Shown here: piece after piece, positions 1 through 64,000 of the stretch
How the letters are laid out: every line of letters starts with the position of its first letter
How positions within the stretch are numbered: the stretch's first letter is position 1
Assembly: GCF_003966715.1 (NCBI RefSeq)
Contig: NZ_AP018907.1
Coordinates: 3,460,001-3,524,000, forward strand
DNA length: 64,000 bases
Source of the DNA: Blastochloris tepida
GTDB lineage: Bacteria; Pseudomonadota; Alphaproteobacteria; Rhizobiales; Xanthobacteraceae
Direction of reading: 5' to 3'
Made by a program: the position numbers and the translations under genes
The notes under the pieces: generated by a model
What the model was told of the DNA's origin: nothing
The model's database searches: none
What the model saw: only the letters and a program-made list of their open reading frames with translations

Positions 1-202
1 GGCACTTCGGCGAGGTCGTTGCCGGGATCGGACCCCGAGGGTTTCGTCCGGAAACCGTGGCGGGCCCCGGACCCGGATGGCACCGGTTCGGCAAGCTGCC
101 TTGAGTTTCCGAACCCGTCTGCTAGGAAGGGTCTGCCGCCGCCGACGGCGACAGTCGGCTCGGCCGGTTAATTTTGCCTTAATGGGCTCCGGAAGATCCC
201 CG

Positions 203-1201
203 ATGCCGGCCAAGAAAAAACCTCTGGTTATCGTAACGCGAACCCTGCCGGCGGTCATCGAGACCCGCCTGCGCGAGCTGTTCGACGCCCGCCTGAACGA
301 GGACGACCACCCGATGACGCCGGCCGAGTTGGCCGAGGCGGTGCGGGAGGCCGACGTCCTGGTGCCGACGGTCACCGACCGGATTGATTCGGCGGTGCTG
401 TCCCATGCCGGGCCGAACCTGAAGCTGATCGCCAGCTTCGGCACCGGCGTCGACCATATCGACGTGCAGGTGGCGATGTCGCGCGGCATCACCGTCACCA
501 ACACCCCCGGCGTCCTCACCGACGACACCGCCGACATGACGATGGCGCTGATCCTCGCCGTGCCGCGGCGCCTCGCCGAAGGGTTCGAGGTGCTGAAGCA
601 GGGCGAATGGGCCGGCTGGTCGCCGACCTGGATGCTCGGCCGCCGCATCACCGGCAAACGGCTCGGCATCCTCGGCATGGGCCGCATCGGCCAGGCGGTG
701 GCGCGCCGCGCCCGCGCCTTCGGCATGCAGATCCACTACCACGACCGCCGCCGGCTGCCGGCGACGATCGAGGAGGCGCTGGAGGCCACCTACTGGGAGA
801 GCCTCGACCAGATGCTGGCGCGGGTCGACATCGTGTCGGTCAACTGTCCGCACACGCCCGCCACCTATCACCTGCTGTCGGCGCGGCGGCTGAAGCTGCT
901 GAAGAAGGACGCCTACATCGTCAACACCGCGCGCGGCGAGGTGATCGACGAGGCGGCGCTGATCCGCATGATCGAGGCCGGCGATCTGGCCGGCGCCGCG
1001 CTCGACGTGTTCGAGAACGAGCCCGAGGTGAACCCCCGGCTGATCAAGCTGGCGCGCGCCGGCCGAATCGTCATCCTACCGCACATGGGATCGGCGACGC
1101 TGGAAGGCCGCCTCGACATGGGCGAGAAGGTGATCGTCAACATCAAGAGCTTCATCGACGGCCACCGCCCGCCCGACCGCGTGCTGCTGAGCATGCTGTG
1201 A
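203..1201 (+). CDS. D-isomer-specific 2-hydroxyacid dehydrogenase (glyoxylate/hydroxypyruvate reductase-like)
   Basis: Predicted cytosolic NAD(P)H-dependent reductase of 2-oxoacids such as glyoxylate or hydroxypyruvate. The 332-residue product has the N-terminal substrate-domain motif SFGTGVDHID, the dinucleotide fold GMGRIG near residues 158-163, the substrate-binding arginine in NTARGEVID (about R244) and the acid-base histidine in LPHMGSAT (about H294). These are the hallmarks of the family, and the length is normal for it. The frame is open further upstream to 77, but the ATG at 203 gives the usual family N-terminus (MPAKKKPLVIVTR); an ATG at 182 is the alternative. The exact substrate cannot be read from sequence. 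It stands alone, followed by a cupin gene 118 bp downstream. Confidence 0.88.
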   Translation: MPAKKKPLVIVTRTLPAVIETRLRELFDARLNEDDHPMTPAELAEAVREADVLVPTVTDRIDSAVLSHAGPNLKLIASFGTGVDHIDVQVAMSRGITVTNTPGVLTDDTADMTMALILAVPRRLAEGFEVLKQGEWAGWSPTWMLGRRITGKRLGILGMGRIGQAVARRARAFGMQIHYHDRRRLPATIEEALEATYWESLDQMLARVDIVSVNCPHTPATYHLLSARRLKLLKKDAYIVNTARGEVIDEAALIRMIEAGDLAGAALDVFENEPEVNPRLIKLARAGRIVILPHMGSATLEGRLDMGEKVIVNIKSFIDGHRPPDRVLLSML

Positions 1202-1319
1202 GGCGGTCTCCGGCCTGACCGGGCTGGTTTTCCGCATGTCGGTCGCCGGAAATTCCCGTTCCGACCCCAGATTTTCGGGGGGAATGTCCGGCACCGCGCC
1301 AGATCGAGCGGGAGGCCCG

Positions 1320-1778
1320 ATGAAGAAGACGCTTGCCGACATCCCGCCGCGCACCGGCACCATCTACCCGCCGCCGTTCGACCGGGTGACGGCGGGGCGG
1401 GCGAAGTTCGCGCTGGGCGACGCCTTCGGCCTCTCCCAGTTCGGCGTCAATCTCACCGAGCTTGCGCCCGGCGCCGCCTCGGCGCTGCGCCATTGGCACT
1501 CGGACGAGGACGAGTTCGTCTATGTGCTCGACGGCGAGCTGGTCCTGATCGACGAGACAGGGGAAGAGGTGCTGCGGCCGGGCGACTTCGTCGGCTTCAA
1601 GGCCGGGGTCGCCAACGGGCACCACTTCGTCAACCGGTCGGACCGGCCCGCGCGCTATCTCGAGGTCGGCACCCGGGCAACCGAGCGCGACCACGTCAGC
1701 TATCCCGACGACGACTTCGCGATTCATCCGGTGGACGGCAAGCGCGTCCTGTTCCGCAAGGACGGCTCGCGCTGCTGA
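1320..1778 (+). CDS. Small cupin-domain protein
   Basis: A 152-residue single-domain cupin. Motif 1 is HWHSDEDEFVYVLDGE with the metal-binding H-x-H-x-E-type pattern, and motif 2 is PGD..GF..GVANGHHFVN with the second histidine. These are known to hold a divalent metal in a beta-barrel. The ATG at 1320 has GGAGG directly upstream and was preferred to the longer frame from 1236. The family is functionally diverse (isomerases, dioxygenases, binding proteins), so no reaction is assigned. Its stop codon touches the first copy of the 123-bp palindromic repeat. Confidence 0.8.
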   Translation: MKKTLADIPPRTGTIYPPPFDRVTAGRAKFALGDAFGLSQFGVNLTELAPGAASALRHWHSDEDEFVYVLDGELVLIDETGEEVLRPGDFVGFKAGVANGHHFVNRSDRPARYLEVGTRATERDHVSYPDDDFAIHPVDGKRVLFRKDGSRC

Positions 1779-1779
1779 G

Positions 1780-1899
1780 ACGTTTCCGGCTGATCCCTTC
1801 GGGATACCGGAAACAGTCTTGCCGAAAACCCCTTGTTCGATAATGGGATTTTCGGCGAACAGCATACGGTTCTTCGGCTTGATCAGCCGGAAACCGCAT
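1780..1899. repeat. Palindromic intergenic repeat, copy A (about 120 bp)
   Basis: Fills the whole gap between the convergent cupin and outer-membrane-protein genes. It has a first hairpin (TTTCCGGCTGAT...ATACCGGAAAC), a central hairpin (GCCGAAAACCCC...GGATTTTCGGC) and a distal arm ending GATCAGCCGGAAACCGCAT. Related copies lie at 19118, 55114 and 55926, with a deleted form at 33634. The last bases overlap the TGA stop of the minus-strand gene. It may act as a bidirectional terminator. Confidence 0.85.
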
Positions 1900-2639
1900 C
1901 AGAAGCGGTAGTTGAGGCCGACACGCAGCAGATCCACGCCGCTCTTGTAGGTGGAGGGCTCGGAGCCGGCGCCGACATCGCGGAAGCTGCCGAAATCCAG
2001 CCGCAGATATTCGACGCGCGCCGACAGATTGCCGGCCAGCGCCGTCTCGGCGCCGCCGCCCGCCACCCAGCCGGTGCGCGCCACCGCCATCACGTCGCCG
2101 GCCGCGGCCGTGCTCTGGTCGAGTGCGAGGCCGCCGGTGCCGTAGAACAGGATGCCGCCGAGGTCCTGGCCGGCGCGGCCGCGCAGCGAACTCCAGCCGC
2201 CGCCGAACTCGCTGCGATAGGTCTGGCCGTCCCAGATGCTGCGGACGGCCTCGGGAGTCGCGTTCGTGGTGTCGAGGCTGGTGTCGCCCTCGACGCCGAC
2301 CATCAGCCCGCCGAACTGGAGATCGTAGCCGGCGCGGCTGCTGCCCTGGAACGCCCAGCCGGTGGCACGGCCGGTGATCGCCGGCTCGTCCTGGTTTTCC
2401 GGCACCGCCTGACCCGTCTGGGTTGCTTGGCTGGTTCGGCTTGATTGGGTGGCTTGCGCTGTCTGGACTCGCTCGTCCGCCGGGCGTTGCTGCAGCCCGG
2501 CCGCCTGCCCGACATCCGCGGCTGCGGCCAGCAGAACGGCCGCAGAAAGACTTGTTTTCAGAAGGCGTGTCTTCAGAAGACGTGTCTTAAAAAAACTCGG
2601 CCTCGAAAGGCTTGATTTCACAAGGCTTGGTCTGACCAT
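1899..2639 (-). CDS. Outer-membrane beta-barrel protein (Omp25/31-like porin family)
   Basis: A 246-residue exported protein. A signal sequence with a hydrophobic stretch (LSAAVLLAAAADVGQA) is followed by a Gln/Thr/Ser-rich linker and a C-terminal barrel of alternating strands. The barrel contains GGLMVGVEGD and RVEYLRLDFGSF, and the protein ends in LRVGLNYRF with the terminal Phe typical of BAM substrates. The ATG at 2639 is preferred because CAGGGGGAAG precedes it. The signal region (RLLKTRLLKT) and the linker (TQAT/SQATQ) are coded by degenerate 15-bp tandem repeats. Function is inferred from fold only; related proteins are small abundant surface proteins in Rhizobiales. Confidence 0.75.
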   Translation of the reverse strand: MVRPSLVKSSLSRPSFFKTRLLKTRLLKTSLSAAVLLAAAADVGQAAGLQQRPADERVQTAQATQSSRTSQATQTGQAVPENQDEPAITGRATGWAFQGSSRAGYDLQFGGLMVGVEGDTSLDTTNATPEAVRSIWDGQTYRSEFGGGWSSLRGRAGQDLGGILFYGTGGLALDQSTAAAGDVMAVARTGWVAGGGAETALAGNLSARVEYLRLDFGSFRDVGAGSEPSTYKSGVDLLRVGLNYRF

Positions 2640-2862
2640 GTCGGCTTCCCCCTGCCTCGCCTGACGCATACCCAAGCGCACTCCGCCCGCCCGGCATACC
2701 CGTGGGCGGAGCCGTTACCCTTGGCATGAAAAGCCGGCATTTTTTCGACCGCAATCGGGATCGCCATACTCACGCCCACGCTTCACCCCGAAATGTTCCG
2801 TTATTGTTCTTGCGCGGGCCGACAACCGCACGCTACTCTGAAGCGAAGGCGGGGGAGCGGGC

Positions 2863-3513
2863 ATGGTCCAGCGCGTGGCGACGGTGGCGTTCCAGGGCGT
2901 CGAGGCGGTGCCGGTCGACGTCCAGGTCCAGGTCGCGCCGGGCCTGCCGGCCTTCACCCTGGTCGGCCTCGCCGACAAGGCGGTGTCGGAGGCGCGCGAG
3001 CGGGTGCGCGCGGCGCTGATCGCCTCGGGCCTCGCGCTGCCGGCGCGGCGCATCACCGTCAACCTCGCGCCGGCCGATCTGCCCAAGGAAGGCTCGCACT
3101 ACGACCTGCCGATCGCGCTGGCGCTGATGGCGGCGATCGGCGCAATTCCGTCGGACGCGCTCGACGGCTTCTCGGTGGTGGGGGAGCTGGCGCTCGACGG
3201 CCGGATCGCCCCGGTGGCCGGCGTGCTGCCGGCGGCGATCGCCGCCAATGCGAGCGGCCGCGGCCTGATCTGCCCCGGCGCCTGCGGGCCGGAGGCGGCG
3301 TGGGCCAGCCCCGACATGGAGATCCTGGCGCCCGCCTCGCTGATCCAGCTCGCCAACCACTTCAAGGGCACGCAGGTGCTGGCGCGGCCCCGCCCGCAGG
3401 TGGTCTCGCCCACCACGCCGCTGTCGGATCTCGCCGACATCAAGGGCCAGGAGAGCGCCAAGCGGGCGCTGGAGATCGCCGCGGCCGGCGGCCACAATCT
3501 CCTCATGCTGTAG
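2863..3513 (+). pseudogene. comM: comM/yifB 5' half (Mg-chelatase-like AAA ATPase), split by an integrated element
   Basis: Codes for the N-terminal lon-protease-like half of ComM/YifB (MVQRVATVAFQGVEAV..., SEARERVRAALIASG, GSHYDLPIAL). It reaches the conserved GQESAKRALEIAAAGG and then ends at HNLLML-stop, where the TAG belongs to the inserted element. ComM is known as a branch-migration helicase that helps integrate DNA taken up by transformation. The rest of the gene resumes at 9025. Joining 2863-3503 to 9027-9924 gives an uninterrupted 512-residue protein with HNLLLIGPPGAGKS. The fragment alone lacks the P-loop and should not work as an ATPase. A GGGGGAGC ribosome site precedes the ATG. 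Confidence 0.9.
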
Positions 3514-3525
3514 GCGTCAAGACCC
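3502..3525 (+). other. attL of the comM element
   Basis: Crossover dinucleotide CT at 3502-3503, followed by the element arm 3504-3525 (CATGCTGTAG...AAGACCC). Its reverse complement matches the right element arm 9003-9024 at 16 of 22 positions. Large serine recombinases are known to cut at a 2-bp core flanked by imperfect inverted arms. Bases to the left are comM sequence. Placement is inferred from symmetry plus restoration of the comM frame. Confidence 0.75.
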
Positions 3526-3668
3526 ATCAAAAGCACCTACACCGGCGAGAGGCGATATTCGCGCGGGGTTTTCTCGTATTGGCTGCCCACCGGACAACAG
3601 CATTCCAGCGGTTGCGGGCGGGGACGTGCCTGCTTAAATCGGATGCGGGTTCCTGACGAGGCGTCATT

Positions 3669-4232
3669 ATGTTTGGGTTCAAGAGCAAAAAACAGCGGAT
3701 GGCTGAGTTATTTCAAAATTTCGCTCTCGCTGAGATGCAGGGCGAGCGCCTGAAGCGGTTTGAAGAGACAATGGTTGCTCAAGGTTATCAGCCTCCATGT
3801 GGAGAGCGAAGAGACCAGAAACTCTGTGGCGCGGTCGCTGCTTTGTTCGCGCGGCAGGTAAACTTGGGCCAAGCAGTCCCCCCGTTGACGCCCCTATCTG
3901 ATCACGACTTTGCGGTTGTATGGGTGGCGCTTGTGGCAACGGACATGGCCTCCCAACTCACTGGTGCCGACATGGAATTATCGATGGTGGCAATGCCGGT
4001 TTGGCTCTGTACCCCACATGTGTTGTCGACATCGGAGGATGTTGTCCGGCTGATTAAAAGGCCGATGAATGCACACAATCGCATGATGCAGGCGCCCGGA
4101 TCGCAGAAGATTTCAGAAGACGTAGCTAGTCGATTTTACGACTGGTCTATCAAGGGCTACAAGGAACCTATTGATGTGACCAGGAGCCGTCTTGCTGACT
4201 ATGTTGAAATCCTTCGAGATTTCCGAGAATAA
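3669..4232 (+). CDS. Unknown protein carried by the comM element
   Basis: A 187-residue soluble-looking protein with a charged N-terminus (MFGFKSKKQRMAELFQNF), a central hydrophobic helix-rich part (DFAVVWVALVATDMASQL) and a charged C-terminus. No family was recognised and no catalytic motif stands out. The start is supported by GAGGCG eight bases before the ATG. Codon use is clearly less GC-biased than the chromosomal genes around the element, which fits recent acquisition. It is the only sizeable gene on this side of the element and faces inward from attL, so it is the best candidate cargo gene. A host-benefit or anti-phage role would be pure guesswork. Confidence 0.65.
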   Translation: MFGFKSKKQRMAELFQNFALAEMQGERLKRFEETMVAQGYQPPCGERRDQKLCGAVAALFARQVNLGQAVPPLTPLSDHDFAVVWVALVATDMASQLTGADMELSMVAMPVWLCTPHVLSTSEDVVRLIKRPMNAHNRMMQAPGSQKISEDVASRFYDWSIKGYKEPIDVTRSRLADYVEILRDFRE

Positions 4233-4772
4233 CAGGACGGCATCTAAAAAGACAGATGCTGAGACACGGTCACAAGGAAAATCGCCCGCAGCCTAGGGTG
4301 TGAGTGGTGCGTAGTGGTGGGACAGCCCTATGGGGTCATCACCCGATGAGTACCCTTCTCGTCCTCGGCGAGCGGCGATGCCGGTACGGGGGACTTGGCG
4401 CAGCGACGAAATTCGAGTGGACGTCTCACATGCCGGCGCCGAAACATTGCCGGGGGCCATTTCCTACAGGGTCCCATCCACGGTTCCCCCCGGCGCTCTC
4501 TTACGCTCACGAACGAGCGTGAAATGATGCCGAGGTCCGCGACACTGTGCCGGCTGAACGGGTGTGAAATCTCTGTCGATCAGACCATGCCTATGTGACT
4601 GATAAGGTGGCATTTTTAGCGTTCTTCACCGTTCACGGCCCATAATGAAAATGAACAGTGAAATGTCGCTCCGGGCGTAAGCACGAGGTGCTTCCTCGGG
4701 CGTCCTGAAGCCCCTGAAGGGTACCTGCCGAGGGCGGGGGTCGGACCCGCTCGTTCCCGGCTGGCGGTGGCC
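4233..4772. other. Element region without a convincing gene (possible origin or regulatory DNA)
   Basis: About 540 bp lie between the unknown gene and the 3' end of the helicase gene. Short open frames exist on both strands, but none has both a ribosome site and protein-like composition. Visible structure: GTGAAAT occurs three times (near 4519, 4564 and 4658), an inverted pair TTCACCGTTCA/TGAACAGTGAA lies at about 4625-4662, and ACGCTC/GAGCGT pair at about 4504-4520. Next to a RepA-like helicase gene these could be replication or control sites, but this is only suggestive. Confidence 0.3.
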
Positions 4773-5846
4773 CTAGAACTCGCTGTCGGCCTCGTCAGTG
4801 TCATCGATGGGGTCGAAGGCGTCGATGCCGGCTTCGCTGGCACGGGCGGCTTCCACGCATCGCTGCCAATCCGACGCCGTGATGAGCTTCTTGGCGATGG
4901 CCATGTTCTTCAGCTTCGACATCTTGCCGGTGGACACCTCCATCGCCTTGGCGATGTCGGCGTCTCTCGCGTACTGGCACGACCTTACGAGCGTCACGAC
5001 CCGCGCCAACTCGGCGTCCTCGCTCTCCTTCCAGCGCCACCGCAACACGCCCTTGGTGTTCTCCTCCAGCCACGCCGTCGTCTCGACGATGGTGTCGTTT
5101 CGGACACCCCGGAACTTCGTGAACGCCAGATCGAACGCGGCGGTGTGCCGGGAGGCAACGCCGTGGTTCTGCTTCAAGCCGACGATCACCTCGAAGGTCG
5201 TGGCGATCTTGGACGACCCCCGGTAGCTCTCGCCGCCCTTGTTGGAGTGGTGGACCAGGATGGTGGCGATACCGGCCTGCTTCATGCGCAGCAGGAAAGT
5301 CAGCACCGGCTGCATCGCTGCCGCGTCGTTCTCATCGTCCACCCCGGCGAGCACTGAGAAGTTATCGAGAATGACGAGGTCGGCCTTCATGCATCGGGCA
5401 CGGGAGAAGACCACGTCCTGGCCTTCCTCGTCGGCGATGTCGGGGAATGGTGCGTTCGGGTCCTGATGGCTGCGCACCAACAGCCGCAGGTTCTTCGCCG
5501 CAGCGTCGGCGTCCAGGCCCTCCACGGCGTCCTTCAACGCCACGAGGCGATCCTTCAAATCCTGAAGGGCCATCTCGCCGTCAATGTAGAGGACGCGGAA
5601 GGGACGCGGCGCTTTCCAGCCGAGGAACTTGCCGCCGCCGGCTGCCGCGAGTGCGATGGACAGGCCCACCATGGTCTTGCCGACGCCGGGTGCGGCCCAG
5701 AGCATCATGCTCTCGCCCTGCTTCATCAGCGGGTCGAGGATGTAGTCGCGGACGGGGAGGTCCGCGCTCAGTAATTCACCGAGGGACAGGGAGCGAAGGC
5801 GAGCGCCATCGTTTGCCCGACGGTCATTCCGTTCGGTCATGTTCAC
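4773..5846 (-). CDS. RepA-like AAA ATPase (DnaB/RecA-type hexameric helicase family)
   Basis: A 357-residue P-loop ATPase of the AAA_25/RSF1010-RepA type. Walker A is WAAPGVGKTMVGLS near residues 50-63, an early acidic motif is VLYIDGEM near 87-94, Walker B is ADLVILDNFS near 158, and VHHSNKGGESYRGSSK near 200 is the following motif. The C-terminal 80 residues look like a winged or helix-turn-helix segment (DADIAKAMEVSTGKMSKLKN). RepA proteins unwind origins of small plasmids, and relatives occur in phages and integrative elements. This suggests the excised circle can replicate or that the element needs helicase loading. It is the last gene of a minus-strand set beginning at 6842. Confidence 0.8.
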   Translation of the reverse strand: MNMTERNDRRANDGARLRSLSLGELLSADLPVRDYILDPLMKQGESMMLWAAPGVGKTMVGLSIALAAAGGGKFLGWKAPRPFRVLYIDGEMALQDLKDRLVALKDAVEGLDADAAAKNLRLLVRSHQDPNAPFPDIADEEGQDVVFSRARCMKADLVILDNFSVLAGVDDENDAAAMQPVLTFLLRMKQAGIATILVHHSNKGGESYRGSSKIATTFEVIVGLKQNHGVASRHTAAFDLAFTKFRGVRNDTIVETTAWLEENTKGVLRWRWKESEDAELARVVTLVRSCQYARDADIAKAMEVSTGKMSKLKNMAIAKKLITASDWQRCVEAARASEAGIDAFDPIDDTDEADSEF

Positions 5847-5926
5847 CTATTGAAGGATGGGAGATGTTCGCCAAGCGGCCAGCCAAGCCCTGTCGAGGGC
5901 AAGGCGGTGCGCGTTGGCCTGTTACG

Positions 5927-6088
5927 TCACCTATCGCGGCACCAAGTTGAGCGCGTCAGGAGCGTCGGGAGACGCGACAGCAGGGGTGAGGGACACGGTG
6001 CGCGATAGTCAATTGTCGCCCCTATTTCCGTTACCGGCCTGACTTTAATGGTCATGCCGGCTGCGGGAGCATCGTCAAAGACGTCCAT
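5927..6088 (-). CDS. Possible 53-residue protein overlapping the preceding tiny ORF
   Basis: Open frame MDVFDDAPAAGMTIKVRPV... ending TRSTWCRDR. Its ATG overlaps the last codons of the 33-residue membrane ORF in another frame, an arrangement typical of translational coupling. The first half is protein-like (acidic, then TIKVRPVTEIGATIDYR); the second half has a less convincing composition. No family is recognised. It ends 81 bp before the RepA-like gene. Real expression is uncertain. Confidence 0.35.
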   Translation of the reverse strand: MDVFDDAPAAGMTIKVRPVTEIGATIDYRAPCPSPLLSRLPTLLTRSTWCRDR

Positions 6089-6176
6089 CAGGCGACGAGC
6101 CCGGTCCTTTGTACTTGGAAGCTGCCCAGATCACGAGAACCTGAACTAGGATTAAGCCGATGACGATGGGGTCCAC
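6075..6176 (-). CDS. Possible 33-residue single-pass membrane protein
   Basis: GTG start with AAGAGG about ten bases upstream. The product is one hydrophobic helix (IVIGLILVQVLVIWAA) followed by a basic, glycine-rich tail (SKYKGPGSSPDGRL). Such a clean transmembrane pattern in so short a frame is unlikely by chance, but the evidence is only sequence pattern plus the ribosome site. It overlaps the end of the broken gene upstream and the start of the 53-residue frame downstream. A holin-like, toxin-like or regulatory micropeptide role is possible but unsupported. Confidence 0.45.
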   Translation of the reverse strand: MDPIVIGLILVQVLVIWAASKYKGPGSSPDGRL

Positions 6177-6485
6177 GATTGTGTTGCCTCTTGAGAAGCG
6201 GAAAGCCTGCCGTATGAGACGATAACACGGCGGAGAATGGCCCGGCCCTCGGTGAACCGGTGGAGCTGCATCGCGTAGTCGGCGTCGTCCTGGGTGAAGG
6301 GAACCGGCTTTGCCTTGCCTTCGGCGGTGGCCTTGGTGGCCTCGCGATAGGCTTGGCGGATGTGGGTGGGGTGGTTGTTGTCAACGGCGTTGCCACCGCC
6401 CCAATCTCAAATCCCGCTGTACGGCCCGCAACGAGTCCGTGGCTGGCGCCTGTCGTTTCCTGCTCCCAACCTAGGGCTTGACCAT
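6152..6485 (-). pseudogene. Broken small gene of the comM element
   Basis: An ATG at 6485 follows AGGAGAGG at good spacing, but a TAG stops it after four codons. The same frame then reads KRQAPATDSLRAVQRDLRLG before a frame change. The next frame continues protein-like with no start codon (NNHPTHIRQAYREATK, FTQDDADYAMQLHRFTEGRA, ending near 6152). The simplest reading is one ~100-residue gene with a premature stop and a frameshift. No family is recognised. Alternatively a non-canonical start serves the downstream part. A sequencing error is also possible. Confidence 0.4.
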
Positions 6486-6524
6486 AAGGCCTCTCCTGGA
6501 GCCGCTACGGGCCGTCCAGAGCCC

Positions 6525-6842
6525 TCAGGGGTTTTCAGGGAACACGATGTGCCAGACGGCGGTGGGTGCGGCCACGATGTCGTTGAACCCGGACGCATTC
6601 AGGTCGTCGGATGCCGGCAACAGGATCGCCGGCAAGCCCACATCATCGGCGACACGACGCGCCTTGAGGTCGTCGGCCACGAGGCCGCGAACGGGATCGG
6701 TCATCAGGCCCAAAACCCAAGGTTCGGTTCGCGCCAGGAAGCTCCAGGCCGTCTCATAGCCGGCCGGGAGGGACGGCGAGAGGAGAGCAGCGGGGAGCGT
6801 CAGTGACGGAAGAACGGGCGGGGTCGTCTCGTAAGCGATCAT
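6525..6842 (-). CDS. Unknown 105-residue protein
   Basis: Open frame MIAYETTPPVLPSLTLPAAL... ending VWHIVFPENP, with AGAGGA eight bases before the ATG. The composition is protein-like, with a proline-rich start and an alpha/beta-looking remainder (LVADDLKARRVADDVGLPAILLPASDDLNAS). No domain was recognised. It is the first gene of the minus-strand set that leads to the RepA-like helicase. A short dyad (TTGATacgATCAA, 6889-6901) sits 47 bp upstream where an operator or promoter would be expected. Confidence 0.55.
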   Translation of the reverse strand: MIAYETTPPVLPSLTLPAALLSPSLPAGYETAWSFLARTEPWVLGLMTDPVRGLVADDLKARRVADDVGLPAILLPASDDLNASGFNDIVAAPTAVWHIVFPENP

Positions 6843-7212
6843 AGCATGTCCTCTGTTGTCCTGGCGGTTAACACCAGACGGAAGGACATTGATACGATCA
6901 ACCGAGCCAGAAAAAGTTAGGTGTGGCCTGGATTTTGGGGAGATGGCGGGTTAGACATCCTGTCGTTCTGGCGAAGAAGCCTGCCAAATCGGGAGAGGCC
7001 GTCAGATGTCAGGCAATTTAACATTCAACCCATGAACCTGGACTAAGCCGCTTGGGTTCTGACACGCTCCACAAGCTGCGACGCTCCCGCATCGTTCGGC
7101 ACGGTCCTACTATCCGGAAGGGCTGCGGCGCGGTCTGATGGGCTTGACCCAGAGGAATTCTCTGGGTCAGTAGGTCTGCGCATCATACAGTCGTGCCGGG
7201 GGGAGGGCAGTA
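6843..7212. promoter_or_regulatory. Divergent control region of the element, with two dyads
   Basis: This 370-bp gap separates the minus-strand helicase set from the plus-strand 49-residue gene, so promoters for both directions should lie here. Two dyads are visible: TTGATacgATCAA at 6889-6901, and a perfect 10-bp inverted repeat TGACCCAGAG-GAATT-CTCTGGGTCA at 7145-7169. The second has no T-run, so it looks more like an operator than a terminator. No repressor gene was recognised in the element. Confidence 0.4.
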
Positions 7213-7362
7213 ATGGCGGGGATGATTGGCCTAGTATCTGTCGTGGGGATGGTCTTGCTCATACCAGAATGGCCATGGTGGAAAGCAGCCGCGCTTGGAG
7301 TCGTGGTCGGGCTCGTGGGGAGCTTTCTCGTTGGATACGCTCAGGGGCGTATGATGCGATAG
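7213..7362 (+). CDS. 49-residue two-helix membrane protein
   Basis: A small gene with GGGAGGG just upstream of the ATG. The product has two hydrophobic helices (IGLVSVVGMVLLIPEW and ALGVVVGLVGSFLVG) joined by a tryptophan-rich turn (PEWPWWK), and it ends YAQGRMMR. The hairpin topology resembles small holins, TA-type peptides or accessory membrane proteins, but no family is identified. It is convergent with the recombinase gene, whose stop is 58 bp away. The 10-bp perfect dyad 7145-7169 ends 43 bp upstream and may control it. Confidence 0.6.
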   Translation: MAGMIGLVSVVGMVLLIPEWPWWKAAALGVVVGLVGSFLVGYAQGRMMR

Positions 7363-7420
7363 GCCAAAGTCAATCGCGGCGCCATTTCCCTTGTCCATGA
7401 GGACACCGATTGAACGCAGA

Positions 7421-8974
7421 TCAATCTTCATCGACCCACATGAACATGATGGAGGTAAACCCTCCATGCTTCCAATTCATGTCCATCACCCCTCGTCGAT
7501 AATCGACAATCACGCTCGAAAAGCACTCTCGGAGGCGTAGGTTGGCCTTGGCTTGATCGAAGGGTTCCGCAGTTAACGCCGACTCCAGTTCGTCAACTCG
7601 CCGAATTAAGAGGGCGGGGGTTGATGCTGATGCCAGTTCGATAAGTTTGGCCTTCTCCGCTTCGCATTGTTCAATATCCCGTTCCAATTCGCGAATGGTC
7701 CGAACGATCTCCGCAGAGGTTCCCTTACGCAAAGCCATAACCAGTCGCCGAACCTCTTCCCGCTTGCGGTCAATTTCGTCTTCCAGCCCCGATATTGAAG
7801 CATCGAGATACGCTCCATCGCCCCCCGAAGTTGGGCAAGTCCCGCAAAGGAAGCTTGCATGTTGGCGTAGGGCCTCTTCAACAAAGTCCAGCTTCACTGA
7901 ACGATACTGACAGCCGTTGCCAGACTTCGCCGCGTCGCAGACGAGGTAGGGGCGGCCAGCTTTCTTGCTCGCTCCCTTGGTTACGCGTGTCATCGTGGCA
8001 CCGCATACGGGGCATTTAGCCAATCCCCCAAGTACATTTCGGACGACGCCAGACTGTGCATGCCTCCCCCTCAGTGGCGCCGAGGTGCCAGACTGGAGCG
8101 CTTTCACGCGCTGGTACAGTTCCTCTTCGATCACGGCGGGATAATAGTTCGGCACGGGGTCGAGCGGCTTGCGCCTCTTCCTATAGTCTCCCGCGTCCTC
8201 AACGATGTGTGGCACGAGTGTGCCGATCACGGCGGGGTTGCTGATGATCTTGGCAACATAGGAGCGATGCCAGCGGGTCGCCGGTTGACGCTTGCCGTCG
8301 CCCCAGGTGGGCACTCCATCGCGATTGAGTGCCTCTGTGATGGCGTGTTGTCCCTGCCCGGCTGCCAAGGCTGCAAAAATGCGCCGGACAACCTCTGCCC
8401 GATCCGGGATGATGTCGAAGCCGCTCCTATCCGCCCTGGGCTCAAGCCATGCTGGACAACGGGTGGTGAGGATCTTTTCCCCTACGTCCCGGCGTTTGCG
8501 TGACCATGCCTCCTTGAGCCGCCGCGCCTTAGTCTGGCTCTCCTCATGGGCTCGCATCATGACGAGCAGGCTTTCCATGATCCGGAAGGGGTTCGCCTTC
8601 ACGATCTCCAGTGTCCATTCGCGGCCATCCGCGAGGGTCACGATTGTGATGCCGGCGTTGATGATCTCCTGGAAGATCGGCAGTGCCTCCCAGGGGTCCA
8701 TCCGGCTGATGCGATCGAAACTCTCGACCAGCAGATAGCTCCCTGGCTCAACAGTTCCGGTCTGAACGGCCAACCGAAAATCAGCGAGGCTGCCACGTTC
8801 AGCGTTGCGGCCACGAAAAGCGGACACGCCGAGGTCTCGAAAGGTAAGGTCTTGGTCGAGTGTCAGCCCGTGACGGTCGGCGTACAGCTTCGCGGCTTCC
8901 GTCTGCCGACGGAAACTGTCGCCTTTCATCTGCTCGGGGGTGGAGAACCGGAGATAGGAGTAGGCTTTCGGCAT
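7421..8974 (-). CDS. Large serine recombinase (integrase/excisionase of the comM element)
   Basis: A 517-residue site-specific recombinase. The resolvase-type catalytic domain covers about residues 1-155 (SYLRFSTPEQ with the nucleophilic serine near residue 11, SFRRQ, DLGVSAFRG, ESFDRISR). It is followed by a 'recombinase' DNA-binding domain (PDRAEVVRRIFAALAAGQG, RWHRSYVAKIISNPAVIG), a zinc ribbon (CPVCG...YLVCDAAKSGNGC) and a charged coiled coil near 395-440. This is the standard layout of large serine integrases. A GAGGA ribosome site precedes the ATG. The start codon is only 29 bp from the element arm of attR, so promoter elements must overlap attR or comM. Confidence 0.92.
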   Translation of the reverse strand: MPKAYSYLRFSTPEQMKGDSFRRQTEAAKLYADRHGLTLDQDLTFRDLGVSAFRGRNAERGSLADFRLAVQTGTVEPGSYLLVESFDRISRMDPWEALPIFQEIINAGITIVTLADGREWTLEIVKANPFRIMESLLVMMRAHEESQTKARRLKEAWSRKRRDVGEKILTTRCPAWLEPRADRSGFDIIPDRAEVVRRIFAALAAGQGQHAITEALNRDGVPTWGDGKRQPATRWHRSYVAKIISNPAVIGTLVPHIVEDAGDYRKRRKPLDPVPNYYPAVIEEELYQRVKALQSGTSAPLRGRHAQSGVVRNVLGGLAKCPVCGATMTRVTKGASKKAGRPYLVCDAAKSGNGCQYRSVKLDFVEEALRQHASFLCGTCPTSGGDGAYLDASISGLEDEIDRKREEVRRLVMALRKGTSAEIVRTIRELERDIEQCEAEKAKLIELASASTPALLIRRVDELESALTAEPFDQAKANLRLRECFSSVIVDYRRGVMDMNWKHGGFTSIMFMWVDED

Positions 8975-8988
8975 GGCGTCCTCGGAGC

Positions 8989-9924
8989 ATGACCATAACG
9001 ACGGGTCTCCAGAACTACAACATGCTGCTGATCGGCCCGCCCGGCGCCGGCAAGTCGATGCTGGCGGCCCGCCTGCCCTCGATCCTGCCGCCGCTCGCCC
9101 CGGCCGAGCTGCTCGACGTGTCGATGGTGATGAGCGTCGCCGGCGAGCTTTCGGGCGGCGCGCTCACCGACCGCCGGCCGTTCCGGGCGCCGCACCATTC
9201 GGCCTCGATGGCGGCGCTGGTCGGCGGCGGCCTCAGAGCCCGCCCCGGCGAGGTGTCGCTCGCCCACAAGGGCGTGCTGTTCCTCGACGAGCTGCCGGAG
9301 TTCCAGCCGCAGGTGCTGGATTCGCTGCGCCAGCCGATCGAGACCGGCGAGGTGGTGATCGCCCGCGCCAATCACCGCGTCACCTACCCCGCCCGCTTCA
9401 TGCTGGTGGCGGCGATGAACCCCTGCCGCTGCGGCGAGGCCGACACGCCCGGCTACACCTGCCGGCGCGGCCCCAATGCCCGCTGCAAGGCCGAGTATCA
9501 GAGCCGGCTGTCCGGCCCGCTGCTCGACCGCATCGACCTCACCATCCAGGTGGCGGCGGTCACCGCCGCCGATCTGGTGCAGCCGGCCCCGGCCGAGGGC
9601 AGCAAAGAGGTGGCGGCGCGGGTGGCGGCGGCACGGGCGCGGCAGGCCGAGCGCTTCGCCGCGCTCGGGCAGCCGCACCTCCTCACCAATGCCGAGGCGG
9701 CCGGTCCGCTGCTCGATGAGATCACCCGCCCCGACGCCGCCGGGATGACGCTGCTGCGCGAGGCGGCCGAGAGCCTGCGGCTCACCGCCCGCGGCTATCA
9801 CCGGGTGCTGAAGGTGGCCCGCACCATCGCCGATCTCGACGGCGCCGAGACGGTCGGCCGCCGGCATCTGGCCGAGGCGCTGTCCTATCGGGCTGCGGCC
9901 GACCGGGCGGCGCAGGCAGCGTGA
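8989..9924 (+). pseudogene. comM: comM/yifB 3' half (AAA ATPase domain), split by the element
   Basis: Codes for the ATPase half of ComM: Walker A GPPGAGKS, Walker B KGVLFLDELPEF, the sensor segment MNPCRCGE with its zinc-ligand cysteines, and the C-terminal Mg-chelatase extension (LRLTARGYHRVLKVARTIADL). True comM sequence begins at 9025; the codons before it come from the element. An in-frame ATG at 8989 could restart translation and add MTITTGLQNYN before the P-loop, but its ribosome site is poor. Without the N-terminal half, normal function is unlikely. The coding quality of this half has not decayed, which suggests recent or reversible insertion. Confidence 0.88.
9003..9026 (+). other. 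attR of the comM element
   Basis: Element arm 9003-9024 (GGGTCTCCAG...AACATG) followed by the crossover dinucleotide CT at 9025-9026. Rightward sequence is comM (GCTGATCGGCCCG). Joined to the left arm through CT it gives a 46-bp attP with 22-bp imperfect inverted arms. The reciprocal attB reads AATCTC-CT-GCTGATC and codes NLLLI. Confidence 0.75.
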
Positions 9925-10125
9925 TCCGGGTTTCCGGCCGATCCCCTCGGAACGACCGCCGGCCGTTTACCGCGCCCTAACCATCAGGCCAGGTTCGCCC
10001 GCCGAAACCGGGCCGGCCTGCCGTTTCGACACCTCCGGGCAAGCTTCCCCCGTCACCGTTACGGGAACGCTGGCGCAGTCGCGGCAGAGCCGGGTACCGG
10101 TTCTGCGAACGAGAATGTGATAAGC

Positions 10126-10172
10126 CAAAAACTCGACAAACCAAGAACTTGACAAAGCAGGAACTTGGAGCG
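10126..10172. repeat. Degenerate 16-bp tandem repeat
   Basis: Three non-coding units upstream of the hybrid kinase: GCCAAAAACTCGACAAA, CCAAGAACTTGACAAA and GCAGGAACTTGGAGCG. The last unit closely matches the final unit of the repeat at 12326-12379. Similar degenerate repeats occur at six further places in the window. The rest of 9925-10219 shows no gene. Confidence 0.6.
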
Positions 10173-10219
10173 AACGCCGGATCCGAACGGCGGACGCTCC
10201 AGAAGGCCCGAGGTCTGCC

Positions 10220-12052
10220 ATGCTCGATACCCCCGATGCCGCCTACGCCCTGGCCGGCGTGACCGCGCTTGTGGCCCTGGCGCTGCTGCTGGGGATCGGC
10301 CTGCTGGCGGCCTCGCGCGCCGCGCTGAGCCGCCGCGCCGCGGTCCAGGAGCAGACCATCGCCGGCCTGACCCAGCGTCTGGCGGTGGCCGAGCACGCCG
10401 CGAGGGCCGCGACGGCCGAGGGCGACGAGGCCCCGGCGGCGCCCGCTGCCGGCCCCGCCGCGCCCGAGCTGATCCTCGCCCAGCTCGCCGATGCCCGCGA
10501 GCGCGCCGAGGCGGCGAGCCGCGCCAAGAGCCGGTTCCTCGCCATCGTCAGCCACGAGGTGCGCACGCCGCTCAACGGCATTCTCGGCATGGCCGACCTC
10601 CTGCTCGACACCGCCCTCACCCCCGAGCAGCGCAGCTACACCGCGGCGGTGAAGACCTCCGGCGAGGCGCTGCTCAGCCTGATCGAGGAGATCCTCGACT
10701 TCTCCAAGATCGAGGCCGGCCGGCTCGACCTGCAGGAGACCGCCTTCGATCCGGGGCGGCTGGTGGTCGAGGTGGTCGAGCTTCTGGCGCCGCGCGCCCA
10801 GGCCAAGGAGATCGAGCTCGTGGCCGACCTCGACGACGCCCTGCCGCGCCGCGTGCTGGGCGATCCGATCCGCCTGCGTCAGGTGCTGCTCAATCTGATC
10901 GGCAATGCGGTGAAATTCACCGAGGCCGGCGGGGTGAGCGTGGCGGTGGCGCGCGCCGATGACGGCAAGCTGGCGTTCAAGGTCGCCGACACCGGCCCCG
11001 GCATCCCGGTGCAGGACCGTGCCCGCATCTTCGCCGAGTTCGAGCAGGCCGACGTCACCGCCACCCGCCGCCACGGCGGCGCCGGGCTCGGCCTCGCCAT
11101 CGCCGAGCGCATCGTGCGCGGCATGGGCGGCTCGATCGCGCTGGAGAGCGAGGCCGGCCGCGGCTCCAGCTTCGCGTTTGCGCTGGCGCTGCCGGCGCTC
11201 GCCGAGGCCGACCCGGCGGCGTGGCCGGACCTCACCGGCCAGACCTGTCTGGTGATCAGCGATTCGCCGGTGCTGGGGCCGATCCTGCGCACCCGCCTCG
11301 CCGCGTGGGGCGCCACCGCCACCCTGGCCCCCGACGCCATGACCGCCGGCCTGGTGCTGCGGGAGCGCACCTGGGACGCGGTGATCGTCGATCGCGGCAT
11401 CGGGCTGGAGGCGGCGATGGCGCTGGGCGCCGCCGCGCGCTCCCGGGCCAGCCGCCGCGTCGTGCTGCTGAGCCCGGCCGAGCGCGGCGACCTCGCCGGC
11501 CTGCAGCAGGCGGGCTACGACGTCTATCTGGTCAAGCCGGTGCGGCCGGGCTCGCTCGCCGAGCGGCTGCGGCCGGGCCTGCCGGACGTGACGGCCCCGG
11601 CCATCCAGCCGGCCGATGCCCTGCCCGGGCTGGCGCCGCCGGAGCCGGAAGTCCGGCTGTCGGTGCTGGTGGCCGAGGACAACGACATCAACGCCTTCCT
11701 GGCGCGGGTGATGCTGACCAAGCTCGGCCACCGCGTCGAGGTGGTGGGCGACGGCGAGGCGGCGGTGGCGGCGGTGGTCGAGGCGCACGCCGCCGGTGCG
11801 CCGTTCGATCTGGTGCTGATGGACGTGCAGCTGCCGCGGCTCGACGGGCTGGAGGCGGCTCGCCGCATCCGGGCGCTGGGCGAGGCCGGGCAGGTGCGCA
11901 TCATCGCGCTCACCGCCAACGCCTTCGCCGAGGACCGGCGCGAGGCCGAAAGCGCCGGCATGGACGGCTTCCTCACCAAGCCGCTCGACGCCGACGCGCT
12001 GAAGGCGGCGCTGGCCGCGGCCGGCGGCGCCCGGCCTGCCGAAGTGGCGTGA
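10220..12052 (+). CDS. Hybrid sensor histidine kinase/response regulator
   Basis: A 610-residue membrane-anchored kinase. There is one N-terminal helix (about residues 10-32), then a coiled-coil-like linker and no recognisable sensor domain. The HisKA box is [19 protein letters not shown] (about 107-125) and the HATPase is at about 210-330 (N box LIGNAVKF, G1 DTGPGIP, G2 GGAGLGLAI). A first receiver-like domain at about 335-460 looks degenerate (ISDS instead of a full acidic pair). A complete receiver follows at about 475-600 ([29 protein letters not shown]). The signal and output are unknown. GAGGTCTGCC before the ATG is a usable ribosome site. It appears to be transcribed alone. Confidence 0.88.
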
Positions 12053-12298
12053 GACGGCATCCCCGCCCCGCCGCCGCGGACTGCGCGCGCAGGTCGGGCC
12101 GCCCCGGCCGGCCGTACCCCGCGCGGTTGTCACGGAACTGTCCGACACTTATGTTCTAACCGTCGCATTGAGATGCTTCAGTGACGGTTCGCCGTGATTC
12201 GCCCGATTGCGTGTCGGGGCGGCCGGTCAACAATGGCCGATCAAGAACTGTCGGCACGTCCACGGCAGCCGTGGCGAAACGCCGGGTGGGGAGACGTC

Positions 12299-13345
12299 AT
12301 GCCGAAGCGCGCGCAGGGGGTTGGGGCGCAAGGATCTCTTGGGACGCAAGGATCTCTTGGGGCGCAAGGAACTGGAGCGAAAAGATTTGGCGCGAGCCGG
12401 CTCGCCCCCCTTGGCCCCAAGGCGATCATGGCGAAATTCCTGCCGCTTCATCAGGCCAGCGCCGGCTTTATCCCGCTGCTGCGCGCCTATAGCGGCATCC
12501 GCCACCGCGACACCCGCCAGCATCCCTCGGGCACCGCCACCCTCGGCCGCATCGGCCCGCTGGAGGTGCGGCTGGCGCGCAATTCGGCCGATGTCCGCCA
12601 GGCCCAGAAGCTGCGCTACAAGGTGTTCTACGACGAGATGTCGGCCATCCCCGACGCCGCCACCCGGCTGGCGCGGCGCGATGTCGACGGCTTCGACGCG
12701 GTGTGCGACCACCTCTTGGTGTTGGACCACGACGCCACCACCAATGTGCTCGGCCGCCAGCAGCCGAAGGTTGTGGGCACCTACCGGCTGCTGCGCCAGT
12801 GCGTCGCCACCCGCCATGGCGGCTTCTATTCGGCGGCCGAGTTCGACATCGGCAGCCTGATGCGCCGCCACAGCACCCTCAATTTCCTCGAACTCGGCCG
12901 CTCCTGCGTGCTCAAGCCCTACCGCAACAAGCGCACGGTGGAGCTTCTGTGGCACGGCATCTGGGCCTATGTGCTGCGCCACGATATCGACGCGCTGATC
13001 GGCTGCGCCTCGCTGGAGGGCACCGATCCCGACGCGCTGGCGCTGCAATTGTCCTTCCTGCACCACCACGCCCGGGCGCCGGAGGAATGGCGGGCCAGCG
13101 CCCTGCCGCAGCGCTATGTCGAGATGAACCGCATGCCCAAGGAGGCGATCGACGCCAAGGCGGCGCTCCATGAGCTGCCGCCGCTGGTGAAGGGCTATCT
13201 GCGGCTCGGCGGCTATGTCGGCGACGGCGCGGTCATCGACCATCAGTTCGGCACCACCGACGTGCTGATCATCCTGCCGCGCACCGCCATCAGCCCGCGC
13301 TACATCGAGCATTTCGGCGCCAGCGCCAACCGCCACGCGGCCTGA
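12299..13345 (+). CDS. olsB: OlsB-type acyl-ACP:ornithine N-acyltransferase (GNAT-fold)
   Basis: Predicted to attach a 3-hydroxyacyl chain from acyl-ACP to ornithine, the first step in making phosphate-free ornithine lipids. The conserved core starts about 80 residues in: VRLARNSADVRQAQKLRYKVFYDEM, VVGTYRLLRQ, FDIGSLMRRHSTLNFLELGRSCV, and the C-terminal PPLVKGYLRLGGYVGDGAVIDHQFGTTDV. This pattern is typical of the hemolysin-like/OlsB acyltransferases. Two starts are possible: ATG 12299 (after GTGGGGAG) or ATG 12428 (MAKFLPLHQ). The stretch between them is coded by an 18-bp tandem repeat (AQGSLGTQGSLGAQG), so the later start may be the true one. The substrate is inferred from family. Confidence 0.78.
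   Translation: MPKRAQGVGAQGSLGTQGSLGAQGTGAKRFGASRLAPLGPKAIMAKFLPLHQASAGFIPLLRAYSGIRHRDTRQHPSGTATLGRIGPLEVRLARNSADVRQAQKLRYKVFYDEMSAIPDAATRLARRDVDGFDAVCDHLLVLDHDATTNVLGRQQPKVVGTYRLLRQCVATRHGGFYSAAEFDIGSLMRRHSTLNFLELGRSCVLKPYRNKRTVELLWHGIWAYVLRHDIDALIGCASLEGTDPDALALQLSFLHHHARAPEEWRASALPQRYVEMNRMPKEAIDAKAALHELPPLVKGYLRLGGYVGDGAVIDHQFGTTDVLIILPRTAISPRYIEHFGASANRHAA
12326..12379. repeat. 18-bp degenerate tandem repeat in the olsB 5' region
   Basis: Three units: GCAAGGATCTCTTGGGAC, GCAAGGATCTCTTGGGGC and GCAAGGAACTGGAGCGAA. It lies between the two candidate olsB starts, so it is either a disordered N-terminal tail or untranslated leader. The last unit resembles the one at 10156-10171. Confidence 0.75.
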
Positions 13346-13456
13346 GCGCGGGACCACGGTCTTCGCGGCCCTGAATCTGCCGAGGCGGAGAGATCGAGCC
13401 GGCAGGCGCTCTTTCAGCAAGAGCTGCGCCGGCCGTGTCTGCCGCAACTCCACCGT

Positions 13457-13546
13457 CGTCATGGCCGGGCTCGTCCCGGCCATCCATGTCTTTGTTTGAA
13501 TATACGTTTTAAGTCGTGGATGGCCGGGACGAGCCCGGCCATGACG
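13457..13546. terminator. Perfect 30-bp inverted repeat between convergent genes
   Basis: Arms 13457-13486 and 13517-13546 are exact reverse complements (starting CGTCATGGCCGGGCTCGTCC), with a 30-base AT-rich loop. It lies between olsB and the convergent rhodanese gene. A transcript in either direction would form a very stable hairpin, so it probably acts as a bidirectional terminator. The motif is one of the common Rhizobiales intergenic palindromes. Confidence 0.75.
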
Positions 13547-13575
13547 GCGGCGGGTCAGCGGCAAGGGCCGCCGTC

Positions 13576-13938
13576 TCAGCCGTTGCCGCGCACGATGTCC
13601 TCGCCGGCGGCCGACCAGTCCAGCATGCTGCCGTTATAGACCTTGAGGCCGGGCCGGCCGGCGGCCATGGCGCGCACGAAGGCCATGCGGGCGCGGGCGC
13701 CCGAGCGGCACATCAGCACCACGGTGCGCCCGTCGTTCGGCAGCAGGTCGATCGAGAACCTGGTCAGCGGCACATTGACCGCGCCGGGCACGTGGCCCGA
13801 CTCGAACTCGCCGGCCTCGCGCACGTCGACCAGCGCCACCGTGCCGGCGTCGAGCTCGCCCTTCAGCGCCTCGCGCTCGATCGCCTCGGGCTTCGGGCCG
13901 AACCCGAAGATGGCGCCCACCTCTGACAGAAATCCCAT
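13576..13938 (-). CDS. Rhodanese-like sulfurtransferase
   Basis: A 120-residue single rhodanese domain, probably cytosolic. Visible motifs are VALVDVREAGEFESGHVPGAVNVPL and the active-site loop VVLMCRSGARA, with the cysteine that carries persulfide sulfur in this family. The C-terminus (GLKVYNGSMLDW) is the usual conserved end. GAGAGGGG precedes the ATG. The physiological sulfur acceptor cannot be told from sequence. It is 54 bp from the alpha/beta hydrolase gene on the same strand, so the two may be co-transcribed. Confidence 0.87.
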   Translation of the reverse strand: MGFLSEVGAIFGFGPKPEAIEREALKGELDAGTVALVDVREAGEFESGHVPGAVNVPLTRFSIDLLPNDGRTVVLMCRSGARARMAFVRAMAAGRPGLKVYNGSMLDWSAAGEDIVRGNG

Positions 13939-13992
13939 GTGACCCCTCTCCTGTCTGATCGAAATCCGGCCGGACCCGCTTGGTTCCCGATT

Positions 13993-14847
13993 TCAGGCCG
14001 GAACCCGGGTCAGCCGCGTGCCGCGCGCCAGCTCGACCAGCCGGTGGGTGAGCGCGCTGTCGGGATCGGCGAGCGGCGCCAGGATGCTGAAATGGTTGGC
14101 GCCCGGCGCCACCACCACCTGGGCCGCGACCTCGCGCTCGCTCCAGGCGGCGACCAGCTCGCGGCTCTGGCGGTGATATTCGCTGCTCTCGTCCTCGCCG
14201 ACCCAGGCGTCGAAGGTGCGCCCGGCAGCGACCTGCCAGTTGATCGGCGACAGCCGGTGCGCCTCGTTCTCGTCGAGCCGCAGCTTGGCATTGATGCTGG
14301 TGGAGACCAGCGGCCGCAGGTCGAACACCCCGGACAGCGCCACCCCGGCCGAGACCAGATCGGGCGGCAGCGTCGAATCGATGGAGTTCCAGTCGGTCGC
14401 CACCAGACAGGCGGCGAGGTGGCCGCCCGAGCCGTGGCCCACCACCACCACCGCGCGGCCGATGCGCCGGTGCAGCGCGATCGCCGCGGCCCGCACCTGG
14501 CCGATGATGTTGAGCACGGTGACCTCCGGGCAGAGGTCGTAGCCGGCGACCGCGAACGCCAGCCCGCGGGCATTGACGCCGCCGGCGAGGTGGCTGAAGT
14601 CCGCCGCCCCGTGCGACTGCCAGCCGCCGCCATGGATGAACAGCACCGCGGCGCCCACCGAATCGATCGCCGGCCGGAACAAATCGAGCGTCTGGCGCGG
14701 CGAGGGGCCGTATTTCAGCCCGAGCTGGGCGCGGCCGTGGCCGGCGCGGTAGGCGGCGGCATCGCGCTCCCACGCGGCCAGAATTTCGGCATGCTCCGGA
14801 ACCCGGGCGCGATTGTCGTATTCTGCTTCGAAATCGAGCGTCACCAT
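13993..14847 (-). CDS. Alpha/beta hydrolase, arylformamidase-like, with altered nucleophile motif
   Basis: A 284-residue alpha/beta-hydrolase close in pattern to bacterial kynurenine formamidase-like esterases. It has the oxyanion motif HGGGWQSHGA near residue 72, the nucleophile-elbow region VVVVGHGSGGHLAA near 140, FDAWVGEDESSEYHRQS, and a C-terminal GANHFSIL with the catalytic histidine. In relatives the elbow reads GHSxGxHL. Here the canonical serine position is glycine and serine sits one residue later, so the usual G-x-S-x-G pattern is lost. The ATG at 14847 was chosen because the frame upstream runs antisense through mtnA. It is divergent from mtnA, but a joint pathway is not obvious. 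Confidence 0.75.
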   Translation of the reverse strand: MVTLDFEAEYDNRARVPEHAEILAAWERDAAAYRAGHGRAQLGLKYGPSPRQTLDLFRPAIDSVGAAVLFIHGGGWQSHGAADFSHLAGGVNARGLAFAVAGYDLCPEVTVLNIIGQVRAAAIALHRRIGRAVVVVGHGSGGHLAACLVATDWNSIDSTLPPDLVSAGVALSGVFDLRPLVSTSINAKLRLDENEAHRLSPINWQVAAGRTFDAWVGEDESSEYHRQSRELVAAWSEREVAAQVVVAPGANHFSILAPLADPDSALTHRLVELARGTRLTRVPA

Positions 14848-15099
14848 CTCACCGACCGGCCCTGGAAGGAGGCGCAGGAGGAACCTGGAGCCACGCGTGG
14901 GGCGCGCCTGCCGGTCCCGCATCCGCGGCCTCGTTGCACGACAAACCGCGCCGCCATGGCGTCGAGTCTCCCCTGGGTCGCCCCCGAGTCGTCCCCGAGC
15001 GTCATGCGCGTCGCGCACGGTGCCATCCTGCCGCGGATCGCAATTCGATCCCAGTCCGGCACCGCCGCGCCACCATAGCGGGCGGCGCGCGAGGAGGCT

Positions 15100-16212
15100 A
15101 TGGTGCGCGCCATGCAGATCGACGGCAAACCCTGGCGCACCATCTGGCGCGACCAAGCGGGCGGGGTCGGGATCATCGACCAGACCTGCCTGCCCCACAG
15201 TTTCGAGACCCTCACGCTCGCCTCGCTCCAGGATGCGGCGGTGGCGATCCGCACCATGCAGGTGCGCGGCGCGCCGCTGATCGGGGCGGCCGCCGCCTAC
15301 GGGCTGGCGCTGGGCCTCGACGAGGATCCCACCGACATCGGCCTGGAGCGCGCTCACCGCGCGCTGGCCGAGACGCGGCCGACCGCGATCAATCTGCGCT
15401 GGGCGCTGGGGCGGGTGGTCGATTCGGTCTGCGCGCTGCTGCCGGAGGCGCGCGCCGAGCGGGCGTTCGCCGAGGCCGACGCCATCGCCGAGGAGGATGT
15501 GGCCATCAATGCCGCGCTCGGCCGCTTCGGCGCCGAGCTGATCAAGGAAATCGCGGCGAAGAAGCCGGGCCGGACGGTCAACATCCTCACCCATTGCAAT
15601 GCCGGCTGGCTCGCCACCGTCGACTGGGGCACCGCCACCGCGCCGATCTATCAGGCGTTCCAGGCCGGCATCCCGCTCCATGTGTGGGTGGACGAGACCC
15701 GCCCGCGCAACCAGGGCGCCTTCCTCACCGCCTGGGAGCTGAACCATGCCGGCGTGCCGCACACCGTGATCGCCGACAATGCCGGCGGCCACCTGATGCA
15801 GCACGGCCAGGTCGATCTGGTGATCGTCGGCACCGACCGTACCACCCGCACCGGCGACGTCTGCAACAAGATCGGCACCTATCTCAAGGCGCTGGCGGCG
15901 CACGATTGCGGCGTGCCGTTCTATGTGGCGCTGCCGTCCTCGACCATCGACTGGACGCTCACCGACGGCCGCAAGATCCCGATCGAGGAGCGCTCGGGCA
16001 CTGAGGTCAGCCACATTTCCGGCCGCACGGCGGATGGCCGCATCGTCGAGGTGCAGCTGACGCCGGACGGCTCGGGCGTCGCCAATCCCGGCTTCGACGT
16101 CACGCCCGCCCGGCTCATCACCGGCCTGATCACCGAGCGCGGCATCGCCCCGGCCTCGGCCGAGGGGCTCGCCGCGCTGTTTCCCGAGCGGGCCAAGTCG
16201 CGGGCGGCGTGA
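15100..16212 (+). CDS. mtnA: S-methyl-5-thioribose-1-phosphate isomerase
   Basis: Predicted to convert methylthioribose-1-phosphate to methylthioribulose-1-phosphate in methionine salvage or related disposal of 5'-methylthioadenosine. Of 370 residues, the eIF2B-like fold is clear: [17 protein letters not shown] near 50-65, [34 protein letters not shown] with the conserved cysteine near 165, [18 protein letters not shown], and [21 protein letters not shown] with the catalytic aspartate near 245. GGAGG lies right before ATG 15100; a second ATG at 15112 could also serve. No other methionine-salvage gene is in the window. Confidence 0.93.
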
Positions 16213-16655
16213 GGCGGTTTCCGGCGGGGTCGTTTCCGGCGGATCGGCTCGGAACACCGGCGAGCCGGGACCCGTCTCGGTTTGCCACCGGAAACCGGAC
16301 ACGCCGGGGCGTTCTGGGTACCCCTCACCCCCGACCCCTCCCCACCGCTCGCGAAGCTCGCGGGGGGAGGGGAGAAGCGGGATGCCTCTTCTCCCCTCCC
16401 CCCATGAACGTAGTGAATGGTGGGGAGGGGTCGGGGGTGGGGGGCATCTTCCAAGCGCGCGCAGCGAAGCCGGAAACCAGAAATTGGCCGGAAACCGTAT
16501 GAGGTGGCCACCGGAATTCCGACCCGCCGACGATGAAAGCGCCTCGCCGCCGGGAGCCGTTGGAGTGGGGTTGGCCCGGACGCTTTCGGTTTTGGACGAC
16601 ATCCGGTTGGGGCGGACGGCAGCCTTCGCCGCCGTCGCCCCCACCCCAGCTTCAC
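16213..16655. repeat. Intergenic region with nested GC-rich palindromes
   Basis: No gene is seen in these 443 bp between the convergent mtnA and maeB. Outer arms at about 16321-16346 (CCCCTCACCCCCGACCCC...) and 16419-16444 pair with each other. Inside them, GGGGGGAGGGGAGAAG (16361-16376) pairs with CTTCTCCCCTCCCCCC (16388-16403). Degenerate pieces of the 123-bp palindromic repeat (GGCGGTTTCCGGC, GGCCGGAAACCGTATGA) flank this structure. It is a likely bidirectional terminator. Confidence 0.7.
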
Positions 16656-18935
<2,280 letters not shown>

Positions 18936-19301
18936 CGAAAAATCCTAGCGAATCTCTTGGCGGGGAGGGCCGGCACCGTAGGAGGTTCGTTCCGCTCCCT
19001 CAAGCGAAGGCGCAACCGGCCTCGCGGTGCATCGTGGCTAGGTTTTGGGTCTTAAAGCCGCGGCGGCAATGGCACGGGCTCGACAATCGGCAGAACGGGC
19101 GATTGCGCTTTCGTATTATACGGTTTCCGGTTGATCCCTTCGGGATACCGGAAACGGTCTCGCCGAAAATCCTTGTTCGATAACGGGGTTTTCGGCGATC
19201 GGGATACGGTTTTCCGGCCCTGTAGGCCGGAAACCGTATTACCCACAGCCGGCCGGCGCCGGTCGCGTGAATCCGCCTCCCCGCTCTGATAGCGTCCCGG
19301 C
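18936..19301. other. maeB-mutS intergenic region
   Basis: This 366-bp gap between divergent maeB and mutS must hold both promoters. A full copy of the 123-bp palindromic repeat occupies 19118-19240. No other feature is convincing. Confidence 0.5.
19118..19240. repeat. Palindromic intergenic repeat, copy B (123 bp)
   Basis: Runs from ATACGGTTTCCGGTTGATCC to GGCCGGAAACCGTATT with the central CGCCGAAAATCC...GGGGTTTTCGGCG hairpin. It has the same orientation as copies at 1780 and 55114. Unlike them it does not end at a stop codon; it lies between two divergent genes. Confidence 0.88.
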
Positions 19302-22043
19302 ATGACCAGACCGGCCAACACCAAACCGGACAATACCACAGCCGAAGACACCGGCGGCGCGGAGGCGGCGGACGAGCGCGTCACGCCGCTGATGGCGCAG
19401 TATATCGAGATCAAGACCGCCAATCCGGACTGTCTGCTGTTCTACCGGATGGGCGATTTCTACGAACTGTTCTTCGAGGACGCGGAAGTTGCCTCGCGCG
19501 CGCTCGGCATCGCGCTCACCAAGCGCGGCAAGCACAAGGGCGCCGACATCCCGATGGCCGGCGTGCCGGTCGAGCGCGCCGGCGACTATCTGCAGCGGCT
19601 GATCGCGCAAGGCTTCCGCGTCGCGGTATGCGAGCAGACCGAGGACCCGGCCGAGGCGCGAAAGCGCGGGTCGAAGTCGGTGGTCAGGCGCGACGTGGTG
19701 CGCCTCGTCACCCCCGGCACGCTGACCGAGGAGCAGCTTCTCGATTCCCGCCGCAACAACTGGCTCCTGGGGGTCGCCCGCGCCCGGCCGTCGTCGGGCG
19801 AGGCGAACTTCGGCCTCGCCTGGGCCGACATATCCACCGGCGCCTTCCACGTCGCCGAGGTCGGCGCGGGCCGGCTCGCCGCGGAAGTGGCAAGGCTCGA
19901 TCCCGGCGAGATCGTCCTCCCTGATACTCTTTATTCCGACACCGAGCTTGCCGAGTTCTGGCGCGAGCAGCGGGCGGTGACCCCGCTCGGCCGCGACGCC
20001 TTCGACGCCATGACCGCCGAGCGGCGGCTGTCCGCCTTCTTCGGCGTCGCCACGCCCGAGGCGTTCGGCGCGTTCTCGCGCCTGGAGCTGACGGCGGCGG
20101 CCGCCATCGCAACCTATATCGAGCGCACCCAGTTCGGACAGCGCCCGCCGCTCGCTCCGCCCCAGCGCGAGGCGCTGGGGCAGACCATGGCGATCGACGC
20201 CGCGACCCGCGTCAATCTCGAACTGCTGCGCGCGCTGTCGGGCGCCCGCCAGGGCAGCCTGATCGCCGCCATCGACCGCACCGTCACCGCCGCCGGTGCC
20301 CGCCTTCTGGCCGACCGGGTGTCGAGCCCGCTGGCCGAGCCAGCCGCCATCAACGCCCGGCTCGACGCCGTGGCCTGGGCGGTCGAGGCGGCCGACCTGC
20401 GGCTCGGCCTGCGCACCCTGCTGGAGAGCGCGCCCGACATCGAGCGCGCTTTGGCCCGCCTCGCGCTCGGTCGCGGCGGCCCGCGCGATCTCGCGGCGCT
20501 TGCCCGCGGCCTCGGCGTCGCGTCCGAACTGGCCGGCCGGGTCGCCGCCGCCGCGCCGCCGGCCGAGATCGCTCTCGCTGTGCGCGACCTCACCGCGCCC
20601 GATCCTGCCCTTTCCGCCGCCATCACCGCGGCGCTCGCCGACGAGCTGCCGCTGCTCAAGCGCGACGGCGGCTTCGTGCGTGCGGGCTACGATCCCGACC
20701 TCGATGCCCTGCGGCGGCTGTCGGAGGATTCGCGCAAGGTGATCGCCGAGACCCAGGCGCGCTATGCCGAGGAGACCGGCGTCAAGTCGCTGAAAGTGCG
20801 CCACAACGCCCAGCTGGGTTACGTCGTCGAGGTCGCGGCCCAGCACGGCGACAGGCTGCTCGGGGCCCCGTTCAACGCCACCTTCGTCCACCGCCAGACG
20901 CTCGCCGGGGCGCTGCGCTTCTCCACCGTCGAGTTGAGCGAGCTTGAATCGCGGATCGCCACCGCCGCCGACCGGGCGCTGGCGATCGAGCTGGCGATCT
21001 TCGAGCGGCTGGTGGCGCAGGTGCAGGCCGAGGGCGACGCCATCAAGGCGGCGGCGCGGGCGCTGGCCGTGCTCGACGTGACGGCCGCACTCGCCACCCT
21101 GGCCGCCGCCGAGGACTGGACGCGGCCGGTGGTGGATTCGTCGCTGGCGTTTCGCGTCGAGGGCGGCCGCCACCCGGTGGTCGAGCAGGCGCTGCGCCGC
21201 GGCGGCGGGCCGTTCGTCGCCAATGACTGCGATCTGTCGCCGCCGACGCCCGCCGGGGAGGCCGGCCGCATCTGGCTGGTCACCGGCCCCAACATGGCCG
21301 GCAAATCCACGTTTCTCCGCCAGAACGCGCTGATCGCGGTGCTGGCGCAGACCGGCGCGTTCGTGCCGGCGAAGCGCGCCCATGTCGGCGTCATCGACCG
21401 GCTGTTCTCGCGGGTCGGCGCCGCCGACGACCTCGCCCGCGGCCGTTCGACCTTCATGGTCGAGATGGTCGAGACCGCGGCCATCCTCAACCAATCGGGG
21501 CCGCGGGCGCTGGTGATCCTCGACGAGATCGGCCGCGGCACGGCGACCTTCGACGGCCTCTCCATCGCCTGGGCGAGCCTGGAGCACCTGCACGAGACCA
21601 ATCGCTGCCGGGCGCTGTTCGCCACCCACTTCCACGAACTGACCGCGCTGTCGGCGCGGCTGAAGCGGCTCACCAACGCCACGGTGCGGGTGAAGGAGTG
21701 GCACGGCGAGGTGATCTTCCTGCACGAGGTGGCCGAAGGCGTCGCCGACCGCTCCTACGGCATCCAGGTCGCCAAGCTCGCCGGCCTGCCCGCCTCGGTG
21801 GTGGCGCGTGCCAAGACCGTGCTGGCCGAGCTGGAGAAAGGCGACCGCGGCGCCCCCATCCACCGCCTCGCCGACGACCTGCCGCTGTTCGCCGCCGTGC
21901 GGCCCAAGGCCGCCGAAGCGCCCGCGCCGGCCCCCGACCCGGTGGCCGAGCTTTTGGCCGGGCTCGACCCCGACGACCTGACGCCGAAGGCGGCGCTGGA
22001 GGCGCTTTACCGTCTCAAGGCGGCGGCCCGCAGCCCGTCGTGA
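19302..22043 (+). CDS. mutS: DNA mismatch repair protein MutS
   Basis: Recognises base mispairs and small loops and starts repair with MutL. Of 913 residues, the N-terminal mismatch-binding motif [14 protein letters not shown] contains the Phe-x-Glu that wedges at the mispair. The connector and lever domains occupy the middle, and the ATPase is C-terminal: Walker [15 protein letters not shown] near 662, Walker [20 protein letters not shown], and [11 protein letters not shown]. The length is typical for alphaproteobacteria. Its TGA overlaps a possible GTG start of glnD (GTGA), an arrangement conserved in the group that suggests co-transcription. Confidence 0.97.
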
Positions 22044-22096
22044 CGCCCCCGGTATCTCCGGATGACAGCGCCGCTGCGGTCCGCTATCCCCGTGCC

Positions 22097-24910
22097 ATGC
22101 CGCGAAGCCCAGCCCGCAGCCGTGTCCAGCGTCCGCGCCCGTTCGAGGCGATCTTCGACGAGGCGGCGTTCGCCGCCGATCTCGACGCCATCGCCACCCG
22201 CCTCCGGGACGACCCCGCCGGGCTCAAGATGGCGGTGGTGCAGCGCGCCAAGCAGCTCTTGGCCGACGGCCGCCGTCAGGCCGAGATCTGGCTGACCGAG
22301 GACGGCGAGGGCCGCGCCTGCGCCGCCCGCCTCAGCGACCTGGAAGACGGCCTGATTCGCGCTCTCTACGAGCATGTCGGCTCGGCCCTCTACGGCTCGG
22401 ACGAGCACTCCACCTCCGAGCACATGGCGGTGGTGGCGACCGGCGGCTATGGCCGCGGCCTGCTGGCGCCGGGCTCGGACATCGACCTGCTGTTCCTCCT
22501 GCCCTACAAGCAGACCGCCTGGGGCGAGAGCGTCGCCGAGTCGATCCTCTACACGCTGTGGGACATCGGCCAGAAGGTCGGCCACGCCACCCGCTCGATC
22601 GACGAATGCATCCGCCAGGCCAAGGCCGACATCACCATCCGCACCGCCGTGCTGGAGGCCCGCTTCGTCTGCGGCGACCGCGCGCTCTACGACGATCTGG
22701 TCGCCCGCTTCGACCGCGAGGTGGTGTCCGGCACCGCGTCGGACTATGTCGCCGCCAAGCTCGCCGAGCGCGACGAGCGCCACCGCCGGGTCGGCGCCTC
22801 GCGCTATCTGGTCGAGCCCAACGTCAAGGACGGCAAGGGCGGCCTGCGCGACCTGCACACGCTGTTCTGGATCGCCAAATACGTCTACCGCGTGCGCGAG
22901 CCGGCGGGCCTGCTGCAGCAGGGCGTGTTCTCCAAGGCCGAATACGCCACCTTCCGCCGCGCCGAGGACTTCCTGTGGTCGGTACGCTGCCATTTGCACT
23001 TCCTCACCGGGCGGGCGGAGGAGCGGCTGTCCTTCGACGTCCAGCGCGAGATGGCGCTGCGGCTCGGCTACACCGAGCATCCCGGCCAGCGCGACGTCGA
23101 GCGCTTCATGAAGCACTACTTCCTGATCGCCAAGGACGTCGGCGATCTCACCCGCATCGTCTGCTCGCAGCTCGAGGAGAACGAGGCGAAGTCGCTGCCG
23201 GTGCTCAACCGCTTCGTCCAGCGGCTGATCCCCCGCCGCCGCCGCAGCCTCGGCGAGACCGGCGACTTCATCGTCGACCACAACCGCATCAGCATCGTCG
23301 ATGACGAGGTGTTCGAGCGCGACCCGGTCAATCTGATCCGGCTGTTCTGGCTCGCCGACCGCCACGACCTCGCCTTTCATCCCGATCCGATGCGGCTGAT
23401 CACCCGCCAGCTTCGGCTGGTCGACGACGCGCTGCGCGCGAACGAGGAGGCCAATCGCCTCTTCCGCGACATCCTGGTGTCGAAGAACGATCCCGAGACC
23501 GTGCTGCGGCGGATGGACGAGGTGGGGCTGCTCGGCAAATTCGTGCCGGAGTTCGGCCGCATCGTCGCGCTGATGCAGTTCTCGATGTACCACCACTACA
23601 CGGTGGACGAGCATCTGATCCGCTGCATCGGCGTGCTGTCGACCATCGAGCGCGGCACCGATCCCTCGCTTGGCCTCGCTAACGAGCTGTTCGCCGGCAT
23701 CCAGAACCGCGAGCTGCTCTATATCGCGCTGTTCCTGCACGACATCGCCAAGGGCCGCGCCGAGGACCACTCGATCCTGGGGGCGCGGGTGGCGCGGCGC
23801 TTCTGCCCGCGGCTCGGCCTCACCCCGGCCGAGACCGACACCGTGGCCTGGCTGGTCGAGCATCATTTGACGATGTCCACCATCGCCCAGTCGCGCGATC
23901 TGTCCGACCGCAAGACCGTCGAGACCTTCGCCGGGGTGGTGCAGAGCCTGGAGCGGCTGAAGATGCTCACCGTGCTCACCACCGCCGACATCCATGCGGT
24001 GGGGCCGGGGGTGTGGAATTCCTGGAAGGCGCAGCTTCTGCGCACGCTCTATTACGAGACCGAGCCGGTGCTGACCGGCGGCTTCTCCGAGGTCAACCGC
24101 AGCGAGCGCGTCGCCGCCGCCCAGGATCTGTTCCGCGCGGCGCTGCCGGAGTGGACCTCGACCGAGATCGAGGCCTACATCGCCCGCCACTATCCGCACT
24201 ATTGGCTCAAGGTCGATCTCGCCCGCAAGCTGTCGCACGCCCTCTTCGTGCGAGAGTCGGAGGCTGCCGGCCGGCTGCCGGCCACCAAGTTCGACCTCGC
24301 CGGCCGGCCCGGCGTGGTCGAGGTGACCGTGCTGGCCGTGGACCATCCGCGGCTGTTGTCGGTGATCGCCGGCGCCTGCGCCGCGGCCGGCGCCAACATC
24401 GTCGATGCCCAGATCTACACCACCACCGACGGGCTGGCGCTCGACACCATCGCCATCTCGCGCGAATTCCCGGACGAAACCGACGAGACCCGCCGCGTCG
24501 GCCGGGTGTGCGACGCCATCGAGAAGGCGCTGACCGGCGACGTGCCGCTGACCGCGGCGATGGTGCGCCGCGCCGCGCCCAAGACGCGCCAGAAGGCGTT
24601 CGACGTGCCGCCCGAGGTGACGCTCAACAATCAGTGGTCCAACCGCTTCACGGTGATCGAGGTCACCGGGCTCGACCGGCCGGGCCTGCTGCACGATCTC
24701 ACCGCCACTTTGTCGCGGCTCAACCTCAATATCGGCTCGGCCCACATCGTCACCTTCGGCGAGAAGGTGGTGGACGTGTTCTACGTCACCGACCTCACCG
24801 GCGCGCCGATCACCAGCGCCCAGCGTCAGGCGGCGATCAAGCGGGCGCTGATCTCGGTGCTGGCGCCGCCGGCCGGCGACGAAGGGTCCGCGCGCACCCG
24901 CACGATGTGA
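22097..24910 (+). CDS. glnD: Bifunctional uridylyltransferase/uridylyl-removing enzyme GlnD
   Basis: Senses glutamine and modifies PII proteins in nitrogen control. Of 937 residues, the nucleotidyltransferase domain has ATGGYGRGLLAPGSDIDLLFL near 112-132. The HD domain has LFLHDIAKGRAEDHS near 545 and VEHHLTMS. Two ACT domains follow near 735 (VTVLAVDHPRLLSVIAGACAAAG) and 850 (EVTGLDRPGLLHDLTATL). ATG 22097 (MPRSPARSR) gives the family length. A GTG at 22040 that overlaps the mutS stop is an alternative, and the frame is open far upstream inside mutS. Confidence 0.95.
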   Translation: MPRSPARSRVQRPRPFEAIFDEAAFAADLDAIATRLRDDPAGLKMAVVQRAKQLLADGRRQAEIWLTEDGEGRACAARLSDLEDGLIRALYEHVGSALYGSDEHSTSEHMAVVATGGYGRGLLAPGSDIDLLFLLPYKQTAWGESVAESILYTLWDIGQKVGHATRSIDECIRQAKADITIRTAVLEARFVCGDRALYDDLVARFDREVVSGTASDYVAAKLAERDERHRRVGASRYLVEPNVKDGKGGLRDLHTLFWIAKYVYRVREPAGLLQQGVFSKAEYATFRRAEDFLWSVRCHLHFLTGRAEERLSFDVQREMALRLGYTEHPGQRDVERFMKHYFLIAKDVGDLTRIVCSQLEENEAKSLPVLNRFVQRLIPRRRRSLGETGDFIVDHNRISIVDDEVFERDPVNLIRLFWLADRHDLAFHPDPMRLITRQLRLVDDALRANEEANRLFRDILVSKNDPETVLRRMDEVGLLGKFVPEFGRIVALMQFSMYHHYTVDEHLIRCIGVLSTIERGTDPSLGLANELFAGIQNRELLYIALFLHDIAKGRAEDHSILGARVARRFCPRLGLTPAETDTVAWLVEHHLTMSTIAQSRDLSDRKTVETFAGVVQSLERLKMLTVLTTADIHAVGPGVWNSWKAQLLRTLYYETEPVLTGGFSEVNRSERVAAAQDLFRAALPEWTSTEIEAYIARHYPHYWLKVDLARKLSHALFVRESEAAGRLPATKFDLAGRPGVVEVTVLAVDHPRLLSVIAGACAAAGANIVDAQIYTTTDGLALDTIAISREFPDETDETRRVGRVCDAIEKALTGDVPLTAAMVRRAAPKTRQKAFDVPPEVTLNNQWSNRFTVIEVTGLDRPGLLHDLTATLSRLNLNIGSAHIVTFGEKVVDVFYVTDLTGAPITSAQRQAAIKRALISVLAPPAGDEGSARTRTM

Positions 24911-25218
24911 CGCGATCTGCGCTCACCCGGCGCCTTCTTCCCTCTCCCACCCGGGGCGCGCTTGCGCGTGCTCGGGCGCAGGCACTTGCGGGAGAGGGCG
25001 CCGAGCGATCGATGGATCGCGAGGCGGGTGAGGGTAAATCTTCCTGCGTTCACCGGTACATACCCCTCACCCGGCTCGACCTCGCATTGCTCGGTCTCGC
25101 CACCCTCTCCCGCAAGGGGAGAGGGAAGGAACGCAGCGCCCGGCCGGCGGATGCTCTAAGTTCTTGTCTTATCGCATTTTCTTTCGCAAAGCCGGTATCC
25201 ACTTTTGCGGAAAATGCT
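24911..25218. repeat. Intergenic palindromes after glnD
   Basis: Contains inverted CCCTCTCCC/GGGAGAGGG blocks (about 24940-25130) and, at 25174-25217, a 44-bp palindrome GCATTTTCTTTCGCAAAGCC...TTTTGCGGAAAATGC. A second copy of the latter in opposite orientation lies at 27740-27783. This 44-bp motif is a widespread Rhizobiales repeat. It ends one base before the stop codon of the transglycosylase gene. No gene is seen here. Confidence 0.75.
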
Positions 25219-26556
25219 CTATCGCCGGCCCTCCAGCGCCGACAGCAATTCGGGCGTCGGATAGCCGTCGGCGGGCAGGCCGAGCTGCATCTGCGCGGCG
25301 CGCACCGCCGCGCGCGTGCCCTGGCCGAAGCGGCCGTCCGGCGCGTCGCGGGTGAAGCCGGCGCTGCGCAGCAGGCCCTGCAAATGGCGCATCTGCTCGG
25401 TGGTGAGCGGGGTCACGGTGGCGCGGCCGCGCGACATGGCCGGCGCGCCGTCGAGGCGCGCGGCGAAGTAGGCGGCGGTGGTGGAATAGACCATCGCCTT
25501 GTTCCAGCCGAGATAGGCCTTGAAGTTGGGATAGGCGAGGAAGGCCGGGCCGTTCCGGCCCATCGGCAGCAGCAGCGCGGCCGGCGGGCCGCCCGCCGCC
25601 AGCGCGCCGCCGGCGGGGGTGCGCACGCCCATGCGCGACCACGCCGCGCGCGGCAGCATGTTCTCGAGGTCGGCCTGCGACCAGTCCATGTCGGCCGGCA
25701 CCGACACCTCCTCCAGCCACGGCTCGCCGCGCCGCCAGCCCAGCCCGCGCAGGAAGTTGGCGCCGGTGGCGAAGGCGTCGGGCACCGAGCGCATGACATT
25801 GATGCGGCCGTCGCCGTCGCCGTCGCCGTCGGCGGCGTAGCGGTAGAGGTCGGTCGGCGTGAACATCAGGTGGCCGAGCTCGCCCGCCCAGTCGCCGAGC
25901 ATCTCGGACGGCTTGAGGTCGCCGCGCGCGACGATGCGCAAGAGGTCGATCAGCTCGGGGCGGAAATAGTCGGCGCGGCGGCAGTCATAGGCCAGCGTCG
26001 CCACCGCGGTGGGAGCGTGGTACTTGCCCATGTCCGAGCCGAAATCGGTCTCGAGCCCCCAGAACGCCACCAGCACCTCGCCCGGCACGCCATAGGTCGC
26101 CTCGATGCGCGACAGCACGCCCGAATACTGCGCCAGATATTTTTTGCCGCGCACCATGCGGTCGTTCGACACCATGCGGCCGGCGAAGGTGAGGAGCGTC
26201 TGCTGGAACACGCCCTGGCCCTGGTCGCGGCGGATGATGGCGGGGTCGTAGGCGACGCCGGCGAGCCCGGCCTCGATGGCCGAATTGGGCACGCCCTCGG
26301 CCCGCGCCTGGGCCTTCACCCCTTCCAGCCAGCTTTCGAAACTGCCGGAGGTGCGGCACGGCACGCCTGCGGCCGCGGCCGGCGCCGGGGCAAGGCTCCA
26401 GGTCAAGCCCGAAGCGAGGAAGGCTGCCACCGTGGCCGCCGCCGCGGCCCGCGCCGCCCGGCGCCCGATGCCGTCCGCGGGATGTCTTGCCGCCGAATGT
26501 CCTGCGGCCGAATTTCCTGCCGTCAAGTTCCTGCCCGCCAGTGCCCGCCCGGCCAT
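25219..26556 (-). CDS. Lytic murein transglycosylase, MltB family, with peptidoglycan-binding domain
   Basis: Cleaves peptidoglycan glycan strands in the periplasm, leaving 1,6-anhydro ends. The 445-residue protein has a signal-like segment (AAAATVAAFLASGLTWSLAPAPAAAA) and the SLT_2 catalytic domain with EATYGVPGEVLVAFWGLETDFG, where the glutamate of LET is catalytic, plus FRPELIDLLRI and GQLGHLMFTPTDLYRYA-type family motifs. A C-terminal PG-binding domain follows (LLRSAGFTRDAPDGRFGQGTRAAV). ATG 26556 has GGAGGACGGC upstream. The first 29 residues (LAGRNLTAGNSAAGHSAARH) are coded by degenerate 15-bp tandem repeats, unusual ahead of a signal peptide. Confidence 0.87.
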   Translation of the reverse strand: MAGRALAGRNLTAGNSAAGHSAARHPADGIGRRAARAAAAATVAAFLASGLTWSLAPAPAAAAGVPCRTSGSFESWLEGVKAQARAEGVPNSAIEAGLAGVAYDPAIIRRDQGQGVFQQTLLTFAGRMVSNDRMVRGKKYLAQYSGVLSRIEATYGVPGEVLVAFWGLETDFGSDMGKYHAPTAVATLAYDCRRADYFRPELIDLLRIVARGDLKPSEMLGDWAGELGHLMFTPTDLYRYAADGDGDGDGRINVMRSVPDAFATGANFLRGLGWRRGEPWLEEVSVPADMDWSQADLENMLPRAAWSRMGVRTPAGGALAAGGPPAALLLPMGRNGPAFLAYPNFKAYLGWNKAMVYSTTAAYFAARLDGAPAMSRGRATVTPLTTEQMRHLQGLLRSAGFTRDAPDGRFGQGTRAAVRAAQMQLGLPADGYPTPELLSALEGRR

Positions 26557-26681
26557 GCCGTCCTCCGTCGCCCGTGAATCACTTCGGCGCATCATACGGG
26601 ATCCGGCTGCAGGAGCATTTTCCGCGCGTGCGGGAACCCGTCTCGGGACCAATCCTCGGGGTCAATAATACAATCACGACA

Positions 26682-26701
26682 AGGTTATTTATATAAAACC
26701 T
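26682..26701. promoter_or_regulatory. AT-rich dyad upstream of cysK
   Basis: AGGTT-N10-AACCT (26682-26701) with an all-A/T centre stands out in GC-rich DNA, 38 bp before the chosen cysK start. It could be a promoter element or operator; no regulator is inferred. Confidence 0.35.
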
Positions 26702-26739
26702 GAAACTGGACGTATATTATGCCGATCAGGGAGGACATC

Positions 26740-27738
<999 letters not shown>

Positions 27739-27739
27739 A

Positions 27740-27783
27740 GCATTTTCCGCAAAAGTGGGCACCGGTTTTGCGAAAGAAAATGC
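27740..27783. repeat. 44-bp Rhizobiales palindrome, second copy
   Basis: GCATTTTCCGCAAAAGTGGG...TTGCGAAAGAAAATGC, in inverted orientation relative to the copy at 25174-25217. It starts two bases after the cysK stop and may act as its terminator. The rest of 27784-28088 shows no convincing gene. Confidence 0.75.
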
Positions 27784-28088
27784 GACAGGCGAAGAGACCG
27801 GAACGCCCGGCTGTTCCGGGCGGGCGGTGACGGTCTGATCCCATTCGCGCCGCCGGTCGCTGAACGCCGGCCGGCGGCCGAAATTCCCCTTCTGCGGGGA
27901 GTCCCCTCGGGGTTACAGTGACGGCGATTCGAGGCGTGGCCTCGACAGGCGGGATTCTCGCGCTCGGCGGCGGGAGCGGGCGTCTTGCCGGCAGTCGGTC
28001 TTGCGGACATGCGCGGAACGGATGGCGATCCGGGCCGCGCGGTTCTGCGGGATCGCTGGCGTCGCATGAATTCCCCGAGGTGATGCGG

Positions 28089-30575
28089 ATGGCGGAACGA
28101 GGTCGGACCGCGCATGGGTGCCGTCGCCTGCTGTCGGGAGCGGCGGCCGTCGCGGCCGTTTCTCTGTCGGCCGGGGCGCCGGGGATCGCGCGTGCCGACA
28201 CGTTGCGCGAGCAGGCCTCCACTTTGGTGGCCCAGCTCGGCCCGCATCAGATGCTGGCCGCTGCCCTCACCTGCGGCGCGTCGCTGTTCGCCATCCTGTT
28301 GGCGCTGCAGTATGTGCGCCTGCGCCGGCGCACCCGCAAGGAGCGCGCCGCCACCCGCGCCCAGCTCGCCACGCTGCGCGCCGAGACCGACCGCGTCCGC
28401 ACGCTGCTGCAGCTCGACCGTCAGGTCATCGCCGTGTGGGGCGGCGGCGAGGATCCCGAGATTTCCGGCGACATCGAGATCGTCGGCGCCGCCCAGCCGC
28501 TGCGCGTGCTGGCGTTCGGCGCGTGGCTCGCGGCCGAGCAGGCGGGCGCGCTGGAGACCGCGGTCGAGCGGCTGCGCGAGCGCGGCGAGGCCTTCTCCAT
28601 GATCCTCGCCACCCATGCCGGCCGCCACATCGAGGCCGACGGCCGCGCCATCGGCGGCTGCGCCGTGCTGCGCCTGCGCGAGGCCACCGGCGCGCGCGGC
28701 GAGGCGGCGGATCTGGCCGAGCGGCTGCGCCGTGCCGAGCGCGACGCCACCATTCTGCGCAGTCTGGTCGAGAGCCTGCAGGTGCCGATGTGGGTGCGCG
28801 ACGCCGCCGGCCGCCTGACCTGGGCCAACGCCGCCTATGCCGCCGCCGTCGATGCCGGCACGGCGGAGGCGGCGGTCGGGCGCGGCATCGAGCTGCTCGA
28901 CCGCGCCGACCGGCAGGCCGCGGCCCAGGCCTGCGCCAAGCAGGGCCGGTTCGAGAAGCGCCTCGCCGCCATCGTCGCCGGCGAGCGGCGCCAGCTCGAC
29001 GTGGTCGAGATCGTCAACCGCAGCGGCGTGTGCGCCGGCATCGCCCTCGATGCCACCGAGGCCGAGCAGGTGCGCACCGGCCTGCAGCAGACCATCACCG
29101 CCCACCGCCGCATTCTCGACAGCCTCGCCACCGGCGTCGCCATCTTCGATTCGTCGAAGCGGCTGGTGTTCTACAATCCCGCCTATCAGCGCCTGTTCGG
29201 CCTCGACCGCGCCTTCCTCGACGAGCACCCGGCCGATGCCGACGTGCTCGACCGCCTGCGCTCCGAGCGCAAGCTGCCCGAGCAGGCCGACTTCCGCAAA
29301 TGGCGCGACAACTTCCTCACCGCCTACCAGTCGCTGGAGCCGCAGGAGCAGGGCTGGCATCTGCCGGGCGGGCGCATGCTGCGCGTCGTCATCAATCCCA
29401 ATCCCGATGGCGGCCTGACCTATCTGTTCGACGACATCACCGAGCGCATCGATCTGCAGAGCCGCATCAACCAGCTCTCCGGCCTGCATCGCGAGACGCT
29501 CGACAATCTCGCCGAGGCGGTGGCGGTGTTCGGCTCGGACGGCCGGCTCAAGCTGCACAACCCGTCCTTCACCCGGCTGTGGCGGCTGTCGCCGGATTCG
29601 CTGGCGGCGCATCCGCACATCGAGGTCATCGCCGCGTGGTGTCAGGCGATGTGCAACGAGGATGTCTGGCCGGTGCTGCGCGCCACGGTCACCGCCATCG
29701 GCGGCCGCCACGAGCCGGTGGCGCGCCGCATCGAGCGCGCCGACGGCAGCGTGCTCGACGCCACCGCCGCCAAGCTGCCGGACGGCTCGACCCTGGTGAC
29801 GTTCCGCGACGTGACCGACTCTGTGTCGGTCGAACGCGTGCTGACCGAGAAGAACGAGGCGCTGGAGCAGGCCGACGCGCTGAAGACGCGCTTCATCCAC
29901 CACGTCTCCTACGAGCTGCGCACGCCGCTCACCAACATCATCGGCTTCGCCCAGTTGCTCGGCGATCCGGCGATCGGGCCGCTCAACGCCAAGCAGCACG
30001 ATTATGTCGGCCACATCACCGGCTCGAGCGCGGCGCTGCTCGCCATCATCGATGACATTCTCGATCTCGCCACCATCGATGCCGGGGCGATGAATTTCGA
30101 GCCGTCCGAGATCGACATCCGCGAGACCATGCGGGCGGCGAGCGATGGCGTGCAGGACCGCATCGCCGAGAAGGGCCTCAAGCTGGTGCTCGACGTGCCC
30201 CCCGGTGCCGGCACCATGCAGGCGGACGGCAAGCGCCTGCGGCAGGTGCTCTACAATCTCCTGTCCAACGCCGTGGGCTTCTCGCCGCCCGGCGGCACCG
30301 TCACGCTGTCGGTGCGCGTCGAGGCCGATGCCGTCGAGTTCCGCGTCGCCGACAAGGGGCCGGGCATTCCCGACGAGCTGAAGGACAAGGTGTTCGAGCG
30401 GTTCGAGTCGTTCGCCAATGGCGACAGCCAGCATCGCGGCGCCGGGCTCGGCCTGTCGATCGTGCGCTCGCTGGTGGCGCTGCACGGCGGCGAGGTCCGC
30501 ATCGAAAGCGCGCCGGGGCGCGGCACCGCGGTGGCGGTGCGCTTCCCGGTCAAGCCCGTGACCGCCCCGGAATAG
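28089..30575 (+). CDS. divL: DivL-type PAS sensor kinase with tyrosine at the phospho-acceptor site
   Basis: Predicted cell-cycle regulator of the CckA-CtrA pathway, anchored in the inner membrane. Of 828 residues, one membrane helix lies at about 55-76, followed by several PAS-like regions (FDSSKRLVFYNPAYQRLFGL near 350, FGSDGRLKLHNPSFTRLWRL near 480). The dimerisation helix is HHVSYELRTPLTNIIGF, in which tyrosine (about Y608) replaces the usual histidine, as known for Caulobacter DivL. The ATPase domain is intact (YNLLSNAVGFSPPGG, DKGPGIPDEL, GAGLGLSIV). Position directly before tsaE/amgK, murU and addBA is the conserved alphaproteobacterial order and supports the name. ATG 28089 follows CGAGGTG; ATG 28083 is possible. 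Confidence 0.88.
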   Translation: MAERGRTAHGCRRLLSGAAAVAAVSLSAGAPGIARADTLREQASTLVAQLGPHQMLAAALTCGASLFAILLALQYVRLRRRTRKERAATRAQLATLRAETDRVRTLLQLDRQVIAVWGGGEDPEISGDIEIVGAAQPLRVLAFGAWLAAEQAGALETAVERLRERGEAFSMILATHAGRHIEADGRAIGGCAVLRLREATGARGEAADLAERLRRAERDATILRSLVESLQVPMWVRDAAGRLTWANAAYAAAVDAGTAEAAVGRGIELLDRADRQAAAQACAKQGRFEKRLAAIVAGERRQLDVVEIVNRSGVCAGIALDATEAEQVRTGLQQTITAHRRILDSLATGVAIFDSSKRLVFYNPAYQRLFGLDRAFLDEHPADADVLDRLRSERKLPEQADFRKWRDNFLTAYQSLEPQEQGWHLPGGRMLRVVINPNPDGGLTYLFDDITERIDLQSRINQLSGLHRETLDNLAEAVAVFGSDGRLKLHNPSFTRLWRLSPDSLAAHPHIEVIAAWCQAMCNEDVWPVLRATVTAIGGRHEPVARRIERADGSVLDATAAKLPDGSTLVTFRDVTDSVSVERVLTEKNEALEQADALKTRFIHHVSYELRTPLTNIIGFAQLLGDPAIGPLNAKQHDYVGHITGSSAALLAIIDDILDLATIDAGAMNFEPSEIDIRETMRAASDGVQDRIAEKGLKLVLDVPPGAGTMQADGKRLRQVLYNLLSNAVGFSPPGGTVTLSVRVEADAVEFRVADKGPGIPDELKDKVFERFESFANGDSQHRGAGLGLSIVRSLVALHGGEVRIESAPGRGTAVAVRFPVKPVTAPE

Positions 30576-30582
30576 GTGGCAA

Positions 30583-32247
30583 ATGACCGACGTGCCCGCC
30601 GGGTCCGCCTGGGATGTGGAATTGCCCGACGAGCGCGCGACGCTCCGGCTGGCGCGCGATCTGGCGGCGGCGCTGCGGCCCGGCGATCTCGTCACGCTGG
30701 CCGGCGATCTCGGCGCCGGCAAGTCGACGCTGGCGCGCGCGGTGATCCGCACGCTCGCCGGCGACGAGACGCTGGAGGTGCCGAGCCCGACCTACACGCT
30801 GATGCAGATCTACGATCACCTGCCGGTGCCGGTGGTGCATGCCGATCTCTACCGCGTGCGCAGCGCCGACGAGCTGGAGGAGATCGGCTTCGAGGAGGCG
30901 GCGGAAGGCGCCGCCGTGCTGGTCGAATGGCCGGAGCGCGCGGCCTCCGTGCTCGCCGCCGACCGGCTGGAGATCGTGATGGCGCTGGCGCCGAGCCGCG
31001 GCCCCGATGCGCGCCATGCCCGCCTCGTCGGCCACGGGGCGTTCGCGGCCCGGCTGAAGCGCATGCGCGAGATCCGGGTCTTTCTTCATGGTGCGGGCTG
31101 GGGCGATGCGGTGCGCCGGCCGCTTGCCGGCGACGCATCGAGCCGGCGCTACGAGCGGCTGAGCGAGCCCGGCCGCCACGCCGTGCTGATGGATGCGCCC
31201 GCCCGGCCGGACGGGCCGCCGGTGCGGGGCGGCCTGCCCTACAGCCGCGTCGCCCATCTCGCCGAGACCGTGACGCCGTTCGTCGCCATGGCGCGCGCTC
31301 TGCGCGAGCGCGGCCTGTCGGCGCCCGACATCCTGGCCGCCGACCTAACGAAGGGCCTGCTCATCGTCGAGGATCTGGGCGACGGGCGGGTGGTGGAGGG
31401 CGCGCCGCCGCAGCCGATCGTCGCGCGCTATCGCGCCGCCATCGAGCTGCTCGCGGCGCTGCACGCCACGCCGCTGCCGCCGCGCGTGCCGGTGGCCGTG
31501 CGCCTCGACCACGTCCTGCCGCGCTACGATTTCGACGCCTTCCTGATCGAGGTCGAGCTGCTGATCGACTGGTACCTGCCGTTTCGCGCCGTCGCGCTGG
31601 AGCCGGGGGAGCGCGAAGCGTTCACGGCGCTGTGGCGCGATGCGCTCGGCGCGGTGATCGGCGCCGCGGACGACGAATCGACGAATGACGAGGCGGCGAA
31701 GAGCGACTCGGCGAAACCCGACACGACGAAGTCAGGCATGACGAAGCCGGGAATGACGAAGTCCGAGATGACTTGGGTGCTGCGCGATTTCCACTCGCCC
31801 AATCTGATCTGGCTGGAGGGCCGCGAGGGTCTGGCGCGGGTCGGCGTCATCGATTTCCAGGATGCGGTGATCGGCCCCGCCGCCTACGACGTCGCCTCGC
31901 TCGCCCAGGATGCCCGCGTCGATGTCGCCGAGGATGTCGAGCTTGCGCTGCTCGGCCATTACGTCGCGCTGCGCCGCCGCGGCGATTCCGCCTTCGACGC
32001 GAAGCGCTTCGCCCGCGACTATGCGGTGCTGGGCGCGCAGCGCGCCACCAAGATTCTCGGCATCTTCGCCCGCCTCGCCAAGCGCGACGGCAAGCCGCTC
32101 TATCTCGCCCATATGCCGCGGGTGGCGCGCTATCTCGGGCGCTGCCTCGCCCATCCGGATCTGGCGCCGCTCAAGGCGTGGTACGCCGCGCATGTTCCGC
32201 TCGACGATCTGCCGCTCGACGGTCTCCCCGGCGGTGCGGCGCGATGA
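30583..32247 (+). CDS. TsaE-AmgK fusion: t6A-synthesis ATPase plus amino-sugar kinase
   Basis: A 554-residue two-domain protein. Residues 1-150 are TsaE, the ATPase subunit for threonylcarbamoyl-A37 in tRNA: Walker A LAGDLGAGKSTLAR, SPTYTLMQIY, HADLYRV, VEWPERA. Residues about 165-550 are an aminoglycoside-phosphotransferase-fold kinase like AmgK, which phosphorylates N-acetylmuramate/N-acetylglucosamine at the anomeric carbon in peptidoglycan recycling: LAGDASSRRYERL, catalytic loop VLRDFHSPNLIWL, metal motif VIDFQDAVIGPAAYD. The kinase contains an unusual linker (near 365-395) of 15-bp coding repeats (TKSGMTKPGMTKSEM). The fusion is common in Rhizobiales. It overlaps the next gene by four bases (ATGA). 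Confidence 0.9.
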   Translation: MTDVPAGSAWDVELPDERATLRLARDLAAALRPGDLVTLAGDLGAGKSTLARAVIRTLAGDETLEVPSPTYTLMQIYDHLPVPVVHADLYRVRSADELEEIGFEEAAEGAAVLVEWPERAASVLAADRLEIVMALAPSRGPDARHARLVGHGAFAARLKRMREIRVFLHGAGWGDAVRRPLAGDASSRRYERLSEPGRHAVLMDAPARPDGPPVRGGLPYSRVAHLAETVTPFVAMARALRERGLSAPDILAADLTKGLLIVEDLGDGRVVEGAPPQPIVARYRAAIELLAALHATPLPPRVPVAVRLDHVLPRYDFDAFLIEVELLIDWYLPFRAVALEPGEREAFTALWRDALGAVIGAADDESTNDEAAKSDSAKPDTTKSGMTKPGMTKSEMTWVLRDFHSPNLIWLEGREGLARVGVIDFQDAVIGPAAYDVASLAQDARVDVAEDVELALLGHYVALRRRGDSAFDAKRFARDYAVLGAQRATKILGIFARLAKRDGKPLYLAHMPRVARYLGRCLAHPDLAPLKAWYAAHVPLDDLPLDGLPGGAAR

Positions 32248-32975
32248 CCGTGGCCCTGCCGACATCGGCGATGGTGCTGGCGGCGGGCCTCGGCCTGCGC
32301 ATGCGCCCGCTCACCCTCACCACGCCCAAGCCGCTGATCGAGGTTGCGGGCCGCACTTTGATCGACCACGTGCTCGACCGTCTGGCCGAGGCCGCAATCG
32401 AGCGTGCGGTGGTCAATGTCCATCATCTCGCCGACCGCATGGAAGCGCATCTGAAGGGCCGCCGCCGGCCGCGCATCATCCTGTCGGACGAGCGCGCCGA
32501 GCTGCTCGACTCGGGCGGCGGCGTCGTCAAGGCGCTGCCGCATCTCGGCCAGCGCTTCTTCGTCACCAACGCCGATTCGTTCTGGATCGACGAGGCCGGC
32601 GCCAATCTTCGGGCGCTGGCGGATGCGTTCGATCCCTCGACCACCGACATTCTGATGCTGGTGGTGCCGCGCGAGGCCGCGGTCGGCTTCGATGGCGCGG
32701 GCGACTTCTTCCTGCAGCCGGACGGCCGGCTGGCGCGGCGCGGCAGTGCGCCCACCGCCCCCTTCGTCTATGCCGGCTGCTGCCTGATGGAGGCGCGGCT
32801 GTTCGCCGGGGCGCCTGCCGGGCCGTTCTCGCTCAACCGCATCTTCGATGCGGCGCTGGCGCAGGGCCGCCTGCACGGCCGCGTGCTCGACGGGCTGTGG
32901 CTGCATGTCGGCACGCCGCCGGCCATCGCGCTGGCCGAGGCGGCGATCGCCGGCCGCCGCCGCGCCGCGTCGTGA
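32244..32975 (+). CDS. murU: MurU-like sugar-1-phosphate nucleotidyltransferase
   Basis: Predicted to make UDP-MurNAc from MurNAc-1-phosphate, the step after AmgK in the cell-wall recycling route that bypasses de novo synthesis. Of 243 residues, the N-terminal nucleotide-binding signature is MVLAAGLGLRMRPLTLTTPKPLIEV, followed by LSDERAELLDSGGGVVKALP and FVTNADSFW with the metal-binding aspartate. The start overlaps the preceding stop, so the two enzymes are translated together. The substrate is inferred from family and coupling to AmgK; other sugar-phosphate nucleotidyltransferases share these motifs. Confidence 0.85.
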   Translation: MTVALPTSAMVLAAGLGLRMRPLTLTTPKPLIEVAGRTLIDHVLDRLAEAAIERAVVNVHHLADRMEAHLKGRRRPRIILSDERAELLDSGGGVVKALPHLGQRFFVTNADSFWIDEAGANLRALADAFDPSTTDILMLVVPREAAVGFDGAGDFFLQPDGRLARRGSAPTAPFVYAGCCLMEARLFAGAPAGPFSLNRIFDAALAQGRLHGRVLDGLWLHVGTPPAIALAEAAIAGRRRAAS

Positions 32976-33032
32976 GCGGGCGCGTCGGTCGGCGACATTG
33001 GCAGCGAAGCCGATCTATCCTAGCATTCCGAC

Positions 33033-33281
33033 ATGTCTGACGGCCTGGACCAAGCTCAAGCAGCCTTCCACGTTTCGGCCATCTGGGACGAGGAGGCCGG
33101 CGTGTTCTTCTCGCAGTCGGATATTCCCGGCCTGCACGGCGAGGCGGAGACGTTCGAGGCGTTCGTGACGCTCGTTCACGCGCTGGCGCCGGAGATGATC
33201 GCCGACAATACGGCGCTCGGCGGCAAGCCGGTGGCGATCCAGATCGTTGCACGCCGCGACGTGGTGCTGAGCGCCGCCTGA
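33033..33281 (+). CDS. HicB-like antitoxin (DUF1902 family)
   Basis: An 82-residue protein with the HicB partial RNase H-like fold: FHVSAIWDEEAGVFFSQSDIPGLHGEAETFEAF. This is typical of DUF1902 proteins encoded beside HicA toxins. The C-terminus is short and lacks an obvious DNA-binding domain, so autoregulation by this protein is uncertain. It lies two bases before the hicA gene, antitoxin first. The pair sits between murU and addB, genes that are normally adjacent in relatives, so it is an insertion into a conserved block. Confidence 0.8.
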   Translation: MSDGLDQAQAAFHVSAIWDEEAGVFFSQSDIPGLHGEAETFEAFVTLVHALAPEMIADNTALGGKPVAIQIVARRDVVLSAA

Positions 33282-33283
33282 GC

Positions 33284-33478
33284 ATGACCAAGGATTTCTA
33301 TGCAGAACTGGCGCGCCTGCTGCGGGATGCCGGCTGGCAACCCGTGCCGGGTGGCAAGGGATCGCATGAGAAATGGCGCCATAGGGACACCGGCCGCACC
33401 TTGATCGTGCCGCGCACCAAGAGCCGGCACACGGCGAACGAAATCTTGAAGGACGCGGGACTCCCCAAGGCGTTTTGA
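33284..33478 (+). CDS. HicA-family mRNA interferase toxin
   Basis: A 64-residue double-stranded-RNA-binding-fold toxin. Its core is LLRDAGWQPVPGGKGSHEKWRHRDTGRTLIVP, with the invariant histidine of GSHEKW that HicA toxins need for RNA cleavage. HANEILKDAG-type ends (TANEILKDAGL) are typical. It is known to block translation by cutting mRNA until bound by HicB. Length and motifs are complete, so the module looks functional. It is co-directional with the surrounding operon and could be co-transcribed with it. Confidence 0.85.
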   Translation: MTKDFYAELARLLRDAGWQPVPGGKGSHEKWRHRDTGRTLIVPRTKSRHTANEILKDAGLPKAF

Positions 33479-33633
33479 GCACCGGCCGCCATACCCGCGG
33501 CGTCATCCCGGCAAGCGGCCTCGAGACCCGGAATCGTTCGCAGGGTGGACGGACTCTCGCCGCCCGCCTCCCACCTTGCCAAGTAGGCGGAATCGCCGGA
33601 ATCTCGGCCGGCCGTGAAGCGTCCGGCGCAATC

Positions 33634-33690
33634 ATCCGGTTTCCGGCACGCCGTTTCCGCGATCCCGAAGGGATCAACCGGAAACCGCAT
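33634..33690. repeat. Palindromic intergenic repeat, deleted copy E (57 bp)
   Basis: Keeps only the outer arms of the 123-bp element: ATCCGGTTTCCGGC... and GATCCCGAAGGGATCAACCG followed by GAAACCGCAT. The central GCCGAAAA hairpin is gone. It lies between hicA and addB, 24 bp before addB, inside the operon. The rest of 33479-33633 contains a GTCATCCCGGCAAGCGG-type palindrome and no gene. Confidence 0.7.
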
Positions 33691-33713
33691 CAAAGCGGAG
33701 TTCGACCCCTTCC

Positions 33714-36700
33714 GTGAGCCCGCGCGTCTTCACCATTCCCCCCGGTGCGCCGTTCCTCGCCACCTTCGCCGCGGCGCTGCTGGAGGGCCGGCTGGTGGCG
33801 GACTTTCCCGATGCCGGCGATCCGGCCGCGCTCGCCCGCGCCACGCTCTATCTGCCCACCCGGCGCGCCTGCCGGCTGGCCGAATCGGCGCTGCTGGAGG
33901 CGCGCGGCGGCCGCGCCACGCTGCTGCCGCGGCTGGTGCCGCTCGGCGAGGTCGGCGAGGACGAGATCGATTTCGGCGCGGCCGATGACGGCATCCCCGA
34001 CCTGCCGGATGCGATCGCGCCGCTCGCCCGCCGCCTGCTGCTGGCGCGCCTCGTGACGAAGCTTGCCGTAAGCCCGGAGCTGCGGCTCGACGGCACGGCG
34101 GGGCTCGCGACCGCGCCGGCCGCGGCGCTGGCGCTCGCCGACGAGCTTGCCCGGCTGATCGACCGCATGGCCACCGGCCGCGTGCCGTGGTCGCGGCTCG
34201 ACGGGCTGGTGCCCGAGGAGCTCGACCGCTACTGGCAGATTTCGGTGCGCTTCCTCAAGGCGGTGGCGCAGGATCTGTGGCCGGCGATCCTGGCCGAGCG
34301 CGGCCTGATCGACCCGGCGGCGCGGCGCGACCTCCTGGCGGCGCGCGAAGCCGCGCGGATCGCCGCCGGCGCCCCCGGCCCAGTGATCGTCGCCGGCTCG
34401 ACCGGCTCGATCCCGGCGACCCGCGATCTCATCGCCGCCGTCGCCCGCCATCCTTTGGGCGCGGTGGTGCTGCCGGGCCTCGATACGACCCTCGACGAGG
34501 CCGCCTGGGGCCTGCTCGATCCCGGCGACGACGGCGAGCCGCTGCCGACCCATCCGCAGTTTGGCCTCGCCCAGACGCTTGCCGCCATCGGCATCGGCCG
34601 CGACGCGGTGGAACCCCTCGCCGAGCCCGCTTCGCCCGGCCGCGAGCGGCTGCTGTCGCGGGCGCTGCGCCCGGCCGCCACCACCGAGCAGTGGGCGGTG
34701 CCCGAACCCGGGCTCGACCCGAAAGCCGCCCTCGACAGCGTGATGCTGGCGGTCGCCGCCGAGCCGCAGGAGGAGGCGCTGGCCGCGGCCCTCGCGCTGC
34801 GCGAGGTGCTGGAAACGCCGGGCCGTCACGCCGCGCTGATCACCCCGGACCGGGCGCTGGCGCGCCGCGTCGCCGCCGACCTCACCCGCTGGGGCATCGC
34901 GGTGGACGACTCGGCCGGCGTGCCGCTCGCCGACACCGCCGCCGGCCTGCTCGCCCGCCTCGTCGCCGAGGCGGCGGCGTCCGATCTCGCGCCGGTGCGG
35001 CTGATGGCGCTGCTCAACCAGCCGGCGGTGGCGTTCGGCCTGCCGGCGCCGGCCTTCGCGAAGGAGCGCGAGGCGCTGGAGGTCGCGGTGCTGCGCGGCC
35101 CCCGCCCCGGCGCCGGGGTCAATGGTCTGCGGCTGGCGCTGGCCGAGATGCGCACCTCGCCCGAGGCCCGGCGGCGCAACCTCGCGCCCTGGCTGTTCGA
35201 GCAGGCCGAGGCGCTGGCGGGGCGGCTTGGCGCCGCGCTTGGCGCGTTCCTGGCGCTCGGCGGCGGCGCGGTGCGGCCGCTTCGGGTGCTGGTCGATGCC
35301 CACCGCGCGGCGATCGAAGCCGTCACCGCGGGGCCGGACGGCGCGGCGGGGCTTGTGGGCGACGACGCCGAGGCGCTGGACGAGCTGTTTACGGCGCTTC
35401 TGGAGGCGGCCGACGACGCCGCGCCGATGTCCTTAGCCGACTACGCAGAAGCGGTTCCGGCGCTGATGAGCGGCATTGCCGTGCGCGCGGCGTTCGACGA
35501 GGGCGCGCGGGTGCGCATTCTCGGCCCGCTCGAAGCCCGCATGGTGCCGCTCGACCGGGTGGTGATCGCCGGCCTCGACGAAGGCCGCTGGCCGCCCGAC
35601 ACCTCCAACGATCCCTGGCTCAGCCGGCCGATGCGGCGGGCGCTGGGGCTCGATCTGCCGGAACGGCGCATCGGTCTCGCCGCCCACGATTTCGTTCAGG
35701 CGTTCGGCGCGCCGGAGGTGGTGCTGACGCGGGCCCGCAAGGCCGGCGGCGCGCCCACCGTGCCGGCGCGCTTCCTGCAGCGGCTTGCCGCGGTGTCGGG
35801 CAAGGCGTGGACGGAGGTCGAGGCGCGCGGCGAAACGCTGCTGGCGCTGGCCCGGCTGGTCGATGCCGCGCCGCCCGCGAAGCCGGTCGCCCGGCCGATG
35901 CCGGCGCCGCCGCTGGCGCTGCGGCCGGCCCGGCTGTCGGTGACCGAGATCGAGGATTGGGTGCGCGACCCCTACACCATCTTCGCCCGCCACGTGCTGA
36001 AGCTGCGCCCGCTCGATCCGCTGGAGGCCGATGTCGCCGCCCCCGCCCGCGGCACCATCGTGCACGAGGCGCTGGCAGCCTTCCTGAAAGCCTATCCCGA
36101 CAACCTGCCGCCCGACGCCCTGGCGCGGCTGCTCGCGTTCGGGCGCGATGCGTTCGCCCGCATCGACGGCTTCCCCGAGCTTCGGGCGGTGTGGTGGCCG
36201 CGTTTCGTGCGGGTGGCGCGCTGGCTGGTGGCCGAGGAGATGGCGCGCCGCGCCGAGACGCAGGTGACGAGCCTCGTCGAGATTTCCGGCAGCTATGTGG
36301 TGCCCGGCACGGCGTTCACGCTCACCGGCCGCGCCGACCGCATCGATCTTTCCGCCACCGGCGCGGTGGTGATCGACTACAAGACCGGCCAGCCGCCCTC
36401 GAACCCGCAGGTCGCCTCCGGCCTCGCGCCGCAATTGCCGCTGGAGGCGGCGATGGTGACCGGCGGCGGCTTCGCCGACATCGCCGCCGGCACGCCGGTC
36501 GAGGCGATGATCTATGTGCGGGTGTCGGGCGGCGAGCCGCCGGGTGCCTGGCTGCCGGTCAAGCCGCAGGACGTGGCATTGGCCGATCTCGCGCCGCAGG
36601 CGGTGGCCGGGCTCGCCCGGCTGGTGGCGCGCTTTTGCGATCCCGCCCAGGGCTACGTCGCGCACGTGCGCCCGAAATTCGCCGGCCGCCACGGCGACTA

Positions 36701-36770
36701 CGACCACCTCGCCCGCGTCGCCGAATGGTCGGCGACCGGCGGTGGCGGCACCGAGGAGGGCGAGGCGTGA
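33714..36770 (+). CDS. addB: Double-strand-break repair protein AddB
   Basis: The helicase-like, nuclease-bearing subunit of AddAB, which resects double-strand breaks to load RecA. Of 1,018 residues, the N-terminal helicase-like part (FTIPPGAPFLATFAAALLEG, LYLPTRRACRLAESALL) lacks a canonical P-loop, as in alphaproteobacterial AddB. DRVVIAGLDEGRWPPD lies in the middle. The C-terminal RecB-family nuclease has GTIVHEALAAF near 780 and GRADRIDLSATGAVVIDYKTGQP near 875-895, with the catalytic D-x-K. The GTG start at 33714 has GGAG 13 bases upstream. It overlaps addA by four bases. Confidence 0.92.
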   Translation: MSPRVFTIPPGAPFLATFAAALLEGRLVADFPDAGDPAALARATLYLPTRRACRLAESALLEARGGRATLLPRLVPLGEVGEDEIDFGAADDGIPDLPDAIAPLARRLLLARLVTKLAVSPELRLDGTAGLATAPAAALALADELARLIDRMATGRVPWSRLDGLVPEELDRYWQISVRFLKAVAQDLWPAILAERGLIDPAARRDLLAAREAARIAAGAPGPVIVAGSTGSIPATRDLIAAVARHPLGAVVLPGLDTTLDEAAWGLLDPGDDGEPLPTHPQFGLAQTLAAIGIGRDAVEPLAEPASPGRERLLSRALRPAATTEQWAVPEPGLDPKAALDSVMLAVAAEPQEEALAAALALREVLETPGRHAALITPDRALARRVAADLTRWGIAVDDSAGVPLADTAAGLLARLVAEAAASDLAPVRLMALLNQPAVAFGLPAPAFAKEREALEVAVLRGPRPGAGVNGLRLALAEMRTSPEARRRNLAPWLFEQAEALAGRLGAALGAFLALGGGAVRPLRVLVDAHRAAIEAVTAGPDGAAGLVGDDAEALDELFTALLEAADDAAPMSLADYAEAVPALMSGIAVRAAFDEGARVRILGPLEARMVPLDRVVIAGLDEGRWPPDTSNDPWLSRPMRRALGLDLPERRIGLAAHDFVQAFGAPEVVLTRARKAGGAPTVPARFLQRLAAVSGKAWTEVEARGETLLALARLVDAAPPAKPVARPMPAPPLALRPARLSVTEIEDWVRDPYTIFARHVLKLRPLDPLEADVAAPARGTIVHEALAAFLKAYPDNLPPDALARLLAFGRDAFARIDGFPELRAVWWPRFVRVARWLVAEEMARRAETQVTSLVEISGSYVVPGTAFTLTGRADRIDLSATGAVVIDYKTGQPPSNPQVASGLAPQLPLEAAMVTGGGFADIAAGTPVEAMIYVRVSGGEPPGAWLPVKPQDVALADLAPQAVAGLARLVARFCDPAQGYVAHVRPKFAGRHGDYDHLARVAEWSATGGGGTEEGEA

Positions 36771-39700
36771 GCGGCTTCGTCATCCCCGAAAAGACCCGGC
36801 TCGACCAGACCGCGGCCTCCGATCCCGCCCGCTCGGCCTGGGTCGATGCCAATGCCGGCTCCGGCAAGACGCACGTGCTGGCGCGCCGGGTGGTGCGGCT
36901 CCTGCTGCGCGGGGTGCCGCCGGGCCGGCTTTTGTGCCTCACTTATACCAAGGCCGCCGCCGCCAATATGGCGAACCGCGTGCTGAAGGATTTGGCGAAG
37001 TTCGCCACGGCGCCGGACGACGAACTCGACCGGCTGATCGTCGAGACCGATGGCGGCGTGCCGGGCGAGGCCCGCCGCGCCCGGGCGCGGCGGCTGTTCG
37101 CCGAGGCGCTGGAGACGCCGGGCGGGCTCAAGGTGCAGACCATCCACGCCTTCTGCGACCGGGTGCTGCACCAGTTCCCGTTCGAGGCCGGGGTGCCGGC
37201 CGGCTTCTCGGTGCTCGACGAGCGCCAGGCCGGCGAGCTTCTGGCCGAGGCCCGCGCCCGGGTGATGGTCGAGGCCGCGGCCGACGTCGACGGCGATCTC
37301 GGCCGGGCGCTGGAGAGCGCGATTGCCGCCGCCTCCGACGACGGGCTGAAGAGCGCGCTCGACGAGGCGGTCAAGAACCGCCACGCCATCGCCGAATGGC
37401 TGGCGTCGGCCGGCGGCATCACCGGCGCGGTGGCGCAGATCGCCGCCGCCCTCGGCCTCAGCCCCGGCGACACCGTGGCGGCGATCGAGGCCGACATGCT
37501 GGCAAGCCCGCTGATCGCGCGCGGCGACTGGCCGGCGCTGGCCGCGCTGTTTGCGGCCGGCGGCGTCAAGGACCAGCAGTTAGCCGGCTATCTTGAGACC
37601 GCTGCCGCAGCCGAGAACGGCGACGTGGCGCTCGCTTCCTATCTGCGCGTGTTCCTGACCGACAAGGACGAGCCGCGCAGCGACAAGGTGTTTCCGTCGA
37701 AGCGCATCCGCGACGGCCACCCGGCGTTTGCCCAGGCGCTGACGGCCGAGCGCGACCGGCTGGTGGCGCTGCTCGACCGCCGCCGCGCCGCCGTGGCCAG
37801 CGAGCGCAGCGCCGCGCTGCTCGTGCTCGCCGCCGCGGTCATCGCCCGCTATGAAACAGCCAAGGCGCGCCGGGCCTTGCTCGATTTCGAGGACATGGTC
37901 GGCCGCACCCGCGACCTGCTGCACCATGTCGGCGCGAGCTGGGTGCTCTACAAGCTCGACCGCGGCATCGACCACGTGCTGGTCGACGAGGCGCAGGACA
38001 CCTCCGCCGCGCAATGGGCGATCATCCAGGCGCTGGCGGCCGAGTTCTTTGCCGGCAAAGGAGCGAGCGAGCGGTCGCGCACGGTGTTCGCGGTCGGCGA
38101 CGCCAAGCAGTCGATCTACGGCTTCCAGGGGGCGGCGCCGGCCATGTTCGGCGCCATGCAGCGCCACTTCACGCGGGCGGCCGGCGAAAGCGGCCTCACC
38201 GCCGTGCGGCTCGACGTGTCGTTCCGCTCGGCCCAGCCGGTGCTCGATGCGGTGGACACCGTGTTCGCCAACCCCGCGGCGCGCGCCGGGCTTTCGATCG
38301 CCGACGATGCGGCGCTGGTCCACCAGTCGGTGCGGGCCGGCGCGCCGGGCGTGGTCGAGCTGTGGCCGCTGCTTGAGCCGGACACCGCCGCCGAGGCCGG
38401 CGAGGCGTGGGACCTGCCGCTCGACGCCGCGACCGAGGCGAGCCCGCAGGTGCGGCTCGCCCGCAATATTGCCGCGAGCGTCGCTTCCTGGACCGGCGGA
38501 GCCCGCCGCAAGGCAAACGGTGCGCCGATCCTGCCCGGCGACATCCTGATCCTGGTGCGCCGGCGCGGCGTGCTGTTCGAGGCGGTGCTGAAGGCGCTGA
38601 AGGATCTCGGCCTGCCGGTGGCCGGCGCCGACCGGCTGGTGCTGGCCGAGCACATCGCGGTGATGGACCTGATGGCGCTCGGCGACGCGCTGCTTACCGC
38701 CCATGACGATCTTGCCCTCGCCTGCGTGCTGAAGAGCCCGCTGTTCGGCTTCACCGACGACGAGCTGGTGCCGCTCGCCAATCCGCGCACCGGCACGCTG
38801 GCCGACGCCCTGGCCGCCAGCACCGACCTTAAAGCGCGCGACGCGGCGGCCCGGCTCGCCCTTTGGCGCGACGAGGCCCGCGCCTTGCGGCCGTTCGACT
38901 TCTACGCCCGCGTGCTCGGCCGCGACGGCGGCCGGCGGGCGATGCTGGCAAGGCTCGGGCCCGAGGCCGCCGACCCGCTCGACGAGTTCCTGGGGCTGGC
39001 GCTCAATGACGAGGCGGTGGGGGTGCCGGCGCTGGCCGGCTTTCTGGCGCGGGTGCGCGCCGCCGGCGCCGAGATCAAGCGCGACATGGAGGTGGCGTCC
39101 GCCGCCGTGCGGGTGATGACGGTGCATGGCGCCAAGGGCCTGGAGGCGCCGGTGGTGATCCTCGCCGACACGGTGGCGCGGCCGGAGGGCTCAAAAGACC
39201 CGCGCCTCCTGCCGCTCGCCCGTCCCGGCGCGCCGGAGGGGGCGCCGCGCCCGCTGCTGTGGGTGCCGGTGAAGGCCGGCGAGCCGGTGGCGGCCGCGGC
39301 GGCGCGCGCCGTGGTGCGGGCCGAGGCTGCGGACGAATACCGCCGCCTGCTCTATGTGGCGCTGACCCGCGCCGCCGACGTGCTGGTGGTGGCCGGCGCC
39401 CGCGGCAAGGCCAAGCAGCCGGACGGCTGCTGGCACGATCTGGTGACGGCGGCGCTGGAGCATGCCGCAACCAAGGAGCCGGCCGACGGCTGGGACGGCA
39501 CGGTGTGGCGCTGGAGCCGCTGGCCGCAGCCGGAGGCCCCGGCGGCGGTGGCGGCGGCGTCCGCGCCCCCGGCCCGGCCTGATTGGCTCGACCGGCCGGC
39601 GCCCATGCCGCCCGCCCGGCCGGGGCGGCTCAGCCCCTCGCGCCGCGGCCCGCCGCAGGATGAAGCCGCCGTCGCCCGCGGCCTCCTCGTCCATCGCCTG

Positions 39701-40192
39701 CTGCAGATTCTGCCCGATATCGAGCCGGCCGGCCGCGCGTCGGCCGCCGCCGTCATCGCATCCCGCGCCGGCCTCGACGAGAGGGCCGCGGCGGCGCCGA
39801 TCGCCGACACGCTGGCGCTGATCGCCGATCCCCGGCTCGCCCGCCTGTTCGGCCCCGGCAGTCGCGCCGAGGTGCCGATCGCCGGCAGGGTGGCGCAGGC
39901 CGGCATGGCGGAGACGGTGAGCGGCCGCATCGACCGGCTGTGGATCGGCGACGACACGATTTTGTTTGCCGACTTCAAGACCGGCACAATGGTGCCGGAA
40001 AGCGCCGAGGCGGCGTCTCCCGCCCACCTCCGCCAGCTTGCGCTCTATCGCGCCTTGTTGGCGGATCTCTTTCCCGGCCGGCCGGTCGCCGGCTGGCTGG
40101 TGTTCACCGCCGGCCCCGCCGTCCTGCCGGTGCCGGACACGCTGCTGGAGGCGGCGCTGGCCCGCCTCGGCATCGCGCCGGGCCTGCCTTGA
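36767..40192 (+). CDS. addA: Double-strand-break repair helicase AddA
   Basis: The UvrD-type helicase/nuclease subunit of AddAB. Of 1,141 residues, Walker A is DANAGSGKTHVLARRV near 25-40, with LCLTYTKAAAANMANRV, the Walker B region VLVDEAQDTSAAQW near 405, SFRS(A)QPVLD, and VRVMTVHGAKGLEAPVVIL near 785. The C-terminal nuclease motif is SGRIDRLWIGDDTILFADFKTG near 1050-1070. The GTG at 36767 overlaps the addB stop (GTGA). The same frame is open about 860 codons further upstream inside addB; that is a GC-content artefact and is not part of the gene. Confidence 0.94.
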   Translation: MSGFVIPEKTRLDQTAASDPARSAWVDANAGSGKTHVLARRVVRLLLRGVPPGRLLCLTYTKAAAANMANRVLKDLAKFATAPDDELDRLIVETDGGVPGEARRARARRLFAEALETPGGLKVQTIHAFCDRVLHQFPFEAGVPAGFSVLDERQAGELLAEARARVMVEAAADVDGDLGRALESAIAAASDDGLKSALDEAVKNRHAIAEWLASAGGITGAVAQIAAALGLSPGDTVAAIEADMLASPLIARGDWPALAALFAAGGVKDQQLAGYLETAAAAENGDVALASYLRVFLTDKDEPRSDKVFPSKRIRDGHPAFAQALTAERDRLVALLDRRRAAVASERSAALLVLAAAVIARYETAKARRALLDFEDMVGRTRDLLHHVGASWVLYKLDRGIDHVLVDEAQDTSAAQWAIIQALAAEFFAGKGASERSRTVFAVGDAKQSIYGFQGAAPAMFGAMQRHFTRAAGESGLTAVRLDVSFRSAQPVLDAVDTVFANPAARAGLSIADDAALVHQSVRAGAPGVVELWPLLEPDTAAEAGEAWDLPLDAATEASPQVRLARNIAASVASWTGGARRKANGAPILPGDILILVRRRGVLFEAVLKALKDLGLPVAGADRLVLAEHIAVMDLMALGDALLTAHDDLALACVLKSPLFGFTDDELVPLANPRTGTLADALAASTDLKARDAAARLALWRDEARALRPFDFYARVLGRDGGRRAMLARLGPEAADPLDEFLGLALNDEAVGVPALAGFLARVRAAGAEIKRDMEVASAAVRVMTVHGAKGLEAPVVILADTVARPEGSKDPRLLPLARPGAPEGAPRPLLWVPVKAGEPVAAAAARAVVRAEAADEYRRLLYVALTRAADVLVVAGARGKAKQPDGCWHDLVTAALEHAATKEPADGWDGTVWRWSRWPQPEAPAAVAAASAPPARPDWLDRPAPMPPARPGRLSPSRRGPPQDEAAVARGLLVHRLLQILPDIEPAGRASAAAVIASRAGLDERAAAAPIADTLALIADPRLARLFGPGSRAEVPIAGRVAQAGMAETVSGRIDRLWIGDDTILFADFKTGTMVPESAEAASPAHLRQLALYRALLADLFPGRPVAGWLVFTAGPAVLPVPDTLLEAALARLGIAPGLP

Positions 40193-40257
40193 CGCTCTCC
40201 CGGCCGGTCCCTAGTTTCACGTAATCACTGCCCCGCCTTCGATTGAAAGGACCGATC

Positions 40258-40578
40258 ATGGCCGTCGCCAAGGTGACCGACGCGAGTTTCGACCAGGATG
40301 TGCTGCAGGCGACCGACGCCGTGCTCGTCGACTTCTGGGCGGAATGGTGCGGGCCGTGCCGGATGATCGCGCCGGTTCTCGACGAGATCGCCGCCGAGAT
40401 GGGCGGCAAGCTGCGGATCGTGAAGCTGAACGTCGACGAGAACCCGGCCACCGCCGCCAAATACGGCGTGATGTCGATCCCGACCTTGATGCTGTTCAAG
40501 AACGGCGAGCTCGCCTCGCGCCAGGTCGGCGCCGCGCCGAAGGCCAAGCTGGTGCAGTGGGTGCAGTCGGCGGTGTGA
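40258..40578 (+). CDS. trxA: Thioredoxin
   Basis: A 106-residue cytosolic thioredoxin that reduces protein disulfides. The active site is [16 protein letters not shown] (WCGPC near residues 30-34), with the cis-proline motif [11 protein letters not shown]. The ATG at 40258 follows AAAGGACC; the frame opens five codons earlier. It lies 65 bp after addA, the usual alphaproteobacterial neighbour, and ends the conserved block that starts with divL. A palindrome of the GTCGTCCCGGGCAAG...GACCCGGGACC type (about 40600-40640) follows and may terminate transcription. Confidence 0.96.
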
Positions 40579-40667
40579 GCGGCGGCTGAGGCCCCGTCCC
40601 CGTCGTCCCGGGCAAGGGCCGCAGGCCCGCGACCCGGGACCGTTCGCCGGAAATGCAAGAAGTGTGT

Positions 40668-40744
40668 GGGCGGAATAGCGCAGCGCATTCCGCCCTTTTT
40701 TGCGGCATCGGCGGATCACGCCTTCGGCTGATCCGCCCTACGCG
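40668..40744. repeat. Double-hairpin repeat upstream of vapBC
   Basis: Two hairpins in series: GGGCGGAATAGCGCAGCGCATTCCGCCC, with a T-run, then GGCGGATCACGCCTTCGGCTGATCCGCC. A direct copy lies at 41707-41789 after the toxin gene. The first hairpin plus TTTTTT may terminate trxA transcription. Confidence 0.85.
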
Positions 40745-40840
40745 CTGGCAGCGCCGCCCCTTGGCAAGGCGCGAGAATTGCCTTGCCGCTGCCGGTAGCC
40801 TTGCGGCAAAATCTGGTCGTAATGACTAGAAAGTCGGGCC

Positions 40841-41188
40841 ATGACCCAGCCGGCAGGCTCCAAGCCTTCAACACGCTCCAAAACGTCCAGACGCTCCAAG
40901 ACCGGGGCCGGCGGCCGGACGCCGCCGCCCGCCGGCAACCGCTGGCGCCTTCAGGACGCGAAGGCCCGGCTGAGCGAGGTGGTGCGCGAGGCCCAGGAGC
41001 ATGGCCCGCAGCGGGTGACCCTGCACGGCCGCGACGCCGTGGTGGTGGTCAGCGCCGCCGAGTTCGACCGGATGCAGCGCCCCGTCACCGGCCATGACAT
41101 CGTTCGGGCTCTGCAGGCCTCGCCCCTCGCCGAAATCGAGTTCGAGCGGCTGTCGTTCGACGCCCCCGTCCGAGACGTCGAGCTGTGA
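40841..41188 (+). CDS. Phd/YefM-family antitoxin
   Basis: A 115-residue antitoxin paired with the PIN toxin that follows. The Phd/YefM DNA-binding and dimerisation part starts near residue 32: NRWRLQDAKARLSEVVREAQEHGPQRVTLHGRDAVVVVSAAEFDRM. The C-terminal tail (LAEIEFERLSFDAPVRDVEL) is the usual toxin-binding region. The first 30 residues are an extra Ser/Lys/Arg/Thr-rich tail (SKPSTRSKTSRRSKTG) coded by degenerate 15-bp repeats and absent from typical members. The true start could be later, but no other ATG precedes the domain. The toxin start overlaps its stop by four bases. Confidence 0.83.
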   Translation: MTQPAGSKPSTRSKTSRRSKTGAGGRTPPPAGNRWRLQDAKARLSEVVREAQEHGPQRVTLHGRDAVVVVSAAEFDRMQRPVTGHDIVRALQASPLAEIEFERLSFDAPVRDVEL

Positions 41189-41703
41189 GGGGCTGGCTGC
41201 TCGACACCAACGTCATTTCCGAGTTGCGAAAGGCGCGGGCCGATCCGGGCGTGCTGGCGTTCGTCGAAGCCCAGCCGGGCGAGCTTCTCTATGTGACCGA
41301 AATCACCTTCGGCGAAATCCGCTACGGCATCGAGCGGCTCGACGCCCCATCGCAGCGGACCGACCTCAATCTCTGGCTTGATCGCACCGTCCGGCCGCTG
41401 TTCGCCGGCCGCATCCTGCCGGTGTCCGAAGATGTCATCGTCCGCTGGAAGACGATGGTGGTCGACGGCCAGAAGCGCGGCCACACCTTCGGCCAGCCCG
41501 ATCTGTTCATCGCGGCGATCGCCGCCCTGGAGGATTTGGTCGTGGTGTCGCGCGACACCCTGCATTTTGTCGAAGCCGGGGTGCCGGTTTTCGATCCCTG
41601 GCGCGGCAAGCTCCATGCCGCCGGAAAGGTCCGTGCCCTGAAATCCCCGGTCAGGGCCGAGGATGTGGCCAAGATCCTCTCGGCAAGAGCGACTCGGCGA
41701 TAG
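41185..41703 (+). CDS. VapC-like PIN-domain ribonuclease toxin
   Basis: A 172-residue PIN-domain toxin. The first acidic residue lies in WLLDTNVISELRK, the second in TEITFGEIRYGIERL, and the third in GQPDLFIAAIAALEDLVVVSRDTLHF; these coordinate Mg2+ in known VapC RNases. The GTG start overlaps the antitoxin stop (GTGA), so translation is coupled. It is about 30 residues longer at the C-terminus (KLHAAGKVRALKSPVRAEDVAKIL) than minimal VapCs. It lies between trxA and lysK, and both flanks carry direct copies of the double-hairpin repeat, suggesting acquisition as a unit. Confidence 0.85.
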   Translation: MRGWLLDTNVISELRKARADPGVLAFVEAQPGELLYVTEITFGEIRYGIERLDAPSQRTDLNLWLDRTVRPLFAGRILPVSEDVIVRWKTMVVDGQKRGHTFGQPDLFIAAIAALEDLVVVSRDTLHFVEAGVPVFDPWRGKLHAAGKVRALKSPVRAEDVAKILSARATRR

Positions 41704-41706
41704 CAA

Positions 41707-41789
41707 GGGCGCAATAGCGAAGCGTATTGCGCCACCCTTGGGCACCGCCATCGGCGGATCACGCCTTCGGCTGATCCGCCCGACGCGTT
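41707..41789. repeat. Double-hairpin repeat downstream of vapBC
   Basis: GGGCGCAATAGCGAAGCGTATTGCGCC followed by GGCGGATCACGCCTTCGGCTGATCCGCC. It has the same orientation as the copy at 40668-40744; the second hairpin is identical. It lies between convergent vapC and lysK and may terminate both. Confidence 0.85.
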
Positions 41790-41826
41790 ACGGGTCGGCA
41801 CCGCGCATCGTGTCCCTCAAGGCCCC

Positions 41827-43479
41827 TCACGCCCCGTTCGCCAGCTCCCCCGCCAGCGCCTTGTCGATCAGCGCCACGGTCTCGGGCAGGCCGTAGATCG
41901 CCACGAACGAGCCGAAGCGCGGCCCCTTCTCCTGGCCGAGCAAAAGGCGGTAGATGGCGGCGAACCATTCCTGCGACACGCCGGGGCGCTCCGGCGTCGC
42001 GCCCTTGGCCTTGAGGTCGTGGTAGCGCGGGATGGCGCGGCCGATGTCGTAGACCTGCACCTGGATGTCCTCGGCCGGGGTGCCCGGCGGCAGCGCCGCC
42101 AGCGCGGCCCGCAGCGCCTCCAGCGCCGCCCGCTCCACCTCGTCGGCGACGGCGAACTTCTTCGCCGGCTTCACGAAGTCGTGGTAGTAGCGCACCGCGT
42201 AGCCGACCAGCTCGTCGAGCTTGGGGTGGGTGGCCGGCCCCGAGCCCGGCGCGTAGCGCTGGATGAAGCCCCACAGCACCGCCTTGTCCTCGGCGTGCGA
42301 CACGCTGGCCAGATTCAGCAGCATCGAGAACGAGATCGGCACGTCCATCTTCGGCGGAGTGCCGGAATGGATGTGCCACACCGGGTTGGCGAGCTTCGTC
42401 TTGTCGTCCTGGCCCGGATACTTGTCGAGGAAGGTCAGATAGTCGTCCACCGTCTTGGGGATGACGTCGAAATAGAGCCGTTTTGCCGCCTTCGGCTGCT
42501 GGAACATGTAGAGCGCCAGGCTCTCCGGGCTGGCATAGGTCAGCCACTCCTCAATGGTCAGGCCGTTGCCCTTGGACTTCGAGATCTTCTGGCCCTTCTC
42601 GTCGAGGAACAGCTCGTAATTGAACCCTTCCGGCGGCGTGCCGCCGAGCGCCCGGCAGATCTCGCCCGACAGCTTGACCGAGTCGATGAGGTCCTTGCCG
42701 GCCATCTCGTAGTCGATGCCGAACGCGGTCCAGCGCATCGCCCAGTCCGGCTTCCATTGCAGCTTGCAGTGGCCGCCGGTGACCGGCACCGTGACGCGTT
42801 CGCCCGTCTCGGGGTCGTCGTACGAGATGGTGCCGGCGGTCACGTCGCGCGCGACGATCGGCACCTGCAGCACCACATTGGTGCGCGGGCAGATCGGCAG
42901 GAACGGCGAATAGCTCTGCGCCCGCTCTTCGCGAAGCGAAGGCAGCATGATCGCCATCACCTGATCGAACCGCTCCAGCACGGTGAGCAGCGTCGCGTCG
43001 AAGCGGCCCGACGTGTAGCAGTCGGTGGCCGAGACGAACTCGTAGTCGAAGCCGAAGGCATCGAGGAACGCGCGCAGGCGCGCATTGTTGTGGGCGCCGA
43101 ACGAGGGGTGGGTGCCGAACGGGTCGGGCACCTGGGTCAGCGGCTTGCCGAGCGCGGTCGCCACCAGCTCCTTGTTCGGGATGTTGTCCGGCACCTTGCG
43201 CAGGCCGTCCATGTCGTCGGAGAAGGCGATCAGCCGGGTCGGCACCCGGTCGTCGGTGAGCACGCGGAAGGCGTGGCGCACCATGGTGGTGCGCGCCACC
43301 TCGCCGAAGGTGCCGATGTGCGGCAGGCCCGAGGGGCCGTAGCCGGTCTCGAACAGCACGGCCTCGCCGTCTGTCTTCGGCCGCCGCTTCAGCCGCTCGA
43401 CCACCTTGCGCGCCTCCTCGAACGGCCAGGCGGTGGCGGATTCGGCGAGCGCCTTCAGGGCGGCGGTGTCGATGGTCAT
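41827..43479 (-). CDS. lysK: Class I lysyl-tRNA synthetase
   Basis: Charges tRNA-Lys with lysine. This is the class I (archaeal-type) form also found in alphaproteobacteria, not the common class II LysS. Of 550 residues, the HIGH-type motif is [24 protein letters not shown] near 50, and the KMSKS-type loop is [16 protein letters not shown] near 290. [16 protein letters not shown] and [22 protein letters not shown] are class I LysRS signatures. ATG 43479 (MTIDTAALK) is preferred over the 19-codon upstream extension. It is the only synthetase in the window and is transcribed alone or with nothing obvious. Confidence 0.94.
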
Positions 43480-43580
43480 GACAAATCTCGAATGATGGGG
43501 CGCGGCAGATAAACCGCGCTCTCCTTGAAGCGTCAATCAGGCCGGTGCCCGGGCGGGAACGCCGGAGCGGATGACCGCGC

Positions 43581-44483
43581 TCAGAAGAAGCCGATCGGGA
43601 AATAGCGGAGATAGAGGTCGGTATAGACCCCCCTCTCCCACAGCTTCTGCAGCGCCCAGTCGAAGGCGCGCCGCAGCGGCTCGTTGCCGGAGCGCACGGC
43701 AATGCCGACGCCCTCGCCGAAATAGCGGCTCTCCAGGAACGGCCCGCCGCGGAAGGCGCAGCAATTGGCCGAGTCGCTGCCATTGAGCCAGAACGCCAGC
43801 GCGATGCCGTCGCCGAACAGCAGATCGACCTGACGCGCCTTCAGCGCCTCCTTGGCGGCATCGAGCGTGGGGAAGGTCTTGAGGCTGGTCTCGGCGAAGA
43901 ACGCCCGCAGATAGGCCTCGTGCGCCGTGCCGGCCACCACCGCCACCGCGCGGCCGGTGATGGTCTCCGGCCGGATGTCCTTGAGGTCGAAATCGCTGCG
44001 GGCGACGAAGCGCGCCGGCGAGCGGTAGTAGCGGTCGGTGAAATCGGCCCGCGCCCGGGTCTGCGGGGTGATGGCGATCGAGGCGATCACCGCGTCGCCG
44101 CGGTTCTCGTTCAGCGCATCGAGCAGCGTGTCGAAGCGGCGCATCTGCACCGTGCAGGCGACCTTCAGCTCCTCGCAGATGGCGCGGGCGAGATCGACAT
44201 TGAAGCCGGTGGGATTTCCGTCCCCACCCTTGAAGTTGAACGGCGGATAGTCCTCCTCGGTGAGGAAGCGGATCAGCGCCAGACGCCCCAGCTCCGGCTT
44301 CTCCGGCCGGTGCTTGGGGTCCCAGAAGCTCGGCACGCGGACAGCGGGGTCCGCCGCAGCGGGCGGCGCCGCCGGCGCGGCCTGCACCGATGCCGCGAGC
44401 AGCGCCGCCGCAACCAGCCAGCCCGCGCGCATTCCTCGCATCGACATCGCGCCACGCGCTCCGCGTTTGTCCGCAGTTTTCAT
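43581..44483 (-). CDS. Periplasmic amino-acid-type solute-binding protein
   Basis: A 300-residue SBP family 3 protein with an N-terminal export signal (MRAGWLVAAALLAASVQAAPA). The mature domain shows IRFLTEEDYPPFNFKGGDGNPTGFNVDLARAICEELKVACTVQ, RRFDTLLDALNENRGDAVIASIAITPQTRARADFT and RAVAVVAGTAHEAYL, the standard pattern for ABC-transporter amino-acid binders. No permease or ATPase gene is adjacent, so it may be an orphan binder or act with a distant transporter. The start is uncertain: ATGs at 44483 and 44447 are both usable. The ligand is unknown. Confidence 0.8.
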   Translation of the reverse strand: MKTADKRGARGAMSMRGMRAGWLVAAALLAASVQAAPAAPPAAADPAVRVPSFWDPKHRPEKPELGRLALIRFLTEEDYPPFNFKGGDGNPTGFNVDLARAICEELKVACTVQMRRFDTLLDALNENRGDAVIASIAITPQTRARADFTDRYYRSPARFVARSDFDLKDIRPETITGRAVAVVAGTAHEAYLRAFFAETSLKTFPTLDAAKEALKARQVDLLFGDGIALAFWLNGSDSANCCAFRGGPFLESRYFGEGVGIAVRSGNEPLRRAFDWALQKLWERGVYTDLYLRYFPIGFF

Positions 44484-44534
44484 GGGCCGCACGCTTACAG
44501 ACGATTGTGGCGGGCGCAAGCGGGCGGGGACGCG

Positions 44535-46460
44535 GTGTCGGCGGAAAATTCCAGGGCGTGGCCTCGGCAGGCGCGGCTGGCCGGCCTGCCGGTGGAGCTC
44601 GTGCCGATGATCGGCACGCTGCCACTCGCCACCCTGTTCGATGCCGCGGACCGCGCCGAGCGGATCGGCGTCGGCGGCGATGAGGTGCTGGTTGCCGCCG
44701 GCATCATCGGCCGCGAGGCCTATCTGCGCCGGCTCGCCGCCTGGCTCGGCCTGCAATTCGCGGCACTCGACGGCGAGGACGACCGCCCCGGCGACCTGAT
44801 CCCGCCGCCGCAGGCGCTGGCGGCGGGGTTCGTGGCGCTCCGGCGCACGCCCTCGGGCCTTCTCATCGCCGCGGCGCCGCAGGGGCGGCGGATCCGCGAC
44901 CTCGTGCAACTGGCGCGCACGCTGCCCGCCACCGGCAACACCCTCCACCTGACCTCGCCCGAGCGGCTTGAGGCGTATGTGCTGCGGCACGCCGGGCGGC
45001 GGCTGGCCGAGGCCGCGGCCTTCGACCTCAAGCGGCGGGCGCCGGACCTGTCGGCGGCGGTGCGCCGCGGGCGGCGCCATCTGCCGGCGGCGATCGGCGG
45101 CGGGATCATTCTTGCCGCGCTGCTGGCGGCGGGTGCGGCCGGCGCGGTGACGCAGATCGTGCTGTCGTTCGTCTTTCTCGGCTGGATCGCCCTGCGCGTC
45201 CTGGCGCTGATGCACGCCGACAACGCCCGCCCGCCGCGCCTCACCTGTCCCGACAGCGACCTGCCGCGCTACACCATCGTCGTGCCGCTCTACCGCGAGG
45301 CGCCGATGGTGGCGCCGCTGCTCGCCGCCCTCGGCGCCCTCGACTATCCGCGCGAGAAGCTCGACATCCTGCTGGTGATCGAGGCCGACGACGCCGAGAC
45401 CCGGGCCGCGATCGAGAAGGCGGGGGCGGCGCCGCACGTCCGGGTGGTGGTGTCGCCGGCACCGGGCCCGCGCACCAAGCCCAAGGCGCTCAATGCCGCG
45501 CTGGCGTTCGCGCGCGGCGAGCATCTCGTGGTCTACGACGCCGAGGACCGGCCGGAGCCCGGCCAGTTGCGCCACGCCGTCGCGGCCTTCCGCGAAGGCG
45601 GGCCGGCGCTGGCCTGCGTGCAGGCGCGGCTCGCCATCGAGAATGCCCGCGACGGCTGGCTCACCCGTCTGTTTGCCGGCGAATATGCCGGCCAGTTCGA
45701 CGTGCTGCTGCCGATGGTGACCGCCCATCACCTGCCACTGCCGCTCGGCGGCACCTCGAACCATTTCCGGGCCGACGTGCTGCGCCGGGTCGGCGGCTGG
45801 GATGCCTTCAACGTCACCGAGGACGCCGATCTCGGCATCCGTCTGGCGCGGTTCGGCTGGCAGACCGGGCTGATCGCCTCGACCACCTGGGAGGAGGCGC
45901 CGCGCCGCCTGCCGGCCTGGCTCCGGCAGCGCACCCGCTGGTTCAAGGGCTGGATGCAGACCTGGCTGGTGCACATGCGCCGGCCGCGCCGGCTGCTCGG
46001 CGAGCTGGGCCTCACCGGCTTTCTCGCCTTTCAGCTGATGATCGGCGGCAGCGTGCTGTCGGCGCTGGTGCATCCGCTGTTCGTGCTGGTGCTGGCGCTG
46101 CACGCGGCCGAAGGGTTCGCCACCGCCAGCGGGGGCGTCGGCGTCCTGCTCGCCGGGCTCACCGTCGCCACGCTGACGTTCGGCTATCTCACCTCGGCGG
46201 CGCTGGCGCTGGCCGGTCTGGGGCGGCGGCGGCTTCTGTCCATCGGCTGGGTGGCCGCCACCATGCCGGTCTATTGGCTGCTGCTGTCGGCCGCGGCGTG
46301 GCGGGCGGCGTGGCAGCTCGCCGTCGATCCGTTCCACTGGGAGAAGACCGAGCACGGCCTCGCGCTGACCTCGGTGCGGCAGGCCGGCGCGCCCGAAGAT
46401 GAGCGCAAACGCGACGGGCGCCGGATCGGCGGCGACGTGTTGGCCGGAAAAGCCGGTTGA
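44535..46460 (+). CDS. Membrane glycosyltransferase family 2 with N-terminal GspE/MshE-like domain
   Basis: A 641-residue processive-type GT2 enzyme. Residues about 15-150 resemble the N-terminal domain of GspE/MshE ATPases (LPLATLFDAADRAERIGVGGDEVLVAAGIIGREAYLRRLAAWLGLQFAAL). Two membrane helices lie near 195-235. The GT domain follows: YTIVVPLYREAPM, DILLVIEADDAETR, VVYDAEDRPEPGQLRHAV with its D-x-D-type metal site, TEDADLGIRLARFGW, and RQRTRWFKGWMQTW (Q/RxxRW). Several C-terminal helices end the protein. Such proteins are linked to extracellular polysaccharide synthesis. The GTG at 44535 has GGGGA upstream. It is divergent from the solute-binding protein. Confidence 0.82.
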   Translation: MSAENSRAWPRQARLAGLPVELVPMIGTLPLATLFDAADRAERIGVGGDEVLVAAGIIGREAYLRRLAAWLGLQFAALDGEDDRPGDLIPPPQALAAGFVALRRTPSGLLIAAAPQGRRIRDLVQLARTLPATGNTLHLTSPERLEAYVLRHAGRRLAEAAAFDLKRRAPDLSAAVRRGRRHLPAAIGGGIILAALLAAGAAGAVTQIVLSFVFLGWIALRVLALMHADNARPPRLTCPDSDLPRYTIVVPLYREAPMVAPLLAALGALDYPREKLDILLVIEADDAETRAAIEKAGAAPHVRVVVSPAPGPRTKPKALNAALAFARGEHLVVYDAEDRPEPGQLRHAVAAFREGGPALACVQARLAIENARDGWLTRLFAGEYAGQFDVLLPMVTAHHLPLPLGGTSNHFRADVLRRVGGWDAFNVTEDADLGIRLARFGWQTGLIASTTWEEAPRRLPAWLRQRTRWFKGWMQTWLVHMRRPRRLLGELGLTGFLAFQLMIGGSVLSALVHPLFVLVLALHAAEGFATASGGVGVLLAGLTVATLTFGYLTSAALALAGLGRRRLLSIGWVAATMPVYWLLLSAAAWRAAWQLAVDPFHWEKTEHGLALTSVRQAGAPEDERKRDGRRIGGDVLAGKAG

Positions 46461-46463
46461 AGA

Positions 46464-47492
46464 TCACGCCTGCGCGGCGGCCCGGCCGTTGCGGCCGGCC
46501 ACGGACTCGACATTGCCGATGAACAGCTTCGCGCTCGCCTCCCAGCTGTGGGCCAAAGCGTAGTCGCGGCAGCGCTGGCGCGGGATGTCGAGTGCGGCGA
46601 GGCAGGCGCGCCGCAAATCCTCGTCGAGCACGCCGACCGGCGCGTCGCCGATGGCGTCGAGCGGGCCCGGCACCGGAAAGGCGGCGACCGGCGTCCCGGC
46701 CGCCAGCGCCTCCAGCATCACATTGCCGAACACGTCGGTGCGGCTCGGGAACACCAGCACGTCGGCGCAGGCATAGTGCGCCGCCAGCTCCTCGCCGTCC
46801 TTGGCGCCGACGAACCGCACCTCGGGATAGCGCCGCTCCAGCGCCGCGCGCGAGGGGCCGTCGCCCACCACCAGCTTCGAGCCCGGCAGATCGAGTTCGA
46901 GGAAGGCCTCGACGTTCTTCTCGACCGCGACGCGGCCGACATAGAGGAACACCGGCCGCTTCAGCCCGAGATCGACGCCGGGGCGCGGCCGGAACAGGTC
47001 GGCATCGACGCCGCGGGTCCAGCGCATGACATTGCGGAAGCCGCGCGCCCGCAGATCCTTCTCGAAGCTCGCCGTCACCACCATCACGCCCGCGCCGGCA
47101 TTGTGGAACCAGCGCAGCGCGGCATAGGTGAGGCCCTGCGGCACCGGCGCGCGGGCAGCGATGTATTCGGGAAACTTGGTGAGATAGCTGGTGGTGAACG
47201 GCCGCCCCGCCTCCAGGCAGGCGCCGCGGGCGAGGAAGCCGAGCGGACCTTCGGTGGTGACGTGCACATGGTCGGCACCCGAGTCGCGGATGCGCCGCGC
47301 CACCGCCGACGGCCGCGCCAGCGACAGCGGAATTTCCGGATAGAAGGGCAGCGGAACCGTGGAGAATTCCTGCGGGGTCAGGAACTCGAAGGTGACGCCC
47401 AACCGGGCTGCGGCGGCGCTGGTCTGCTGGAGGGCCCGAACGACGCCGTTGCGCTGCGGTTGCCACGCATCCGTCGCAACCAGGATCTTCAT
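46464..47492 (-). CDS. Glycosyltransferase family 4 (GT-B fold)
   Basis: A 342-residue GT-B glycosyltransferase with the N-terminal acceptor domain start ILVATDAWQPQRNGVVRALQQT and HVTTEGPLGFLARGA, and FTTSYLTKFPEY. The donor domain carries VFLYVGRVAVEKNVEAFLEL and the E-x7-E-type signature PSRTDVFGNVMLEALAAGTPVAAF. It resembles enzymes that add mannose or other hexoses to diacylglycerol or inositol lipids. ATG 47492 follows GAGGGACGG. It lies downstream of the LpxH-like phosphoesterase on the same strand, a pairing that recurs in Rhizobiales and suggests an envelope-lipid role. The sugar and acceptor are not known. Confidence 0.83.
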   Translation of the reverse strand: MKILVATDAWQPQRNGVVRALQQTSAAAARLGVTFEFLTPQEFSTVPLPFYPEIPLSLARPSAVARRIRDSGADHVHVTTEGPLGFLARGACLEAGRPFTTSYLTKFPEYIAARAPVPQGLTYAALRWFHNAGAGVMVVTASFEKDLRARGFRNVMRWTRGVDADLFRPRPGVDLGLKRPVFLYVGRVAVEKNVEAFLELDLPGSKLVVGDGPSRAALERRYPEVRFVGAKDGEELAAHYACADVLVFPSRTDVFGNVMLEALAAGTPVAAFPVPGPLDAIGDAPVGVLDEDLRRACLAALDIPRQRCRDYALAHSWEASAKLFIGNVESVAGRNGRAAAQA

Positions 47493-47663
47493 CGGGCCGT
47501 CCCTCGCATCCGACTCGTCGGCTCCGGTGTGGCTGACGCCGATGCCGTGGTCAACCCGATGCGCGTGCGTCATTCAAGTCCGCAGGAACCGCAAGCCGGT
47601 GCACGGAACCCGTCAGACGTGCCCACGCGGATCGCCACCGTGCACGGGCCTCTTTCGCTGGTG

Positions 47664-47790
47664 CAGCAGCCTGTCCGCTTCGTTCGCCGGCAAACCAGCG
47701 AACGTCGCGGGCAGGACACTGGCCTTTGTTTTCCGTGGCCTGCTTGTCCGCTTCGCTCGCTGGCAATCCAGCGAACGAAGCGGGCAGGGC
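47664..47790. repeat. Two tandem hairpins between phosphoesterase and glycosyltransferase genes
   Basis: Two direct, imperfect copies of a ~60-bp palindrome: GTCCGCTTCGTTCGCCGGCA...CCAGCGAACG and GTCCGCTTCGCTCGCTGGCA...CCAGCGAACG. They sit directly after the phosphoesterase stop codon. They could terminate or attenuate transcription into the glycosyltransferase gene. The rest of 47493-47663 shows no gene. Confidence 0.7.
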
Positions 47791-47791
47791 A

Positions 47792-48604
47792 CTAGGCGGC
47801 CGCCCGCGCCGGCACCGCGGCCGCCTCGGTCTCGGCTTCCTCGTCCGGCTCGGCCGCCGCCGCCCGCGTCGTCCAGGTGATGATCTCGAAGCGGCCGTCG
47901 GCGTGCTCGGCCACCGCGGTGCAGCTTTCCACCCAGTCGCCGCAATTGATGTAGTGGGTGCCATGCTGGTCCGTGATGGCCGCATGGTGGATATGTCCGC
48001 AGATCACGCCGTCGACCTGATGGCGCTGGGCCTCGCCGGCCAGCGTCGCCTCGAAGTCGCCGATGTAGTTGACGGCGTTCTTGACCTTCAGCTTGGCCCA
48101 CTGCGACAGCGACCAGTAATTGAGGCCGAACATGCGGCGCACGCGGTTGAGATAGGTGTTGACGCCGAGCGCGAAGACATAGGCCCAGTCGCCCAGGAAG
48201 GCGAGCCAGCGGGCGTGGCGCACCACCATGTCGAACACGTCGCCATGGATCACCAGATAGCGCCGGCCGTCGGCGGCCTCGTGGATCGCGGTCTCCTGCA
48301 CCTCGATGCCGCCGAAATGCGTGCCGTAATAGTCGCGCAGGAACTCGTCGTGATTGCCCGGCAGATAGATGATGCGCGCGCCCTTGCGGCCCTTGCGCAG
48401 CAGCTTCTGCACCACGTCATTGTGCGCCTGCGGCCAGTACCAGCCGCTGCGCAGCCGCCAGCCGTCGATGATGTCGCCGACCAGATAGATGGTGTCGGCG
48501 TCGTGGTGGCGAATGAAATCGAGAAGCAGGTCCGCCTGGCATCCCTTCGTCCCGAGATGGACGTCGGAGATGAACAGCGACCGGAAGTGCCGCGCGTCTG
48601 CCAT
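47792..48604 (-). CDS. LpxH-like metallophosphoesterase (UDP-2,3-diacylglucosamine diphosphatase family)
   Basis: A 270-residue calcineurin-type phosphoesterase. The metal-binding motifs are all visible: SLFISDVHLGTKGCQ (D-x-H), YLVGDIIDGW (GD), YLPGNHDEFLR (GNHD), VIHGDVFDMVV and VICGHIHHAA (GH-x-H). This set matches UDP-2,3-diacylglucosamine pyrophosphatases and their close lipid-phosphatase relatives. The C-terminus has an extra Ala/Glu-rich tail (AEPDEEAETEAAAVPARAAA). It is adjacent to a GT4 enzyme, suggesting a joint role in envelope glycolipid formation. Whether it is the lipid A enzyme or a paralogue cannot be settled here. Confidence 0.85.
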   Translation of the reverse strand: MADARHFRSLFISDVHLGTKGCQADLLLDFIRHHDADTIYLVGDIIDGWRLRSGWYWPQAHNDVVQKLLRKGRKGARIIYLPGNHDEFLRDYYGTHFGGIEVQETAIHEAADGRRYLVIHGDVFDMVVRHARWLAFLGDWAYVFALGVNTYLNRVRRMFGLNYWSLSQWAKLKVKNAVNYIGDFEATLAGEAQRHQVDGVICGHIHHAAITDQHGTHYINCGDWVESCTAVAEHADGRFEIITWTTRAAAAEPDEEAETEAAAVPARAAA

Positions 48605-48685
48605 GGCGTCTCACGCACTCTGCGCCCCGTCGCCCGGGGCCTGATTTGCGGACACATAGCGTGACTCGCATCACGGATTTATGAC

Positions 48686-48760
48686 GTTGCTGCGATGCAA
48701 CGGTCAGTCGCTGTCATCACGATATGGAATTGCCGGCCCGAAACGTTGCATAGGCGCAAC
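48686..48760. promoter_or_regulatory. Paired GTTGC-N6-GCAAC dyads
   Basis: GTTGC-TGCGAT-GCAAC at 48686-48701 and GTTGC-ATAGGC-GCAAC at 48745-48760 are 59 bp apart, centre to centre. They lie in the 269-bp region between the divergent phosphoesterase and FAH genes. Two identical half-site pairs with equal spacers suggest a regulator binding twice. The regulator is unknown. Confidence 0.5.
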
Positions 48761-48873
48761 AGCTGCGGCCGAATTATCACGCATTCGCCGGCTCGAACTT
48801 GCACGCCCGGAATGGGCGACGCAAGATCGCCGGGCTCGCGGCACGGCCGCTCCCCAACGACTTGGTTCCCATC

Positions 48874-49737
48874 ATGAAACTCTGCCGCCACGGTCCTCGC
48901 GGCCGCGAGAAGCCCGGTCTTGTCGCGCCCGACGGCACCATCCGCGATCTCTCCGGCGTCATGGAGGAATTGACGGGCGTGGCGGATCTCGCCGGCGCGG
49001 CGCTGGCGCCGCGCAACCTCGCCAAGCTGAAGAAGCTCAAGCCGGAGCAGCTGCCCAAGGTGTCGAGCCGCGCGCGCATCGGCGCCTGCGTCGGCGGCAC
49101 CCGCAACTTCATCGGCGTCGGGCTGAACTATGCCGACCACGCCGCCGAGACGCATGCCGAGGTGCCGAAGGAGCCGATCCTGTTCAACAAGGCGCCCTCC
49201 TGCATCAACGGCCCCGACGACGACGTGATGATCCCGAAGGATTCCAAGAAGACCGACTGGGAGGTCGAGCTCGCCGTCGTCATCGGCACCAGGGCACGCT
49301 ATGTCGACGAGAAGGACGCGCTGAAGTTCGTCGCCGGCTTCTGCATCTGCAACGACGTCTCCGAGCGCAGCTTCCAGACCGAGCGCTCGGGCCAGTGGAT
49401 GAAGGGCAAGGGCTGCGAGACGTTCGGGCCGCTCGGGCCGTGGCTCGTCACCCCCGACGAGATCAAGGACGTGCAGAACCTCGACATGTGGCTCGACGTC
49501 AATGGCGAGCGCATGCAGACCGGCTCCACCCGCACCATGGTGTTCGGCGTGTCGACGCTGGTCTCCTATGTCAGCCAGTTCCTGGTGCTGGAGCCCGGCG
49601 ACGTCATCACCACCGGCACGCCGCCCGGCGTCGGCATGGCCAAGAAGCCGCCGAAATATCTGCGCCCCGGCGACGTCATCACGCTCGGCGTCCAGGGGCT
49701 CGGCATGCAGTGCCAGAAGGTGGTGGCGTGCGCGTGA
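48874..49737 (+). CDS. Fumarylacetoacetate hydrolase family protein
   Basis: A 287-residue FAH-fold enzyme. Visible motifs are FIGVGLNYADHAAE (catalytic His), LFNKAPSCINGPDDDVMIP, the metal-binding WEVELAVVIG, and the C-terminal MVFGVSTLVSYVSQFLVLEPGDVITTGTPPGVGM. Members cleave or decarboxylate beta-diketo acids (acylpyruvases, oxaloacetate decarboxylases, 2-hydroxyhepta-diene-dioate hydrolases), so the substrate is open. ATG 48874 (MKLCRHGPRG) gives the family N-terminus; the frame extends upstream to 48799 without support. It is apparently monocistronic. Confidence 0.9.
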   Translation: MKLCRHGPRGREKPGLVAPDGTIRDLSGVMEELTGVADLAGAALAPRNLAKLKKLKPEQLPKVSSRARIGACVGGTRNFIGVGLNYADHAAETHAEVPKEPILFNKAPSCINGPDDDVMIPKDSKKTDWEVELAVVIGTRARYVDEKDALKFVAGFCICNDVSERSFQTERSGQWMKGKGCETFGPLGPWLVTPDEIKDVQNLDMWLDVNGERMQTGSTRTMVFGVSTLVSYVSQFLVLEPGDVITTGTPPGVGMAKKPPKYLRPGDVITLGVQGLGMQCQKVVACA

Positions 49738-49810
49738 GGTGAGGGGCGCCGCCGGCCTGTCGCCTTCGGCGCTCGCCGGGGACGACCGCGTGCCAACGTC
49801 GCGGCGAAAC

Positions 49811-52800
49811 TCACGCCGCCGCCTCGGCCTTCGTCTCCGCCGCCCCCGGATCGCCCACCCGGAACCACAGCGCCGCGAACGCCGGCAGGAACACCAGCGT
49901 CAGCACCGTCGCCATGGTCAGGCCGCCGATCATCGCGTAGGCCATCGGCCCCCAGAACACGTTGGTGGTGAGCGGGATGAAGGCCAGCACCGCCGCCAGC
50001 GCGGTGAGCACCACCGGCCGGGCGCGCCGCACCGTCGCCTCCAGGATCGCCTCGCTTATGCTGGAACCGTTCGCCAGATCCTGGTCGATCTGATCGACCA
50101 GGATCAACGTGTTGCGCATGATCATGCCGCCCAGCGCGATGACGCCGAGAATGGCGACGAAGCCGAACGGCTCGCGGGCGATCAGCAGCGCCGCCACCGC
50201 GCCGATCAGCCCGAGCGGGAAGGTGACGAACACCAGCACGGTGCGCGAGAAGCTCTGCACCTGGATCATGATCAGCACCAGCATGGTGACGACCATCAGC
50301 GGGAACACCGCGAACAACGCACCATTGGCGCGCACGCTCTCCTCATAGGCGCCGCCGGCCTCGATGCGCACGCCGGGCGGCAGCGGCTTCATCTCGGCCG
50401 GCAGCCGCTTGAGGAGATCGGCGGTGACGTCCGGCCCCTGCACACCGGGCGCGACGTCGGCGCGCACGGTGAGCACCATTTCGCGGTTGCGCTTCCAGAT
50501 GATCGGGTCTTCCGCGCCATAGGCGACGCGCGCCACCTGGCTCACCGGAATCGCCCGGCCGTCGCGCGTCGCCACCACCAGATCGCCGATGCGGTCGAGC
50601 GCCATCCGGTCCTCGGGGGCGGCGCGCAGCATCACCGAAACCTGCCGCGTGCCGTCGCGCACCTGCGTCGCCTCATAGCCGGACAGCAGCATCTGCAGCG
50701 CCAGCGCCACGTCGCTGGTGTCGAGCCCGAGCAGCCGCGCGCGGTCCTGATCGACCTTGAGCTCGATGGTCTTGGCGCGCTCGCCCCACTCGAGATCGAC
50801 GTCGCGGGTGCGGCGGTCGGCACGCATGACGTTGCGCAGATCCTCGGCGGTGCGGCGGATGTCAGCAAGCTCGGTGCCGGAGACGCGCAACTGCACCGGA
50901 TAGCCGACCGGCGGGCCGAGCTCGAGCCGGCTGACGCGCAGCGTCGCCGCGCCCTCCGCCTGTCCGGCCTGCTGCAGCAGCTTGGCGTGCACGCGCTCGC
51001 GCGCCGCCTCGTCCCGGGTCTGGATCAGCACCAGCGCGTAGTTCGGATTGGGCAGCGTCGGATTGAAGGCGAGGAAGAAGCGCGGCGCGCCGGCACCGAT
51101 GAAGGTGGTGTACCACGCGACATCCGGATCGTCGGCGATCAGCGCCTCGATCTTCTTCGCCTCGGCGTCGGCCAGCGCGAACGAGGCGCCCTCCGGCCCG
51201 CGCAGCTCGGCCAACAGCTCGGGGCGCGTCGAGGATGGGAAGAACTGCTGCGGCAACAGCTTCAAGCCGATGCCCGCGCCGACCAGCAGCAGCAGCGTCG
51301 CCGCCACCACCATGCGCTTGCGGCGCATCGCCAAGCGGATGATGCGGCGCAGCCGCTCGTAAGCCGGCGTGCGATAGATGGCGTGCTCGTCATGGCCGAA
51401 CCGCTTCGCCTTCGCCTCCAGCGATTTCGGCAGCAGATGCAGGCCGAGGAACGGCGTGAAGATCACCGCCACGAACCAGGAGATGATCAGCGCGATCGCG
51501 ATCACCTTGAAGATGCCGCCGGCATATTCGCCGGTCGAGGAGGCCGCCAAGCCCACCGGCAGGAAGCCGGCGGCCGTGACCAGCGTGCCGAACAGCATCG
51601 GGAACGCGGTCGACTCCCAGGCGAAGGTGGCGGCCTTCGCGCGCTCCCAGCCCTGCTCGATCTTCACCACCATCATCTCGATGGCGATGATGGCATCGTC
51701 GACCAAAAGGCCCAGCGACAGGATCAGCGCGCCGAGCGACACGCGCTGCAGGTCGATGCCGAGGGCGAGCATCGCGGTGAAGGTGCCGGCGAGCGTCAGC
51801 GGCACGGCAAGCGCGACGATGACGCCGGTCCGCAACCCCAGCGACAGAAACGACACGACGAGGACGATCGACACCGCGACGGCGAACTTGAACAGGAACT
51901 CGGAGATCGCCTCCTCGACCACCTCGGCCTGGTTGGTGACTTGGCTAAGCTCAAAGCCCACCGGCAGCTCGCGCCGCAGCGCTTCGGCCGCGACGGCGAG
52001 ATGCTCGCCGAGCGCGATGACGTTGGCGCCCTTCTTCATCGCCACCGCGAGCCCCAGCGCCCGCTCGCCGGTCTTGCGCACGCGAAAGCTCGGCGGATCC
52101 TCAAGCCCCGCCGAGACCTCGGCGATGTCGCCCAGCCGGAAGGCGCGGCCGTTCGCCGCCACCGGCACGGCCTTCACGGCCTCGACGCCTTCCAGCGCGC
52201 CGGTGACGCGAAGCGTCACGCGCTCGCTTCTCGTGTCGTAGAAGCCGGCCGGCACCACCGCATTCTGGCGCGACAGCGCATCAACGATCGTCTGGGGGGT
52301 GAGGCCGAGCTGCGCCAGCTTGGCGTTGGAGATGTCGACGAAGATGCGCCGCGCCTGCTCGCCGATCAGCTCGACCTTCTCGACATCGGGCACGCGCAAC
52401 AGGCCCATGCGCACGCGCTCGGCGGCCGCGACGAGATCGGCCTCCTTCGCCTCCGGCGCGGTGAGCGTGAACACCGCGATATAGACATCGGAATATTCGT
52501 CGTTGAAGGAGGGGCCGATCACGCCCGCCGGCAGGTCGCTTTTGATGTCGCCGACCTTCTTGCGCACCTGATACCACAGCTCGCCGACATCGGCGGGCGG
52601 CGTGTCGTCGCGCAGCACCACCTGCAGCGCCACGAATCCGGGGCGGGTGTAGGTCTTGACGTAATCGAGCCAAGGCAGCGTCTGCAGCCGCCGCTCGATC
52701 GGATCGGCGACCTGGCGGTTCATCTCGTCGGCGGTGGCGCCCGGCCACACCGCGGTGACCACCATCACCTTGACGGTGAAGCTCGGATCCTCGTTGCGGC

Positions 52801-52906
52801 CGAGCTTGGTGTAGGACCACGCGCCGGTCACCGCCAGCACGACGATGAAGAACAGCACCAGCGCCTGATGGCGCACCGCCCAGGCCGACAGGTTGAAGCG
52901 GGACAT
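49811..52906 (-). CDS. RND efflux transporter, inner-membrane permease subunit
   Basis: A 1,031-residue RND-family proton antiporter. The first membrane helix is near residues 12-30, followed by a large periplasmic domain. In the helix-4 region LILSLGLLVDDAIIAIEMMVVK near 395-415, the adjacent aspartates carry protons. A second periplasmic domain and FPLGLIGAVAALLI/ALGGMIMRNTLILVDQID complete the duplicated architecture. It starts seven bases after the adaptor gene, in the order adaptor-permease. No outer-membrane channel gene is adjacent. Substrates are unknown, but drug or metabolite efflux is the family role. Confidence 0.93.
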   Translation of the reverse strand: MSRFNLSAWAVRHQALVLFFIVVLAVTGAWSYTKLGRNEDPSFTVKVMVVTAVWPGATADEMNRQVADPIERRLQTLPWLDYVKTYTRPGFVALQVVLRDDTPPADVGELWYQVRKKVGDIKSDLPAGVIGPSFNDEYSDVYIAVFTLTAPEAKEADLVAAAERVRMGLLRVPDVEKVELIGEQARRIFVDISNAKLAQLGLTPQTIVDALSRQNAVVPAGFYDTRSERVTLRVTGALEGVEAVKAVPVAANGRAFRLGDIAEVSAGLEDPPSFRVRKTGERALGLAVAMKKGANVIALGEHLAVAAEALRRELPVGFELSQVTNQAEVVEEAISEFLFKFAVAVSIVLVVSFLSLGLRTGVIVALAVPLTLAGTFTAMLALGIDLQRVSLGALILSLGLLVDDAIIAIEMMVVKIEQGWERAKAATFAWESTAFPMLFGTLVTAAGFLPVGLAASSTGEYAGGIFKVIAIALIISWFVAVIFTPFLGLHLLPKSLEAKAKRFGHDEHAIYRTPAYERLRRIIRLAMRRKRMVVAATLLLLVGAGIGLKLLPQQFFPSSTRPELLAELRGPEGASFALADAEAKKIEALIADDPDVAWYTTFIGAGAPRFFLAFNPTLPNPNYALVLIQTRDEAARERVHAKLLQQAGQAEGAATLRVSRLELGPPVGYPVQLRVSGTELADIRRTAEDLRNVMRADRRTRDVDLEWGERAKTIELKVDQDRARLLGLDTSDVALALQMLLSGYEATQVRDGTRQVSVMLRAAPEDRMALDRIGDLVVATRDGRAIPVSQVARVAYGAEDPIIWKRNREMVLTVRADVAPGVQGPDVTADLLKRLPAEMKPLPPGVRIEAGGAYEESVRANGALFAVFPLMVVTMLVLIMIQVQSFSRTVLVFVTFPLGLIGAVAALLIAREPFGFVAILGVIALGGMIMRNTLILVDQIDQDLANGSSISEAILEATVRRARPVVLTALAAVLAFIPLTTNVFWGPMAYAMIGGLTMATVLTLVFLPAFAALWFRVGDPGAAETKAEAAA

Positions 52907-52913
52907 GCGGATC

Positions 52914-54050
52914 TCAGTTCAGCTCGGAGGTGCGGATCGGCATGGTGGCGTCGAGCCGGTGGACGCCGAGCACCACCACCTTGTCGCCCGGCTTGAGATC
53001 GCCGCGCACGGCGGCGCGCTCGGCCCCGAGCCGCGCGATCGACACCTCGCGCTCGACGAGACGGCCCTTGGCCTCGTCGGCCACCCACACCATCGCCTGA
53101 TCGCCGCGCCACCACACGGCGGTCGACGCCACCTCAGCGATCGCCGGACCGCCCTGCGGCGTCGGCGCCGGGGTGACGGTCACCTGCGCGGTGATGCCGA
53201 GCGGCAGGCCGTCGCCGGCCGCGTCGAGCGCGAAGCGGGCGAGGAAGGTGCGGGTCACCGGGTCGGCCTCGGGCGACAGCTCGCGCAGCCGTGCGGTGAC
53301 GGTGCGGCCCGGCATCGCCCAGAACGTCACCCTGGCCTCGCCCGTGCCCAGCGCCGGCAGGCGGCTTTCGGGCACCGCGACCACCGCCTCGCGGGCGGTG
53401 CCGGTGGCGAGCGTCAGGATGGCGTGGCCCTCGGCCACCACCTGCCCGGGCTCGGCCGAAACGCTCATCACCACGCCGTCGGCCTCGGCCTTCAGCTCGG
53501 TATAGGCCAGCCGGTTGGCGGCGATCTCGCGCTGGCTCGTCGCGGCGTCGAGCCGTTCGCGGGCGGCGCGGGCGGTGGTCACCGCCTGATCGAGCGCGGC
53601 CTGCGAGGCGTGGCCCTTGGCGGCAAGGTCGCGGGTGCGGGCTTCCTGGGCGGTGGCGCGCTCCATCTCGGCCTGGGCGGCGCGCACATCGGCCTCGGCG
53701 GCGCGCAGCGCCAGCCGGTAGTCCTCGGCTTCCAGGCGGGCCAGCACGGCGCCGGCCGCAACCCGCGCGCCGGAATCGACCAGCCGCTCGGCGATCTTGC
53801 CGGGCACGCGGAAGGCCATCGGCGTCTCGTGGCGGGCGCGCACCGTACCGGTGAGGGTGACGGCGGTTTCCAGCGGCACGAGCCGGACGGCCTCGACCCG
53901 AACGGTGCGCGGCGGCTCCGCCGTCTGCTTGGCCTTGCCGTCGGTGCAGCCGGCCGTCGCGAACGCAACACCAAGCGCGACGGCGGGCGCCAGCCAGAAT
54001 TTCGGGTTCGCCGAGATCAGGGGCTTCGCAGGGATCAGGCGCGGCGGCAT
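52914..54050 (-). CDS. RND efflux periplasmic adaptor (lipoprotein)
   Basis: A 378-residue membrane-fusion protein. The signal ends in a lipobox (FATAGC near residue 34), so it is probably lipid-anchored. It shows the MFP pattern: barrel and lipoyl halves (FRVPGKIAERLVDSGARVAAGAVLARLE), a coiled-coil hairpin (ADVRAAQAEMERATAQEARTRDLAAKGHASQAALDQA), the returning lipoyl half (YTELKAEADGVVMSVSAEPGQVVAEG) and a C-terminal membrane-proximal domain. It is the first gene of the operon. The start lies 34 bp from the TetR-type operator, so repression of both genes is likely. Confidence 0.91.
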   Translation of the reverse strand: MPPRLIPAKPLISANPKFWLAPAVALGVAFATAGCTDGKAKQTAEPPRTVRVEAVRLVPLETAVTLTGTVRARHETPMAFRVPGKIAERLVDSGARVAAGAVLARLEAEDYRLALRAAEADVRAAQAEMERATAQEARTRDLAAKGHASQAALDQAVTTARAARERLDAATSQREIAANRLAYTELKAEADGVVMSVSAEPGQVVAEGHAILTLATGTAREAVVAVPESRLPALGTGEARVTFWAMPGRTVTARLRELSPEADPVTRTFLARFALDAAGDGLPLGITAQVTVTPAPTPQGGPAIAEVASTAVWWRGDQAMVWVADEAKGRLVEREVSIARLGAERAAVRGDLKPGDKVVVLGVHRLDATMPIRTSELN

Positions 54051-54083
54051 GACAGAGAGCCTCCCTCATCGAGCGGCCAGTTT

Positions 54084-54125
54084 ATATGACAAGTGACGAT
54101 TGTCAATAAACGTCACTTCTCATAT
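54084..54125. promoter_or_regulatory. Probable TetR operator between efflux operon and regulator
   Basis: A 42-bp dyad with 15-bp arms: ATATGACAAGTGACG and CGTCACTTCTCATAT, differing at one position, around an AT-rich 12-bp centre (ATTGTCAATAAA). It lies 34 bp upstream of the adaptor start and 194 bp upstream of the tetR gene. The position and symmetry suit autoregulated TetR control of the efflux operon. Confidence 0.75.
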
Positions 54126-54318
54126 ATGGGACAGGTCGCGGCAGCCGCCGATACCGCGTTGACGCCCTTCCGGGCGCTCAGCAGAGTGTCGGCGAGACGG
54201 TTCCCGAAGGTCGGGTGCGCGAACGTGGCGTGCCGGGAGCCGGGTTTCTTCCCTCGCCCCTTGCGGGAGAGGGAAGAGGGGAGGGCGGTCAGCCGAAGAC
54301 CGCAGGAGGAGGTTGGCG

Positions 54319-54984
54319 GTGGGCCGATCCGTTGCATCGCGTCACGACGACCAAAGCGCGCCGCTGCGCTCGGGCGGCGACACGCCCGAGGCGCGCGACA
54401 CCCGCGCCCGCATCGTCGAGACCGCCGAGCGGCTGTTCCGGCTCTATGGCTACCAGAAGACCACGGTGGCCGACATCGCCCGCGAGCTCGGCATGTCGCC
54501 GGCCAATGTCTACCGCTTCTTCCCCTCCAAGGGCGCGATCAATGAGGAGGTGGCGGCAAGCCTCGTCAACCGCCTGCTCGTGACCGCCCGCGCCATCGCC
54601 GCCCGCCCGGAGCCGGCGACCGCCCGGCTCGCCAGCGTCGTGCGCACCGTCCACGTCCAGAGCTGCGCGCTGTTCCTCGACGACCGCAAGATGCACGACA
54701 TGGTGGCGGTGGCGATGGATGAGAACTGGAGCGTGGTGCAGGACTATATCGATGCGTTCGTCGCCATCGTCGGCGCGATCCTGGCCGAGGGCGCGAGCCG
54801 CGGCGAGTTCGCCCCCGATGCCGCCGCCAGCGCCAAGCCGGCGTTCGGCGCCTTCGCGGCGTTCTTCCACCCGCAGCTCATCGAGCAGTGCCTGCGCGAG
54901 CGCGAGGAGGGCGACCTCGACCAGATGCTGCGGCTGGTGGTGCGGGGGCTCGGCGGCGATCCGGCGCGCATCCCGCCGGGGTGA
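54319..54984 (+). CDS. TetR-family transcriptional regulator
   Basis: A 221-residue repressor with an N-terminal TetR helix-turn-helix: ARIVETAERLFRLYGYQKTTVADIARELGMSPANVYRFFPSKGAI (about residues 31-77). The C-terminal helical domain should bind an inducer. A GTG at 54319 has GGAGGAGG six bases before it and is the likely start; the frame opens at a TTG two codons earlier. It is divergent from the RND efflux operon, the classic local-repressor arrangement, with a long operator-like dyad between them. The ligand is unknown. Confidence 0.9.
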   Translation: MGRSVASRHDDQSAPLRSGGDTPEARDTRARIVETAERLFRLYGYQKTTVADIARELGMSPANVYRFFPSKGAINEEVAASLVNRLLVTARAIAARPEPATARLASVVRTVHVQSCALFLDDRKMHDMVAVAMDENWSVVQDYIDAFVAIVGAILAEGASRGEFAPDAAASAKPAFGAFAAFFHPQLIEQCLREREEGDLDQMLRLVVRGLGGDPARIPPG

Positions 54985-54992
54985 TACAGCTT

Positions 54993-55101
54993 CGTCGTCC
55001 CGGGCAAGCGGCGAAAGCCGCGCGACCCGGGACCGTAGACAAGAAGAAGCGCGAAATCCCCTCACGGTCCCGGCTCTCGCTGACGCTCGGCCGGGACGAC
55101 G
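54993..55101. repeat. GTCGTCCCGGG-type inverted repeat
   Basis: Outer arms CGTCGTCCCGGGCAAGCGG and CGGCCGGGACGACG, with inner GACCCGGGACCGT/ACGGTCCCGG pairing. The same family appears near 40600 and at 61411-61525. It lies just after the tetR stop and probably terminates it. This is a common Rhizobiales palindrome. Confidence 0.7.
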
Positions 55102-55113
55102 CGGAGGCCCCTT

Positions 55114-55236
55114 ATACGGTTTCCGGTTGATCCCTTCGGGATACCGGAAACGGTCTCGCCGAAAATCCCTCGTTCGGTAACGGGATTTTCGGCGATCGGA
55201 ATACGGCTCGAAGGCTTGATCAGCCGGAAACCGTAT
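55114..55236. repeat. Palindromic intergenic repeat, copy C (123 bp)
   Basis: ATACGGTTTCCGGTTGATCC ... CTTGATCAGCCGGAAACCGT-AT. The central hairpin is CGCCGAAAATCCC/GGGATTTTCGGCG with perfect 13-bp arms. Its end merges with the TAA stop of the XRE-cupin gene (minus strand). Copy D on the other side of that gene is inverted. Confidence 0.9.
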
Positions 55237-55850
55237 TATTCCATCACCGCCGCCTTGAGGATGCACACCATGGTGGCGTGGGCCGGCTCCGCCCCGGCAT
55301 TGCGCACCACGTGGCGGCGGTCGCAGCGGTAGCGCAGCGTCTCGCCGGGGCCGGCGCGCTCGACGACGTCGCCGATCTCCACCTCCATCACGCCCGAGAT
55401 CACCGACAGGCACTCGACCGAGCCGCGCTGGTGGCCGTCCGACTCCAGCACGCCGCCCGGCTCGGCGACGAGGTCGTACCACTGCAGCCATTCGACGGTC
55501 TTGATCCAGCCGATGATGGCGAGCCGCACCTTGCCGTCCTCGGACACCAGGAGCGGCGTGTCGCCCCGGCTCAGCGTCTCGATGAAGGGCTGCTCCTCGG
55601 AGGAGGCGAGGAAGCGCTCGATCGACACGTCGAGCGCCTGACTGAGGCGCCAGATGGTGGCGAGCGTCGGGTTGGTCTCGTTGCGCTCGATCTGGCTGAT
55701 GATCGATTTCGCCACGCCGGACTGCTCGGCGAGGTCGGACAGCGACAGGTTATAGGCCTTGCGCAGGCGCTGGACGGTCTTGCCGAGCTGGCCGGTGAGC
55801 TGCTGCGCCCCCTCGTCAAGCCCCGTGCGGAAAGAACCCCGTCCCGGCAT
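55236..55850 (-). CDS. XRE-family regulator with C-terminal cupin
   Basis: A 204-residue regulator. The N-terminal helix-turn-helix is LSLSDLAEQSGVAKSIISQIERNETNPTLATIWRLSQAL (about 28-66). The C-terminal cupin (about 120-195) has GHQRGSVECLSVISGVMEVEIGD and LRYRCDRRHVVRN, the layout of small-molecule-responsive XRE-cupin repressors such as PuuR-type proteins. The gene is a single unit between tetR and thiD. It is flanked by two inverted copies of the 123-bp palindromic repeat; the downstream one provides its stop codon. Its regulon cannot be inferred. Confidence 0.88.
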   Translation of the reverse strand: MPGRGSFRTGLDEGAQQLTGQLGKTVQRLRKAYNLSLSDLAEQSGVAKSIISQIERNETNPTLATIWRLSQALDVSIERFLASSEEQPFIETLSRGDTPLLVSEDGKVRLAIIGWIKTVEWLQWYDLVAEPGGVLESDGHQRGSVECLSVISGVMEVEIGDVVERAGPGETLRYRCDRRHVVRNAGAEPAHATMVCILKAAVME

Positions 55851-55925
55851 GTCTCATCCTCCGGCCCGGCCCAGACCACGCCACAGGACTAGCGGGCGGG
55901 GCGCGGCGGCGCAACCGAGGGCCTG

Positions 55926-56048
55926 ATACGGTTTCCGGCTGATCAAGCCTTCGAGTCGTATTCCGATCGCCGAAAATCCCGTTATCGAACAAGGGGTTTT
56001 CGGCGAGATCGTTTCCGGTATCCCGAAGGGATCAACCGGAAACCGTAT
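55926..56048. repeat. Palindromic intergenic repeat, copy D (123 bp, inverted)
   Basis: ATACGGTTTCCGGCTGATCA ... AAGGGATCAACCGGAAACCGTAT, i.e. the reverse of copies A-C. An extra half arm (GGCCGGAAACCGTATTA) follows to 56069 and contains the TAA stop of thiD. It separates the divergent XRE gene start from the end of thiD. Confidence 0.9.
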
Positions 56049-56066
56049 GACCGGCCGGAAACCGTA

Positions 56067-56864
56067 TTACCACCACGCATGAAAATGGTGCGTCGGCCCG
56101 CGGCCGCGGCCGATGGTCAGCCGGTCGCCGGCGGCGATGGCCCTGGTCACATAGTCCTTGGCGGCCATGACCGCCGCGTCGAGCGCCAGCCCCTTGGCGA
56201 GGCCGGCGGCAATCGCCGACGACAGCGTGCAGCCGGTGCCGTGGGTGTTGGCGGTGGCGATGCGGGCCAGCGCCAGCCGCACGACGCTGTCCGGCCGGAT
56301 CAGCAGGTCGACCGCATCGGGCCCGGCGAAATGGCCGCCCTTGATCAGCACCGCGCGCGGCCCCATCGCCAAAATCGCCTGACCCTGCGCCGCCATCGCC
56401 GCCTCGTCGGCCGCCACCGCCGTCTCAAGCAGGGCGGCTGCCTCGTGCAGATTGGGCGTCGCCACCAGCGCCCGCGGCAAGAGCTGGCTTTTCAACGCCT
56501 CGATCGCCTCGGGCGTGATCAGCTTATCGCCGGAGGTGGCGACCATCACCGGGTCGAGCACGACGTTTGCGGCCTGCCAGCGGTCGAGCCCGGCCGCCAC
56601 CGCGGCGATGGTCTCCGGGCGCGACAGCATGCCGATTTTCACCGCGCCGACCGCAAGATCCGAGAATACGCTGTCGATCTGGGCGGTGACGAAGTCCGGC
56701 GGCACGTCGAAGATGCCCTGCACGCCCAGCGTATTCTGGGCGGTGAGCGCGGTGATGACGCTGGCGCCGAACACGCCGAGCGCCGATAACGTCTTCAGGT
56801 CCGCCTGGATGCCGGCGCCGCCGCCGGAATCCGAGCCCGCAATGGTGACGGCGATCGCGGTCAT
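56067..56864 (-). CDS. thiD: Hydroxymethylpyrimidine/phosphomethylpyrimidine kinase
   Basis: Phosphorylates hydroxymethylpyrimidine (phosphate) to the diphosphate used for thiamine phosphate assembly. Of 265 residues, the ribokinase-type fold has the N-terminal VTIAGSDSGGGAGIQADLKTLSALGVFGASVITALTAQNT, DPVMVATSGDKL, VLIKGGHF and the catalytic loop TANTHGTGCTLSSAIAAGLA. It overlaps thiE by four bases (ATGA) and is the last gene of thiM-thiE-thiD. Together they form a salvage and coupling set; no de novo thiC or thiG is present here. Confidence 0.94.
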   Translation of the reverse strand: MTAIAVTIAGSDSGGGAGIQADLKTLSALGVFGASVITALTAQNTLGVQGIFDVPPDFVTAQIDSVFSDLAVGAVKIGMLSRPETIAAVAAGLDRWQAANVVLDPVMVATSGDKLITPEAIEALKSQLLPRALVATPNLHEAAALLETAVAADEAAMAAQGQAILAMGPRAVLIKGGHFAGPDAVDLLIRPDSVVRLALARIATANTHGTGCTLSSAIAAGLAKGLALDAAVMAAKDYVTRAIAAGDRLTIGRGRGPTHHFHAWW

Positions 56865-57526
56865 CGTGCCCCCCGCGCCTCTTCGACCGCCTTGTCGACC
56901 GCTTGGCGGATCGCCGCCACCGCGGCCGCCGGATCGGCGGCCTTCGCCACCGCCGAGATCACCGCCACGCCGTCGGCGCCGGCCCGGATGACATCGCCGG
57001 CATTGCCGGCGTCGATGCCGGCGATCGCCACGACCGGAAGACCGGCCTTGCGCGCCTTCAGGGCTGCGATGCGCAAGGCCAAGCCGGCAAGCCCCAGAGG
57101 CGGCTCGGGATTGTTCTTGCTGAGGGTGGCGAACACGCCGCCCACCGCCGCGTAATCGACCGCGCCCGGCGGCAGGGCCGCGACGTGTGCGGCGGTCTTG
57201 ACGGTCTGGCCGATGATGGCGCGCGGGCCGAGCAGGCGGCGCGCCGTCGCCGGGTCCATGTCGTCCTGGCCGAGATGGACGCCGTCGGCGCCGGCCGCCA
57301 TCGCCACGTCCACCCGGTCATTGACCAAGAGCGGCACTCCGAGCGGCGCCAGCGCCGCCGTCATCGCCCGGGCCAGCTCGATCGCCGGGCGAATGGCGCC
57401 GCGCTTGTCGCGAAGCTGGATCAGCGTCGCCCCGCTCTGCGCCGCGGCGCGCGCCAGCGCCACCGGCTCGTGGCCGAAGGTCTGGTCGGGGTCGATGAGA
57501 ACGTAGACGGAAGGATCGAGCTTCAT
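56861..57526 (-). CDS. thiE: Thiamine-phosphate synthase
   Basis: Joins the pyrimidine diphosphate (from ThiD) to thiazole phosphate (from ThiM) to give thiamine phosphate. Of 221 residues in a TIM barrel, visible motifs are GATLIQLRDKRGA, LLVNDRVDVAMAAGADGVHLGQDDMDPATARRLLG, GQTVKTAAHVAA, VDYAAVGGVFATLSKNN, and VVAIAGIDAGNAGDVIRAGADGVAVISAV. It is the middle gene of the operon, coupled to thiD by overlap. The 54-bp gap to thiM contains a degenerate repeat. Confidence 0.94.
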   Translation of the reverse strand: MKLDPSVYVLIDPDQTFGHEPVALARAAAQSGATLIQLRDKRGAIRPAIELARAMTAALAPLGVPLLVNDRVDVAMAAGADGVHLGQDDMDPATARRLLGPRAIIGQTVKTAAHVAALPPGAVDYAAVGGVFATLSKNNPEPPLGLAGLALRIAALKARKAGLPVVAIAGIDAGNAGDVIRAGADGVAVISAVAKAADPAAAVAAIRQAVDKAVEEARGAR

Positions 57527-57580
57527 GCCGCAAGTCTCTTTGCCTCAAGTCTCATGCTGCGGCTTTCACTGCCGCAAATC
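57527..57580. repeat. Degenerate tandem repeat between thiM and thiE
   Basis: Units of about 15-16 bp related to GCCGCAAGTCTC (GCCGCAAGTCTCTTT, GCCTCAAGTCTCATG, TGCCGCAAATCTCAG) fill the 54-bp spacer. They resemble the other degenerate 15-18-bp repeats in the window. A translational spacing effect is possible. Confidence 0.5.
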
Positions 57581-58375
57581 TCAGGGCTTCACGTCGAGCG
57601 GGCCGGCGGTCCTGGCGCGGGTCGTCAGCGTATGGCGGTCGAGGAGATAGACGGCATCGATCAGTCGCGGCACGAAGGTGCCGGGGCCGCGCGCCCCGGC
57701 GGCCGCCACCTCGCCGGCAATGCCGAGCGCCAGCAGGCCGACGCCGGCCGCGACGAACGGATCGTCCTCCACCGCGAGGCAGGCGGCGATCAGCGCGGTG
57801 CCGGCGCAGCCGATCGCGGTCGCCCGCGCCATCAGCGGATGGCCATTGGCGATGGCGAGCCGCTTGGTGCCGTCGGTGACGATGTCGGTCGGCCCGGTCA
57901 TCGCCAGCACGGTGAGATTGTCGAGGGCGAAGCGGTCGAACGCCGCCGATTCGACGTCCTCAATGTCCTGGCCGGTCAGGGCCGCCACCTCGGCGCGGTT
58001 GGCGCGCACCAGCTCCGGCTCGCGGGCCGCGAGATCGCGGGCGAACGCCGCCCGCGCCGCCGAGCGGTCGCAGAACACCGGGTCGAGCACCCAGGGGGTG
58101 CGGTTCTCGTCAGCCTCGTCGAGCGCGATCAGCGCCGCCTGCCGCCGTGCCGCGTCGAGCGTGCCGAGATTGACCAGCACGGCATCCGCGCCCGACACGA
58201 AGGCCGCGACCTCGTCGGCCGAGATGGTCAGCGACGGCACCGCGCCGATCGCCAGCAGCATGTTGGCGGTCAGCACCTGGGCGGCGGTGTTGGTGATGCA
58301 ATGGACGCGCGGGGCGCGCTCGCGCACGCGGTCGAGAATGTCGGCGGCGGTGTCCGCCAGCGGCCGAGAACTCAT
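57581..58375 (-). CDS. thiM: Hydroxyethylthiazole kinase
   Basis: Phosphorylates the salvaged thiazole moiety of thiamine. Of 264 residues, the family motifs are HCITNTAAQVLTANMLLAIGAVPSL, LVNLGTLDAARRQAAL, WVLDPVFCDRSAARAAFARDL (PVGVG-like loop altered), ANRAEVAALTG, and GCAGTALIAACLAVE with the catalytic cysteine region. ATG 58375 is the family start; the open frame upstream is untranslated leader. It is the first gene of thiM-thiE-thiD, so a TPP-responsive leader would control all three. Confidence 0.9.
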   Translation of the reverse strand: MSSRPLADTAADILDRVRERAPRVHCITNTAAQVLTANMLLAIGAVPSLTISADEVAAFVSGADAVLVNLGTLDAARRQAALIALDEADENRTPWVLDPVFCDRSAARAAFARDLAAREPELVRANRAEVAALTGQDIEDVESAAFDRFALDNLTVLAMTGPTDIVTDGTKRLAIANGHPLMARATAIGCAGTALIAACLAVEDDPFVAAGVGLLALGIAGEVAAAGARGPGTFVPRLIDAVYLLDRHTLTTRARTAGPLDVKP

Positions 58376-58434
58376 GCGCGCCTTTCCGCCCGCATCGGAC
58401 CGGCCGCGGGGCGGCGGTGCCCGGTCGTCATCCC

Positions 58435-58527
58435 GAAATCCCTCCGCCGGCAACGCCTCGTCGCGGGTGCGGCGGGCCGCGGCGGTTCGGCCGGCGGGGT
58501 TCCGCGCGGCCCCATAGTCCCTAGTGG
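58435..58527 (-). promoter_or_regulatory. TPP-riboswitch-like leader of thiM, apparently incomplete
   Basis: On the minus strand the leader begins CCACTAGGGAC and ends TTGCCGGCGGAGGGATTTC, both close to the conserved 5' and 3' ends of the TPP (THI) aptamer. Position, 60-150 bases before a thiazole kinase operon, is right. However, the pyrimidine-sensing CUGAGA and the CCUGAU segment are not seen between them. It may be a strongly diverged or decayed aptamer. Confidence 0.4.
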
Positions 58528-58692
58528 TCCGATGGGGCGGGCGCAAGTCGACTCGGGCGCAAGTCGACCAAGGTGAAGGGCGGCCAGATCGGGCCTCGAC
58601 CGAAGGGACTCCGAACAGGCGGGGTCGGGATTGCGCCGCTTGCGCTGGCGGGCCGGCTGTGGTGCTGTCGCGCAACTCGCTGGAGCCTTCCG

Positions 58693-58941
58693 ATGATCCC
58701 GTTCTTCGTTCAGATCAAGTGCCACCTCGGCCGAGCCTATGACGTCGCCAACGCCCTCGCCGATGCCGAGATCGCCTCGGAGATCTATTCCACCGCCGGC
58801 GACTATGACCTGCTGGTGAAATTCTACGTCCCGGCCGGCACCGACATCGGCCACTTCGTCAATGAGAAGGTGCAGCTCATTCCGGGCATCCAGGACACCA
58901 AGACCATCATCACCTTCAAGGCGTTCACCGGCGCCCGCTGA
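58693..58941 (+). CDS. Stand-alone Lrp/AsnC ligand-binding (RAM) domain protein
   Basis: An 82-residue protein consisting only of the amino-acid-sensing domain of Lrp/AsnC regulators: MIPFFVQIKCHLGRAYDVANALADAEI, IYSTAGDYDLLVKFYVPAGTDIGHFV, ITFKAFTG. The DNA-binding helix-turn-helix is absent. Stand-alone RAM proteins occur in many bacteria and are thought to assemble as small-molecule-binding rings or to modify full-length Lrp proteins. The start is MIPFF after GGAG; the longer upstream frame is unsupported. It stands alone between thiM and the M3 peptidase. Confidence 0.85.
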   Translation: MIPFFVQIKCHLGRAYDVANALADAEIASEIYSTAGDYDLLVKFYVPAGTDIGHFVNEKVQLIPGIQDTKTIITFKAFTGAR

Positions 58942-59316
58942 CTTCCGCCCGCCGGCTGCCGCAGACAAGCCTTGCGCCCCGCAAGGTCTCGGGCCGGGAG
59001 CGGCCGCCCGGCAAAGACCTGCGACGCAGGCTGCGGCATCGCTGTCGTAAAAATGACGTCCAACTGTCTTGCGGGTGACGTATTCGCTCTCCATATTGGC
59101 ATCATCGGCGGCGCATTAAGTTGCGACGCTGGTGTACGGCCACGCTGAGGGCAGATGACGCCGGATGTACGCGCATCAGCCTTAGCGTTGGCCGTTTTCA
59201 TTTGTGAGGGTTGAGGGGTTTCGCCTCGTTTGGCCGGGTCATCCCGGCCATTCGCGTCTTTGGGCGCCGAGAACTTGCCCTCGGACGCTTCGGCGCCCAC
59301 TTCTCCATCGACACCG
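58942..59316. other. Intergenic region without a gene
   Basis: No convincing coding sequence or strong hairpin was found in these 375 bp. The part from about 59040 to 59210 is less GC-rich than its surroundings and probably contains the promoter of the peptidase gene. Confidence 0.4.
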
Positions 59317-61404
59317 ATGGAGACCGCGTTGACCAATCCTGACCTCTCCGATCCCGACCACTCCGAGTCCGCCCCGGCGCCGAACCCGCTCATCGCCGCG
59401 TGGTCCACGCCGTTCGGCGTGCCGCCGTTCGCCGAGATTCGCCCCGAGCATTTCCCGCCGGCCTTCGAGGCCGCGCTCGAAGCCCACCGCGCCGAGATCG
59501 AATCGCTCGCCGCCGATCCCGCGCCGCCCAGCTTCGAGACCACGCTGCTCGGCCTGGAGACCAGCGGCCGGCTGCTCACCCGCGTCGCCCAGGTGTTCTT
59601 CAATCTGTGCGGCGCCGACACCAATCCGGCGCTGCAGGCGATCGAGCGCGACATCGCGCCGAGGCTCGCCGCCCATCATGCCGCGATCTTCACCGACGCC
59701 CGGCTGTTTCAGCGCATCGACGCGCTGGAGGCCGGCAAGGACCGGCTGGATGCGGAAGCCCAGCGCCTGCTGCAGCGCACCCGCCTCGCCTTCATCCGCG
59801 CCGGCGCAAGGCTCGACCCCGCCGGCAAGGCCCGCATGGCCGAAATCGTCGAGCGGTTGGCGACGCTCGGCACCCAATTCGCCCAGAACCTGCTGGCCGA
59901 CGAGGCGGCCTGGACGCTGGTGCTGGACACCGAGGACGACCGCGCCGGCCTGCCCGATTTCGTGATCGACGCAGCATTGCGGGCCGGGGCAGAGCGCGGC
60001 CATCCCGGCAAGGCGGTGATCACGCTGTCGCGCTCCTCGATCGAGCCGTTCCTCACCTTCTCCGCCCGCCGCGATTTGCGCCGGCAGGCTTATGAGGCCT
60101 GGACCCGCCGCGGCGAAATGGGCGGCGCGACCGACAACCGCGCGCTGATCGCCGAGATGGTGGCGCTGCGGCTGGAGCGGGCGCGCCTGCTCGGCTACCC
60201 GACCTTCGCCGCCTACAAGCTCGACGACACCATGGCCAAGACTCCCGAAGCCGTGCGCGGCCTGCTGGAGGAGGTGTGGGCGCCGGCCAAGGCGCGGGCG
60301 CTGCGCGAGCTCTGCGACCTGCAGCGCCTCGCCGAGCAGGAGGGCTTCAACGGCACCATCGCCGGCTGGGACTGGCGGCACTACGCCGAGAAGCTGCGCA
60401 AGGCCCGCTTCGACCTCGATGAGGCGGCAACCAAGCCCTACCTGCCGCTCGATCAGGTGATCGCGGCGGCCTTCGACACCGCCTCCCGCCTGTTCGGCCT
60501 CGTCTTCACCGAGCGGACCGACGTGCCGGTCTATCACCCCGACGTGCGCGCCTTCGAGGTCAGCCGGGATGGCCGGCATGTGGCGCTGTTCCTCGGCGAC
60601 TATTTCGCACGGCCCTCGAAGCGCTCGGGCGCCTGGATGTCGAGCTTCCGCACGCAGGAAAAGCTGGCCGGCGACATTCGCCCGATCATCGTCAATGTGA
60701 TGAACTTCGCCAAGGGCGAGCCGGCGCTGCTGTCCTTCGACGACGCCCGCACGCTGTTCCACGAGTTCGGCCACGCCCTGCACGGCATGCTGTCGGACGT
60801 GACCTATCCCAGCCTCGCCGGCACCGACGTCGCCACCGATTTCGTCGAGCTGCCCTCGCAGCTCTACGAGCACTGGCTGTCGCGGCCGGAGGTGCTGGGA
60901 AGGTTCGCCCGCCATCACGCGACCGGCCAGCCGATGCCCGAGGAGATGATCGCCCGCATCAAGGCGGCGCAGACCTTCAACCAGGGCTACGCCACCGTGG
61001 AATACGTCGCTTCCGCACTGGTCGACCTCGCCTTCCACGAGATGGCCGACACCTCAAACCTCGATCCGCTCGCCTTCGAGGCGAAGGAGCTCGCCCGCAT
61101 CGGCATGCCGGCGGAGATCTCCATGCGCCACCGCACGCCGCACTTCGCCCATGTGTTCGCGGGCGACGGCTATTCGGCCGGCTACTATTCCTATCTGTGG
61201 AGCGAGGTGCTGGACGCCGACGCGTTCGCGGCGTTCGAGGAGACCGGCAACGTGTTCGACCCGGCCACCGCTGAGCGGCTCTCCCGCTTCATCTACGCCG
61301 CCGGCAACCGGCGCGACCCGGCCGAGGCCTATATCGCCTTCCGCGGCCGGCTGCCGACCACCGCGGCGCTGCTGAAGAAACGCGGGCTGGCCGACGCGGC
61401 GTGA
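59317..61404 (+). CDS. M3-family oligopeptidase (oligopeptidase A/dipeptidyl carboxypeptidase type)
   Basis: A 695-residue cytosolic zinc metallopeptidase that cleaves short peptides. The zinc site is FHEFGHALHGML (HEFGH near residue 486), with the third ligand in the following helix (TDFVELPSQLYEHW). Other family motifs are RPIIVNVMNFAKGEPALLSFDD and HVFAGDGYSAGYYSYLWSEVLDADAF. No signal peptide is seen. ATG 59317 (METALTNPDLSD) gives about the family length; a TTG at 59230 extends it by 29 residues. It is followed by a strong palindrome that likely ends the transcript. Confidence 0.92.
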   Translation: METALTNPDLSDPDHSESAPAPNPLIAAWSTPFGVPPFAEIRPEHFPPAFEAALEAHRAEIESLAADPAPPSFETTLLGLETSGRLLTRVAQVFFNLCGADTNPALQAIERDIAPRLAAHHAAIFTDARLFQRIDALEAGKDRLDAEAQRLLQRTRLAFIRAGARLDPAGKARMAEIVERLATLGTQFAQNLLADEAAWTLVLDTEDDRAGLPDFVIDAALRAGAERGHPGKAVITLSRSSIEPFLTFSARRDLRRQAYEAWTRRGEMGGATDNRALIAEMVALRLERARLLGYPTFAAYKLDDTMAKTPEAVRGLLEEVWAPAKARALRELCDLQRLAEQEGFNGTIAGWDWRHYAEKLRKARFDLDEAATKPYLPLDQVIAAAFDTASRLFGLVFTERTDVPVYHPDVRAFEVSRDGRHVALFLGDYFARPSKRSGAWMSSFRTQEKLAGDIRPIIVNVMNFAKGEPALLSFDDARTLFHEFGHALHGMLSDVTYPSLAGTDVATDFVELPSQLYEHWLSRPEVLGRFARHHATGQPMPEEMIARIKAAQTFNQGYATVEYVASALVDLAFHEMADTSNLDPLAFEAKELARIGMPAEISMRHRTPHFAHVFAGDGYSAGYYSYLWSEVLDADAFAAFEETGNVFDPATAERLSRFIYAAGNRRDPAEAYIAFRGRLPTTAALLKKRGLADAA

Positions 61405-61410
61405 TGGAAG

Positions 61411-61525
61411 ATCGTCGTCCCGGGCAAGCGCGCACAGCGCGCGGGACCCGGGACCGCGAGCCGAGCGAGGCGATCCACACTGACGACGGTCCCGGGTCCT
61501 CGCTCCGCTCGGCCCGGGACGACGA
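61411..61525. repeat. GTCGTCCCGGG-type inverted repeat after the M3 peptidase gene
   Basis: TCGTCGTCCCGGGCAAGCGC ... GGCCCGGGACGACGA as outer arms, with GACCCGGGACCG / CGGTCCCGGGTC inside. Member of the same palindrome family as 54993-55101. A likely terminator, just outside the adjacent insertion sequence. Confidence 0.7.
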
Positions 61526-61543
61526 GGCGGCCTGAGGCCCCAC

Positions 61544-63473
61544 TTCAACAGCGGAATTTCGTAAGCTACTGGCCTGACGTAATTTTTGGCGAAATTCGAG
61601 GCGGCGTGGCACTACGCCTCGGGCGGCCGCGGCGTTTCAGGGCCGGTTTCGGCGCCGGCTCGGGGTCCGGCGGTTTAGCCTGTCGCGCCCGGGGCGGCAG
61701 CGCGATGCGGACACGCCGGAAGAGATCGCTCACCGCCGGTGTCGCGTCGGTGCGCACCAGCCAATCGACCTCGCGGTGACGGAGCCGGACCTGTTGGAGC
61801 CGGTCGAGTTCGCGCAGCAGCGCCGCCCATTCCAAAACCCCGTCGTTGTAGAGTTCGTCGAGTTCCGCGCGCATCAACAGCGCCAGGAACGAGCAGAACA
61901 CGTGGCCCCGGATTGCCGCGTCGGAGGAATGGAAGATCGGCCGGGTGCGCATCACCGCCTTGGCGCGCAGGAACTGTTCCTCGACCTGGAGCAGATCACG
62001 ATAGCGCAGCACCGCCTGCAGCGGGGTGATCCTGGCGTTGGTGCGCAGCACGAAGATGCCGTCGAAGCGAGCCTCCTCGGCGAGCTTGCCGGGGTCGATC
62101 TCGAAGGCCGGCTGACCTTCGGCCTTTTTCGATTTGCGCAGGAAGCGCCGGTACGCCGAGTTGCCGATCAGCGTCTTGTCGCCCTTCTTCAGCTGCGCTT
62201 CGAGCCCGGCCACGATCGCTTGGCGATCGGCACGGTCCTTCTCGGCCTCCGCCTCGTTGCGGCATACGATGTACCGAATGCCGGCAACGGTGACCTCCTT
62301 GACGAACAACTGGGTCTCGCCGCGCTGGCGTTCGATCAGCAGCGGCACGAAGGGGCGCTCGTCGGCCAGCACCACCGTCTTCACGACGGTGTCGGTGCGC
62401 TCGCGGGCGCCGAGGATGTATTCGAGCTTGCGCTCCTCGAGCCCGGCGATGGTCGAAGCCGAGATCATGCCACGGTCGGCGACCACGCACACCCGGCCAA
62501 TGCGGAAGCGGCCGCGCAGCCGGTCCACCACCGGCAGCAGCGTCGTGACGTCGGCGGTGTTGCCCGGCCACATCTCCGTACAGATTGGCCAGCCGGCACC
62601 ATCGACCACCAGGGCCAGGATCATCTGGTTGAGGTCGGGCCGGTAATCCTTCGAATAGCCGCGCTCGCCGAGCGTCTCGCCGCCCTCGCCGTAGAACGAC
62701 AGGCTGGTGGTGTCCATGAACACCACCGACAGGTCGGAGAACAGGTCACGGCGGCGCGCGAACAGCCGTTCCTCGATCTCATCCTTGACACACCTCGGCG
62801 CGAGCTCGCCCTCAGCAGCCTTCGCGACCTCCTCGCCGAGCCAGGCCATCGCCCGGTAGAAGTGATGGAGGTCGAGCCCGTCGGTGCCGGGGATGTCGTA
62901 GTCGGCCATCCAGGATGCGCAATCGCGGTCGGAGCCGGACACGAACAGCCGGTGCAGGGTAGCGGCGAACACCGCGCGCTCGACCGCGAACTCGAAGGCC
63001 CGCTCCTTCAGGAGATCCTCAAGGACGGCGTCGATGCCGAGGCGCTGCCAGACCCGCCCGAACACCAATGGGCCGCCGATGCGTTTGGCGCCGGCCGAGA
63101 GCTGGCCCTCAGTGTCCTCGTCGAGCGCTCGCAGCAGCAGGACTTGGTCGGTGAACTTCGCCCCCGACGCCAGGAGCGAGGCCAGGGCACCGGAGGTGGC
63201 GAGGTCGTCGACGCGGCCGAGGGTGGCGATGACGGACTGGCGGACGGCGCCGTCGACGCGCTTGCTCTCAACGATCTGGACGTAGGCGCGTCCGCCGGAG
63301 CCTTTGAGACGGAAGAACATGGCGGCCTCCGAGGCTGACACTACGGGATCAGACTCGGAGCCATCAATCAAGCTATTTCTAGCGTTCGGCGTGGCACTAC
63401 GTTTTGCGAAATCGCCGACTCCGCCCCAGCAAAATCAACGGCTTATGACGAAATCGGCCGTTTCACTGTTCAA
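61544..63473. mobile_element. IS1634-type insertion sequence (about 1.93 kb, ends approximate)
   Basis: One transposase gene with short non-coding ends. TTCAACAGcggaA...TTTCGTaAGC at the left (from 61544) is roughly mirrored at the right, where the complement reads TTGAACAGTGAAAC...ATTTCGTCATAAGCC (to about 63473). No target-site duplication could be fixed by eye. It lies between the M3 peptidase and arfB genes and interrupts neither. Confidence 0.6.
61566..63320 (-). CDS. IS1634-family (IS4-like DDE) transposase
   Basis: A 584-residue transposase. The N-terminus FFRLKGSGGRAYVQIVESKRVDGAVRQSVIATLGR is characteristic of the IS1634 group. The DDE core includes VVFMDTTSLSFYGEGGE (first D), VVADRGMISASTIAGLEERKLEYILGAR (second D) and LLQVEEQFLRAKAVMRTRPIFH with the Y-x2-E-type glutamate region, then HVFCSFLALLM. 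ATG 63320 with GGAGG five bases upstream is the start. The basic, proline-rich C-terminus (KRRGRPRRSATPPRISPKITSGQ) may reach into the IS end. The frame is intact, so the element may be active. Confidence 0.9.
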   Translation of the reverse strand: MFFRLKGSGGRAYVQIVESKRVDGAVRQSVIATLGRVDDLATSGALASLLASGAKFTDQVLLLRALDEDTEGQLSAGAKRIGGPLVFGRVWQRLGIDAVLEDLLKERAFEFAVERAVFAATLHRLFVSGSDRDCASWMADYDIPGTDGLDLHHFYRAMAWLGEEVAKAAEGELAPRCVKDEIEERLFARRRDLFSDLSVVFMDTTSLSFYGEGGETLGERGYSKDYRPDLNQMILALVVDGAGWPICTEMWPGNTADVTTLLPVVDRLRGRFRIGRVCVVADRGMISASTIAGLEERKLEYILGARERTDTVVKTVVLADERPFVPLLIERQRGETQLFVKEVTVAGIRYIVCRNEAEAEKDRADRQAIVAGLEAQLKKGDKTLIGNSAYRRFLRKSKKAEGQPAFEIDPGKLAEEARFDGIFVLRTNARITPLQAVLRYRDLLQVEEQFLRAKAVMRTRPIFHSSDAAIRGHVFCSFLALLMRAELDELYNDGVLEWAALLRELDRLQQVRLRHREVDWLVRTDATPAVSDLFRRVRIALPPRARQAKPPDPEPAPKPALKRRGRPRRSATPPRISPKITSGQ

Positions 63474-63493
63474 CTCGGGTGAGGAGAAGCGGA

Positions 63494-63913
63494 TCACTCC
63501 GTCTCCGGCCGGGCGCGCAGGCGCTTGACCGTGCCGGATTTCGCCTTGGCTTCCAGGCGCCGCTTGACCGAGCCGGCGGTGGGCCGCGTCGCCCGCCGCC
63601 GCTTGGGCTCCACCGCCGCCTGCCGGATCAGCTCGACCAGCCGGGCCAGCGCGTCGGCGCGGTTGGCCTCCTGGGTGCGGAAGCGCTGGGCGTTCAGCAC
63701 CACCACGCCGTCCTTGGTGGCGCGCCGGCCGGCGAGCCGCAGCAGCCTTGTGATCACCGGCGCCGGCAGCGACGGCGAGCGCAGCGCATCGAAGCGCAGC
63801 TCGACCGCGGTCGCCACCTTGTTGACGTTCTGGCCACCCGGCCCGGCCGCCCGCACGAAGCTCTCCTCGATCTCGCGCGGATCGAGCGAAATGGTGGGGG
63901 TGACCGGGATCAT
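63494..63913 (-). CDS. arfB: Peptidyl-tRNA hydrolase ArfB (YaeJ), ribosome rescue
   Basis: Releases nascent chains from ribosomes stalled without a stop codon. Of 139 residues, the catalytic GGQ lies in FVRAAGPGGQNVNKVATAVELRFDA near residue 24, and the basic C-terminal tail that enters the empty mRNA channel is present (KRRRATRPTAGSVKRRLEAKAKSGTVKRLR). The ATG at 63913 (MIPVTPTISL) matches the family length; the frame opens at a TTG seven codons earlier. It lies 27 bases after the MBL-fold gene, probably in one operon, with the IS inserted downstream. Confidence 0.92.
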   Translation of the reverse strand: MIPVTPTISLDPREIEESFVRAAGPGGQNVNKVATAVELRFDALRSPSLPAPVITRLLRLAGRRATKDGVVVLNAQRFRTQEANRADALARLVELIRQAAVEPKRRRATRPTAGSVKRRLEAKAKSGTVKRLRARPETE

Positions 63914-63940
63914 CGGCGCAAAGATCGATCGCAATCGGGG

Positions 63941-64000
63941 TCAGTCGAGGAACGGGTTGGTCGCGCGCTCCTCGCCGATGCTGGTGGCCGGGCCGTGGCC
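63941..64000 (-). CDS. MBL-fold metallohydrolase, C-terminal end only
   Basis: The last 19 codons of a gene that continues beyond the window: GHGPATSIGEERATNPFLD followed by TGA. The GHGPxTxxGxERxxNPFL ending is characteristic of small glyoxalase-II-like (YcbL-type) metallo-beta-lactamase-fold hydrolases; the histidine is a metal ligand. Same strand as arfB, which follows 27 bp later. Confidence 0.75.
   Translation of the reverse strand, partial: GHGPATSIGEERATNPFLD

Follow-up and report, generated by a model that had tools for sequence, protein, structure and literature searches.

A small integrative element in the comM gene of Blastochloris tepida and its probable place in a comM-targeting group of large serine recombinases

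The question raised by this locus is what has driven two stretches of a single comM (yifB) gene 5.5 kb apart, at which base the intruding DNA entered, and whether the choice of gene is accidental. In the window, by which we mean the whole stretch of 64,000 nucleotides that was analysed, the 5′ part of comM (2863..3503, plus strand) encodes the ChlI/Lon-like domain up to the leucine codons preceding the P-loop, with matches to PF13541 (ChlI), to positions 1-28 of PF01078 (Mg_chelatase), and to positions 4-217 of TIGR00368. Its open frame spans 2863-3513, being terminated by a TAG at 3511-3513. The gene resumes at 9025, and the 3′ part (9027..9924, plus strand) supplies the remainder of the strand before the P-loop, the AAA+ core, and the C-terminal domain, here with matches to positions 22-206 of PF01078, to PF13335 (Mg_chelatase_C), and to positions 202-499 of TIGR00368. 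With Pfam and TIGR00368 matches on both sides, the preliminary description of two halves of one ComM/YifB gene around a large serine recombinase (LSR) is borne out, and joining the host flanks at a shared CT recovers the frame it had predicted for the attB, open over 512 codons and followed by a stop. That an LSR element splits comM is confirmed at base level. A search of the host genome (3.95 Mb in one contig) with the ComM 3′ half gave a single other match, and a weak one (72 residues, 33% identity), so that there is no second comM. As for a new start yielding a ComM 3′ fragment, the window does have an in-frame ATG at 8989 (and at 9022), though this is probably incidental, since of 21 3′-side junctions 7 have such an ATG no later than the first leucine codon and free of any subsequent stop, and the other 14 lack one.

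The DNA between the comM halves has a GC content of 0.56-0.65, as against 0.64-0.78 in flanking 500-base windows. One of its genes is that of the 517-aa LSR (7421..8974, minus strand), whose start lies about 50 bp from attR, the right junction, and whose intact frame contains the resolvase, recombinase, and zinc ribbon domains of an LSR integrase (PF00239, PF07508, and PF13408), all above cut-off, along with a match to the phrog_95 integrase (E=3.5e-69). A second gene (4773..5846, minus strand) encodes an AAA_25 RepA/DnaB-like ATPase (PF13481, E=1e-29) that also matches phage primase/helicase PHROGs and, judging from these matches, is likely a plasmid- or phage-type helicase. The product of a third (3669..4232, plus strand) is a 187-aa protein without an assigned family, as Pfam, PHROGs, NCBIfam, and PADLOC gave none at cut-off; the PADLOC scan likewise assigned the ATPase to no family. 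Two shorter stretches have counterparts elsewhere in the genus: 4386..4533 is 75% alike to a locus in the same-genus genome G044 (L076:9679-9831), and a fragment of about 136 bp at 6238..6373 is 80-88% alike to two other places. The better match of this fragment overlaps a 193-aa minus-strand ORF (L077:10464-11045), on account of which we regard the fragment as probably a gene remnant. No capsid, tail, terminase, or packaging genes of a prophage were found among the element ORFs scanned (five in Pfam, six in PHROGs), nor relaxase or conjugation genes of a conjugative or mobilizable element among the five scanned in Pfam. The TnsABC and TniQ domains of Tn7-like elements such as Tn6022 are absent from the ORFs scanned, and the insertion site lies before Walker A, not at Walker B. 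Over 3400-9200, Rfam gave zero matches at the gathering threshold, and a promoter scan found 0 where 1.0 was expected. In plasmid and phage collections, the LSR had matches only below 60% identity, and the ATPase one weak partial match in each.

The crossover was placed at the CT dinucleotide present at 3502..3503 in attL and 9025..9026 in attR (both plus strand), which is matched in register between the junctions and forms the centre of a palindrome. Around it, the attP would have a left arm at 9003..9024 (starting GGGTCT) and a right arm at 3504..3525 (with AAGACCC at its 3′ end), both read on the plus strand. Inverted, these arms match at 16 of 22 positions, just as first described, and none of 20,000 shuffled arm pairs reached this number. 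The result is a 46-bp imperfect palindrome around a 2-bp core common to attL and attR, the arrangement of an LSR integrase, and the crossover falls on the first two bases of the second codon following HN (with the conserved Asn), just before the P-loop. We then modelled the attP at 26 crossover positions in each of the 14 elements for which both comM junctions are available (the window; L002, L003, L005, L006, L008, L013, L014, and L016; L061, L063, L064, L065, and L067), scoring the palindrome out of 24. The peak lies at one identical codon position in all 14, in agreement with the CT proposed in the preliminary description, with peak scores of 12 to 19 and a summed score of 217, as compared with 115 at the next best of the 26 positions; the peak is narrow in L003 (13 vs 11) and in L013 and L067 (12 vs 10). 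The arm sequences themselves vary between elements, for instance GGTCT facing AGACC, or GGTG or GGTGCA facing CACC or TGCACC. The core dinucleotide (CT or TT) is common to attL and attR in 11 of the 14, while in L014, L061, and L065 the two sites differ at the first core base (C vs T), so that one has to suppose either drift or tolerance of a mismatch.

Two further dinucleotides are shared in register at the window's junctions, namely AA in the Asn codon and TG at 3506-3507/9029-9030, and a 7-base repeat, CATGCTG, is present at both junctions out of register. A crossover at TG would rebuild NLLMI, the residues commonest in relatives, but the palindrome about TG scores 5 of 24 against 17 of 24 about CT, and the 13 other elements share the CT position. 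With CATGCTG as the core, comM would gain two codons at a place where its length does not vary among the relatives examined. We therefore consider it very improbable that strands were exchanged at either of these places. In all, we are highly confident that a small integrative element entered comM by means of its LSR at CT, and that it belongs to a comM-targeting LSR group in Proteobacteria; the insertion, the att sites, and the family-wide target are each established by comparison. In the proposed course of events, an element with no recognised phage or conjugation genes would have recombined its attP with an attB in a reaction catalysed by the LSR, the attB being the comM segment that codes for HNLL/LIGPP and the exchange being made at bases 1-2 of the second leucine codon. 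Integration would split comM between the Lon-like domain and the AAA+ core, with no reading frame restored across the gene.

Uninterrupted comM genes, collinear codon for codon with the joined halves, are found in both other same-genus genomes (G044 and G801), and the flanking DNA on both sides of comM is 90-96% alike to that of G044. At the site itself, where the window join predicts AAT CTC CTG CTG ATC, G044 reads AAC CTG TTG ATG GTC and G801 reads AAC CTC CTG ATG GTC, with the core CT being kept in G801 and replaced by TT in G044. The preliminary description had expected an uninterrupted comM in related genomes to agree with the predicted join, and taken literally this expectation failed (AACCTGTTGATGGTC in G044 and AACCTCCTGATGGTC in G801, against AATCTCCTGCTGATC). 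It was, however, too strict: the gene length, frame, and collinearity agree, and only the exact bases at the join do not. Given the codon-for-codon collinearity, we read these deviations as ordinary between-species differences. Host escape by mutation at attB was considered for the same codons, and we find it unconvincing. Relative to G044, the 15 nt at the site form the densest run of differences in comM (5 of 15, compared with 88 of 1539 overall, and with 5 of 1525 windows as high), but this signal is not repeated against G801 (3 of 15, a level reached by 422 of 1525 windows). Across 24 intact family genes, the core leucine codon ranks 3rd of 54 conserved leucine columns in the use of TTR and 5th of 60 leucine columns in synonymous variety. 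As to the element, G044 holds short fragments only and G801 has no match, and, as neither genome carries it, mobility inside the genus is not seen.

The preliminary description also forecast that this type of element should find comM in many hosts. In a first scan of genome contigs, 14 of 19 LSR relatives lie in comM at the same P-loop codon, 8 by both junctions and 6 by one (L004, L007, L009, L012, L015, and L017). Their hosts are Roseomonadaceae, Rhizobiaceae, Phyllobacteriaceae, Alsobacteraceae, Methylobacteriaceae, Sphingomonadales, Halomonadaceae, Pseudomonadaceae, and a betaproteobacterium. There is no comM beside the LSR in the remaining five loci (L010, L011, L018, L019, and L020). In a sample of the class, an LSR at E<=1e-25 is present in 9 of 385 genomes, the window's own included, and 7 of these 9 loci are in comM: 6 at the P-loop codon (G000, G024, G246, G438, G439, and, by one junction, G074) and 1 near the 5′ end. 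In the other two genomes, G206 and G123, the LSR lies outside comM, and full-length comM frames are found on other contigs. In a sample of the phylum, the same threshold gave an LSR in 35 of 398 genomes, from 30 of which we took one locus each (G000, G024, and G123 being also in the class sample). Seven of these 30 loci adjoin comM, and the other 23 have no comM inside the span of up to 1.5 kb per side, a more distant half being possible. Loci without comM nearby (5 of 19 and 23 of 30) rule out comM as the exclusive target of these recombinases. Altogether, with the window included, 26 loci have an LSR at the P-loop codon, 14 of them by both junctions, and the forecast has thus held. As judged from these sequence comparisons, the earlier interpretation of an LSR insertion with base-level att sites and comM targeting across hosts is supported. 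Separately, we observed that the 3′ comM half of Cobetia (L006) ends after about residue 71, with its tail not found within the locus, and that in genome G056 comM is interrupted near Walker B by an insertion that we presume to resemble the IS1595 type.

In phylogenetic trees, the window LSR falls within a group of 12 that are all in comM (11 at the P-loop codon and 1 near the 5′ end), with support of 98 in a quick tree of 54 rows and 99/100 in a careful tree of 29 rows. The 54-row tree, from which the short rows L090 and L095 were excluded, has many weak inner branches and several long-branch rows; over it, the comM label changes 6 times, as compared with a mean of 18.3 with shuffled labels. 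The LSR gene adjoins the 5′ half of comM in some elements and the 3′ half in others, this side changing 6 times on the 29-row tree and 7 times on the 54-row tree, though if one counts only well-supported branches of the 29-row tree, no more than 2 changes of the 3′-half label, set against all other rows, are required. Because near-symmetric arms should leave the orientation to the core, and yet the sides flip, we infer that the attP has been turned relative to the integrase gene. The 14 elements with both junctions range from 4.8 to 14.2 kb, and 9 of them encode short serine resolvases that are interlinked by blastp, one being verified in Pfam. Cargo was sampled in 10 of the 13 other elements (L013, L014, and L016 contributing none) by scanning 20 proteins against Pfam and 18 against PADLOC, which revealed HNH or Mrr-type nucleases, a type II methyltransferase, an AIPR/AbiU-like protein, a transposase, and a relaxase with RepB primase, with L064 having a MobA/VirD2-type relaxase. 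The window element is one member of a wide comM-targeting LSR group in which cargo varies and attP arms differ while the crossover codon stays constant.

We polarised the comM differences between the window and G044 with outgroups and counted them by base. On the window's branch, 26 are synonymous and 8 fall in amino-acid-changing codons, where random change would be 72% non-synonymous; the G044 branch has 36 and 4, and another 13 differences are unpolarised (9 and 4). The comM halves look selected for most of the window's branch, as if the gene had been kept until lately or restored at times, which would make the insertion young or reversible. Under regulated gene integrity, a target gene would be off during integration and restored by regulated excision; in the window, comM is interrupted, a precise join would restore its frame, and the halves look selected. 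A dead, fixed insertion, in which comM would have become a permanent pseudogene and the element would be a relic, seems unlikely to us. It would suit the stretch at 5850-7400, where the ORFs scanned include no recognised gene and where the likely remnant with a counterpart elsewhere in the genus lies, and no directionality factor was recognised in the element. However, the LSR and ATPase frames are open and the att arms well matched, while the 26 synonymous against 8 amino-acid-changing differences fit a young insertion and a reversible one alike. On the reading that we prefer, an integrative element that may still be able to excise, comM would be off while the element is integrated. By analogy with work in other bacteria, natural transformation would then be lowered for as long as integration lasts, and this might favour the element, given that ComM helps to replace mobile DNA by transformation. 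The host has ComEC-like and DprA-like genes, each of which also passes its cut-off in 10 of 14 control genomes, and no PilQ above the curated cut-off, a strict test that only 1 of the 14 controls passed.

Among the group of 12, the member in G225 entered comM near residue 32, with the same arm motif, the core AC on both sides, and a palindrome of 12 of 24; its crossover is the weaker evidence in that another position ties in score with an unlike core. Pseudomonas entomophila 6C6 (L016) has an additional break in its 3′ comM half, near residue 110, caused by another LSR. Such a probable third LSR site downstream, taken with the second one close to the 5′ end, suggests convergence on comM. We tentatively propose, as a reading that may well prove wrong, that LSR lineages strike comM at three points (around residue 32, in the strand leading into the P-loop, and around residue 110 in the 3′ half) and with the integrase in either orientation to the gene because the loss of ComM is itself selected. 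If so, this loss would hinder removal of the elements by transformation, and a constant codon with changing attP arms would reflect selection on the target gene rather than a preference of the recombinase. It is quite conceivable, if short of probable, that the integrase instead simply finds in comM a conserved DNA word that suits it, and that losing ComM brings no gain. The protein is well conserved in the strand leading into the P-loop, and the relatives without an adjoining comM, counted above, point the same way. Against this, the G225 and P. entomophila insertions lie elsewhere in the gene, and other machineries also strike comM at other points (PMC10293859, PMC4774983). By eye, a relaxase-like ORF appears downstream of the second comM cut in P. 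entomophila 6C6.

Several elements of this account are already known, namely an LSR in a magnesium chelatase gene, comM-targeting elements, and the disruption of comM as a block to transformation. The 2020 TIGER survey by Mageeney reportedly lists yifB among the genes interrupted by integrative elements, under regulated gene integrity. This term is also used in PMC10111431. In phage WO of Wolbachia, the LSR sr1WO inserts the phage into a magnesium chelatase gene of its host, and parts of this gene are found on either side of the prophage (PMC9203015, PMC5447182). The likeness to the window element lies in an LSR entering a gene so named; phage WO is, however, a full phage, whereas the window element measures 5.5 kb and its scanned ORFs include no phage structural genes. 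TnsF-guided Tn6022 and Tsy elements insert at the Walker B region of comM (PMC10293859). AbaR-type Tn7-like Tn6022 and Tsy resemble the window element in targeting comM across species, but they rely on Tn7-type or tyrosine-recombinase machinery at Walker B, while the window element uses an LSR at the codons preceding Walker A. Orthologous comM insertions in several species have been attributed to mobile elements with CF65_00446-like integrases (Croucher 2016, PMC4774983), and their likeness to the window element is insertion in comM. In the literature on comM/yifB insertions, as far as its openly available parts go and with subscription papers little covered, we found no account of this P-loop site, nor of a constant comM codon in the P-loop strand across Proteobacteria. 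The present comparison adds a recombinase class at a point of comM different from that of the Tn7-like and Tsy elements, and defines to the base the att sites of a widespread serine integrase group that interrupts a transformation-linked gene. Disruption of comM by mobile elements has been proposed as protection from removal by transformation (PMC4774983, PMC11472951), and defined attP/attB pairs make it testable whether mobile elements disable ComM to avoid such removal.

At three loci (L014, L061 and L065), the junctions of the integrated element with comM, attL and attR, differ at the first base of the core dinucleotide (C/T), presumably through either drift or a tolerated mismatch. Near the 5' end of comM in genome G225 (locus L062), we noticed entry at residue ~32, a position other than the P-loop site; here, the large serine recombinase (LSR) belongs to the window's own LSR group, and the element's arms are GGTCT/AGACC. 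Two interruptions within a single gene are found in the comM of Pseudomonas entomophila 6C6 (L016:15856-17981), one due to the P-loop LSR element and the other to a different LSR that breaks the 3' half at about its residue 110. In addition, comM in G056 (L070:1445-5297) is broken near Walker B by an insert, IS1595-like by eye, in which a 363-aa ORF accompanies the transposase. In G019 (L068), foreign DNA with a 982-aa ORF lies ahead of the comM 3' half, at the P-loop site, and up to the contig end this DNA contains no LSR match.

Fragments in common with the window's element occur in the same genome (L077:8626-15172) and on contig 44 of the same-genus genome G044 (L076), both regions having a mobile appearance, with ORFs that by eye encode a tyrosine integrase and short serine recombinases. 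Related LSRs are numerous in family f188 (L081, L083-L088, L090, L091 and L095), with several each in some genomes, and comM was not found beside them in the short flanks viewed. Since a 52-kb viral contig (L108) starts at an LSR with 44% identity to that of the window, a phage may carry a relative.
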